Assembly (NCBI GenBank): GCA_009841165.1
Contig: VXMI01000075.1
Coordinates: 1 to 40,704 of the forward strand
Length of the DNA: 40,704 bases
Direction of reading: 5' to 3'
From: Gemmatimonadota bacterium
Lineage (GTDB): Bacteria; Gemmatimonadota; Gemmatimonadetes; Longimicrobiales; Gaopeijiaceae
The notes under the pieces are model-generated. The model did not search any database. It worked only from the letters and a program-made list of their open reading frames with translations, and was not told the origin of the DNA. Positions 1-40,704 of this stretch are shown here, piece after piece. The stretch's first letter is position 1, and each line of letters opens with the position of its first letter. The translations under genes and the position numbers were made by a program.

Positions 1-1105
1 TGGTCACCCGTCCGACAACCATCAGTCTGCGCGACGACGCCTCGGGCCGCAGATGGCGCTTGTACAGGTCCACGCTGAAGATCGTCGCGGCGGAGTTCAG
101 CATCGAATCGAGGGAGCTCATCACCGCCCCGAAAAGCGCGGCGAACATCGCGCCGGTCAGCCCCGCGGGCAGCAGTTCGCGCATCATCACCGGGTAGGCC
201 TGGTCGGGGTTGGTCACCTGATCGGCGAACAGCTCGGCGGCCATGATCCCCGGGAACACGATGATGAACGGGATCGCCAGCTTGATGAACCCGGCCAGGA
301 AGATGCCGCGCTGACCGTCCGCCAGACTCCGGGCCGCCAGCGTCCGCTGAGTGATGAACTGATTCAATCCCCAGTAGAAGAGGTTCGGGATCCAGAGCCC
401 GCCCACGAAGACCGCGAGCCACGGCATCTCCGGGTGATTCCACGGGAGGACGGTGTGCAGCTTGCCGTCGGCGGCTTCGAGAAACGGCGCGATCCCCCCC
501 ATCGCGCGGAAGCCCAGCACGGTCACCACCACTCCACCGAGGAGCAGCGCCACCCCCTGCAGCAGGTCGGACCATACGACCGCCTTGAGCCCCCCGTAGA
601 TCGTGTAGCCCCCGGCCAGGATGCCGATCAGCCAGATGCCCAGGTTCGTGTCGATACCGAAGATCGATTCGAGCGCCAGGGCGCCGGAATACAGCACCGT
701 CGCCAGCGCGACGAACACGTACGCGGCCATGATGAAGGCGGCCATCAGCGTCCGGGTGCGGACGTCGTACCGGAACTCGAGGTATTCGGGGATCGTGTAG
801 ATGCCCGCCTGCAGGAAGCGCGGCAGGAAGAATAGCCCCACCAGCACAAGCGTGACCGCCGCCATCCACTCGTAGCTGGCGATCGCCAGGCCCAGCTCGT
901 AGCCCCGCCCCGCCATCCCCACGAAGTGCTCGGTCGAGATGTTGGACGCGATCAGCGAGAACCCGATCAGCCACCAGGGCAGGTTGCGCCCGGCCAGGAA
1001 GTAGTCTGCGGCGTCGTGCTTCCCGCGTGAGGCGTAGAGCGAGATCCCCACGACCACGAGGAGAAAGCCGACGAAAGCCGCGATGTCGAGCGGTTGAAAG
1101 GACAT
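1..1105 (-). CDS. Sodium/solute symporter (SSS family, SGLT-like), C-terminus cut by window edge
   Basis: The frame opens at an ATG at 1105, preceded by GGAG about 8 nt upstream, and stays open to base 1, giving 368 codons of a protein that normally has 500-600 residues. It is very hydrophobic with many membrane helices. An early segment reads SLIASNISTEHFVGMAG, matching the SLxASNIxxxHFVGxAG signature of the SGLT/SLC5 branch, and a later LNQFITQRTLAARS matches the helix carrying the Q(Y/F)IxQR motif of sugar symporters. The role is Na+-driven uptake of a sugar or related solute across the inner membrane. The gene is divergent from a GH63-type glycosidase with only 51 bp between starts, which suggests a carbohydrate substrate. 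Family is secure; substrate is inferred. Confidence 0.93.
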   Translation of the reverse strand, partial: MSFQPLDIAAFVGFLLVVVGISLYASRGKHDAADYFLAGRNLPWWLIGFSLIASNISTEHFVGMAGRGYELGLAIASYEWMAAVTLVLVGLFFLPRFLQAGIYTIPEYLEFRYDVRTRTLMAAFIMAAYVFVALATVLYSGALALESIFGIDTNLGIWLIGILAGGYTIYGGLKAVVWSDLLQGVALLLGGVVVTVLGFRAMGGIAPFLEAADGKLHTVLPWNHPEMPWLAVFVGGLWIPNLFYWGLNQFITQRTLAARSLADGQRGIFLAGFIKLAIPFIIVFPGIMAAELFADQVTNPDQAYPVMMRELLPAGLTGAMFAALFGAVMSSLDSMLNSAATIFSVDLYKRHLRPEASSRRLMVVGRVT

Positions 1106-1156
1106 GTTCCCGGCTCCAGGTTTCGAGCAGGAGCCAACCTAACGGGGAGACTTCGA

Positions 1157-3178
1157 ATGCGCATCCAGACGGTCCGGGGCCTTGCGGGCGTCGCTGTCGT
1201 GGCGTGGATCGCGGCCTGTTCAGGGCCCGAGCCGCCCGGTGGATCTTCCGCCGACGAGCGCGGGACGCACCCGGAAAGCGCCATCCCGGCCACGGCCCGG
1301 GACATGTGGCCCGACCGCCTCGCCGAGTACCACGGGCATGTGGGCGACGTCCCGGAGTACCGGGCCATCCAAACGAGACTTGCGCAGGGCTGGAACACCT
1401 GGGACAGCCGCGACGTGCTGCGCTACGTGCTCCTGCCCGAGGGCCTTGCCGTCGACCTGGCGATCAAGCGGCACGCATGGCTCGAGGAGGGCTATCTGGG
1501 CGAAGCGCTGATCGGGCGGCGGGGCGACGATGTCGAGGTGATCCGCCCCGGCGTCCACGCTCTAGACGGCTCCTACATGCGGCTCGACATCGAGTGGCAG
1601 GGCCTCTCGGCTACGGTCGAGGCGGGCCACGCGGGAGACGACCTGGTCGTCCTGATCACCCCCCAGACAGAGGACTCAACCTACTACGAACTGGTGGTCG
1701 CCGCGGGACTGGCCTGGAACCGTCCCGGCGCGGTCGAAACATCTGCAGACGGCCTGGTGGCGCAGCTCCCCACCGGCACGCAGACCATCCACGTCGCCGG
1801 GATCGCGGAGCACGATCCGTACACCGGGACGCTCCTCCCGCACAGGGTTGTGCGGCTCGATGGCGCGGTGGGCATATCGAGCGGCCAGCGCCGTAGCGCG
1901 CAGCAGATCCGCACGGCGCTCGATGCCGCCGAGCACGCGGTACACACCCGCGCCGACCGCTACGGCGACCTCGCCGACGCCTACCTCGCCGTCACCTCCG
2001 GCATCGCCTGGAACACCATCTACGAGCCGCGCCACGAGCGCGTGGTCTCAACCGTGGGCCGCCTGTGGAACAGGGAGTACGGCGGCGTGGCCCTCTTCGG
2101 CTGGGACAACTTTTTCCTGGCCTACATGACCGCGCTCGACAGCCGCGACCTCGCCCTCGCCAACGTCATCGAGCACCTGCGGGGCGCCACGGCCGAGGGA
2201 TTCCTCCCCAACGACAACCGGGGCAACGGCAGCAAGTCGTGGGACCGCTCCCAGCCGCCCGTCGGCGGCATCATGGTGCGGGAGGTCTACCGCCGATACC
2301 CCGAGCCGTGGTTCCTGGAAGCCGCCTTCGATCCGCTCCTGGCCTGGAACCGCTGGTGGCCCACGAAGCGGCTCAACGAAGGGCTCCTCAGCTACGGCTC
2401 CCACGAGGCACGGAACCCGTTCGACGAGCCGGCCGTGCGCACGAAGATCACCGCCGGCTACGAGTCCGGCATGGACGACTCGCCCATGTACGAGGATGTC
2501 CCCTTCAATCGCGAGAAGAACACGCTCGAGCTTCAGGACGTGGGCCTGACGAGCCTCTACATCGCCGATTGCCTGGCCCTGGCCGAGCTCGCAACCGTGC
2601 TGGGGCGGGACGCCGAGGCCGAGGAGCTGACCAACCGTGCTCGCCGGTTCTCGGAAGCGCTGGACGGCCTGTGGGTCGAGGAGCGCGGCTACTACCTGAA
2701 CTACCGCACGGATCTCGACCGGCCCTCGACCCGCCGCTCCCCAACGCTGTTCTACCCGCTCCTTGCCGGAGTGCCCGCCGCGCCGCGCGCAGAGCGCATG
2801 ATCAGGGAGCATCTGCTCAATCCGGCCGAATTCTGGGGCGACTACGTCCTCCCCTCCACGACGCGCGACGATCCCTCCTTCCCTCGCCAGAGATACTGGA
2901 AGGGAGCGATATGGCCGCCCTTGAACTTCCTCACCTACCTCGGACTGCGTCGGGCGGGGGCCCACGATGTGGCGTCCGAGCTGTCGCGGCGCTCGCTGGA
3001 CATGTTTGTGGCCGAGTGGAACCGCAAGGGGTACGTGAGCGAGAACTATTCGTCGATCACCGGTGCGGGCGACGACGAGCGATTGTCGAGCGATCCCTTC
3101 CACTCCTGGGGCGGACTCTTCGGGATCATGGCGTTCGTCGAGGCGGGGCACCTGGCGGGGCCGGAGGAAGGGCTTTAG
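1157..3178 (+). CDS. GH63-type (alpha/alpha)6-barrel glycosidase lipoprotein
   Basis: 673 residues. The ATG at 1157 is preferred over one at 1094 because GGGGAG lies 7 nt upstream and the product then begins with a lipoprotein signal ending IAAC (Cys21). The C-terminal two thirds carry glucosidase/trehalase-clan motifs: WDNFF at 316-320, ESGMD at 436-440 (the Asp corresponds to the general acid of ESGWD in trehalases), RYWKGAIWPP, ENYSS with Glu629 as candidate general base, and FHSWGG near the end. These fit family GH63, inverting hydrolysis of an alpha-glucoside. The N-terminal third is probably a beta-sandwich domain. The protein would be anchored in the envelope, where it could release sugar for the divergent symporter. 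The linkage cleaved cannot be read from sequence. Confidence 0.85.
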   Translation: MRIQTVRGLAGVAVVAWIAACSGPEPPGGSSADERGTHPESAIPATARDMWPDRLAEYHGHVGDVPEYRAIQTRLAQGWNTWDSRDVLRYVLLPEGLAVDLAIKRHAWLEEGYLGEALIGRRGDDVEVIRPGVHALDGSYMRLDIEWQGLSATVEAGHAGDDLVVLITPQTEDSTYYELVVAAGLAWNRPGAVETSADGLVAQLPTGTQTIHVAGIAEHDPYTGTLLPHRVVRLDGAVGISSGQRRSAQQIRTALDAAEHAVHTRADRYGDLADAYLAVTSGIAWNTIYEPRHERVVSTVGRLWNREYGGVALFGWDNFFLAYMTALDSRDLALANVIEHLRGATAEGFLPNDNRGNGSKSWDRSQPPVGGIMVREVYRRYPEPWFLEAAFDPLLAWNRWWPTKRLNEGLLSYGSHEARNPFDEPAVRTKITAGYESGMDDSPMYEDVPFNREKNTLELQDVGLTSLYIADCLALAELATVLGRDAEAEELTNRARRFSEALDGLWVEERGYYLNYRTDLDRPSTRRSPTLFYPLLAGVPAAPRAERMIREHLLNPAEFWGDYVLPSTTRDDPSFPRQRYWKGAIWPPLNFLTYLGLRRAGAHDVASELSRRSLDMFVAEWNRKGYVSENYSSITGAGDDERLSSDPFHSWGGLFGIMAFVEAGHLAGPEEGL

Positions 3179-3260
3179 CAGCCCTGCAACCAATCGGACA
3201 TTCGTGGTGTCCACACGGTAACGTCCCATGGAGAGATCCGAGTTCGCGAGGTCGACATAA

Positions 3261-4442
3261 ATGACGCCAGTTCCGGTCAGGCAAGGACGCATGTTGGCAG
3301 GTGCGGTCCTGACGGCGGCCATGGGTGCCTGCGCGCTCGCGGAAGACGAAGGCGGGACACGCATCGTCGAGAGCACACTGGCGTCGAGCTGGCAGTCCAC
3401 CGGCGAATGGACGCTGGAGGAGGATCTGCGGCTGTCCGGCCCCCCCGGAGGCTATTTCGGCATCGTCGGCGCGCTCACCACGGACTCCCGCGACAACATC
3501 TTCGTGCTCGATGGCATGGCCCAGCAGATCCACGTCTTCGCCCCCGACGGCGCCCACCTCCGGACGGTCGGCGGGAAGGGCGAAGGCCCGGGCGAGTTCC
3601 GGATGGCGACCGCGCTGGCCATCGGGCCGGGCGACAGCCTGTGGGTCACGGATCCGATGACGAGACGCTATTCCGTGTTCGGTCCGAATGGCGGGTTTGC
3701 GAGGGGGCTGACCCGCGGGATCAACGGGGAGGCAAGCGGACAGCGGTGCAGCCTGACGGTGGACGGCAGCTACCTGGAGTGGGCCACGCGCTTTCCGAAC
3801 GAGGAGAGGACGGGAGATCTGTCCGACATCGATCTGCTGCACTTTCATCCCGTGCGGGTCTCGATCCGCGACGGAGGCCAGGACACCCTGCCGCGACTGG
3901 TGTTCACGCCGGAGATGGCGGACATGCCGTCCATGGGGATGCGCAGACCGGTCTGGATCGCCCCGGCCCTTCGACGAGCCTTCGGCTGCAGCGGCAGTCT
4001 GTGGTTTGCGCAAAGCGGCGAGTACCGTCTCTACAAGCGCACTCTTGAAGGAGACACCACCGTGATCACTTCGCTGGTGGACGCCAGGCCCGCCGATGTC
4101 AACGAGGCCGACCGGGACGAGATCCGGCGCGTGTTCGATGGCCGTCCGGACGTGTTGGCGGACCAGCTGCGCGCCCTCCCGGAGAAGAAGCCGATCATCG
4201 AATCGATGTTCGTGGACGGGGCGGGCCACGTGTACGTGATCCCTGAGACAGAGCGAGCGGAACCGGGCACCGCCATCGACGTGTTCGGTGAAGACGGAAC
4301 GTTCGTGGGCCGGATGCCGGTCCCGGAAACCGTCACGCTGACCTACGAGTGGGCTGCGCACGCGACCCCGGACTACCTGCTCTTCGCTGCTGCGGATGAC
4401 GCCGGCACCCCCTACGTCACCCGGCTGAGGATCCGGCGGTAA
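3261..4442 (+). CDS. Six-bladed beta-propeller lipoprotein (NHL-like)
   Basis: 393 residues with a lipoprotein signal ending MGAC near residue 24. A second in-frame ATG at 3291, with AGGA 7 nt upstream, could be the true start and keeps the same lipobox. The body has propeller-blade repeats such as DNIFVLDGMAQQIHVFAPDG followed by GGKGEGPGEF. That GxGEGPGEF motif is typical of the 6-bladed propeller lipoproteins found in several copies in Gemmatimonadota and Bacteroidota. Likely exported and lipid-anchored; ligand or enzymatic role unknown. It lies just upstream of an ECF sigma gene (2 bp gap), so it may be cotranscribed with that regulatory module. A paralogue with the same layout lies at 8118-9275. 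Confidence 0.82.
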   Translation: MTPVPVRQGRMLAGAVLTAAMGACALAEDEGGTRIVESTLASSWQSTGEWTLEEDLRLSGPPGGYFGIVGALTTDSRDNIFVLDGMAQQIHVFAPDGAHLRTVGGKGEGPGEFRMATALAIGPGDSLWVTDPMTRRYSVFGPNGGFARGLTRGINGEASGQRCSLTVDGSYLEWATRFPNEERTGDLSDIDLLHFHPVRVSIRDGGQDTLPRLVFTPEMADMPSMGMRRPVWIAPALRRAFGCSGSLWFAQSGEYRLYKRTLEGDTTVITSLVDARPADVNEADRDEIRRVFDGRPDVLADQLRALPEKKPIIESMFVDGAGHVYVIPETERAEPGTAIDVFGEDGTFVGRMPVPETVTLTYEWAAHATPDYLLFAAADDAGTPYVTRLRIRR

Positions 4443-4444
4443 CG

Positions 4445-5167
4445 ATGTCGTCGTCGCACTCCGCCGCCGCCCCGAAGCTCGGGCCCCTGGTGCCCGGCAC
4501 CATGGCCCCACCCGGCGCACGCGACAGCCGTGCCGCCGATCCCCGCAGTGCAACCAATCACCGCCCCCTCGGTGTCAGCGGTTCGACAACAAAAGACCCG
4601 GCGCGGGACCGGAGACTCGGCTCGGTGACGGAAGCGCAACTCATACAGCGGTTGAAGGACGGAGATCAGTCGGTCGCACGCACGCTGTACGATTCGCACG
4701 TCGACCGGATCTTCCGGCTTTGCTACCGGTTTGCGGGGGAGTACGACCTCGCGCAGGACTTCACGCAGGAAACGTTCGTGCGCGCATTCACCAAGATCGG
4801 CATGTTCCGCGGCGAGGCGGCATTCGGCACCTGGATCGCGGCGATCGCGACGACGGTCTCGCTGAACGAGCTGCGGCGGATCAAGCGTTTCCGCAACCGC
4901 GAGACTCCCCTCAACGACGAACTCCGGGGCCGCAGCCCGTCTTCGACCATCGAACCGGACGTCAAGGAGGACCTCTACCGCGCCATCGACCGACTCCCGG
5001 AGCGCAGCCGCGCCGTATTCGTCTTGCACGACGTGGAGGGCTACACCCACGAGGAAATCGGCACGATCCTCGGCATCCATCCGGGGACGTCCAAGTCGCA
5101 GCTCTCCCGCGCCCGGGCACGGTTGCGCAAGGCCCTCGCGGTCCACGCGTCGGAGTGGAAGTCATGA
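4445..5167 (+). CDS. ECF-type RNA polymerase sigma factor
   Basis: 240 residues from the ATG at 4445. The first 60 residues are Pro/Ala-rich and unlike sigma factors, so translation may really begin at the GTG at 4625 (VTEAQLIQRL), giving a normal-length ECF factor of about 180 residues. Region 2 is visible as YDLAQDFTQETFVRAF with a following GTWIAAIATTVSLNELRR. Region 4 reads LPERSRAVFVLHDVEGYTHEEIGTI, then a helix-turn-helix ending SQLSRARARLRKAL. It directs RNA polymerase to a specific promoter set. Its stop overlaps the start of the next gene by 4 bp (ATGA), the usual coupling of an ECF factor to its antagonist. Confidence 0.93.
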   Translation: MSSSHSAAAPKLGPLVPGTMAPPGARDSRAADPRSATNHRPLGVSGSTTKDPARDRRLGSVTEAQLIQRLKDGDQSVARTLYDSHVDRIFRLCYRFAGEYDLAQDFTQETFVRAFTKIGMFRGEAAFGTWIAAIATTVSLNELRRIKRFRNRETPLNDELRGRSPSSTIEPDVKEDLYRAIDRLPERSRAVFVLHDVEGYTHEEIGTILGIHPGTSKSQLSRARARLRKALAVHASEWKS

Positions 5168-6195
5168 GCGACCTCGATCGATTCACGGCATTCCTCCGGC
5201 GCGCGGCAGCGAACTACAACGAGCCGCCCGAAGTCCCCGCGGAAGCGATCTGGAGGGGGGTGGAGGAGGGTGTCGGGGACAACGCAGCTTCCTCTCGGAG
5301 CCCCACCGGCGGCCTCGGCGATGCGGGCGCGCCTGCGGGTGCCGCCCCGGCCGACGACGCCCCAATCATCGCGCGTGGCTACCGTGCACCGCCCCCACCT
5401 CCCCGCGACGAAATGTGGGACCGGATCGAGGCGTCCTGGGCGCTGCGCGAGGCTGCCGATTCGGCCTCGGATGGCACTCGCGCTGCACCGCGCCGGCGTC
5501 CGGCGTGGGTTGGCCGGCGCGGGACGCGTGGTTGGGCCGTGGCGCTCGCGGCGGCGGCGTCGCTGGTTCTGGGAATTGCGCTCGGGCGCACGACGCGGAC
5601 CGTATCACCCGGTGAGGCGACGACCGCTGCTCCGCCCGCCGTCGCCGCGACCGCCGAAACCGTGGCTCCGCGCGCCACCGTGGCAGAGCACGAACCGCGG
5701 CAACCGGACGCCTCCTCCTCATCGGCCATCGACGTGGCGGGCGCTGAATTGGCGACTGTCATCGAAGCTGCAGAAACCCGCGAACGTGGGGAAGCAGCGA
5801 ACCGCAACGTGGGGCCGGTCGACGCGCCGGAGCTCGCACCGGTTCGAGGCAACCGATTCGAGCCCGAGCACGACTACGTCACCGCCCGGCACCTGGAACG
5901 GGCCGCCATCCTGCTCACCGCCTTTCGGACGGATCGGCGCACCCCCGCATCCGAGCAGGACTTGGCGCAATGGGCGCGCGAGCTGCTCCTGGACACCCGC
6001 ATGTTCCTGGGATTGTCCGACTTCAGTTCGCCAATCGAGCAGGCTCTGCTTGAGGACCTGGAACTCGTCCTGATCCAGATTGCCGGCCTGGGCCCCGGCG
6101 CGCCGGATTTCGAATGGGCCCTGGCGCGTGAGAGCATGGAGCGGCGCGCCACATTGACGCGACTGCGCGCCGTGAGCGCGGAAGCCGAAACCTGA
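5164..6195 (+). CDS. Putative anti-sigma/regulatory membrane protein coupled to ECF sigma
   Basis: 343 residues. The start at 5164 overlaps the sigma stop (ATGA), so the two are translationally coupled. The cytoplasmic N-terminus (about 1-115) contains two similar helices, PAEAIWRGVEEG and RDEMWDRIEASW, separated by a low-complexity Ala/Pro stretch. One transmembrane helix, WAVALAAAASLVLGIALG, follows. The periplasmic part has an Ala/Thr-rich linker and a helical C-terminal domain (about 235-343). There is no HxxxCxxC zinc motif, so this is not a classical ZAS anti-sigma factor; position, topology and coupling suggest the role. No definite family recognised. Confidence 0.7.
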   Translation: MSDLDRFTAFLRRAAANYNEPPEVPAEAIWRGVEEGVGDNAASSRSPTGGLGDAGAPAGAAPADDAPIIARGYRAPPPPPRDEMWDRIEASWALREAADSASDGTRAAPRRRPAWVGRRGTRGWAVALAAAASLVLGIALGRTTRTVSPGEATTAAPPAVAATAETVAPRATVAEHEPRQPDASSSSAIDVAGAELATVIEAAETRERGEAANRNVGPVDAPELAPVRGNRFEPEHDYVTARHLERAAILLTAFRTDRRTPASEQDLAQWARELLLDTRMFLGLSDFSSPIEQALLEDLELVLIQIAGLGPGAPDFEWALARESMERRATLTRLRAVSAEAET

Positions 6196-6250
6196 CAACG
6201 GGAGATCGAATCGCAGCTGCGAAACGCGGCGCGACGAAGGAGGCAGAGAG

Positions 6251-8005
6251 ATGAAGAGCCGAAGTGAGACGACAAGGGGCAGGAAGATGGTAACGGTCGC
6301 CGGAATGGCCCTGGCCCTCTTCCCGGTGGCCGACGCAACGACGAGGACCGCCGGTTCGGGTTCCCCATCCTTGTGGGGGAGCGGCCATCTCGCCGCGCAG
6401 AGTGTTGTAGAGGAAAGGCTGTTCCTGGCGGCGAGGTCGCTAATCAACCAGACGAACTGGCAGGACGCCGCCAACAGATTCCGACAACTCCGCGAGCGCT
6501 TCCCCGGAGGATACCACGTCAGCGATTCGTTCTATTGGGAGGCCTTCGCCCGTCATCGATTGGGCCAAAGGGAACAGGCTGTCCTGCTGCTGGACCACAT
6601 GCTGGAGCAGGTTCCGGATACCATTTCAACCGATGGAGCGGACTACCATCGCGTGAACGACGCGCGTCAGCTCCGTCTTCGGATCCTCGGAGAGATGGCG
6701 GAGCAGGGCGATCCCCGTGCGGCGCAAGAGGTGCTGCGCCAGTCGGATTTGGCCATTGGGCCCGCACCGGATTCTCTTCCGATCGAGATCACGCCGACTC
6801 TGGATTCGCTCGCGACCGAGGCCGAACGGGCGCGCGCGCGGGCGGAAGCGATTGCACCGACCCTGGATTCCCTTGCGACGGCGATGGCGCTGCTCGCCGA
6901 CACGGTCGAGGAGGCGAACCGAGCGAACTGGGAGGTGCTGTCCGACACTGACGGTGATGTGCTTCTCCGGGCGAACAACGTCACATTCACGTCACTCGGC
7001 GACATGTGGGAGTTCTTTTCGGACGGGCTCAGACTCACGCACCGTCGCCAGCTGCCCGAACACTGTGACGAAGCGTCGGTTCAGCAGGAGGCGCTCACCG
7101 CACTGATGCGCCTGGAAACGGACCGCGTCGAGATCCTGCGCAGTGTGATCCAACGGAGCGACGAGTGCTCCGTCAATCTGCGCGCATACGCGGTCGAGCG
7201 ACTCGCGCGCGAAGAGACCGAGGAAGCACAGCAGGAACTGATCGCTCTGACCACCAGCCATCCGGACCTCGAGACCAGACGGTCGGCCGTGCAGGGCCTG
7301 CGGCGGTTCGATACCCAGGCAGCCGTGGACGCCCTCGCGGTCGTACTCACGCAATCGGACGACGCGGAGATCCAGGACGCGGCAATCCAGGGGCTCCAGC
7401 GGACCGAAAACGCGGGCGCCCTCACGGCTCTCGAGACCTATGCCGCCGACGCGTCCAGGCCGGAGGATCTCCGTGAGGACGCCATAGTGGCGCTGGGCAG
7501 ACGAACCGATATCGACGCCGGTGTCCTGATCCGGCTCTATCCTGTACTCGATACCGAGGAGTTGAAGTCAGCCCTCATAGGAAGACTGCGGCGAATCGCG
7601 GAGGAGGGTAACGAGCAGGCGCAGAACTGGCTCTTCGATCTGACCTTCGATGTGAGCGAATCGGTCGACATTCGCTCGGAGGCCCTTGACGCCTGGTCAA
7701 GGAGCCCGTCACTGCCGTTGTCCGTCTTCACCGAGGCCTACGGACGGCACGGACAGCGCAGTGAATCCAGGTTGAGAGAAAGGATCTTCTACGCCCTTTA
7801 CCGCAGGGTTGATCAGGCCGGCGACGAGGCCATCAAGTCGGACGCGGTGGTGAGGATGATCGAACTCGCCCGGATGGAAACCGATCCGGAGGTACGTGAA
7901 CGCGCCGTATACTGGCTGGGCAGAACCGGTTCCCCCGAGGCGGTCGAGTTCCTGCTGGAATTGCTGCGCAGAACCCCGCGGGATACGTTGCCGAGGAACG
8001 GGTGA
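6251..8005 (+). CDS. Exported HEAT-repeat protein with N-terminal TPR-like region
   Basis: 584 residues, ATG preceded by a strong AAGGAGG 7 nt upstream. The N-terminus has basic residues and a hydrophobic stretch (MVTVAGMALALFPVADA) consistent with a signal peptide. Residues about 55-130 look like a TPR/tol-pal-type helical repeat (NWQDAANRFRQLRERFPGG). A charged probable coiled coil spans about 180-225, containing the pair LDSLATEAERARARAEAIAPT and a second LDSLATAMALL. From about 280 to the end are HEAT repeats, for example RAYAVERLAREETEEAQQ and ETRRSAVQGLRRFDTQAA. Probably a periplasmic scaffold working with the sigma/anti-sigma pair just upstream. Nothing enzymatic is seen. Confidence 0.82.
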   Translation: MKSRSETTRGRKMVTVAGMALALFPVADATTRTAGSGSPSLWGSGHLAAQSVVEERLFLAARSLINQTNWQDAANRFRQLRERFPGGYHVSDSFYWEAFARHRLGQREQAVLLLDHMLEQVPDTISTDGADYHRVNDARQLRLRILGEMAEQGDPRAAQEVLRQSDLAIGPAPDSLPIEITPTLDSLATEAERARARAEAIAPTLDSLATAMALLADTVEEANRANWEVLSDTDGDVLLRANNVTFTSLGDMWEFFSDGLRLTHRRQLPEHCDEASVQQEALTALMRLETDRVEILRSVIQRSDECSVNLRAYAVERLAREETEEAQQELIALTTSHPDLETRRSAVQGLRRFDTQAAVDALAVVLTQSDDAEIQDAAIQGLQRTENAGALTALETYAADASRPEDLREDAIVALGRRTDIDAGVLIRLYPVLDTEELKSALIGRLRRIAEEGNEQAQNWLFDLTFDVSESVDIRSEALDAWSRSPSLPLSVFTEAYGRHGQRSESRLRERIFYALYRRVDQAGDEAIKSDAVVRMIELARMETDPEVRERAVYWLGRTGSPEAVEFLLELLRRTPRDTLPRNG

Positions 8006-8026
8006 TCGTCCGCGCGTTCCGCGCCG

Positions 8027-8052
8027 GAGATTGTGATTCGTTTCACAATCTC
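8027..8052. promoter_or_regulatory. CRP/FNR-type palindrome upstream of propeller lipoprotein
   Basis: A perfect 10-bp inverted repeat with a 6-nt spacer contains TGTGA (8032-8036), N6, TCACA (8043-8047), which is the consensus core of CRP-family operators. Its centre is about 78 bp before the ATG at 8118 and 35 bp after the HEAT-gene stop. It could instead act as a hairpin terminator for the upstream gene, but no T-run follows on the plus strand. The exact match to the CRP half-site spacing makes an operator the better reading. No cognate regulator is in this window. Confidence 0.55.
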
Positions 8053-8117
8053 GCTGGGCATGGCGCGGGATGTCGGCTGACGGGCAACTCCCAAGTCGCA
8101 AACCAAAGGGTCACCAA

Positions 8118-9275
8118 ATGGGGTGTTGTCGGGCTCGGACCGCGATTGCAATAGCCGTCCTGGTGACGGCAGGGTGCGACGGAGGAGACGGGGGCGAAGA
8201 CCCTGGCGCTACGCCCGAAGTCCCCACCTACGAGGGCACCATCGACCTCGAAGTCGGCGCAATGGACGGGGACGATCCCTATCTTTTCTCGAGAATCGAG
8301 GCCGTCGCGGCCGAAGAGCGCGGACGGATTATTGTGGCCGACCGGCAATCTAACGAGATCCGCGTGTTCGAGCCGGACGGAGTGTTCGCATTCCACTTCG
8401 GAGGCTACGGCGAGGGCCCCGGTGAACTGACGGACATCTGTTGCATGGAGTTCGGGCCCGACGGTGACCTGTGGGTGCGCGAGAGCGAACGTTTCAGTGT
8501 GTTCAGGCTGGGTGAGACGGGCGCGGAATACCAAACGGGACTGAGAAGTCCGCAAATGGGCGTGACCGGTGTCATGGCTCCTTTCACCTTCGACGACCTG
8601 GGCCGGCTGGTGTCCGTCGGGCACGTGTATGACGACGACGGCGTGAGCCTGGACACACGATATCGTCTGCTCCCCGATGGAACCGTGGACACCCTGGTCA
8701 TGGCGGACAGGGAGCGCCAATCCGTGAGCCAGGAGACGGTGCCGTTTGAACGGGGGCCTTTCAGAGGCGTCGCGTACATCAATCAGCCGTTCGGCCCGAG
8801 GTGGATTCATGCTCATTCAAACGGGGGCGTCTGGGCTGAGGCGGTCACCTCGGACTACTCGATCAACTACCACAGTCCGGACGACACAGTCGCCTTGATC
8901 GAGGGCCCCTCGCTTCCGGGACCGGCACTGAGCCCCGCTGAACGAGAGCGGGCACAAGTCCAGATTGACCGTGATCTGGAACGGACCGACCTGGCCCGCC
9001 ATCCGTTTGGGATCCCCGACCGCAAGCCTCCGCTCGCCCGCATGTTCTTCGACCGGCACAGCCGTCTCTGGGTCGAGAAATCCGCACCGGACGGAGCCGA
9101 AATGCGCGAGGCGGACGTCTACGAAGGAACGACCCTCACAGCCCGGTACCGATGGCCGCGCCGCATCTGGGAGTTCCCGGTCCCCTGGGCCGCGGAATCC
9201 GTCCTGTACGGAGTGACCGCCGACTCCCTCGGTGTGCAGCGTGTGGCACGGGTGCGCTTCACGCGGACACCCTGA
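8118..9275 (+). CDS. Six-bladed beta-propeller lipoprotein (second copy)
   Basis: 385 residues. The ATG at 8118 is chosen over an upstream ATG at 8070 because AAAGGG lies 7 nt before it and the product then starts with a clean lipoprotein signal (MGCCRARTAIAIAVLVTAGC). Blade-like repeats include RIIVADRQSNEIRVFEPDG followed by GGYGEGPGEL, the same motif as the protein at 3261-4442. Predicted to be lipid-anchored in the envelope; function unknown. A CRP-type palindrome lies upstream, and the gene is convergent with an OsmC-family gene, the two stop codons lying 7 bp apart inside a hairpin. Confidence 0.82.
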   Translation: MGCCRARTAIAIAVLVTAGCDGGDGGEDPGATPEVPTYEGTIDLEVGAMDGDDPYLFSRIEAVAAEERGRIIVADRQSNEIRVFEPDGVFAFHFGGYGEGPGELTDICCMEFGPDGDLWVRESERFSVFRLGETGAEYQTGLRSPQMGVTGVMAPFTFDDLGRLVSVGHVYDDDGVSLDTRYRLLPDGTVDTLVMADRERQSVSQETVPFERGPFRGVAYINQPFGPRWIHAHSNGGVWAEAVTSDYSINYHSPDDTVALIEGPSLPGPALSPAERERAQVQIDRDLERTDLARHPFGIPDRKPPLARMFFDRHSRLWVEKSAPDGAEMREADVYEGTTLTARYRWPRRIWEFPVPWAAESVLYGVTADSLGVQRVARVRFTRTP

Positions 9276-9291
9276 GGCGCCGCTACGCCTC
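9274..9291. terminator. Hairpin spanning the convergent stop codons
   Basis: A perfect 6-bp stem (GAGGCG / CGCCTC) with a 6-nt loop. The propeller gene's TGA overlaps the left arm and the OsmC-family gene's TAG is in the loop. It may serve as a bidirectional terminator. No T-tract is present on either strand, so factor-independent termination is uncertain. Confidence 0.35.
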
Positions 9292-9747
9292 CGTCACGTC
9301 CGCCGACCAGGTGATCTCGACCGCGTCCTTCAGGCTGCACGCCGTCGGGCACTTGCCGACGTGCGTGGCCAGTGCGCGGTCCACCTTGTCGCGCGGCGCG
9401 CCCTCCGGCAGCCGGATCGTGTAGTGGGCGTGGATGCGGGTCAGTACCACGATCCGGTCCACGACCTCGTTGGTGCCTTCCGCGGTGACGCTGATCGCGT
9501 CGTTGGCCATCGGGATCCCGCGCACCTCCAGTGCGCCGTTGAGGGTCCCGAGCAGTCAGCCGGCCGCGGCCGCGACCAGGTAGTCGACGGGGAGCGGGCG
9601 GTCGGGTTCGTCGTGCAGCCGGTAGTGGGCCTTGATCGGACCGTGGACGCCGAAGTCGACCTCGGTGCCGTCGGCGAGGGTGGCGCGGCGGTGGATCCCG
9701 TCGACCTTGGTGACGGTGGCGTGGGCGGTGTAGAATGGGCTGCTCAT
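9283..9747 (-). CDS. OsmC-family peroxide reductase, probable selenoprotein (in-frame UGA at codon 64)
   Basis: The frame from the ATG at 9747 to the TAG at 9283 is 155 codons with a single internal stop, TGA at 9558-9556. Residues 1-63 end in PVDYLVAAAAG and the frame resumes LLGTLNGALEVRGI, continuing to THVGKCPTACSLKDAVEITW. OsmC/Ohr proteins reduce organic and hydrogen peroxides using two cysteines: one in a (G/A)GC segment at the start of the central helix, one in a later CP segment. Here the TGA falls exactly on the first, and the second is present as Cys133. Reading UGA as selenocysteine gives a normal-length 154-residue protein, and a SECIS-like hairpin follows the UGA. The gene is 44 bp downstream of diaminopropionate ammonia-lyase on the same strand. 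Alternative: a nonsense-mutated pseudogene, but both halves keep conserved sequence. Confidence 0.85.
9511..9550 (-). promoter_or_regulatory. Candidate bacterial SECIS element
   Basis: Immediately 3' of the in-frame UGA on the minus strand. Numbering bases after the UGA, nt 20-25 (GCGCAC) pair perfectly with nt 31-36 (GTGCGC) around a 5-nt loop UGGAG. An outer stem pairs nt 6-10 (CGGGA) with nt 41-45 (UCCCG), and nt 11-13 can pair with nt 37-39. The apical loop starts 25 nt after the UGA, has a G at its second position and is small, all matching known bacterial SECIS geometry. The high GC content raises the chance of accidental pairing. Confidence 0.7.
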
Positions 9748-9791
9748 GGGGCGGACTCTTTGTCGGTGACGGAGTGTCGGTGGGTGCGGCG

Positions 9792-11027
9792 TCACGCCGA
9801 AGGTACATCGGCGCCACCGCCGCCGGAACCCACAATCCGTGCGTACAGCTCCGGGTCGGTGGCTCCCTCGGTGTTGAAGACCAGGACGCGCGACTCCCGC
9901 CCAAGCCCGATGGCACGGCACAGGTCGGCGTCGCCCGCCGCCTCGATCAGCCCCAGCAGTCCCGCCACACCCGATTCGCCGCCCTCGAACGGCTCGCCCA
10001 GTGCGCCGCCGGCGGCCGCTCGCATGAGAGCCCTGATGCCCCCGTCCCGCACGGTCATGAAGGCGTGCGCGCCGGCGCCCACGACCTCCCAGGCCAGCGG
10101 CGAGATCTCCCGGCAGCTCAGCCCCGCCATGATCGTGTGCAGGTCGCCCCGGGCCACACGGGGCGCCCCCGCGCAGCCGCTCCGGTACAGCCCATCGGCC
10201 TCCTCGGGCTCGACGATGACCGCGACGGGGCGTTCGGGCCCCAGCCGCTCCCACAGGTGGCCGATGACCGCCGCGGCCAGGCCGCCGACGCCGCCCTGGA
10301 TGAAGACGTGGGTGGGCGATGGCCCCTGGTGGGTGGCTGACGATGCCCTCAGGGCTTCCAGGGCCTCCTCGACCATGACGGTGTATCCCACCATCACCAG
10401 GCGCGGGATCTCCATATAGCCCGGGTAGGACGTGTCCGAGATCACCGTCCAGCCGTTGTCGCGCGCGTCGCGGGCGGCCTGCGTGACCGCGTCGTCGTAC
10501 TCGCCGTCCACGCGCACCACGCGGGCGCCGAACGACCGGATCGCGGCGGCGCGAACCTCCGTGACGTGCGTGGGCAGGTAGATCACGGCGTTGAGGCCGA
10601 ACATGCGGGCGCCCCATGCGACCGAGCGGCCGTGGTTGCCGTCGGACGCGCAGGTGACGGTGGGCGCCGCCGACGGAGTACGCCGCGGCCCGTGCCCATC
10701 GCCGCCGGACGCTCCCGGCCGCCAGGTGAAGCCCGTCGGCGCCGCGGCCGTATCTCCCCCCATCATCACCCGCAGCACTCCATAGGCACCGCCGAGCGCC
10801 TTGAAGCTGCCGAGACCGAAACGGCCGCTCTCATCCTTCACATGAACCGACGCCAGCCCCAACCGCGACGCCAGATGGTGCGCGGATCTCAGCGGGGTCG
10901 GCCGGTAGTCGGGCCACGAAGAGATCTCGGTGCGGGCGGATCGGTGGGCGTCGAGATCGATGACGGCAGCCGGCCGGCGCGGGTAGGGACCCGGTGGGGC
11001 GGCGTTGGGGTTGATGGTCCAGGGCAA
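9792..11027 (-). CDS. dpaL: Diaminopropionate ammonia-lyase (PLP-dependent)
   Basis: 411 residues from a TTG at 11027, chosen because GGAG lies 7 nt upstream; a TTG at 11081 is also in frame but would leave only 21 bp to the divergent msrA. The protein is a fold-type II PLP enzyme: [20 protein letters not shown] contains the PLP lysine (Lys76), followed by [16 protein letters not shown] for the phosphate side, a [14 protein letters not shown] glycine loop, and [15 protein letters not shown]. These match the YgeX/DpaL family, which converts 2,3-diaminopropionate to pyruvate and two ammonia. A short Gly/Pro-rich insertion lies between the lysine motif and CASDGNHG. Probably cotranscribed with the OsmC-family gene. 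Confidence 0.88.
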
Positions 11028-11102
11028 GCGGGGGCTCCGGGTTGCGGCGGGCGGGCAGTCCGGCAGGAAAAAACCGGGCAAGTCTATTACCTTCCTTGGG
11101 CT

Positions 11103-11774
11103 ATGGATCTACGTCAAATGTTTGGTGGCGTGTTGAAGCTCCGGCGTCCGGATCCCGGCGAAGCGCTGGCTGGTCGGACCGAGCCGCTTCGTGTACCCGT
11201 CGCGCACCACGTAAACGGCAATCGGATCAAGCCTCCCTTCCCGGCGGGGTTCCAGCAGGCGTACTTCGCAATGGGCTGCTTCTGGGGCGCGGAACGGATC
11301 TTCTGGGAGCTGCCCGGCGTGTATTCAACGGCCGTGGGCTACCAGGGAGGGCTGACTCCCAACCCCACCTACCAGGAGGTCTGCAGCGGCCGCACGGGGC
11401 ACGCCGAGGTGGTGCTGGCCGTCTTCGATCCCGACCGGATCTCGTATGCGACGCTGCTCGCCGCGTTCTGGGAGGGCCACGACCCCACGCAGGGCATGCG
11501 GCAGGGCGCCGACATCGGCACCCAGTACCGCTCGGCGATCTACACCGTCGGGGATCCGCAGCGCCGCCTGGCGGTCGAGTCGCTCGACCGCTACCAGGGG
11601 GAACTGGCGCAGGCCGGCTACGGGAGCATCACGACCGAGATCGAGGACGCACCGCCGTTCTACTACGCCGAGGAGTACCACCAGCAGTATCTGGCCAAGA
11701 ATCCGGGAGGATACTGCGGACTGGGCGGCACCGGCGTGTCCTGTCCCAGCGGCGTCGCCGAACCCGTGGACTAG
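11103..11774 (+). CDS. msrA: Peptide-methionine (S)-S-oxide reductase MsrA
   Basis: 223 residues from the ATG at 11103. The catalytic motif GCFWG is at 58-62 (nucleophile Cys59), followed by VGYQGG and the TGHAEVV segment typical of MsrA. The tail carries [10 protein letters not shown], supplying likely resolving cysteines. It reduces methionine-S-sulfoxide in damaged proteins in the cytoplasm, using thioredoxin. The first 50 residues precede the catalytic domain and are longer than in the shortest bacterial MsrA. There is no clear Shine-Dalgarno; a second ATG lies at 11118. Divergent from dpaL with 75 bp between. Confidence 0.95.
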
Positions 11775-11810
11775 CCCCATCCGAGGAGCCATGGCAGGAA
11801 CCGCCCTCAA

Positions 11811-12689
11811 ATGACACCGGCCTCGAATCGCGCGCAGAACGGTCCGGAGTGGAGAGGCCGGCTCTTCGACATCATCTTCGAAACCGACACCCATCGTGGT
11901 GCCAGGGCGTTCGACCTCGTGCTGATCGTCATCATCCTGGCAAGTGTCATCGTTGTGATGCTCGATTCAGTGGAAACGATCGCGGCCTCGCACCATCAGC
12001 TGCTGTACGTTCTCGAGTGGATATTCACCGTGCTGTTCACGATCGAATACGCCGCCCGACTGGCGTCGGTGCAGTCGAAACGCCGCTACGCGCTGAGCTT
12101 CTTCGGCATCATCGACCTCCTGGCGATCATCCCCACCTACCTCAGCCTGCTGTTGCCGGGCTCGGAGTACCTGGCGATCATCCGGGTGCTCAGGGTGTTG
12201 CGCGTATTCCGCGTGCTGAAGCTCGTGCGCTATCTGGGCGAAGCCAGGATTCTGGCGCGAGCAATGGCGGCCAGCCGCTACCGGATCATCGTCTTCCTCA
12301 TTACGGTGGTGACCATGGTGGTGGTGCTGGGCTCGTTCATGTACCTGATCGAGGGCGAGGACGCCGGCTTCACCTCGATTCCCGCAGCGGTGTACTGGGC
12401 GGTGGTGACTCTGACCACGGTCGGATTCGGCGACATCACCCCCAACACCGCGGTCGGGCAGTTCCTGGCCTCGGTGATCATGCTCATGGGGTATGGGATG
12501 ATCGCCGTACCCACGGGCATCGTCAGCGTCGAACTCGCCTACGCCGCACACGCCGCGGGGCAGACGGGCGGGGCGCCCGGGACGAGGGACAACGTGTGCA
12601 CGGCGTGCCGAACAGGGGGACACGACAGCGATGCCCGCTTCTGCAAGAAGTGCGGGGGGACGGTTATCGCGATTGCGCCGGAAGGCTGA
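11811..12689 (+). CDS. Voltage-gated-type K+ channel subunit with C-terminal zinc ribbon
   Basis: 292 residues, six transmembrane helices. S1 includes FDLVLIVIILASVIVVML, and S2-S3 cover WIFTVLFTIEYAARL and IIDLLAIIPTYLSLLL. S4 has regularly spaced arginines (IRVLRVLRVFRVLKLVR). The selectivity filter is TTVGFGDI, that of potassium channels, with S6 containing MLMGYGMIAVPTGIVSVEL. After S6 comes a short tail with CTAC and CKKCG, a zinc-ribbon pair unusual for this family, about residues 260-290. It would form a tetrameric inner-membrane K+ channel. Msr, channel and the DUF1707 gene lie close together in one direction. Confidence 0.93.
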   Translation: MTPASNRAQNGPEWRGRLFDIIFETDTHRGARAFDLVLIVIILASVIVVMLDSVETIAASHHQLLYVLEWIFTVLFTIEYAARLASVQSKRRYALSFFGIIDLLAIIPTYLSLLLPGSEYLAIIRVLRVLRVFRVLKLVRYLGEARILARAMAASRYRIIVFLITVVTMVVVLGSFMYLIEGEDAGFTSIPAAVYWAVVTLTTVGFGDITPNTAVGQFLASVIMLMGYGMIAVPTGIVSVELAYAAHAAGQTGGAPGTRDNVCTACRTGGHDSDARFCKKCGGTVIAIAPEG

Positions 12690-12692
12690 AGA

Positions 12693-13445
12693 ATGAGCGA
12701 AGGCAAATCTCGCGAAACTCCCGAGCGGCTCCTGCGGGAGGAGGGGTTGGAGGATGAAGATGCGCTGTCCGCAGCCCGGGAAGAGACCATCACGGTACTG
12801 AGCGAGTGCTTCGCGCGGGACCTGTTGACGGTCGAGGACTTCGAGCGGCGAGCGGAGCTGGTGCATGGTGCCCGCTCCATGGCCGAGCTGGGCACGGCGA
12901 TCGAAGGGATCCGGACGGGCGGGCTGCCGGTGCGGACGGGTGGAGCGACGGCGGGCCCATTGCGGCGCCCGAGGCCCGGCCCCGCCACCGCGCCCAACCT
13001 TGCTCACGCCCCTTCGGCCCGGGACTACGACCGTGCCATCGCCATATTCGGCGAGACCAAGCGGGAGGGCGCGTGGACTCCGGCCCGCAGCAACACGGTC
13101 GTGGCGGCCATGGGCTCGGCGGTGATCGATCTGCGGGAGGCGTACCTCGACCCGCATCGGACGGTGGTGTCGGCCTTCGCCTTCATGGGCGGAGTCGAGG
13201 TCATCGTGCCGCCGGGAGTCCACGTGGAGTGTTCCGGCTCGGCCATCTTCGGCGGTTTCGAGCAGCGGAAGGAATACATGTCCTCGCCTGTCGCCCCCGG
13301 TGCGCCCGTGGTGCAGGTATCCGGGTTCGCCGTCTTCGGAGGCGTCGAGGTCGAGCAGCGCCTGGTGGGAGAGACGAGGCGCGAGGCCAAGCGGCGGAGA
13401 CGGCGCGAGAAGAAGGAGCTGAAGCGGCTACGCAAGCGCCGCTGA
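12693..13445 (+). CDS. DUF1707 / LiaF-like cell-wall-stress protein
   Basis: 250 residues, starting 3 bp after the channel gene stop. Residues about 25-75 resemble the DUF1707 (SHOCT-like) helical domain: ARDLLTVEDFERRAELVHGARS. Residues about 105-230 form a right-handed beta-type domain like the C-terminus of LiaF (cell-wall-active antibiotics response), for example RAIAIFGETKREG, VSAFAFMGGVEVIVPPG and VSGFAVFGGVEV. The last 25 residues are almost all Arg/Lys/Glu. No membrane helix is seen, so it is probably cytoplasmic, perhaps binding nucleic acid or membrane surfaces through its basic tail. Specific function unknown. Confidence 0.8.
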   Translation: MSEGKSRETPERLLREEGLEDEDALSAAREETITVLSECFARDLLTVEDFERRAELVHGARSMAELGTAIEGIRTGGLPVRTGGATAGPLRRPRPGPATAPNLAHAPSARDYDRAIAIFGETKREGAWTPARSNTVVAAMGSAVIDLREAYLDPHRTVVSAFAFMGGVEVIVPPGVHVECSGSAIFGGFEQRKEYMSSPVAPGAPVVQVSGFAVFGGVEVEQRLVGETRREAKRRRRREKKELKRLRKRR

Positions 13446-13596
13446 TCCGCCCGGTTTTGCGCCCGCGGTGCCGAAGCCGTAGTCTCCCCGTGTTCCAGCG
13501 GACCGAAGTGCACATTTCCGGCGCCGGACAGCCGGAGGGGACCTCGCGACCGCTCACAGCAGAAAAGCTCGTCCAACCCCAGGAGACTATCCGCAC
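13446..13596. other. 151-bp intergenic region before the DoxX gene
   Basis: No open frame or convincing promoter was found. A perfect 12-bp palindrome (TCCGGCGCCGGA) lies near 13515-13527, which could be a small operator or part of a hairpin. AGGAG lies about 12 nt before the doxX start. Confidence 0.4.
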
Positions 13597-13998
13597 ATGT
13601 TCAACAAGGAACACCCCGGACTCAAGGTGCTCGCCTACAACGCCCTGCGCGTCGTGGCGGGTCTGCTCTACGCCCAGCACGGAGCCCAGAAGCTCTTCGG
13701 AGTCCTCGAGGGCAACCAGGCCGAACTGATGAGCCTCATGGGCCTGGCCGGGGTCATCGAGTTCTTCGGCGGGCTGCTGATCGCGGCCGGCCTGTTCACC
13801 CGGCCGGTGGCGTTTGTGGCATGTGGCCAGATGGCGGTCGCCTATTTCATGGCGCATGCGCCACAGGGCTTCTGGCCGATCCTCAACAGGGGCGAACTCG
13901 CCGCCTTCTACTGCTTCACCTGGCTGTTCTTCTTCACGCACGGACCGGGCAAGTACTCGATCGACGGGCGGCTGGCCTCCCGGAAGGCGGAGGAGTAG
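13597..13998 (+). CDS. DoxX-family membrane protein
   Basis: 133 residues, four predicted transmembrane helices. The N-terminal segment RVVAGLLYAQHGAQKLFG is the family's signature helix, followed by IEFFGGLLIAAGLFTRPVAF, MAVAYFMAHAPQGFWPILN and a last helix FYCFTWLFFF. DoxX proteins are small integral membrane proteins linked in some bacteria to thiosulfate or quinone redox chemistry and oxidative-stress complexes; the exact role of this one is unknown. It is convergent with a bacilliredoxin-like gene, only 3 bp separating the stop codons. Confidence 0.9.
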   Translation: MFNKEHPGLKVLAYNALRVVAGLLYAQHGAQKLFGVLEGNQAELMSLMGLAGVIEFFGGLLIAAGLFTRPVAFVACGQMAVAYFMAHAPQGFWPILNRGELAAFYCFTWLFFFTHGPGKYSIDGRLASRKAEE

Positions 13999-14016
13999 GC
14001 CTCAGCAGTGCTCCGC
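13987..14016. terminator. Hairpin spanning the doxX / bacilliredoxin convergent stops
   Basis: A 6-bp stem (GCGGAG / CTCCGC) encloses 18 nt that hold both stop codons and a smaller GAG/CTC pairing. It could act as a bidirectional terminator. No T-run follows on either strand. Confidence 0.35.
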
Positions 14017-14418
14017 GAACGCTGACTGCAGGTCCTGGGCTATGGCCGGGGCTGACCGCCCCTCGATCTGGAAGCGCTCGAGCATGAACACCACGTCGCC
14101 GTTCTTCAGAAGGGCGATGGAGGGCGACGAGGGCGGATAGCCGATCAGGTGCCGCCGCGCTGAAGCGGTGGCGTCCATGTCCTGTCCCGCGAAGACCGTG
14201 ACCATGTGGTCGGGCTGCGTGTCGCCCTGCAGCGCCATGGCCACCGCGGGTCTGAAGATCCCCGCCGCGCACCCGCAGATCGAGTTCACCGCGACGAGGA
14301 CGGTCCCTTCCATCGCGTCCATCGCCTGCTCGACCTGCTCGGCGTCGCGCAGCTCCTGAAAGCCCATTCGCACCATGTCGGCCCGCATGGGGGCGACCAT
14401 CATCTCCGGGTACGGCAT
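14002..14418 (-). CDS. BrxA/BrxB-family bacilliredoxin (YphP/YqiW type)
   Basis: 138 residues from an ATG at 14418 with AAGGA about 10 nt upstream. The start MPYPEMMVAPMR and the active-site segment VAVNSICGCAAG (CGC at 48-50) are diagnostic of this thioredoxin-like family. In Firmicutes these proteins remove bacillithiol from proteins; relatives in other phyla act as disulfide or S-thiol reductases. The partner thiol here cannot be read from sequence. Located close to MsrA, DoxX and the OsmC-family gene, consistent with thiol-redox homeostasis. Confidence 0.9.
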   Translation of the reverse strand: MPYPEMMVAPMRADMVRMGFQELRDAEQVEQAMDAMEGTVLVAVNSICGCAAGIFRPAVAMALQGDTQPDHMVTVFAGQDMDATASARRHLIGYPPSSPSIALLKNGDVVFMLERFQIEGRSAPAIAQDLQSAFAEHC

Positions 14419-14550
14419 ATCGATCGTGTCCTTCGGTGGGGTTCGCTTGTCACGGGACACGAAGTCTACCGGGGAATGCGGCCGGATACCAGATGCCGGG
14501 CGGGAGAGCGCGCATCGCAATATTGTTATAGACAAGGAGGAATGGCCGCG
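14419..14550. promoter_or_regulatory. Divergent intergenic region, bacilliredoxin / Mo-hydroxylase
   Basis: 132 bp between two divergent starts. Mostly GC-rich, but 14516-14532 is AT-rich and contains the palindrome CAATATTG (14518-14525) and TTATAG, where a -10 element could sit. AAGGAGG at 14534-14540 serves the downstream gene. No good -35 hexamer was recognised. Confidence 0.35.
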
Positions 14551-15021
14551 ATGGAAGTAGTCCGCCTGCGAGTCAACGGCGACGAGCGCGTGTGTGGGGT
14601 TCCAACCCACTACACGCTCCTGGAAACGTTGCGCTACGGACTCGGCCTGACCGGATCGAAGCAGGGATGCGACAAGGGTGACTGCGGCGCCTGCACCGTG
14701 ATCGTCGACGGCAGGGCGGTGCTGTCGTGCATCACGCCGGTCTGGGAGGCCGAGGGAAGGGAAGTGCGTACAGTCGAGGGGCTCGCGACGGCGGCCGGGC
14801 TTCATCCGGTGCAGGACGAGTTCGACCTCAACGGCGCGGCGCAGTGCGGTTTCTGTACGCCGGGCATCCTGTGCAGCTCGGTGGCGCTCCTCGACCGCAA
14901 CCCTTCGCCCACGCGCGGCGAGATCCGGGCCGCACTTGCCGGCAACCTGTGCCGCTGCACCGGATACGAGAAGATCTACGACGCGGTCGAGGCCGCGGCC
15001 GAAAGGCTGGGCGACCGGTGA
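14551..15021 (+). CDS. Molybdenum hydroxylase small subunit, 2x[2Fe-2S] (4-hydroxybenzoyl-CoA reductase gamma-like)
   Basis: 156 residues. The ATG at 14551 lies 10 nt after AAGGAGG; an ATG at 14542 is only 1 nt from it and so is less likely. The plant-type [2Fe-2S] cluster is held by Cys40, Cys45, Cys48 and Cys60 (GCDKGDCGAC...LSC). The second cluster uses QCGFCTPG (Cys99, Cys102) and LCRCTGY (Cys134, Cys136). This is the electron-transfer subunit of xanthine-oxidase-family enzymes, passing electrons between the molybdenum site and the FAD subunit. The next gene starts inside its stop codon (GTGA). Assignment to the 4-hydroxybenzoyl-CoA reductase branch rests on its partner subunits. Confidence 0.92.
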   Translation: MEVVRLRVNGDERVCGVPTHYTLLETLRYGLGLTGSKQGCDKGDCGACTVIVDGRAVLSCITPVWEAEGREVRTVEGLATAAGLHPVQDEFDLNGAAQCGFCTPGILCSSVALLDRNPSPTRGEIRAALAGNLCRCTGYEKIYDAVEAAAERLGDR

Positions 15022-17447
15022 GCGGGCGCGGTACGGGCACCGTCGCGCCGCCGGCGCGGGTGCGTGAGCCAGGGCAGGGCGCGCAGGCGGCGTCGCCGAA
15101 CGGATCGGGACGGGAGGCCGAGATTTCCGAGGCACTCGCCACGATCGGCCGTCCGATGCGCAAGATCGACGGGCGCGCGAAGGGCACCGGTCGGGCGCGC
15201 TACACCGACGACATTCGCCTCCCCGGCATGCTGCACGGCAAGATTCTGCGCAGCCCGCACCCCCACGCCCGTATCCTCGCGGTCGATACCTCCCGGGCCG
15301 AGGCGCTCGAAGGCGTGCACGGAGTGGTGACGGGCAGGGACATGCCAACCACCTACGGCATCATCCCCTGGACGCCGGACGAGTACCCGCTCTGCGTCGA
15401 CAAGGTCCGCTACGTGGGCGACGGAGTGGCCGCGGTCGCGGCGGTCGACGAGGATACCGCCAACGCGGCACTCGCACTGATCGACGTCAAATACGAGGAG
15501 CTGCCCGCCTACCTCGATCCGCACGAGGCGATCGCCGCCGACGGCCCGTTCATCCACGAGCCCCGCAAGAAGGGCTGGAACGGCAACATCACCAAAACGG
15601 TGGAACTCGCATTCGGCGACGTGGATCGCGGATTCGAGGGGTCGGATCTTGTAGTCGAGGGCGACTACTTCTTCGAGGGAACCACCCACACGCCCATCGA
15701 GCCGCACTGTGCCATCGGACTTGCGGAACCCGACGGCAAACTCACGGTGTGGTCGGCCACGCAGGTCCCCCACTACCTGCACCGCGAACTGGCGCGCGTC
15801 CTGGAACTCGACCCCGCCCGCGTCCGCGTCGTGCAGCCCCCCGTCGGCGGCGCGTTCGGCGGCAAGTCCGAGCCATTCGACCTCGAGTTCTGCGTCGCGA
15901 AGCTGTCCATCATCACCGGCCGTCCGGTCAAGATCCTCTACACCCGCGAAGAGGTCTTCTACTCCCACCGCGGACGCCACCCCTTCCACATGCGCTACCG
16001 CACGGGTGCCACCCGCGACGGCATACTCACCGCCGTGGACTCCAGGATCGTCATGGACGGCGGCGCGTACGCGTCCTTCGGGCTGGTGACGACCTACTAC
16101 TCCGGTCAGCTCCTCACGGCGCCCTACCGGATGCCCGCCTACCGCTTCCACTCCACGCGGGCCTACACCAACAAGCCGGCGTGCGGGCCCAAGCGCGGGC
16201 ACGGCTCGGTCCAGCCGCGCTTCGCCTTCGAGGTGCAACTCGACCGCATCGCGGAGGCCCTCGACATCGACCCGATCGAGTTGCGCCGACGCAACTTCAT
16301 CGGCTCCGACACCCGCACCGTGAACGACCTGCGCGTCACCTCGAACGGCTTCCTGGAGTGCCTGGACGCGGTGGAGCGGGCCAGCGACTGGCAACACAAG
16401 TTCCGCCGCCTCCCCTACGGGCGCGGCGTGGGCGTGGCGGGCTCGACCTACATCACCGGCACCAACTACCCCGTCTACCCCAACGACATGCCCCAGTCCG
16501 GCATCCAGCTGCAGGTCGACCGTTCCGGGCGCGTCGCGATCTTCTCCGGCGCCTCCGAGATCGGCCAGGGGGTCGACTCCATGGTGACGTACATCGTCGC
16601 CGAGGAACTGGGGGTCCCGCTGGAGCACATCCGCGTGCTGGCGGGCGACACCGACTTCACCCCGGTGGACCTGGGCGCCTACTCGTCGCGGGTGACGTTC
16701 ATGCTCGGCAACGCCTGCATCGACGCCGCGCGGCGCATCAAGGCGATGGTGCAGGAAGCGGTGGCCGAGGCGTGGGGCACGAAACCACGCGAGGTCCTGC
16801 TCGCCGGCGGACTCGCGGTCATGGCGGGTGACACGGGCACCGGCATGCCGCTGCGCGAAGCCTTCAACCTGGCCGAGGCGAAGTTCGGCACCCTGGGCGC
16901 CACGGGTTCCTACAATACGCCCAGGGACGTGCACGGTAGCTACCGCGGCGCCACGATCGGCGCCTCGCCGGCCTACTCCTTCACGGCGCACGTCGCCGAG
17001 GTCGAGGTCGACCCCGAAACCGGATTCGTGACGGTCGAGAAGATCTGGATCGCCCACGACTGCGGCCGCGCGCTCAACCCGGTGCTGGTCGAGGGGCAGA
17101 TGGAGGGGTCCGCCTACATGGGCTTCGCCGAGGCGCTCATGGAGGAGCAGATCTTCAAGAGCGCCGACCAGGGACGCGCCGGGCTCCACAACGCGCCATC
17201 GCTCCTCGACTACCGGATTCCGACGAGCCTCGACACGCCCGCGCTCGAGTCCCTCATTGTCGAGTCGATCGACCCGGAGGGGCCGTATGGAGCCAAGGAG
17301 GCCGGAGAGGGCCCGCTCCACCCGTCGATCCCCGCGATCGCCAACGCCATCCACGACGCGGTCGGGGTGAGGATGAACTCGCTGCCGTTCTCGCCGCCGC
17401 GGGTGTGGCGCGCGATCCAGGCCGCCGGAGACGGGGGGCGGGGTTGA
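15018..17447 (+). CDS. Molybdenum hydroxylase large subunit (4-hydroxybenzoyl-CoA reductase alpha-like)
   Basis: 809 residues from a GTG that overlaps the small-subunit TGA. The first 45 residues are a poorly conserved extension; the family body begins near IGRPMRKIDG. It binds the molybdopterin cofactor: QPPVGGAFGGKSEP, the TNKPACGPKRGHG loop found in 4-hydroxybenzoyl-CoA reductase alpha subunits, SEIGQGVDSM, and YGAKEAGEG near the C-terminus, with the expected active-site Glu. The complex would reductively dehydroxylate an aromatic acyl-CoA, or hydroxylate a related heteroaromatic or acyl substrate; the direction cannot be decided here. The following gene starts inside this stop codon (TTGA). 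Confidence 0.9.
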   Translation: MSGRGTGTVAPPARVREPGQGAQAASPNGSGREAEISEALATIGRPMRKIDGRAKGTGRARYTDDIRLPGMLHGKILRSPHPHARILAVDTSRAEALEGVHGVVTGRDMPTTYGIIPWTPDEYPLCVDKVRYVGDGVAAVAAVDEDTANAALALIDVKYEELPAYLDPHEAIAADGPFIHEPRKKGWNGNITKTVELAFGDVDRGFEGSDLVVEGDYFFEGTTHTPIEPHCAIGLAEPDGKLTVWSATQVPHYLHRELARVLELDPARVRVVQPPVGGAFGGKSEPFDLEFCVAKLSIITGRPVKILYTREEVFYSHRGRHPFHMRYRTGATRDGILTAVDSRIVMDGGAYASFGLVTTYYSGQLLTAPYRMPAYRFHSTRAYTNKPACGPKRGHGSVQPRFAFEVQLDRIAEALDIDPIELRRRNFIGSDTRTVNDLRVTSNGFLECLDAVERASDWQHKFRRLPYGRGVGVAGSTYITGTNYPVYPNDMPQSGIQLQVDRSGRVAIFSGASEIGQGVDSMVTYIVAEELGVPLEHIRVLAGDTDFTPVDLGAYSSRVTFMLGNACIDAARRIKAMVQEAVAEAWGTKPREVLLAGGLAVMAGDTGTGMPLREAFNLAEAKFGTLGATGSYNTPRDVHGSYRGATIGASPAYSFTAHVAEVEVDPETGFVTVEKIWIAHDCGRALNPVLVEGQMEGSAYMGFAEALMEEQIFKSADQGRAGLHNAPSLLDYRIPTSLDTPALESLIVESIDPEGPYGAKEAGEGPLHPSIPAIANAIHDAVGVRMNSLPFSPPRVWRAIQAAGDGGRG

Positions 17448-18346
17448 GGGCACGCGCCGTTCTCGCCCTCGGGGCCGTGGTCTTCGCCGGGTTGGCTGCC
17501 CCCGGCGCGCGGGCCCAGGAGCGGCCCGCCGAAGGGACGGCGCGCGACTGGCAGATCGCCCACGAACAGGTCGCGTGGGCCATGACGCACCGCCGTGCTG
17601 TGGGCCCCGGGTTCGGTGAACTTCTCGGCGCCATCGGCGAACGCCTGGTCGGAACACGCTACGAGCCGCACACCCTGGAACTCGCCGGCCCCGAGCGCCT
17701 GGTCGTCAACCTCGAGTCGCTGGACTGCGTCACCTTCGTCGAGAACGTCCTCGTCATGGCCCGCCTCGCCTGGACCGCCGAGGCCGCGCTCGTCGAGGAT
17801 CCGCACCGCTTCGAGGCCGCCTACCGCCGCGAACTCACCGCGATCCGGTACCGCGACGGGGTCCTCGACGGGTACCCCAGCCGCCTTCACTACTTCAGCG
17901 AGTGGATCGGGAACAACGAGGCGAAGGGGCTGGTGGACGGGATCTCGCAGGCTTTGGGCGGGGTGGTGGACGAGTCCCCCCTCCACTTCATGTCGACGCA
18001 CCCGGACGCGTACCGTCAGCTGGCCGATCCAGGCGTGCTGGCAGCAATTGCCGGCACCGAGGCGGGGCTCGCCTCCGTACCGCGTCACTACCTGCCCGAA
18101 GACGGGATCGAGGACGCGGCGCGCGGCATACGCGAAGGCGACATCATCGCCGCGACCAGCACGGTGCCCGGCCTCGACATCGCCCACACCGGGATCGCCG
18201 TGTGGCGGGACGGCGCGCTGCGCCTCATGCACGCGCCCCTGGTGGGTTCGCACGTCCAGATCAGCGACGAGACACTGGCCGAGCGGATCGGGCGGATCGA
18301 GGGGCAGGACGGGATCATGGTCGCGCGCCCGCTGCCGCCGCGGTAG
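17444..18346 (+). CDS. Exported DUF1460 amidase/endopeptidase-like protein
   Basis: 300 residues from a TTG overlapping the upstream TGA. This start gives a clean signal peptide with an Ala-x-Ala cleavage site (LAAPGARAQ). ESLDCVTFVENVL carries the likely nucleophilic Cys, and DIAHTGIAVW the His, as in the NlpC/P60-like N-acetylmuramoyl-L-alanine amidase-like family (DUF1460). Such proteins cleave peptidoglycan peptides or amides in the periplasm. It is oddly placed between the Mo-binding and FAD subunits of a cytoplasmic redox enzyme and is translationally coupled to the former. Family is fairly sure; substrate unknown. Confidence 0.85.
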   Translation: MRARAVLALGAVVFAGLAAPGARAQERPAEGTARDWQIAHEQVAWAMTHRRAVGPGFGELLGAIGERLVGTRYEPHTLELAGPERLVVNLESLDCVTFVENVLVMARLAWTAEAALVEDPHRFEAAYRRELTAIRYRDGVLDGYPSRLHYFSEWIGNNEAKGLVDGISQALGGVVDESPLHFMSTHPDAYRQLADPGVLAAIAGTEAGLASVPRHYLPEDGIEDAARGIREGDIIAATSTVPGLDIAHTGIAVWRDGALRLMHAPLVGSHVQISDETLAERIGRIEGQDGIMVARPLPPR

Positions 18347-18351
18347 CAGCG

Positions 18352-19380
18352 ATGCTCAGGCTGCACCCGTTCCGCTATCACCGCCCGGAGACGGTCGACG
18401 AGGCCGTGGCGCTCCTGGCCGGGTTCGGGGAGGAGGCCATGCCGATGGCCGGTGGCACGGACCTGATGCCGAACATGAAACACAGGCTGTTCACGCCGGC
18501 TCACGTGGTCTCGCTGAACCGCATCGCCGCGATGAGGGGCGTCGCCCTCGGCCCCTCGGGCCAACACCTCCGGATCGGTGCGCTCGAGACGCTCGCCGAC
18601 GTGTCGGCCAACCCGCTCGTGCGGCGGTACTTCCCCGGGCTCGCCGACGCGGCGGGGCTCGTGGCGGGTCCGCAGCTCCGCAACATGGGGACGATCGGCG
18701 GCAACGTCTGTCTCGACACGCGTTGCACCTACTACAACCAGACCGAGTTCTGGCGGGGAGCGCTCGGCTACTGCCTGAAGAAGGACGGCACGGTGTGCCA
18801 CGTCACAAAGGTGGGGAAGAAGTGCGTCGCGGCGCACTCTGCGGACACGCCGCCGAATCTGATCGCCCTCGGCGCGACTTTGGCGCTGGCGGGTCCCGGC
18901 GGTGCGCGCGAGATCCCTGCTGCCGAGTTCTTCCTCACCGACGGGATCTGGAACACGCGGCGGGCGCGGGACGAGATCCTCACCGAGATCAGGATCCCCG
19001 TCGGCGGACCCGGTCGGCGCAGCGCCTACCGGAAGCTGCGGCAGCGGCACTCGATCGACTTTCCGCTGCTGTCGGTCGCGGTGACGGGCGATTTTGAAGA
19101 AAACGGGGTCGTGGAACGTATTGGCGGCGTTGTATCGGCACTGGGCGCACGGCCCCGCGTGGTGGCCGGCTGGGACGAGATTGCGGTGGGTGGGCGGCTC
19201 GGCGGGCGCGTGATCGACGCCCTGGCGGATCGCGCCTACGCGCAGTGCCGGCCGCTGGAGAACATCATCGTGGATGCCGAATGGCGGCGGGCGATGGTGC
19301 GCGTGCATGTACGGCGGGCACTGGCGGAGTTGGCCGGCAGGGCACCGTCGGCGGGCAACGGTTCCGCAGCCGGGCCGTGA
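18352..19380 (+). CDS. Molybdenum hydroxylase FAD subunit with extra [4Fe-4S] loop (4-hydroxybenzoyl-CoA reductase beta-like)
   Basis: 342 residues, ATG at 18352, 5 bp after the preceding stop. FAD-binding motifs of the CO-dehydrogenase flavoprotein family are AGGTDLMPNMK (33-43) and GTIGGNVCLDTRC (113-125). Unlike ordinary xanthine dehydrogenase M subunits, it has an insertion with Cys125, Cys141, Cys149 and Cys158; the spacing 16-8-9 matches that I recall for the [4Fe-4S] cluster of Thauera aromatica HcrB. The insertion also contains CTYYNQTEFWRGALGYC and GKKCVAAHSAD. This strongly supports a 4-hydroxybenzoyl-CoA reductase-type enzyme with a low-potential electron path. Confidence 0.92.
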   Translation: MLRLHPFRYHRPETVDEAVALLAGFGEEAMPMAGGTDLMPNMKHRLFTPAHVVSLNRIAAMRGVALGPSGQHLRIGALETLADVSANPLVRRYFPGLADAAGLVAGPQLRNMGTIGGNVCLDTRCTYYNQTEFWRGALGYCLKKDGTVCHVTKVGKKCVAAHSADTPPNLIALGATLALAGPGGAREIPAAEFFLTDGIWNTRRARDEILTEIRIPVGGPGRRSAYRKLRQRHSIDFPLLSVAVTGDFEENGVVERIGGVVSALGARPRVVAGWDEIAVGGRLGGRVIDALADRAYAQCRPLENIIVDAEWRRAMVRVHVRRALAELAGRAPSAGNGSAAGP

Positions 19381-19418
19381 CACCAGGGCGCAATTGGAAC
19401 ATGGAAGGGGAGCGCATC

Positions 19419-19919
19419 ATGTACCGCGAAAAAACCTGGGCGCCGCTGTGGGTCTTTGCGATTCTGTGGACGGCGTGCCTTGCCGGTGCGGCCGCGGTCG
19501 CATACGAGCAGTTCCTGCAGTCGGCCGGTATGCCTGGAGACGGGTCCGTTCTCCTGAAGGCTCCCTTGGTGCTGGGTGGCGTGCTCCTGTTCCCGACCCT
19601 GATCACGCTGCTCTTTACGCGCCTCGACGTGGAAGTTCAGTCGGATCAGCTGTTTATCGCGTTCGGCCCCATACACCTGATTCGCAAGCGGATCCGCTTT
19701 ACCGACATCGATTCCGTGCGCGGGCTGACCTACCGGCCGCTGCGCGAGTTCGGGGGCTGGGGAATTCGCCCGCGCGGGTCGCGCACGGCGTGGACCATCC
19801 GCGGCAACCAGGCGGTCAAGGTGACGCTGCAGAGCGGCAAGCAAGTCTACGTGGGGTCGCGCTTCCCGCAGCGGCTCGAAGAGCGGATCCGCACGGCGAT
19901 GAGCGCGACGCGAGGATAG
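19419..19919 (+). CDS. Small membrane protein with PH-like C-terminal domain
   Basis: 166 residues from the ATG at 19419, with GGGGAG about 6 nt upstream; an ATG at 19401 would add 6 residues. Two transmembrane helices come first (WVFAILWTACLAGAAAVAY and LVLGGVLLFPTLITLLF). A soluble beta-rich domain follows, with VQSDQLFIAFGP, RIRFTDIDSVRGL and VKVTLQSGKQVYVGSRFPQRL, the pattern of bacterial PH-like domains. Function unknown; possibly cotranscribed with the Mo-hydroxylase genes but with a 38-bp gap and no obvious link. Confidence 0.75.
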   Translation: MYREKTWAPLWVFAILWTACLAGAAAVAYEQFLQSAGMPGDGSVLLKAPLVLGGVLLFPTLITLLFTRLDVEVQSDQLFIAFGPIHLIRKRIRFTDIDSVRGLTYRPLREFGGWGIRPRGSRTAWTIRGNQAVKVTLQSGKQVYVGSRFPQRLEERIRTAMSATRG

Positions 19920-19982
19920 CGCTGCTCCCGCGGGCCTGATGACGGGCGCGCCGACCGCAGGCGAGGATCGCCGTAACCAGTC

Positions 19983-20001
19983 TGACTAGTTATAATGGTC
20001 A
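19983..20001 (+). promoter_or_regulatory. vapBC promoter -10 with overlapping operator
   Basis: A consensus -10 hexamer TATAAT sits at 19991-19996, only 6 nt before the ATG at 20003, so transcription would begin at or next to the start codon (leaderless mRNA). An inverted repeat (TGACTA at 19983-19988, TGGTCA at 19996-20001, 5 of 6 pairs) brackets the -10, a good site for autorepression by the antitoxin. No clear -35 was found. Confidence 0.6.
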
Positions 20002-20002
20002 C

Positions 20003-20278
20003 ATGAACGTCGTCTACTCCACCTACGAAGCCAAGGCGCGGTTCTCGGAAGTTCTCCGCCTGGTGCGCGAGGGCACGACCGTCACTGTGTCCTACCGGGG
20101 CGATCCCGTCGCGGAGATCCGCCCGATCGAAAAGGCAGCTGGAACTGTCGAAGAGCACTTCGCACGACTCGAGAAGCGCGGGATTCTCGTCCCCGCCCGG
20201 GCAACGCGGAAGCCCCTGCAGGTAGGAGCCCCGAAGCCGGGTGCGCTTGCCCGCTTCCTGGCGGACCGCGGCGATTGA
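20003..20278 (+). CDS. vapB: VapB-type antitoxin (Phd/YefM fold)
   Basis: 91 residues. The N-terminal half, STYEAKARFSEVLRLVREG followed by VTVSYRGDPVAEIRPI, matches the Phd/YefM DNA-binding antitoxin domain. The C-terminal part is charged and would wrap the toxin. It should neutralise the adjacent PIN toxin and repress its own promoter. No Shine-Dalgarno is present before the ATG, in keeping with a leaderless start. The stop codon overlaps the TTG start of the toxin. Confidence 0.88.
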   Translation: MNVVYSTYEAKARFSEVLRLVREGTTVTVSYRGDPVAEIRPIEKAAGTVEEHFARLEKRGILVPARATRKPLQVGAPKPGALARFLADRGD

Positions 20279-20655
20279 GCATCGCTTACGTCGACACGTC
20301 GGCGGTGGTCGCCATCGCCTTTGCCGAGGCGGGCTCGGTGGCGTTGGCGCGCCGTCTCGACGGCTTCTCGCGTCTTGTGTCCTCGAACTTGCTCGAAGCC
20401 GAACTGCGAGCCGCGTGCCTGCGCGAGGGACGCCCCGCTCCGGCTGATCTTCTTGCGTGCCTCGAGTGGATACTGACCGACCGGCCTCTCTCCCGGGAAA
20501 TCGGTATGGTCCTCGAATCGGGATACCTGCGGGGTGCCGATCTCTGGCACCTGGCGACCGCTCTCTACGCGGCTCCCGAACCGTCCGCAATCTCTTTCGT
20601 TACGCTCGACCGCAACCAGGCCACAATAGCGTCCGCTCTGAACTTTCGAGGGTAG
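20275..20655 (+). CDS. vapC: VapC-type PIN-domain ribonuclease toxin
   Basis: 126 residues from a TTG overlapping the antitoxin stop (TTGA). The PIN acidic residues are visible: Asp7 in YVDTSA, Glu43 in LLEAEL, Asp89 in GADLWHLATAL and Asp112 in TLDRNQ. VapC toxins are Mg2+-dependent endoribonucleases that cut tRNA or rRNA when the antitoxin is degraded. The four-residue acidic site is complete, so the toxin looks active. It is convergent with the thiolase gene, 16 bp apart. Confidence 0.9.
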   Translation: MSIAYVDTSAVVAIAFAEAGSVALARRLDGFSRLVSSNLLEAELRAACLREGRPAPADLLACLEWILTDRPLSREIGMVLESGYLRGADLWHLATALYAAPEPSAISFVTLDRNQATIASALNFRG

Positions 20656-20677
20656 GGCAGGGACGGTCCCGCTACCC
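20650..20677. terminator. Nested hairpin spanning vapC / thiolase convergent stops
   Basis: An outer GGGTAG / CTACCC stem (6 bp) encloses an inner GGG / CCC stem with a 5-nt loop. Both stop codons lie in the outer arms. A plausible bidirectional terminator, though no T-run is present. Confidence 0.45.
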
Positions 20678-21946
20678 CCGCTCCAACACCATCGCGAACC
20701 CCATCCCGCCCGCGGCGCAGACCGTCACCAGGCCGAACTGGCCGTCGCGCCGCCGCAACTCGTTGAGCAGGGTGGTGGTGAGCCGGCCGCCGGTCGCGCC
20801 GAACGGGTGGCCGATGGCGATCGAGCCCCCCATGACGTTGATCACGTCGGGATCGGGGTGCCCCACCTTGCCCGGGCGGCCCAGCTCCTTCCGGCAGAAG
20901 TCGTCCGAGTCCCAGGCCTGGAGATTCGAGAGCACCTGTGCGGCGAACGCCTCGTGCATTTCCAGCAGGTCGATGTCGGCCATCGTGAGACCGGCGCGAT
21001 CCAGCGCGATGGGCGCGGCATAGGCGGGGCCCTGCAGGAGCTGCCCGGCCGGGTCGAGCGCGGTGATGGCGTAGCTGCGGAGGTAGCCGAGCGGTTCGAG
21101 GCCGAGTTCGGAGGCGCGCCGCGGGGACGCGAGCAGCACCGCCGAGGCGCCGTCGGTGAGTGGCGACGCGTTCCCCGCCGTGACCGAGCCGTACTCGCGG
21201 TCGAAGACGGGCCGCAGGGCGGACAGCGCCTCGATCGAGGTGTCGGCGCGGATCCCGTTGTCGCGGTCCACCGTGACATCGTAGCGCGGCGGGACATGGA
21301 AGGGCGCGATCTCGTCGGTGAGACGGCCGTCGCCGGTGCCCGCATGGGCCTTGCGGTGCGACCGCAGCGCCCACAGGTCCTGGTCCTCCCGGGAGATCCC
21401 GTTCTCCCTGGCCATGCGCTCGGCGGCCTGGCCCATCGACTCCCCGGTCGAGTACTCGGCGATCGCTGGCGCCACGGGGAGCAGGTCCCGGGGGCGCAGC
21501 CGCGCGAAAGCCCTCAGGCGCGCGCCCAGCGTCTTCGCGCGGGAGGCCGAGACAAGCGTCTTCGACAGCCGGTCGGAGGCCAGGATCGGGATGCGCGACA
21601 GACACTCGGCCCCGCCCGCGACCACGACGTCGGCGCACCCGGCCTCGATGAGGTTTGCCCCGTCGGCGATGGCCTGGTTGGCGGAAGCGCAGGCGCGCGA
21701 GACGGTCACGGCAGGCACATCCTTCGGCAGCGTGGGAAGCCCCACCTCACGCGCGATGTTAGGCGCCTGCGGATCGTGCAGCACGGTGCCGTAGACGAGG
21801 TGTTCGACCGTCTCGGGCGATATCCCGGTCCGCGCGACGAGTTCCGTCACCGCGTGCCGCCCGAGATCGATGGCCGTGAGGTTGCGGAAATGAGTGCCGG
21901 ATCGGACGAACGGCGTCCGGCAGCCCGCGATGATCGCTGTGTTCAT
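20672..21946 (-). CDS. Acetyl-CoA C-acyltransferase (thiolase, FadI-like)
   Basis: 424 residues from an ATG at 21946. The nucleophilic Cys86 lies in VSRACASANQAI; the C-terminus has GHPFGATGGR (His) and VCAAGGMGFA (second Cys), the complete thiolase triad. MHEAFAAQVL fits the NEAF-type motif. Length and motifs suit the FadI/trifunctional-beta subgroup, which cleaves 3-ketoacyl-CoA with CoA during beta-oxidation; biosynthetic use is possible. It is divergent from a zinc alcohol dehydrogenase gene and lies 1.5 kb from an acyl-CoA synthetase/hydratase pair. Confidence 0.93.
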   Translation of the reverse strand: MNTAIIAGCRTPFVRSGTHFRNLTAIDLGRHAVTELVARTGISPETVEHLVYGTVLHDPQAPNIAREVGLPTLPKDVPAVTVSRACASANQAIADGANLIEAGCADVVVAGGAECLSRIPILASDRLSKTLVSASRAKTLGARLRAFARLRPRDLLPVAPAIAEYSTGESMGQAAERMARENGISREDQDLWALRSHRKAHAGTGDGRLTDEIAPFHVPPRYDVTVDRDNGIRADTSIEALSALRPVFDREYGSVTAGNASPLTDGASAVLLASPRRASELGLEPLGYLRSYAITALDPAGQLLQGPAYAAPIALDRAGLTMADIDLLEMHEAFAAQVLSNLQAWDSDDFCRKELGRPGKVGHPDPDVINVMGGSIAIGHPFGATGGRLTTTLLNELRRRDGQFGLVTVCAAGGMGFAMVLERG

Positions 21947-22102
21947 GCTGTGCCCCGATGGCCGAGGTGAAACGGCCTCCACCTTCCCGCAGGCGCGCCC
22001 GCACGCCACCTTACCAGGTTGAGTCCGGCCCGGTGGACGCGCCGCGATCCACGATCCTCACACCCCCAAAGGCAACGCCGGAGCAAGGGAACGGGAGCCC
22101 CA
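21947..22102. promoter_or_regulatory. Divergent intergenic region, thiolase / alcohol dehydrogenase
   Basis: 156 bp, GC-rich, expected to hold promoters for both genes. GGGAG at 22093-22097 precedes the GTG start of the dehydrogenase. A short GGCCG / CGGCC inverted repeat lies near 21961-21976. No consensus -35/-10 pair was recognised. Confidence 0.3.
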
Positions 22103-23422
22103 GTGAAAGCCGTCGAGTTTAACGTAACCATCCCCGGGTTCATCCTGGCGAAGACGCTGGGGCGATTCAGCGATGCGTTCGTGTACGGGCGGGCGTCGCG
22201 GCTGGGGCTGGTCGAGCGGCCGCGGCCGGAGCTTCCTGGAGACGACTGGGTGCGTGTCGAGGTGCTCCTCTGCGGGATCTGCGGCAGCGACCTTGGCAAC
22301 ATCTCGTACAAGTCGAGTCCCGCGATGGAGCCCTTCGGGTCGTTCCCGGCCGTTCTGGGGCACGAGATCCTGGGGCGCGTGGCGGAGGTCGGGCCCGGCG
22401 TGGCGCATGTCACGGCAGGCGATCGCGTCGTGATCGATCCGATGCTGCACTGCGAAGTCCGTGGTTGGGAGGAGAAAGCCTGGTGTCCTTCGTGCGTGGC
22501 CGGTCTCCACTCGACCTGCGAGCTGTCGGGCGAGGAGGGTGCGCCTGCGGGAGACGCCCATCCCACGCGGGACGCTGGCGGGCACCTGGCTGCGGAGCGG
22601 GGCCCGGGTGTTGCACGGGACGTTGGCCGGCCGCTGGCACCCGGCCTGACGATCGGCTACCACCGCGACCTCGCGGGCGGCTGGGGCGAGGAGATGATCG
22701 CCCACAGGCGGCAGGTCTTCACGGTCCCCGATGCCGTGCCCGACCGTGTGGCCGTGCTGACGGAACCGCTGTCGATCGGTGTGCACGGCGTGCTGCAGAG
22801 CGGGGCGCTACGATCGCCGGGGCCGATTCTGGTGATCGGGAGCGGGGCGATCGCATTCGGCACGATCTGGGCGCTGCGCACGCTGGGCTACGAGGGTCGG
22901 CTGGTGGCGCAGGCCAAGCGTCCGCACGAGGTCGAGCTGGCGGCGGCGCTGGGGGCCGACGAGACGATCACGCCGGGCGACGAGGCGAGGCAGGCGCTGA
23001 TCGACACGGGTGCGCAGGCGTACATGCCCGTGGTCGGGCCCGAGGTCTACGCCGGCGGCGGATTCGACCTGGTCTTCGACTGCGTGGGCAACCAGCCCAG
23101 TCTGGCGCAGTCGCTCGGCTTCGCTTCGGCCCGGGGGCGGATCGTGGTGCTGGGGTGCGCGGGACAGATCCGCAAGCTGGACCTGACCTTTCTGTGGGCG
23201 AAGGAGCTGCGGCTGCAGGGATACGTGGGCTACGGCGCCGAAGAGTGGGAGGGGCGCCGGGTGCACACGTTCGAAGTCGCCCTGGCCAGGATGCGGGACG
23301 ACCCCCGCGCGCTGGGCGATCTGGTCACCCACGTCTATCCGCTGGAGCAGTACCGCGATGCGCTGCGCTCCGCGTACGACCACCGCCGCAGCGGCGCGGT
23401 CAAGGTGGCGCTGCAGCCCTGA
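22103..23422 (+). CDS. Zinc-dependent medium-chain alcohol dehydrogenase
   Basis: 439 residues from a GTG with GGGAG 5 nt upstream. LLCGICGSDLG gives the catalytic-zinc ligand Cys60, with His87-Glu88 in VLGHEILG. A four-cysteine structural-zinc lobe is present as Cys117, Cys128, Cys131 and Cys139, the first spacing longer than usual. The nucleotide-binding loop is LVIGSGAIAFG and VTEPLSIGVHG is typical of the family. About 30 extra residues (143-178) separate the zinc lobe from LAPGLTIGYHRD; their DNA holds an imperfect tandem repeat. NAD(P)-dependent oxidation of an alcohol or polyol is likely; substrate unknown. Confidence 0.88.
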   Translation: MKAVEFNVTIPGFILAKTLGRFSDAFVYGRASRLGLVERPRPELPGDDWVRVEVLLCGICGSDLGNISYKSSPAMEPFGSFPAVLGHEILGRVAEVGPGVAHVTAGDRVVIDPMLHCEVRGWEEKAWCPSCVAGLHSTCELSGEEGAPAGDAHPTRDAGGHLAAERGPGVARDVGRPLAPGLTIGYHRDLAGGWGEEMIAHRRQVFTVPDAVPDRVAVLTEPLSIGVHGVLQSGALRSPGPILVIGSGAIAFGTIWALRTLGYEGRLVAQAKRPHEVELAAALGADETITPGDEARQALIDTGAQAYMPVVGPEVYAGGGFDLVFDCVGNQPSLAQSLGFASARGRIVVLGCAGQIRKLDLTFLWAKELRLQGYVGYGAEEWEGRRVHTFEVALARMRDDPRALGDLVTHVYPLEQYRDALRSAYDHRRSGAVKVALQP

Positions 23423-23429
23423 CGCGGGT

Positions 23430-23448
23430 GGCGGCGGTCAGGGCCGCC
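23430..23448. terminator. Hairpin at the alcohol dehydrogenase / acyl-CoA synthetase convergent junction
   Basis: GGCGGC and GCCGCC pair around a 7-nt loop that contains the synthetase stop codon. Candidate terminator for the dehydrogenase gene and possibly its neighbour. No T-tract; the region is GC-rich, so chance pairing is possible. Confidence 0.3.
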
Positions 23449-25600
23449 GACGTTGACTCTCGCTCCCCAGCACCACCCTCGCATCCACCGGCACGGCGCG
23501 GTCCGAGTAGACGAAAAGCGGGTTGACCTCGACCTCGGCCACGTCCGGCCAGCGCATGGCGCACTCGGCAACCGCCGCAGCCGCCCGGACGATCGGGCCG
23601 AACTGCACGGCGGTGCCACCGCGCGCGCCGGCCAGCAGCGCGCTGATTCTCAGCTCTCCGATCGCGGCTTCCAGTTCGGCCTCGTCGACCGGCAGCACAC
23701 GGTGCGCCACGTCGCGCAGTACCTCGACCCACACGCCTCCGGCTCCCAACGTCAGCACGGGTCCCAGTTGGGGGTCGCGGCAGGCGCCCACCAGCAGTTC
23801 GGCGACCGGTGTTGGCAACATCGGTGACACGATCGCGGCGTAGTCCTCGGGCGGGAGCCCCCGGGAGCGTGCGTACGTGCGGGCGTTTGCGGTGACGCGC
23901 TCGAAAGCGATGCGGGCCTCGTCTTCGCCGGCCACGTTCAACATCACGCCGCCGACGTCCGACTTGTGGGTGATGTGGCGCGAAAGAAGCTTGACCGCGA
24001 CCGGGCCGCCAGCGCGCGAGGCTGCGTCGGCGGCTTCCCCGGCTGACCTTGCCGCGTCCATCGATGCAAACACCAGCCCTGCCTCCTCGAGGAGCTCGCG
24101 CGACTCGACTTCCGTGAGGGTGACGCGCCCCTCACGCCGCGATGTCACGATGACTTGATGCGGTGATGCGATCGCCACCCGGTCGGGGCGCCAGGATTGC
24201 TGCGGCGCGTTGAGCCTCTCACCGCGCCGCTGCAGTTCAGCCGCTGCCCGGCACGCGACCTCCAGCGACCCGATCACGGGAACGCGCGCCTCGCGAAGGG
24301 CATCCAGCGCCGCGCTGGAATGCAACGCGTACTGGGAATGAACGACGAGTCCCTTGCCCAGTGCGCGCATGCCGGCCGCGATCGACCTCGCCGCATCGGC
24401 CTCGACCTCCGCGAGCGTCTCCGAAAAGCGGATCCCGTAGCCCCCGAACAGGCCGACCAGGAGCACCACTCCCACGGCCGGATCGGCGGCAAGCACCTCC
24501 AGGGCGCGCGCGAAGACCCCCGGATCCGCATCCGCGGCTCCCGCGACATCGACCGGAGTGTGCACGGCGGCGGCCGGTCCGAGACGGTTGCGCAACTCCG
24601 CGGATGTCGCCGGCGCGAGGCTGGCGAGGGGCACACCCATCTCCTGCAGCGTGTCCACCACCAGCGTACTCTGGCCCCCGCCGTCCGACAGGACGGTGAC
24701 CCCGGTTCCGGGCGGCCCGGGAGGTTGCGATCCAAGAGTCGCCGCCACGTGAAGCAGTTCGTCGGTGCGCCCGACCTCGACCACGCCTGCCTGGGCAAAC
24801 CCGGCCCGCAGGCGATCGTAAGGGCCCGCAACCGCGCCCGTGTGCGAGAGTGCCGCGTGGGCACCGGCGACTGTCCGGCCGGACTTGATGACGACCACGG
24901 GCTTCCGCCGTGTGACCACCGATGCCGCAGCCAGGAGCGCGCGCGAGTCCCTGCAGCCCTCGATGTGCGCGATGACGACCTGCGTGTCGTCGTGGCCGCC
25001 CAGGTACTCGAGCACTTCGCCGAACCCCACGTCCACCTCGTTGCCGAGACCGGCGCAGATCGAGATGCCCATGCGCGATTGCTCGGTTGTCTGTGTCATG
25101 AGATCGAGCGCGATATTGCCCGACTGCACCAGGAGCGCGATTCTCCCGGGCCGCACCCCCCGCGCGCCGATCAGGTTGACGCCCCTGGGAAGGTTGAGCA
25201 GACCGGAAGTGTTCGGCCCGACGACACGCACCCCGCACTCCCTGGCCGCGTTTCGGAGCCGGGCCTCCAGCCGCGCCCCAGCTGCACCGGACTCGCCGAA
25301 CCCGACCGCCAGCACCACCGCGCCCGCGATGCCGCGCTCGCCGCACGCGCGTACCAGATCGGGCGCGGTGACCGCCGGCGTGCAGATCACGGCCAGGTCT
25401 GCCGCCTCCGGCAACTCCGCCACCGCCCTGTAGACCGGCTGCCCGAGGATGCTCCCACCGCCCTGGTTCACCGCGTAGACGCGTCCCGCGTACCCGGACT
25501 CTCCCAGGGCGCGGAGGATCTGGTGGCCTCGCTTCGTGGGGTTGGCGCTGGCCCCCACGACCGCGATCGAGCGAGGCTCGAAAACGCGTTCGAGCGTCAT
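23438..25600 (-). CDS. ADP-forming acyl-CoA synthetase (fused alpha-beta)
   Basis: 720 residues. The N-terminus is a CoA-binding Rossmann domain (RSIAVVGASANPTKRG). A succinyl-CoA-synthetase-like domain follows with GPNTSGLLN and VQSGNIALD; the phosphorylated His is likely that in LSHTGAVAG. The C-terminal third is an ATP-grasp domain with GPVAVKLLSRHITHKSDVGGV and VEVNPLFVY. Enzymes of this group form acyl-CoA from acid, ATP and CoA, releasing ADP, and include acetate, pimeloyl- and feruloyl-CoA ligases. The start overlaps the stop of the enoyl-CoA hydratase gene (ATGA), so they are made together; an aromatic or branched acid is a reasonable guess. Confidence 0.9.
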   Translation of the reverse strand: MTLERVFEPRSIAVVGASANPTKRGHQILRALGESGYAGRVYAVNQGGGSILGQPVYRAVAELPEAADLAVICTPAVTAPDLVRACGERGIAGAVVLAVGFGESGAAGARLEARLRNAARECGVRVVGPNTSGLLNLPRGVNLIGARGVRPGRIALLVQSGNIALDLMTQTTEQSRMGISICAGLGNEVDVGFGEVLEYLGGHDDTQVVIAHIEGCRDSRALLAAASVVTRRKPVVVIKSGRTVAGAHAALSHTGAVAGPYDRLRAGFAQAGVVEVGRTDELLHVAATLGSQPPGPPGTGVTVLSDGGGQSTLVVDTLQEMGVPLASLAPATSAELRNRLGPAAAVHTPVDVAGAADADPGVFARALEVLAADPAVGVVLLVGLFGGYGIRFSETLAEVEADAARSIAAGMRALGKGLVVHSQYALHSSAALDALREARVPVIGSLEVACRAAAELQRRGERLNAPQQSWRPDRVAIASPHQVIVTSRREGRVTLTEVESRELLEEAGLVFASMDAARSAGEAADAASRAGGPVAVKLLSRHITHKSDVGGVMLNVAGEDEARIAFERVTANARTYARSRGLPPEDYAAIVSPMLPTPVAELLVGACRDPQLGPVLTLGAGGVWVEVLRDVAHRVLPVDEAELEAAIGELRISALLAGARGGTAVQFGPIVRAAAAVAECAMRWPDVAEVEVNPLFVYSDRAVPVDARVVLGSESQRRRP

Positions 25601-26382
25601 CTCCCCTTGTAGTCGGGACGTCGCTTCTCGTGAAACGCCGTGAGACCCTCGCGCCAGTCGGAGGTGCCGAAGATCTCCTCCAGGACGACTTGCTCACGCT
25701 CGAGCGCCTCTTCCCGGGACATGGTTGCCGCGGGGCCGATCAGGCGTTTCACGGCAGCCAGCGGGATGGGCGCGCGCCGGGCGAGACGGCGTGCCAGCCG
25801 CATCGCCTCGGGCAGAACCTCGTCAGCCGGCACCGCGCGGTTGAGGACACCCCAGGCGGCCGCGTCGATTCCCGAAAAGAAATCGCCCAGGTAGATGATC
25901 TCGCGCGCCCTGGGCACGCCTACCCGGTCGGACAGGGTGTACACGGCTCCGCCGCCCACAAAGGTCCCCAGCGCGACCTCGGGCAGGCGCAGCTTCGCCT
26001 CCTCGGCCACGATGGCGAGGTCCGCCGATAGCGCGAGTTCCAGCCCCGCGCCGATCGCGTGCCCGTTCACCGCCGCCACCACCGGCGTGCCGATCGTCTG
26101 AATGAGGTGGTTGGCGCGCTGGGCGATGCCGGCGTAGTAGCGCCGCTCGTCCATCGTGGGGTCCCTGTCGCGGTGCTCCTTGAGATCGGCGCCCGCACAG
26201 AAAGCGCGCCCGGCACCGGTCAGCACCACGCAGCGGACGCCGCCGTCCGCCTCGGCACCTTCCAACTCGCGCACCAGGCCCTCGTACAGCCCGACGTTGA
26301 CCGCGTTCAGGCGGTGGGGCCGGTTCAGCGTAAGGATCAGCAGCGCGCCGTCCCGCGACGCAAGGACCTCACTGCCCGCCAT
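25597..26382 (-). CDS. Enoyl-CoA hydratase/isomerase family protein
   Basis: 261 residues from an ATG at 26382 with GAGG about 8 nt upstream. Crotonase motifs are intact: AFCAGADLKEH forms the oxyanion hole, NGHAIGAGLELALSADLAI carries the first catalytic Glu and LPEVALG the second. It would hydrate a trans-2-enoyl-CoA, probably next to the acyl-CoA synthetase encoded immediately downstream with a 4-bp overlap. It also overlaps the preceding amidohydrolase gene by 14 bp, making a tight three-gene cluster. Confidence 0.92.
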   Translation of the reverse strand: MAGSEVLASRDGALLILTLNRPHRLNAVNVGLYEGLVRELEGAEADGGVRCVVLTGAGRAFCAGADLKEHRDRDPTMDERRYYAGIAQRANHLIQTIGTPVVAAVNGHAIGAGLELALSADLAIVAEEAKLRLPEVALGTFVGGGAVYTLSDRVGVPRAREIIYLGDFFSGIDAAAWGVLNRAVPADEVLPEAMRLARRLARRAPIPLAAVKRLIGPAATMSREEALEREQVVLEEIFGTSDWREGLTAFHEKRRPDYKGR

Positions 26383-27997
26383 CGGAGACCTCGCTGCCGT
26401 ACACCACGCCGCCGCGAAGGAGCGGACGCCCCGCGAGGGCCATCGTGGCCTCGCCATCGCGCACCGCGAATGCCCCGTTTACGAGCACGTGCACCGTCCC
26501 GCGCGAGTACTGGTGGGGGTTCTCGTAGGTCGCCATGTCGTCCACGGCCTCCAGGTCCAGAACGGTGATGTCGGCGGCGTAACCCTCGCGAAGATACCCG
26601 CGATCGTCCCATTCGAGGAAGTCGGCCGCGAGGCCGGTCATGGAGCGCACCGTGAACGGCAGCGTTATCAACTGTTCGTCCAGCACCAGGTCGCGGATTT
26701 TCCTGGTAAACGACCCGAACGCGCGGGGGTGCGTGACGGGCCGCGTCGGGCCCGGATCACGGCCGTCGGTACAGGTCATCATCCAGTCCAGCTGCGCCAG
26801 ATAGCGGAGGTTCTCGCCGTCGTAGAGTCCCAGATTCATCACCGCGGCATTCCCGTCGCGCAGAATGCGCCGCGCCGCCGCGGGAGCGTCCATCCTCCAC
26901 TCGTCCGCCAACTGCTGCAGCGTCTTGCCGTTCAGGTCGGGGCGCCGGTCTGCGAAGAGAATGCGGTCGGCGCCTCCCCGAATCGCGAGCATCTCCCGCG
27001 TCTGCGCATCGATGACCCGCACCGTGTCGGGGTGGTCGAAGCGGCGCACCATCGCCGAGTCGCCCCCGGCGGCGGCCCACCCCGGGATCGTGTACGAGCG
27101 CAGGTTCGACTGCGTGGCCGTGTACGAATGATGCGCGCCCGCGACTTCGACACCCCGAGCGCGCGCGGCCTCGATCAGCGCGGCCCCCTCGGGTGCGCGC
27201 CCGTAGTTGTGGGCCCCCTGGGGGTTGAAGTGGCTGAAGATGACCTTGGTCCCCGCCTCTTCGCCGATCCTGATGCCCTCGGCGATGGACTCGAGGTACC
27301 CGAAGGGCGGATAGGCCGCCCCAAGATCGCGGTCGTGGGTGTCGTAGATGGCTCCAGGGTACTCTGCGGCGACACGGTTCAGCTCGATGACTTCCTCCGT
27401 CTCGGCGTAGTTGCCAGGCAGGTAGAACAGCCCCGACGACAGGCCGTACGCGCCTTCCTCCATGCCCTGGCGCACCAGGCCCCTCATCTCGTCGAGCTCC
27501 GTGGAAGTGGGTGCGCGGTCCGCCATCCCCATAACCCACGCCCGCACCGAGTTGTGCCCCACGAAGAGGAACGCGTTCACGCCGATTCCGTCCTCCTCCC
27601 AGGCTGCCAGCTGCGCGCCGACCTCCGCGCTGCCACCCCCGTCCAGACCGAGCGCCACACTGGTGATCCCCTGAAAGAGGAAGGCGCGCGCGTCGCGTCC
27701 GTGTTCGGCCCCCAGTTCGGCGTGCGAGTGCATGTCGATGAAACCGGGCGTGACCACCAGACCGGTCACGTCGACGGTATCGGCGGCGGTCATCCCGGCC
27801 GAGGCCGCGTCGCCCACGAACACAATGCGGTCCCCGGCAACCGCGACGTCGGCGACCACGGGTTCGCCCCCGGTGCCGTCCAGGACCGAGCCCCCGGCGA
27901 GAAGCAGGTTGGCGCTGCCGTCGTTGCCGCCACACCCGGCCGCAATAACGACCAGGGAAACCCACCAAAGTTGGTCAGTCTCCCGCGCGGGCGTCAG
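26369..27997 (-). CDS. D-aminoacylase-like amidohydrolase lipoprotein
   Basis: About 542 residues. The metal-binding segment VVTPGFIDMHSHAELG and later SSGLFYLPGNYAETEE and THDRD match the N-acyl-D-amino-acid deacylase branch of the amidohydrolase superfamily. Near the end, LREGYAADITVLD is the usual returning beta-domain. A lipoprotein-like signal ends VIAAGC. The start is unusual: the only canonical ATG in frame (28084) lies 91 bp inside the upstream gene, while a CTG at 27997 overlaps that gene's TGA (CTGA) and places the signal peptide correctly; I use the CTG tentatively. Probably periplasmic hydrolysis of an N-acyl D-amino acid or related amide. Confidence 0.85.
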   Translation of the reverse strand: MTPARETDQLWWVSLVVIAAGCGGNDGSANLLLAGGSVLDGTGGEPVVADVAVAGDRIVFVGDAASAGMTAADTVDVTGLVVTPGFIDMHSHAELGAEHGRDARAFLFQGITSVALGLDGGGSAEVGAQLAAWEEDGIGVNAFLFVGHNSVRAWVMGMADRAPTSTELDEMRGLVRQGMEEGAYGLSSGLFYLPGNYAETEEVIELNRVAAEYPGAIYDTHDRDLGAAYPPFGYLESIAEGIRIGEEAGTKVIFSHFNPQGAHNYGRAPEGAALIEAARARGVEVAGAHHSYTATQSNLRSYTIPGWAAAGGDSAMVRRFDHPDTVRVIDAQTREMLAIRGGADRILFADRRPDLNGKTLQQLADEWRMDAPAAARRILRDGNAAVMNLGLYDGENLRYLAQLDWMMTCTDGRDPGPTRPVTHPRAFGSFTRKIRDLVLDEQLITLPFTVRSMTGLAADFLEWDDRGYLREGYAADITVLDLEAVDDMATYENPHQYSRGTVHVLVNGAFAVRDGEATMALAGRPLLRGGVVYGSEVSDGGQ

Positions 27998-29271
27998 TTT
28001 CCGGAGAGTCTGAGGAATAGTACGCCCCCGCCCATGGAGGTCACAGGGATGATTCTGCTCGCGAAGAACGGGTAGTTGCTCCACGTACCCTCGAAGCCGG
28101 GCAGGTCGTCGGCCGGCACCACGTCGAAGTAGGCCACCTCACGAGGATTCTCCCGGTCCTCGATGTTGAGGATCCGCAGTCCGGCGCGGTAGTTCGACTG
28201 GTACAGGAGGTCTCCGCGGATGTACAGGTTGTGGTCGGTTGCGGGGGTCGCCCCGAGAAATTCGGTGGCCAGGATGGGATCACCGAGCTCCTTGACGTCC
28301 CAGACCAGGGTTCTGGTCTGCGAGAAGGCGTCGAATTCGTCGAATTCGTCGTTCATGTACAGGTATTCGTGGGCGGCATCGAGCCAGACCTGATGGGTGT
28401 ACCCCGAGAGCGGATAGCGAGTGGCGGAGATCGCGGTCGGCGACTCCTTGTCGGAAACGTCGGCGATGCTCAGCGCGGTCTCGTTGGCTCCGAAGCAGAC
28501 CTCCCGGGCCCGGTATTCGGCGTCGGGTCCGTTGTAGACCACGCACATGGCGTCGTGCGTGTACCCGGTCTGCGAGAACCCGGTATTCGGGTCGGAGAAG
28601 CAGCCGGCAAACACCGGGTTGCCGGGGGCGCGCACATCGATCATGTGCAGGCCGCCACCACAGGTCTCTCCGCCGCTGTTGCTGCCCACGACATAGGCGA
28701 ACCCCGTCTCCTCGTTGATGACGATGTTGTGGGCACTGGCGACGTTGTCGTAGTGCGCGGACGCCGTGAAAGTCGCCGGCGCGTTGCTGACACTGCGCAG
28801 TTGCGTGAGGTCGAATACCTGCATGCCGTGGGGTCCGGCCCCGTCCGACACGATGAACGCGTAGTCATTGTACACCTTGATGTCGCGCCAGACGCTGGCA
28901 ACGGCGCCATCGGTCATGGGCAGCACGCCGGCGTAGAAGGGCTTCCGGGGATCCAGGAGCCCCACGAAGGACGTGCCGCTGGAATGCCCGACCAGTGTCC
29001 ACTCCGTTCCGGTTACCGGATCGGTCCATCCCCAGAGGTCGCTGACCGTCGATTCGGCGCCGATCTGGTGCATTTCGAGCTTCGAGACCAGGTCCACGCC
29101 GTTGCACGGGTACTGGTTGGCCATTCCGCTTCGGCATTCCGCCAGGACGAGCGGTTCAGGCGGGATCGGATCCGGGGGCAGTGTCGTTGCCGCGTCCCCG
29201 CAGGATGCGAGGGCAAACAGTCCCAACAGTGCGCTGAGACGCCACACCTGCTTCGACGGCAACCGGCTCAC
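27994..29271 (-). CDS. Choice-of-anchor B LVIVD-repeat lipoprotein
   Basis: 425 residues from a GTG. The lipoprotein signal ends LASC (Cys24). The body is a beta-propeller of LVIVD-type blades, for example THDAMCVVYNGPDAEYR, ALSIADVSDKESP and LRILNIEDRENPREVAYFD, the arrangement of choice-of-anchor-B family proteins. These are exported proteins of unknown biochemical role in several marine phyla. The gene lies between the AMIN-like lipoprotein and the amidohydrolase, same strand, with its stop touching the likely start of the latter. Confidence 0.85.
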   Translation of the reverse strand: MSRLPSKQVWRLSALLGLFALASCGDAATTLPPDPIPPEPLVLAECRSGMANQYPCNGVDLVSKLEMHQIGAESTVSDLWGWTDPVTGTEWTLVGHSSGTSFVGLLDPRKPFYAGVLPMTDGAVASVWRDIKVYNDYAFIVSDGAGPHGMQVFDLTQLRSVSNAPATFTASAHYDNVASAHNIVINEETGFAYVVGSNSGGETCGGGLHMIDVRAPGNPVFAGCFSDPNTGFSQTGYTHDAMCVVYNGPDAEYRAREVCFGANETALSIADVSDKESPTAISATRYPLSGYTHQVWLDAAHEYLYMNDEFDEFDAFSQTRTLVWDVKELGDPILATEFLGATPATDHNLYIRGDLLYQSNYRAGLRILNIEDRENPREVAYFDVVPADDLPGFEGTWSNYPFFASRIIPVTSMGGGVLFLRLSGN

Positions 29272-29301
29272 AGCGTCTTGCTCCAGTCCCGCAAATGGCT
29301 G

Positions 29302-29970
29302 CTACGGGTGACGCAGATCCACCACCAGCCGCGGCTCACCCATGATCTCCAAGATACGGTAGTCCACCACCCCGCTCGTGCCAAGGATCCACCTGACGGT
29401 GTCGTCCTGGTCACAGGCCTGAACGGCGTCGGCCAGAGCAGGGAAGTCGGTTGAGCGGTTTCGGTCTCCGACCAGTGGCGAGCCGCCTTCATTGGAAACC
29501 GCGCGCGTGAACTCGACTACGACATGTCCCGGCGCATCGGAAAGCGGTTCCGTTCCATCACAGCCGCCGCCGGATTCGGCCGTTTGCGTGAACCGGTATC
29601 CAGGCAGCTCCGGAGAGAACGAGAAGACGACCCGGTCGTAGCCGCGGGAGCGGGAGGTGCTCACATCGGTCAGGCGCGCAGGGGCGTCCTCCGGGTCCGG
29701 ATCGCGGGAGATCGTGTTGCGGGTCCACGGCATGCTGAGCGCAACCTCGGACGGATCGAACTCGCCGTAGTCCACTTCCGTCATCGATTCGCGAGGGCTC
29801 TCCGTAGATACGAAGGGATCGGGCTCGGGCGGTGCTTCCTCTGCCCCGTCTCCGCCGCAAGCAGTGCCCAGGACGAGGAGTGCGAGCGCACAAGCGCCGC
29901 GGCGAATGCCGGACGGGTACGGGCCGACGGGCGATAGCCCGGGACGAGTGTGGTCTGTCGGTGCGGACAA
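29302..29970 (-). CDS. AMIN-like domain lipoprotein
   Basis: 222 residues from a TTG at 29970, chosen because AAGGGG lies about 7 nt upstream; another in-frame TTG is at 29991. Signal peptide ALALLVLGTAC ends in a lipobox Cys. The C-terminal part from about 85 on (DVSTSRSRGYDRVVFSFS, then VRWILGTSGVVDYRILEIMGEPRLVVDL) resembles the AMIN-like beta domain found in lipoproteins that bind envelope polymers. Function unknown. It sits 33 bp after sufS and may share its transcript. Confidence 0.75.
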   Translation of the reverse strand: MSAPTDHTRPGLSPVGPYPSGIRRGACALALLVLGTACGGDGAEEAPPEPDPFVSTESPRESMTEVDYGEFDPSEVALSMPWTRNTISRDPDPEDAPARLTDVSTSRSRGYDRVVFSFSPELPGYRFTQTAESGGGCDGTEPLSDAPGHVVVEFTRAVSNEGGSPLVGDRNRSTDFPALADAVQACDQDDTVRWILGTSGVVDYRILEIMGEPRLVVDLRHP

Positions 29971-30024
29971 GAGATTCCCCTTCTCTCTCAAGTTCAGGTG
30001 TGGGAGCTTCGGGGGTGCCGTGAT

Positions 30025-31269
30025 TCAGGAAAGCAGGAATTCCCGCGCGGTCCGCACCCCTTCGGCCAGCCGGTGCACCTCTTCGTTGCTGTTGTAAAGG
30101 TAGAAGGATGCCCGGGTCGTCGCAGACAGGCCGTAACGGTCTACAACGAGCTGCGCGCAGTGATGACCGGCCCTCACCGCGATACCCTGCGCATCGAGGA
30201 TGGTTGCCAGGTCCTGGGCGGAGGTGCCGTCGATGACGAGGGGTATGACCCCCGCCCGCTCTTCCGGGCTGGCCGGTCCGAGAATGCGGAGCCCGTCCAC
30301 TTCGGCGAGCAGGCCCATTGCGGTGCCGGTCAGCGCCATCTCGTGTTCGTGGATCGCGTCCAGGCCGATGCCCTCCAGGTAGTCCGCCGCCGCGGCCATC
30401 CCTACCGCGCCCGCGATGTTGGGCGTTCCCGCCTCGAACTTGTGAGGCACCTCCGCCCAGGTGCTCGACTGCCGAGACACCTTTTCGATCATTTCGCCGC
30501 CCCCCTGATAGGGCGGCATCTCCTCCAGCAGCGCCCTCCTTCCCCACAGGGCCCCGATCCCCGTCGGGCCGCACATCTTGTGAGCGGAGAAGGCGTAGAA
30601 GTCACACCCCACCGCCCGGACGTCGACGGCCAGATGCGGGGCGCCCTGGGCACCGTCCAGTATGTACACCGCGTCGCTCCGGCTCCTGATCATGGCACCG
30701 ATTTCACGAACCGGGTTTATCGTGCCAAGGGCGTTGGAGACGTGCGGGAGGGAAACGACCCTGGTGCGCGACCCGAGAAGCCCCTCGAGCTGGTCGAGAT
30801 CCAGGTGACCGTCGTCGGTAAGCCCGACGTATCGGAGCCGGGCGCCGGAGCGGGCCGCGAGGAGCTGCCACGGAACCAGGTTGGAATGGTGCTCCATTTC
30901 CGAGAGGACGATCTCGTCTCCGGGGCCGACCCGAGCCTGTCCGATCGAAAAGGCGACCAGGTTGAGTGCTTCGCTCGTGCCGCGGGTCCAGACGATCTCA
31001 TGCGCGTCCCCGGCGTTCACCCACCGGGCGACACGGGTCCGGCTGTTCTCGTAGGCCTCGGTCGCCCGGCGCGCGAGTTCGTGAACACCACGGTGAACGT
31101 TGGCGTGGTCCCGCAGGTAGTAGCGCGAGATCGCCTCGATGACCTGCCGCGGCTTGTGGGACGATGCGGCGTTGTCCAGGTATACCAGCGGCTTGCCGTC
31201 CACGATCTGGTCGAGGATCGGGAAGTCCCGCCTGATGGCGTTCACATCGAGGGCGCTGGCGACCTGCAT
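30025..31269 (-). CDS. sufS: Cysteine desulfurase SufS
   Basis: 414 residues, class V aminotransferase fold. YLDNAASSHKP and the EMEHHSNLVPW segment are SufS signatures; the PLP lysine is in FSAHKMCGPTG and the persulfide Cys in RAGHHCAQ. It removes sulfur from cysteine to feed Fe-S assembly on SufBCD; enzymes of this type also release selenium from selenocysteine. It is the last suf gene here, 38 bp after the Rieske gene. No SufE or SufU partner gene is present in the cluster. Confidence 0.95.
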   Translation of the reverse strand: MQVASALDVNAIRRDFPILDQIVDGKPLVYLDNAASSHKPRQVIEAISRYYLRDHANVHRGVHELARRATEAYENSRTRVARWVNAGDAHEIVWTRGTSEALNLVAFSIGQARVGPGDEIVLSEMEHHSNLVPWQLLAARSGARLRYVGLTDDGHLDLDQLEGLLGSRTRVVSLPHVSNALGTINPVREIGAMIRSRSDAVYILDGAQGAPHLAVDVRAVGCDFYAFSAHKMCGPTGIGALWGRRALLEEMPPYQGGGEMIEKVSRQSSTWAEVPHKFEAGTPNIAGAVGMAAAADYLEGIGLDAIHEHEMALTGTAMGLLAEVDGLRILGPASPEERAGVIPLVIDGTSAQDLATILDAQGIAVRAGHHCAQLVVDRYGLSATTRASFYLYNSNEEVHRLAEGVRTAREFLLS

Positions 31270-31307
31270 TCGGGGTTCCCTCTCAGCCTGTGGAACCGGG
31301 CGGACGG

Positions 31308-31646
31308 TCAGTCCAGCAGAACGTAGACGGAATCATCCCGCACCTCGGTTTCGAAGGTACGAACGGGTGTGATTGCAGGAAGTTGCGTAGCCCTGCCCGT
31401 GCAGACGTCGAACCTTGCTCCGTGGAAGGAGCACTCGATCTGTCCGTCCTCGACCTCGCCCGCCGAAAGGGGATAGTCCTGGTGCGAGCAACGATCTTCG
31501 AGCGCGTAGATGTGACCGTCGACGTTCACCAGAACGATCGGACCACCATCGGTTTGCACCGCCCTGAGCCCGTCGGGTGGCACTTCATCCGCTGCCGCTA
31601 CCCTGATCCACCCTGCCTTTGGCTTGGCCGTCTTCCTTGTGAACAT
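31308..31646 (-). CDS. Rieske [2Fe-2S] protein in the suf operon
   Basis: 112 residues. Cluster ligands are Cys53 and His55 (RCSHQDYPL) and Cys72 and His75 (ECSFHGARFD), an intact Rieske site. It resembles the small ferredoxin subunits of ring-hydroxylating dioxygenases but is encoded between sufD and sufS without an oxygenase. Similar Rieske genes occur in suf clusters of other bacteria, where they may deliver electrons or act in place of missing accessory factors. The start is only 9 bp after the sufD stop. Confidence 0.92.
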   Translation of the reverse strand: MFTRKTAKPKAGWIRVAAADEVPPDGLRAVQTDGGPIVLVNVDGHIYALEDRCSHQDYPLSAGEVEDGQIECSFHGARFDVCTGRATQLPAITPVRTFETEVRDDSVYVLLD

Positions 31647-31655
31647 GTCGTCGCC

Positions 31656-33068
31656 CTACCTCACATGACCCAGCTTCACCTCGATGGCCTTCGTCACCTT
31701 TTCGACCACACCTCCCATGGGCAGTTTGTCGAGAACCTCGCCCAGGAAACCCAGCACCACGAGGCGCTCGGCCTGTTCCCGGTCGAGGCCACGGCTCATG
31801 AGGTAGAACAGGGATTCGGCGTCGAGTTGGCCCACCGTGGCCCCGTGCGAGCAGCGCACGTCATCGGCCTCGATCTCGAGGTTGGGCAGTGAGGTGGCGG
31901 CGGCACGCTCCGAGAGGAGCAGGTTGCGGTTGGTCTGGTACGCGTCGGTGCGCTGGGCGCCCTCGTGCACGCGGATGACACCCCGGAAGACACCCCGCGC
32001 CGAGTCGTCGAGCGCGCCCTTGTACAACAGGTCGCTGTGCGCGTTGGGCGCGACGTGGTCCTGGCTGGTGTTGAAGTCGAAATGCTGGTCGTGATCGCCG
32101 AAGTAGAGCCCCAGCATGTCGCTGTTGGCACCCGGGCCCAGGAGACGGGCGTTGAGATCGACGCGGCCGACCGATCCCCCCAGGGCGACGTTCAGAGTGT
32201 CGAGGGTGGAATCGCGCTTGGCGAGGGTGCGCTGGTTGGCGAGGTAGAAGCCGCCCTTCCCCATGCGCTGGAGGGACACGTACTGGATCTGTGCACCCGC
32301 ATGGGAGAACAACTCGACGGCAGTGTTCACGAGCGTGACCGCTTCGAAGTCGGGCGAAAGGATCTCGTCGACGAACGAGACCCGGCTGTGGTCCTCGGCG
32401 ACGATGAGAATGCGTGTGAACGTGGCAGTGCCCGGGTGCGACACCCACCGGCTGAGACGTATGGGGCGCTCGAGCTGGACGTTGCGGGGGATCTTCAGAA
32501 AGACTCCGTCTGTCCAGAGTGCGGCGTTCATGGCCGCGAACTTCCCGTCCGAGGCCGGAACCGCCATGGTCGCGAGCAGCGATTCCAACAGCGGGTCGCC
32601 ACCGCGGACGGCCTCGCGGAGCGACGACAGCACTACGCCCTGGGCGGCGAGTGAATCCTGCAACTCGACCGAGACTGCGGAGCCGTCGATGTCGATGACA
32701 CGACCGGCACTGTCCCGATCCTGGGCCATGGCCCGCCGCAGCGGTTCCGGGACGGTCCCGTCGCCATTCGAGCTTGCGGGACCGGGCTGCGCCCCGGCGG
32801 AGGGCACCAGATCGTCGAGCCGCAGCATTCGGGCGAGGTCGGTGTAGCGCCACTCCTCCGAGCGGGTGGAGGGCAGCGGCATGGAGCGATACAGCTCCAA
32901 CGCGGCGTCGCGACGGCTCTTGAGCCAGTCCGGTTCCGGCACTCTCGTGCTCTCGGAAGATCGCGCAACGTTTTTTGTTGCGCGCTCCGGGGAGGCTCCT
33001 TCGATCTGTCCCTGCTCCTCGGCGCCGGCTTCCCGTGCGCGTCTCCGCGCGGCTGCCAGGCGGTTCAA
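31656..33068 (-). CDS. sufD: Fe-S cluster assembly protein SufD
   Basis: 470 residues from a TTG overlapping the sufB TGA (TTGA), with AAGGAAG about 8 nt upstream. The C-terminal half has the SufB/SufD beta-helix and [18 protein letters not shown], which includes the conserved His of SufD, then [18 protein letters not shown]. The first 45 residues are a charged extension not usual in SufD. It partners SufB and SufC in the scaffold complex that builds Fe-S clusters under iron limitation or oxidative stress. Confidence 0.93.
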
Positions 33069-34480
33069 CCGACGCTTCCTTCCATTTCAAGCTCGATCAG
33101 CCGGTTGAGCTCGACCGCGTACTCGAGCGGCAGCTCCTTCGCGATCGGCTCGATGAACCCACGCACGATGAGCGCCATGGCCTCGGCCTCGTCCATGCCC
33201 CGGCTCATGAGGTAGAAGAGCTGTTCGTCGCCCACCTTCGAAACGGTCGCCTCATGACCCACCGAGGCGCTACGTTCGTCGATCTCGATGTAGGGGAACG
33301 TATCGGTGCGCGAGGTCTCGTTGATGAGAAGCGCGTCGCACTCGACGTTCGACTTCGCGTTGGTGGCCCCGTCGTAGACCTTGCACAGGCCCCGGTATGA
33401 AGAACGGCCCGTGCCCTTGGAGATCGATTTGGACACGATGCTCGAGGAGGTGTTGGGCGCGACATGGATCACCTTACCGCCCGTGTCCTGGTGCTGTCCG
33501 TCACCGGCGTAAGCGATCGACAGAATGTCGCCGTGTGCGCCTTCTTCCATCAGGTAGCAGGACGGGTACTTCATGGTGAGCTTGGAGCCGAGATTGCCGT
33601 CGAGCCATTCCATGTGGGCACCCCGGTGCACCAGCGCGCGCTGGGTCACCAGGTTGTACATGTTGTTCGACCAGTTCTGGATCGTCGTGTAACGGAAGTA
33701 GGCGTCCTTCTTGACGACGATTTCGATCACCCCGGAGTGGAAGGAATCGGTGGAGTAGATCGGCGCCGTGCACCCCTCGATGTAGTGCGCACGCGAGCCC
33801 TCGTCGGCGATGATGAGCGTGCGCTCGAACTGCCCCAGACGCTCCTGGTTGACGCGGAAGTAGGCCTGGAGCGGCGTCTCGAGTTGAACCCCCGGCGGGA
33901 TGTAGACGAAGGATCCCCCCGACCAGACCGCCGAATTGAGCGCCGCAAACTTGTTGTCCGCCGCGGGAATCACGGTTCCGAAGTACTTGCGGAACAGCTC
34001 AGGGTGGTTTTTCAGCCCATCCTCGATCGAATCGAAGATCACGCCCTTCGCCTCCCACTCCTCCTTCAGCGAGTGGTAGACCATCTCGGAGTCGTACTGG
34101 GCCCCGACGCCGGCCAGGATCTTCCGCTCGGCCTCGGGAATGCCCAGCCTCTCGAAGGTCAGCTTGATGTTCTCGGGGACGTCGTCCCAGGACCGCTCCA
34201 TCTGTTCCTGCGGCTTGACGTAGAAGTAGGTCTGGTCGAGCGTCTCCTGCAGTTCGGACAGGTCGCCGCCCCACTCGGGCATGGGCTTCGATTCGTAGAT
34301 CTTCAGTGCCTTGAGGCGTCGTGCGAGCATCCAGGCCGGCTCGTCCTTGCGCCCCGAAATCTGTCGAACGATGTCGGCGTCCAGACCGGGTCTCGTGCGA
34401 AACACAGGCTCGGAATCGGTAACAAAACCGAACTTGTAGTCATCAAGCCCCAGTCCCTGTATGACTTCGTTGCTGGGCAT
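33065..34480 (-). CDS. sufB: Fe-S cluster assembly protein SufB
   Basis: 471 residues, ATG with AAGGAG 7 nt upstream. Typical SufB segments include [18 protein letters not shown], a [13 protein letters not shown] strand and the essential C-terminal Cys in [17 protein letters not shown], followed by [19 protein letters not shown]. SufB is the scaffold subunit on which the new cluster is built. It lies between sufC and sufD on the same strand. Length is close to the usual 480-495. Confidence 0.96.
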
Positions 34481-34533
34481 CAGCTTCTCCTTGCTACCGC
34501 CAGACGGCCGCTGCGTGTCAACCGACGCTGCGG

Positions 34534-35307
34534 TCAGACTGCATGTGCTATTCTGTATTCCTCGTACCCGCGCGCCTCGAGCTCCATGGCTACCTCAGGG
34601 CCACCCGATTCCACGATCCGGCCCCTGTACATCACGTGGACCACGTCGGGGATGACGTGGTTCAGGATCCGCTGATAGTGGGTGATGAGGAGGACCGACA
34701 TGTCGGGGTTCTCTTCACGAAGCGTGTTCACCCCGTGGGCGACGATCTTGAGGGCGTCGATGTCCAGCCCCGAATCGGTCTCGTCCATCAAGGCCAGGGC
34801 GGGCTTCAGCACGGACATCTGCAGGATCTCGTTGCGCTTCTTCTCTCCGCCGCTGAACCCGTCGTTGATCGGTCGCTGGGCGAATGAGGGGTCCATGTCC
34901 AGCAACTCCATCCGCTCCATGAGGAGTTCCTGGAAGTCGAACAGGTCCAGTTCCTCGTCGTCCCCCAGCCTCGCCTGCAGCGCGGTGCGCAGGAAGTTGG
35001 CGATCGAAACGCCGGGAATCGCGATCGGGTACTGGAACGCCATGAAGATACCGGCCTGGGATCGCTCGTCCGGCTCCATCTCGAGAAGGTCCTCGCCCTG
35101 GAACGCAACCGAACCGGCCGTGACCTGGTAGGCCGGATGACCCGCGACGACCTTCGCCAGCGTGCTCTTGCCGGACCCGTTGGGACCCATGATTGCGTGG
35201 GTCTCGCCGGGACGGATGTTCAGGTCCACGCCCCTCAGAATATCGAGATCCTCTTCGGCCACCCTGGCGCGGAGGCCGGTCACCGAGAGGATTGCCTTGT
35301 CGTTCAT
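34534..35307 (-). CDS. sufC: Fe-S assembly ATPase SufC
   Basis: 257 residues from an ATG at 35307. Walker A is [10 protein letters not shown], the ABC signature is [11 protein letters not shown] and Walker B is [12 protein letters not shown], followed by the switch His in [10 protein letters not shown]. SufC is the soluble ABC-type ATPase that drives the SufBD scaffold. It is the first gene of sufC-sufB-sufD-Rieske-sufS, and a Fur-box-like element lies 21 bp upstream of its start. Confidence 0.96.
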
Positions 35308-35327
35308 CCAGCAAGCTCCGAGTATTC

Positions 35328-35346
35328 GATAATAAGAATCATTATT
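35328..35346. promoter_or_regulatory. Fur-box-like operator upstream of sufC
   Basis: This 19-bp sequence (GATAATAAGAATCATTATT) agrees with the classical Fur box GATAATGATAATCATTATC at 16 of 19 positions and is strikingly AT-rich against its surroundings. It lies 21 bp before the sufC start, where bound Fur would block transcription when iron is plentiful. A Fur paralogue or another iron/redox regulator could bind the same sequence. Confidence 0.75.
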
Positions 35347-35359
35347 GTTAGGGACACCA

Positions 35360-35388
35360 AAGCTACCCGAGAGGCCCCCTCGCGTCAA
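35360..35388 (-). promoter_or_regulatory. Possible sigma-70 promoter for the suf operon
   Basis: On the minus strand TTGACG (35388-35383) is followed after 17 bp by TAGCTT (35365-35360). The -35 is good, the -10 weak. Transcription would start near 35353, so the Fur-like box would lie just downstream of the start site. Confidence 0.35.
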
Positions 35389-35415
35389 GTCGGATCAAGC
35401 GGCAGCGCGCCAGCG

Positions 35416-35444
35416 GTTCAGCAACACTTAACACATTGCTGAAC
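35416..35444. repeat. Perfect 9-bp inverted repeat between TPR gene and sufC
   Basis: GTTCAGCAA (35416-35424) and TTGCTGAAC (35436-35444) are perfect reverse complements with 11 nt between. Two direct copies of ACACTTA (35424-35430 and 35447-35453) overlap or flank it. It could be an operator for the suf operon or a hairpin terminator after the TPR gene; no T-run follows in the direction of transcription. Confidence 0.5.
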
Positions 35445-35465
35445 AAACACTTATGTGCGTTGGGA

Positions 35466-37094
35466 CTAGAAGATCGCCCCCCTGATCCACGTGTCCGATC
35501 TGGCCCAGGAGTCCTCGAAGCGCTTGTGCACCGCGTCAGCTTCGTCCGAGCGATCCTGAGCGCGCAGGGCGGCTTCGAGACCGAACAGCGACCACCCGTT
35601 CCGGGGATGGTCCTCGAGCGCAGCCTCGAAGACGCGTTCCGCGTCCTCGAAGCGTTCGAGTTTCAGGAACAGATCGCCCAACCAGTGCCGCGCCGAGAAG
35701 TTCAGCGGTTCGGGCTCATCGTAGCGCAGTCCGTCCTCGATCGTCACTGCGGTCTCCAGCACTCCGATCGCTCCCTCGGCGTCGCCTTCGTAGCGAAGGA
35801 TCTCGCCCTCGAGGATCCCCGCAACGACCCCCAGTAGATCGGCAGCGGAGTGGCCCCGGAAGCTCCCGCTTGCGGGCGTATCCTCGGCTGCCTGCCGCAC
35901 CCGCTCCAGGTAGACCGACGCGCGCCCCGGCTCGTCATGTCGCAGATACGCGTAGCCCCGCGCGAAGTCCCAGAACCCCCTCTGGATGCCGCTTTCGGGT
36001 GGATCGTCCAGCTCGAGAATCTCGTCGAAGCGGCCGAACCGGAGCAGCGTCATGCTCTCATAGAAGTTGCCGCTGGGAACGATCTTGCCGTAGTCCCTCG
36101 CCGCCTGGACGGCGACCGCGCCCTGGCCGTCCATCGAGGCCGCGAAGAGGAGCATGTGAAGGTTGTGCGAGGGGTAGATGGCCCACGCGATGTCCTCTTC
36201 GGCGCGCAGATCCGAGTGCCACGCGGCGAGGTTGGCCCGGACCGCGTCACCCCAGCGCCCGACGCGGTTGTACGTGTGGGACGGCATGTGTTGGATGTGG
36301 CTTGCCCCGGGTATCGAGGGACCGAGATGGTCCGCGCACGCCTCGGCCCTTTCGGGCTGGACGGTGGGCTCGGTGGCGTGGACGTACAGGTGGCAGGCCC
36401 CCGGATGCGTGATGTCCATCGCCAGAACGGCCTCGAGAATACCGTGGATCTTCTTCACAGCCGGCCTTTCGATGTCCCAGCGGCCCCGGCGCGGCTCCAG
36501 CAGCATCAGCGACTCACCGTAGAGCGTGCCCACGTCCAGATCGTGGGGAAACCGCTCGTATACCTCCCCCATCGCCCGGGCGTAGGCCGAGTCCAGCTGC
36601 TTGCGCACTACATCGTCGTGTTCGGGCACGTACCGCACTGCCGTCGCATCGATAAGCGCCTGCTCCACCTCGTTGGCGTGCCGCGGCGCGAGTTCCCGGG
36701 CCTTGACGATGTTCTCATACGCCCGAGGGGCATCGTCGGGGCCCATGCCGCCGTTCAGATAGGGGCCCCATGCCCACGCTTCGCCCCAGAAGCACATCGC
36801 GCATTCGGGGTCTTCCTTCTGGGCCTGGCGGAACGACCGGGCCGCCCGAAGGGGTGTAAAGGCGTACATCATCTGGACGCCCTGGTCGAAGAACTGCTGT
36901 GCACGGAACGATTTCGTCGTGATTGGACGGGTCAGGGGACCGAGGGCCTCGGGGTAGTAGGTGGCCTCCTCGTCGAAACCCGCCGGGTACTCCACCTCCT
37001 GCGTGGCGGAGGGGCCAGCGGCGATGGCACCAACCAGCTGGACGGTCAGGATCACGAAGATGGCGCGCCAGCGCCGGGTACATGCGGGTTCCAT
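35466..37094 (-). CDS. Exported TPR protein with conserved Cys/His segments
   Basis: 542 residues from an ATG at 37094 with AGGAA 7 nt upstream. A signal peptide is visible (RAIFVILTVQLVGAIAAGP). The body is TPR-like helical repeats, for example LRAARSFRQAQKEDPECAMC and LGDLFLKLERFEDAERVFEAAL. Between repeats are conserved motifs CAMCFWGEAWAWGP, THPGACHLYVHA and HMPSHTYNRVGRW, seen in a family of exported TPR proteins of Gemmatimonadota and relatives. The His/Cys clustering suggests metal or cofactor binding, but no enzyme function is known to me. It is divergent from the second ECF sigma gene. Confidence 0.82.
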   Translation of the reverse strand: MEPACTRRWRAIFVILTVQLVGAIAAGPSATQEVEYPAGFDEEATYYPEALGPLTRPITTKSFRAQQFFDQGVQMMYAFTPLRAARSFRQAQKEDPECAMCFWGEAWAWGPYLNGGMGPDDAPRAYENIVKARELAPRHANEVEQALIDATAVRYVPEHDDVVRKQLDSAYARAMGEVYERFPHDLDVGTLYGESLMLLEPRRGRWDIERPAVKKIHGILEAVLAMDITHPGACHLYVHATEPTVQPERAEACADHLGPSIPGASHIQHMPSHTYNRVGRWGDAVRANLAAWHSDLRAEEDIAWAIYPSHNLHMLLFAASMDGQGAVAVQAARDYGKIVPSGNFYESMTLLRFGRFDEILELDDPPESGIQRGFWDFARGYAYLRHDEPGRASVYLERVRQAAEDTPASGSFRGHSAADLLGVVAGILEGEILRYEGDAEGAIGVLETAVTIEDGLRYDEPEPLNFSARHWLGDLFLKLERFEDAERVFEAALEDHPRNGWSLFGLEAALRAQDRSDEADAVHKRFEDSWARSDTWIRGAIF

Positions 37095-37246
37095 GTTCTT
37101 CCTGTTCGATCGAGTGTGGGAACGGTGCAAACTCGGACGCAAAGTGTGTATCGGTGGGGCAGCCCGCCAGTCCCCCGATCCGTTAGAATGATTCCGGTGC
37201 GCCGTTCGTACCCGATTCATGCCTTCGAATCCAACCTGGAGGAAGC
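37095..37246. promoter_or_regulatory. Divergent intergenic region, TPR gene / second ECF sigma gene
   Basis: 152 bp. A -10-like TAGAAT lies at 37184-37189 on the plus strand without a recognisable -35. TGGAGGAAG at 37237-37245 serves the TTG start of the sigma gene. GGAAC near 37118 resembles the -35 of ECF promoters but has no good -10 partner. Confidence 0.35.
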
Positions 37247-37870
37247 TTGCTCCCTGACCTGGAGAGGGAACTCCTGCGAAAGTGTCAGGCGGGCGATGCC
37301 CGCTTCTTCGAACCGATTGTCAGAGCCTACGAACGACCGGGCTTGCGGGTGGCCCTGGGCATGATGGGGAATCAGGACGACGCCATGGATGCGCTGCAGG
37401 ACGCCTTCGTGAAAACCTGGCGTTCCCTGGGACGATTCGACCTCAAACGGCCATTTGGACCATGGTTCTTTCAGATTCTCCGCAACCAGTGCAGGGACGC
37501 GCTTCGCAGCCGCAACGTACGCTTCCGGCTCGAAGCCCTGGACGAACGACTGGAGATGCGGCCCTCCGACCCGGAGATGCGTCCGGACCGGATCCGCGAA
37601 CGGAGGGAGGCACGGGAACGGCTTTGGAAGGCGCTGGAACAACTGAGTGAAGATCACCGAGAGGTGCTCGTGCTGAAGGAAATCGAAGGATTCCGCTACG
37701 GCGAGATCGCTGGCATACTGAACATCCCCGAAGGGACGGTGGCGAGCCGCCTCTTCCATGCGCGACGGGCGTTGGCGAACGTGTTGCGTGGAGGCTCCGG
37801 CACCGCCGCGCTGAAGAGCGACCAGCCCGACACCGGAGACCGGCCGGAGAATCGCGGGACGGATCCATGA
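37247..37870 (+). CDS. ECF-type RNA polymerase sigma factor (second module)
   Basis: 207 residues from a TTG directly after a strong TGGAGGAAG. Region 2 is seen as MGNQDDAMDALQDAFVKTWRSL and FFQILRNQCRDALRSR; region 4 as LSEDHREVLVLKEIEGFRYGEIAGIL with a final RLFHARRALANVL. It should control a small envelope- or stress-related regulon with its coupled antagonist, whose start overlaps this stop (ATGA). A charged linker connects regions 2 and 4. Confidence 0.93.
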   Translation: MLPDLERELLRKCQAGDARFFEPIVRAYERPGLRVALGMMGNQDDAMDALQDAFVKTWRSLGRFDLKRPFGPWFFQILRNQCRDALRSRNVRFRLEALDERLEMRPSDPEMRPDRIRERREARERLWKALEQLSEDHREVLVLKEIEGFRYGEIAGILNIPEGTVASRLFHARRALANVLRGGSGTAALKSDQPDTGDRPENRGTDP

Positions 37871-38301
37871 GCAAGAACATTCCTGCAAAGGTCAACCAGG
37901 AAGACCTGATGCGCTTTCTCGACGGAGAAGTGTCCCCGGAGAAGAGAGCGGAAGTGGAGCGATTCCTGGAGACGTCGAGCGAACTCCGTCGCGAGGTGGC
38001 CCTGTTCCGTTCGATGAAGGAAGAGTTTCAGGATCTGTCGTTCGCCAACTACCGTGCCGATTCCGTATGGGACCGCATCAGGTCCCGGATCACCCAGCCG
38101 GTGGGGTGGATTCTCACCATTGCCGGCACCGTCGCCTGGCTCGCCTACGGCGCATGGTCCTTCGTCCGGTCCCCTTCGGGCATCGTGGTCAAGCTCGCGA
38201 CCGGGGGCGTCGCGATCGGCATCCTCGTGCTGCTGGCCAATGTGATCTGGGACCGCTACAGGACCTACGGCACGGACCCGTACCGGAACGTGCAGCGATG
38301 A
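37867..38301 (+). CDS. Putative zinc-less anti-sigma factor
   Basis: 144 residues, overlapping the sigma stop by 4 bp. The N-terminal LMRFLDGEVSPEKRAEVERFL aligns with the helix of zf-HC2 anti-sigma domains, but the His and Cys ligands of the HxxxCxxC motif are absent. Two transmembrane helices follow (VGWILTIAGTVAWLAYGAW and LATGGVAIGILVLLANVIW) with a short C-terminal tail. It would hold the sigma factor at the membrane. Role inferred from position and topology. Confidence 0.8.
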   Translation: MSKNIPAKVNQEDLMRFLDGEVSPEKRAEVERFLETSSELRREVALFRSMKEEFQDLSFANYRADSVWDRIRSRITQPVGWILTIAGTVAWLAYGAWSFVRSPSGIVVKLATGGVAIGILVLLANVIWDRYRTYGTDPYRNVQR

Positions 38302-38627
38302 TCGTCGCCACGACCGAAACCGTTGCGGGATACAGGGTGACCCGCACCCTTGGACTGGTCAGGGGAAGCTCCGTGCGAGTCCGCCACCTGGGCCAGGATC
38401 TGATCGCCAGTCTTCGAAACATCGCCGGCGGCGAGGTGTTCGAGTACACCAAGCTGCTCGCCGAGGTCAGAGAGCAGTCGGTGGACCGAATGATCGCCGA
38501 CGCCGAGGCTCTCGGCGCCAACGGCATCCTGTGCGTGCGCTTCCAGTCGGCCGAGGTGAGCCGGGGTGGCGCCGAAATGATGTGCTACGGCACCGCGGTG
38601 GAGCTGCGCCGGGCCGACCAGGTCTGA
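38298..38627 (+). CDS. YbjQ/UPF0145 family protein
   Basis: 109 residues, start overlapping the anti-sigma stop (ATGA). The sequence MIVATTETVAGYRVTRTLG, later RNIAGGEVFEYTKLLAEVRE and DAEALGANGILCVRF, is the UPF0145/YbjQ fold, a small pentamer-forming family proposed to bind metal or ligands but without known function. Being the third gene of a tightly coupled sigma/anti-sigma operon suggests it takes part in the same signalling. Confidence 0.9.
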   Translation: MIVATTETVAGYRVTRTLGLVRGSSVRVRHLGQDLIASLRNIAGGEVFEYTKLLAEVREQSVDRMIADAEALGANGILCVRFQSAEVSRGGAEMMCYGTAVELRRADQV

Positions 38628-38660
38628 TCAACGGCGCCTGGCCCGGGCGGAGAGTTCCGT

Positions 38661-39383
38661 TCAGCCCCCGTCGCGCACCTTCTCCGCCGCGGACTCCGCC
38701 GATGGCAAGGTTCCTGCCGAGCGCCGCCGCCTGTAGTGCATCATCTGCATGTGATGGACCCGGCTGATGATCACGAACAGGAGCAGGCTCGCCGGAATCA
38801 GGACGCCTTGCGATACCGCCTCGCCCAGGTGTTCGGCGGCGCCTTCGTCGATCCCGTCGATGCCTTTCCGCACCGCCCAGGTCACCCCGCCCGCCGTTGA
38901 CGGTGCCGCGATCGTGAGCAGCCACCAGCAAGGCAGCAGCGCCGATACCCGCTGTCGCTGCCAGCCGGACGGACTCGCATTCGCCTTCCAGATCTCTCTC
39001 ATGGCCTGGTAGGGCTTCCAGAAGTTCGCAATCGGGACGAAGTACCACCCGACGGCACCCCCCGGAGTGAACGCCATCTCCGCAGCACCGAGCGCGCGGG
39101 CGTTGCTGTTGGCCCTGTAGATCCACCTGGAAACGACAACGGCGGTGATCAGCGCGGCCAGCCCCAGAAAGATGCGGAAGCCCCAGACTTCCGGCGACGC
39201 CAGGGACTCGCCCGTTTCAGAAAACGACCGATAGGCGCGAGCATGGTGCTGGATCCCCATGAGTGCGGCGAACACGCTGACACACAGGAATCCCCTGGCC
39301 TGATTCGCCAGGCTCGTCGGATCCTGAAACACGGATCGCGGCGTCGGGGACTTCAAGGGCTCGACTTGTGGGTCAGGTACCAT
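38661..39383 (-). CDS. DUF4328 membrane protein (copy A)
   Basis: 240 residues from an ATG at 39383. Several membrane helices; the segments RWIYRANSNARALGA and GWYFVPIANFWKPYQAMREIW are the DUF4328 signature. Function unknown. The start overlaps the 3' end of the homologous upstream gene by 11 bp, so the pair is coupled. Confidence 0.85.
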   Translation of the reverse strand: MVPDPQVEPLKSPTPRSVFQDPTSLANQARGFLCVSVFAALMGIQHHARAYRSFSETGESLASPEVWGFRIFLGLAALITAVVVSRWIYRANSNARALGAAEMAFTPGGAVGWYFVPIANFWKPYQAMREIWKANASPSGWQRQRVSALLPCWWLLTIAAPSTAGGVTWAVRKGIDGIDEGAAEHLGEAVSQGVLIPASLLLFVIISRVHHMQMMHYRRRRSAGTLPSAESAAEKVRDGG

Positions 39384-40020
39384 CGGCAACCTGCCTCCCG
39401 TAGTGTACCATCTGATTGTGGTGCACGCGGCGGATGATCGCAATGAGAATCAGGGCCAGCGCAGTGTCCATCAGGGAACTCGCGATCCCTGTACTCGCCT
39501 GGACGATCTCGGCACCCCTCTCGTCGAGGCGGCGTCCTGCCCACCAATCCACCAGGGATACCCCCCAGAACGGCACGATCCAGAAGATCCACCACCAGAG
39601 CAACAAGGGCGATGCCAGTCTTCCCCGCCAATCTGACGGGTTGGCGCTCGCCAGCCAGATCTCCTTCATGGCCTGGTACGGTTTCCAGAACCACGCGACG
39701 GGGATGAAGTACCAGCCCACGGCCCACCCCGGCGTGAATCTCATGTCGACCCCACCGAGCTGTCTGGCATTGTAGTTGGCGCGGTGAATCCAGGTGAGTA
39801 CGAGGATCGCGGTGATGAGCATGATCGCGATTCGACCGAATGCCCAGGCGATTCCGAGTGCCGAAAATGTTGCCGGGGAATCCTCGCCCCCATAGCCGGG
39901 CAACTCGCTGAAGAAGTTCCATCCCGAGAGGAGCGAAACGAGCATGGATGCATAGAGGAAGTACGTCGTCCAACGGGTCACCCCGGTCGGGTCATCGAAG
40001 TATGACTGTTGCTCATTCAT
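39373..40020 (-). CDS. DUF4328 membrane protein (copy B)
   Basis: 215 residues from an ATG at 40020. It shares TWIHRANYNARQLGG and GWYFIPVAWFWKPYQAMKEIW with the next gene, an evident tandem duplication that has diverged elsewhere. About four to five membrane helices. Its start overlaps the stop of the DNA methyltransferase gene by 8 bp, suggesting translational coupling. Function unknown. Confidence 0.87.
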   Translation of the reverse strand: MNEQQSYFDDPTGVTRWTTYFLYASMLVSLLSGWNFFSELPGYGGEDSPATFSALGIAWAFGRIAIMLITAILVLTWIHRANYNARQLGGVDMRFTPGWAVGWYFIPVAWFWKPYQAMKEIWLASANPSDWRGRLASPLLLWWWIFWIVPFWGVSLVDWWAGRRLDERGAEIVQASTGIASSLMDTALALILIAIIRRVHHNQMVHYGRQVADGT

Positions 40021-40704
40021 GATTTCGTCTCCCAGTCGCGCCGAACCCCACGCACTCGACCCCGAACCCCTCCAGCCGCTTCGCCATCACCCGCGCCGCC
40101 TCCGGATTCGAGTCCACCAGTATGTACTGCCTTCCGTGGCGAGCAGCAGCCTCGCCCGTCGTGCCGCTGCCCGCGAAGAAGTCGAGCACGGTGTCCCCCA
40201 CATTGGAGTGCACCTTCACGATACGCTCCAGCACCCCCAGCGGCTTCTGCGTGGGGTACCCCGTCTTCTCGCCGCCGGTGGGACTCACGATCGTGTGCCA
40301 CCAGACGTCGGTGGGCGTCTTGCCGCGCGCGGCCTTCTCCTTGCCGACCAGCCCCGGAGCCATGTACGGAATCCGGTCCATCTGGTCGTAGTTGAACGTG
40401 TACGCGGCCGGATCCCTCGCGTACCAGAAGATCGTGTCGTGTTTGGCGGGCCACTTGCGCTTCGAACGCGCGCCGTAATCGTACGCCCAGATGATCTCGT
40501 TCATGAACGAGGCGCGCCCGAAGATCTCGTCGAGCAGAATCTTGCAGTAGTGCGCTTCGCGGTAGTCGATGTGGAGGAAGAGCGACCCCGCGGGCGCGAG
40601 CACCCTGTGCGCCTCCCGAAGCCGCAGTTCGAGAAAGGCCAGGTAGTCGGGGTGGCGGTCGTCGTAGCTGCTGCGCCCCAGGATCGTGGTGCGGTAGCGG
40701 GCGC
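40013..40704 (-). CDS. Site-specific DNA methyltransferase, N-terminus beyond window
   Basis: The frame is open to the right edge; 230 codons of the C-terminal part are visible. LDFFAGSGTTGEAAARHGR is the AdoMet-binding motif (FxGxG), following GYPTQKPLGVLERIV, the order of N4/N6 amino-methyltransferases in which the catalytic DPP(Y/F) motif lies upstream, here outside the window. It would methylate adenine-N6 or cytosine-N4 in a specific site. No endonuclease gene is visible on this side. It overlaps the DUF4328 gene by 8 bp. Confidence 0.92.
   Translation of the reverse strand, partial: ARYRTTILGRSSYDDRHPDYLAFLELRLREAHRVLAPAGSLFLHIDYREAHYCKILLDEIFGRASFMNEIIWAYDYGARSKRKWPAKHDTIFWYARDPAAYTFNYDQMDRIPYMAPGLVGKEKAARGKTPTDVWWHTIVSPTGGEKTGYPTQKPLGVLERIVKVHSNVGDTVLDFFAGSGTTGEAAARHGRQYILVDSNPEAARVMAKRLEGFGVECVGFGATGRRNHE

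Follow-up and report, generated by a model that had tools for sequence, protein, structure and literature searches.

Proteins of the OsmC type that contain selenocysteine (Sec) are already known as a kind, both from the OsmC-like selenoprotein with a UxxT motif described in the Sargasso Sea and GOS metagenomes (PMC1088965, PMC2398784) and from the NCBIfam model NF041052 (OsmC_like_Se), which probably represents the Sargasso Sea family. The gene analyzed here lies in a stretch of 40,704 nucleotides (the window), contig 1 of a 4.27 Mb draft Gemmatimonadota MAG with 239 contigs and a completeness of 96.6%. An earlier note on this DNA had mentioned Sec-containing OsmC-like proteins from marine metagenomes; the statement was correct (PMC1088965, PMC2398784), but those proteins belong to a different subfamily. 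The Sargasso/GOS proteins and the present gene share the PF02566 domain, Sec at the redox-Cys position and a SECIS behind the UGA, and are set apart by the published motif, UxxT as against U-x-x-G-T with invariant G67-T68. The window protein scored 25.5 bits with NF041052, below the curated cut-off of 95; the best E-value among 45 orthologues was 6.8e-10, and the paralogue groups B and C matched weakly too. One of the 395 genomes of the phylum passed the cut-off, with a protein that has no in-frame stop and carries the Cys motif CYMT (CxxT), in keeping with the UxxT motif published for the Sargasso/GOS proteins. To judge from these sequence comparisons, the UxxGT proteins are a separate Sec-OsmC subfamily, spread through the phylum.

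In the tree, groups A, B and C formed an all-Sec group (support 90/85) with no Cys form inside, and in Gemmatimonadota the subfamily was found in the Sec form alone. Groups A–C might even be a selenium-obligate OsmC family, in which no Cys form exists, the chemistry needs selenium and differs from Ohr peroxidation, and the SECIS stem dictates residues 72 and 75 (Ala/Val, Ala/Ala and Val/Ala following the base pairing), although this proposal is doubtful. In the open-licence literature searched, no description was found of the UxxGT subfamily, of how widely it is spread through the phylum, of its covarying SECIS or of its apparent restriction to Sec. The selenoprotein papers searched have little to say about this phylum, which now gains a lineage-wide selenoprotein subfamily; and as the subfamily apparently uses Sec exclusively, the question why some enzymes fail to revert to Cys becomes open to testing. 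Since the curated OsmC selenoprotein model misses the subfamily, standard annotation probably truncates or splits the gene.

Another set of Sec-OsmC proteins from the same phylum (group D, family f4, L166-L173; genomes G303, G184, G155, G121, G192, G283, G120, and G152) likewise has UGA at the redox-Cys position, followed by a SECIS-like hairpin of its own form, UCGCGC-UGUAU-GCGCGA. Group D is a different subfamily (LGAUTSMT), also below the NF041052 cut-off, and in the tree it joined L174, a Cys protein, with support of 100/99. A separate origin of Sec in group D appears likely from the sequences, with a single origin for D and A–C not rejected (p-AU 0.10). Group D matches with two TGA codons looked like di-Sec proteins, a reading that was discarded because the second TGA is the normal terminator.

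The earlier note had described an OsmC-like frame at 9283-9747, uninterrupted except for a TGA at codon 64, where the first catalytic Cys is expected, and with a second Cys in KCP. The coordinates are correct and the strand, which had been left unstated, is minus (Table 1). Read from 9747 to 9283, the frame ends in TAG and has TGA64 as its sole in-frame stop, with the read-through product ATG...VDYLVAAAAG-TGA-LLGTLNGALE...KCPTACSLK...TAG. The 154-residue protein matched Pfam OsmC (PF02566) with 53.9 bits (cut-off 27.5), and when the family profile is aligned with OsmC of Thermus thermophilus (1ukk), codon 64 and Cys133 stand opposite its first and second redox Cys, respectively. Curated profile cut-off, fold and both redox positions all placed the protein in the OsmC/Ohr superfamily. 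The gene almost certainly encodes a selenoprotein of this superfamily, as the note had considered probable; its reading is now supported by the Sec machinery, by purifying selection and, independently, by a covarying SECIS hairpin.

Table 1. Features of the Sec-OsmC locus, in positions of the window.
Feature	Position	Strand	Basis or remark
Sec-OsmC gene	9283..9747	minus	154 codons + TAG; read-through translation, Pfam OsmC, OsmC/Ohr-fold model
Start codon ATG of the Sec-OsmC gene	9747-9745	minus	Read-through translation
In-frame UGA, codon 64, predicted to be read as selenocysteine	9556..9558	minus	Peroxidatic-Cys position of OsmC/Ohr
Putative bSECIS hairpin GCGCACU-GGA-GGUGCGC	9520..9536	minus	Codons 71-76; fold, synonymous suppression, covariation
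Cys133 (TGC), second (resolving) redox Cys, in KCPTA	9349..9351	minus	Alignment with 1ukk
Diaminopropionate ammonia-lyase family (PALP) gene, upstream neighbor	9792..11081	minus	NF006058, 427 bits (cut-off 276)
msrA domain (approximate start), Cys in GCFWG, no selenoprotein	11196..11774	plus	TIGR00401, 216 bits

An AlphaFold2 model built from 45 relatives (mean pLDDT 96.4) showed the OsmC/Ohr fold, with Z scores of up to 15.6 (2onf) against OsmC/Ohr structures and of about 7 for unrelated entries. The Ohr/OsmC thiol peroxidases 1ukk, 1nye, 1qwi, and 1n2f have the same fold (Z 12.8-14.0; 14.0 for E. coli OsmC, 1nye) and both redox positions. They possess a peroxidatic Cys and an active-site Glu, whereas the present protein has Sec and Val/Asp: in the alignment Val54 occupies the position of the Ohr catalytic Glu, 10 residues before the redox residue, and is adjoined by the invariant Asp55. 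The Glu paired with an active-site Arg that marks Ohr/OsmC peroxidases is therefore missing. The top Foldseek match was the YhfA-type OsmC 1ml8 (COG1765; Z 14.5), which has the same fold, 23% identity and Cys where the present protein has Sec. 1ml8 is E. coli YhfA, and a PxD-type motif before the redox position is common to YhfA-type OsmC and the present protein.

By analogy with Ohr and OsmC, a hydroperoxidase function seems somewhat the better assumption for Sec-OsmC. The Sec64 selenol, placed in the long central helix of a presumably dimeric protein, would attack an organic hydroperoxide or a similar electrophile, and the resulting selenenic acid would form a selenylsulfide with Cys133, as expected from Ohr/OsmC chemistry (PMC5962072); by the same chemistry a dithiol of the lipoyl or thioredoxin type would then reduce the selenylsulfide. 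The peroxidase step is uncertain because the Glu of Ohr is replaced by Val with a neighboring invariant Asp, as in YhfA-like proteins. The protein could accordingly be a selenoprotein but no hydroperoxidase, that is, a YhfA-like OsmC whose Sec does different chemistry, acting for instance as a reductase of another electrophile or as a selenium carrier. Val54 with Asp55 one residue on and the first place of 1ml8 in the Foldseek list speak for this explanation, as does the fact that the activity of YhfA-type members is unknown (PMC5962072). Against it, the protein retains both redox positions together with an invariant Arg20, and the Ohr and OsmC proteins assayed are thiol peroxidases (PMC5962072), which leaves the YhfA-like explanation with an appreciable, though minor, chance.

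Whatever the reaction, the bSECIS hairpin directly behind UGA64 would recruit SelB-GTP-Sec-tRNA(UCA), and the comparative evidence shows, so far as such evidence can, that the ribosome inserts Sec at UGA64 rather than terminating. The apical loop GGA lies about 25-26 nt downstream of UGA64, a distance within the bSECIS criteria of PMC13188914. A stretch of 59 nt folds at -25.4 kcal/mol (z -2.1), with about -12.7 kcal/mol predicted for the hairpin alone, and no matching Rfam family was found at the hairpin region. In the 77 distinct genes of group A, synonymous codons vary freely over most of the length and are nearly frozen at positions 71-77 (GGC 76/77, GCA 66/77, CTG 77/77, CGC 76/77); the mean excess identity was 0.30 at codons 65-76 vs 0.02-0.06 elsewhere. 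Native hairpins averaged -12.4 kcal/mol, as compared with -7.7 for random synonymous versions, the difference per sequence being modest, as on average 6% of the random versions were equally stable.

Codons 72 and 75 co-vary. The pair GCA/GTG was present in 66 group A genes, GCG/GCG in 9 of group A and 13 of groups B and C, and GTG/GCA in 1 and 4, respectively, with one G-U case. In groups A and B, 99.7% of the stem cells were paired and both sides had changed in 30 cells; a control slid by 1-3 bases gave at most 71% pairing and 0 double-sided changes. In a tree leaving out these columns, the pair state at codons 72/75 changed about 8-11 times, a number of independent events that is approximate, few of the branches concerned being strongly supported. 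On this covariation, the SECIS stem is maintained by matched mutations. The overlap of RNA and protein is clean, as residues 72 and 75 change jointly and the hairpin is kept, and the covarying stem offers a natural data set, from outside E. coli, on the rules that bacterial SECIS elements follow. Four of the six group C genes (L122, L124-L126) have GCC/GCC at these codons and do not form the A/B stem, and RNAalifold therefore gave a weak consensus when groups A, B, and C were taken together; no consensus hairpin was established for these four genes, whose SECIS must be of another shape. The genome of the window also holds a second Sec-OsmC (L003, group B), at the end of G000 contig 38 and cut by the contig end, with the GTG/GCA combination in its SECIS stem.

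The same region bears on the idea that UGA64 is a regulatory stop, with a hairpin that is merely regulatory and a true product consisting of a 63-residue peptide or arising by re-initiation at GTG 9525. An 80-codon ORF does begin at 9525, and since termination and the reading of Sec generally compete in bacteria, some short product is likely. However, codons 65-74 are conserved as amino acids, with G67, T68, L69, G71, and L73 invariant in the alignment between the UGA and the GTG 9525 region, and in the model residue 64 lies inside a single helix (53-75) of one domain. Split cistrons were rejected on these grounds, and the regulatory stop is very unlikely.

Conservation of the UGA was followed in the relatives. 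In a first set, TGA at codon 64, Cys133 and a single in-frame stop were present in all 62 loci. A larger set gave TGA together with Cys133 in 128 of 135 OsmC copies. The remaining seven (L147-L153) have TGC at the redox position and belong to remote subfamilies (~27-33% identity); no Cys form was found among the 128 UGA-bearing copies of the clade. The search of the 395 phylum genomes likewise listed close relatives that all carry TGA at codon 64; two same-genus hits of this search list one TAG as well, outside the stretch aligned in the first set, which is probably the normal terminator. C133-P134 was invariant in alignment A1. The search for a Cys form beyond the phylum consisted of one contig scan, reaching close relatives only, and no homologue was found on plasmids. 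Values of dN/dS were mostly about 0.1-0.3 on both sides of UGA64, indicating that both flanks are under purifying selection; random frameshifts and stops in relatives, which the earlier note had regarded as evidence against a selenoprotein, were not what was found.

A pseudogene or a sequencing or assembly error, in which a Cys codon had decayed to TGA and the gene was dead or miscalled, must also be weighed, TGA being one substitution away from TGC or TGT and the source being a draft MAG in 239 contigs. Nevertheless, 128 relatives, assembled independently and drawn from several families, have the identical TGA, dN/dS is well below 1 downstream of UGA64, and the SECIS covaries. Pseudogene, chance stop and assembly error were rejected on the conservation of the TGA across relatives, and this explanation is highly improbable.

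A genome lacking all Sec machinery had also been named as adverse to the selenoprotein reading; SelA, SelB, SelD, and tRNA-Sec(UCA) were all present. SelB (644 aa) scored 317.5 bits (cut-off 242), SelA was seen only in two fragments, one at the end of contig 99 and the other at the end of contig 204, and SelD scored 386.6 bits, with an in-frame UGA of its own in GAGUACKLG (L013:1465-2523), which makes it a selenoprotein too. In a hand tally of the 395 phylum genomes, SelB was found in 111 of the 114 that carry the gene vs 170 of the 281 others (Fisher P 2e-16); the three carriers without a strong SelB match (G024, G163, G195) are draft genomes. If UGA were reassigned throughout the genome and stood for an ordinary amino acid, as it does in codes 4 and 25, the frame would equally be open, as under any code with UGA as sense; the probability of this is negligible because TGA terminates five of the eight genes examined in the neighborhood, the UGA sits precisely at the redox Cys, and SelA, SelB, SelD, and tRNA-Sec are present.

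Finally, the dpaL and msrA genes that the earlier note had seen beside the Sec-OsmC gene are both present; the synteny is essentially genus-level and thus says little about function, so a functional linkage was rejected and neither gene was counted as part of the system. Outside the genus, many relatives (L077, L092, and others) have a Cu-oxidase_4 (YfiH-like) gene in front of them, often at a distance of ~200 nt, and adjoin a divergent 2-oxoglutarate dehydrogenase E1 gene. This arrangement hints at lipoyl metabolism, but none of the adjacent genes seen encodes a lipoylated protein. Additionally, JAPPNF01, titled Deltaproteobacteria, contains two copies (L066, L067) on two contigs with the full genus-type synteny; the record is probably a Gemmatimonadota MAG that has been mislabelled or mixed.
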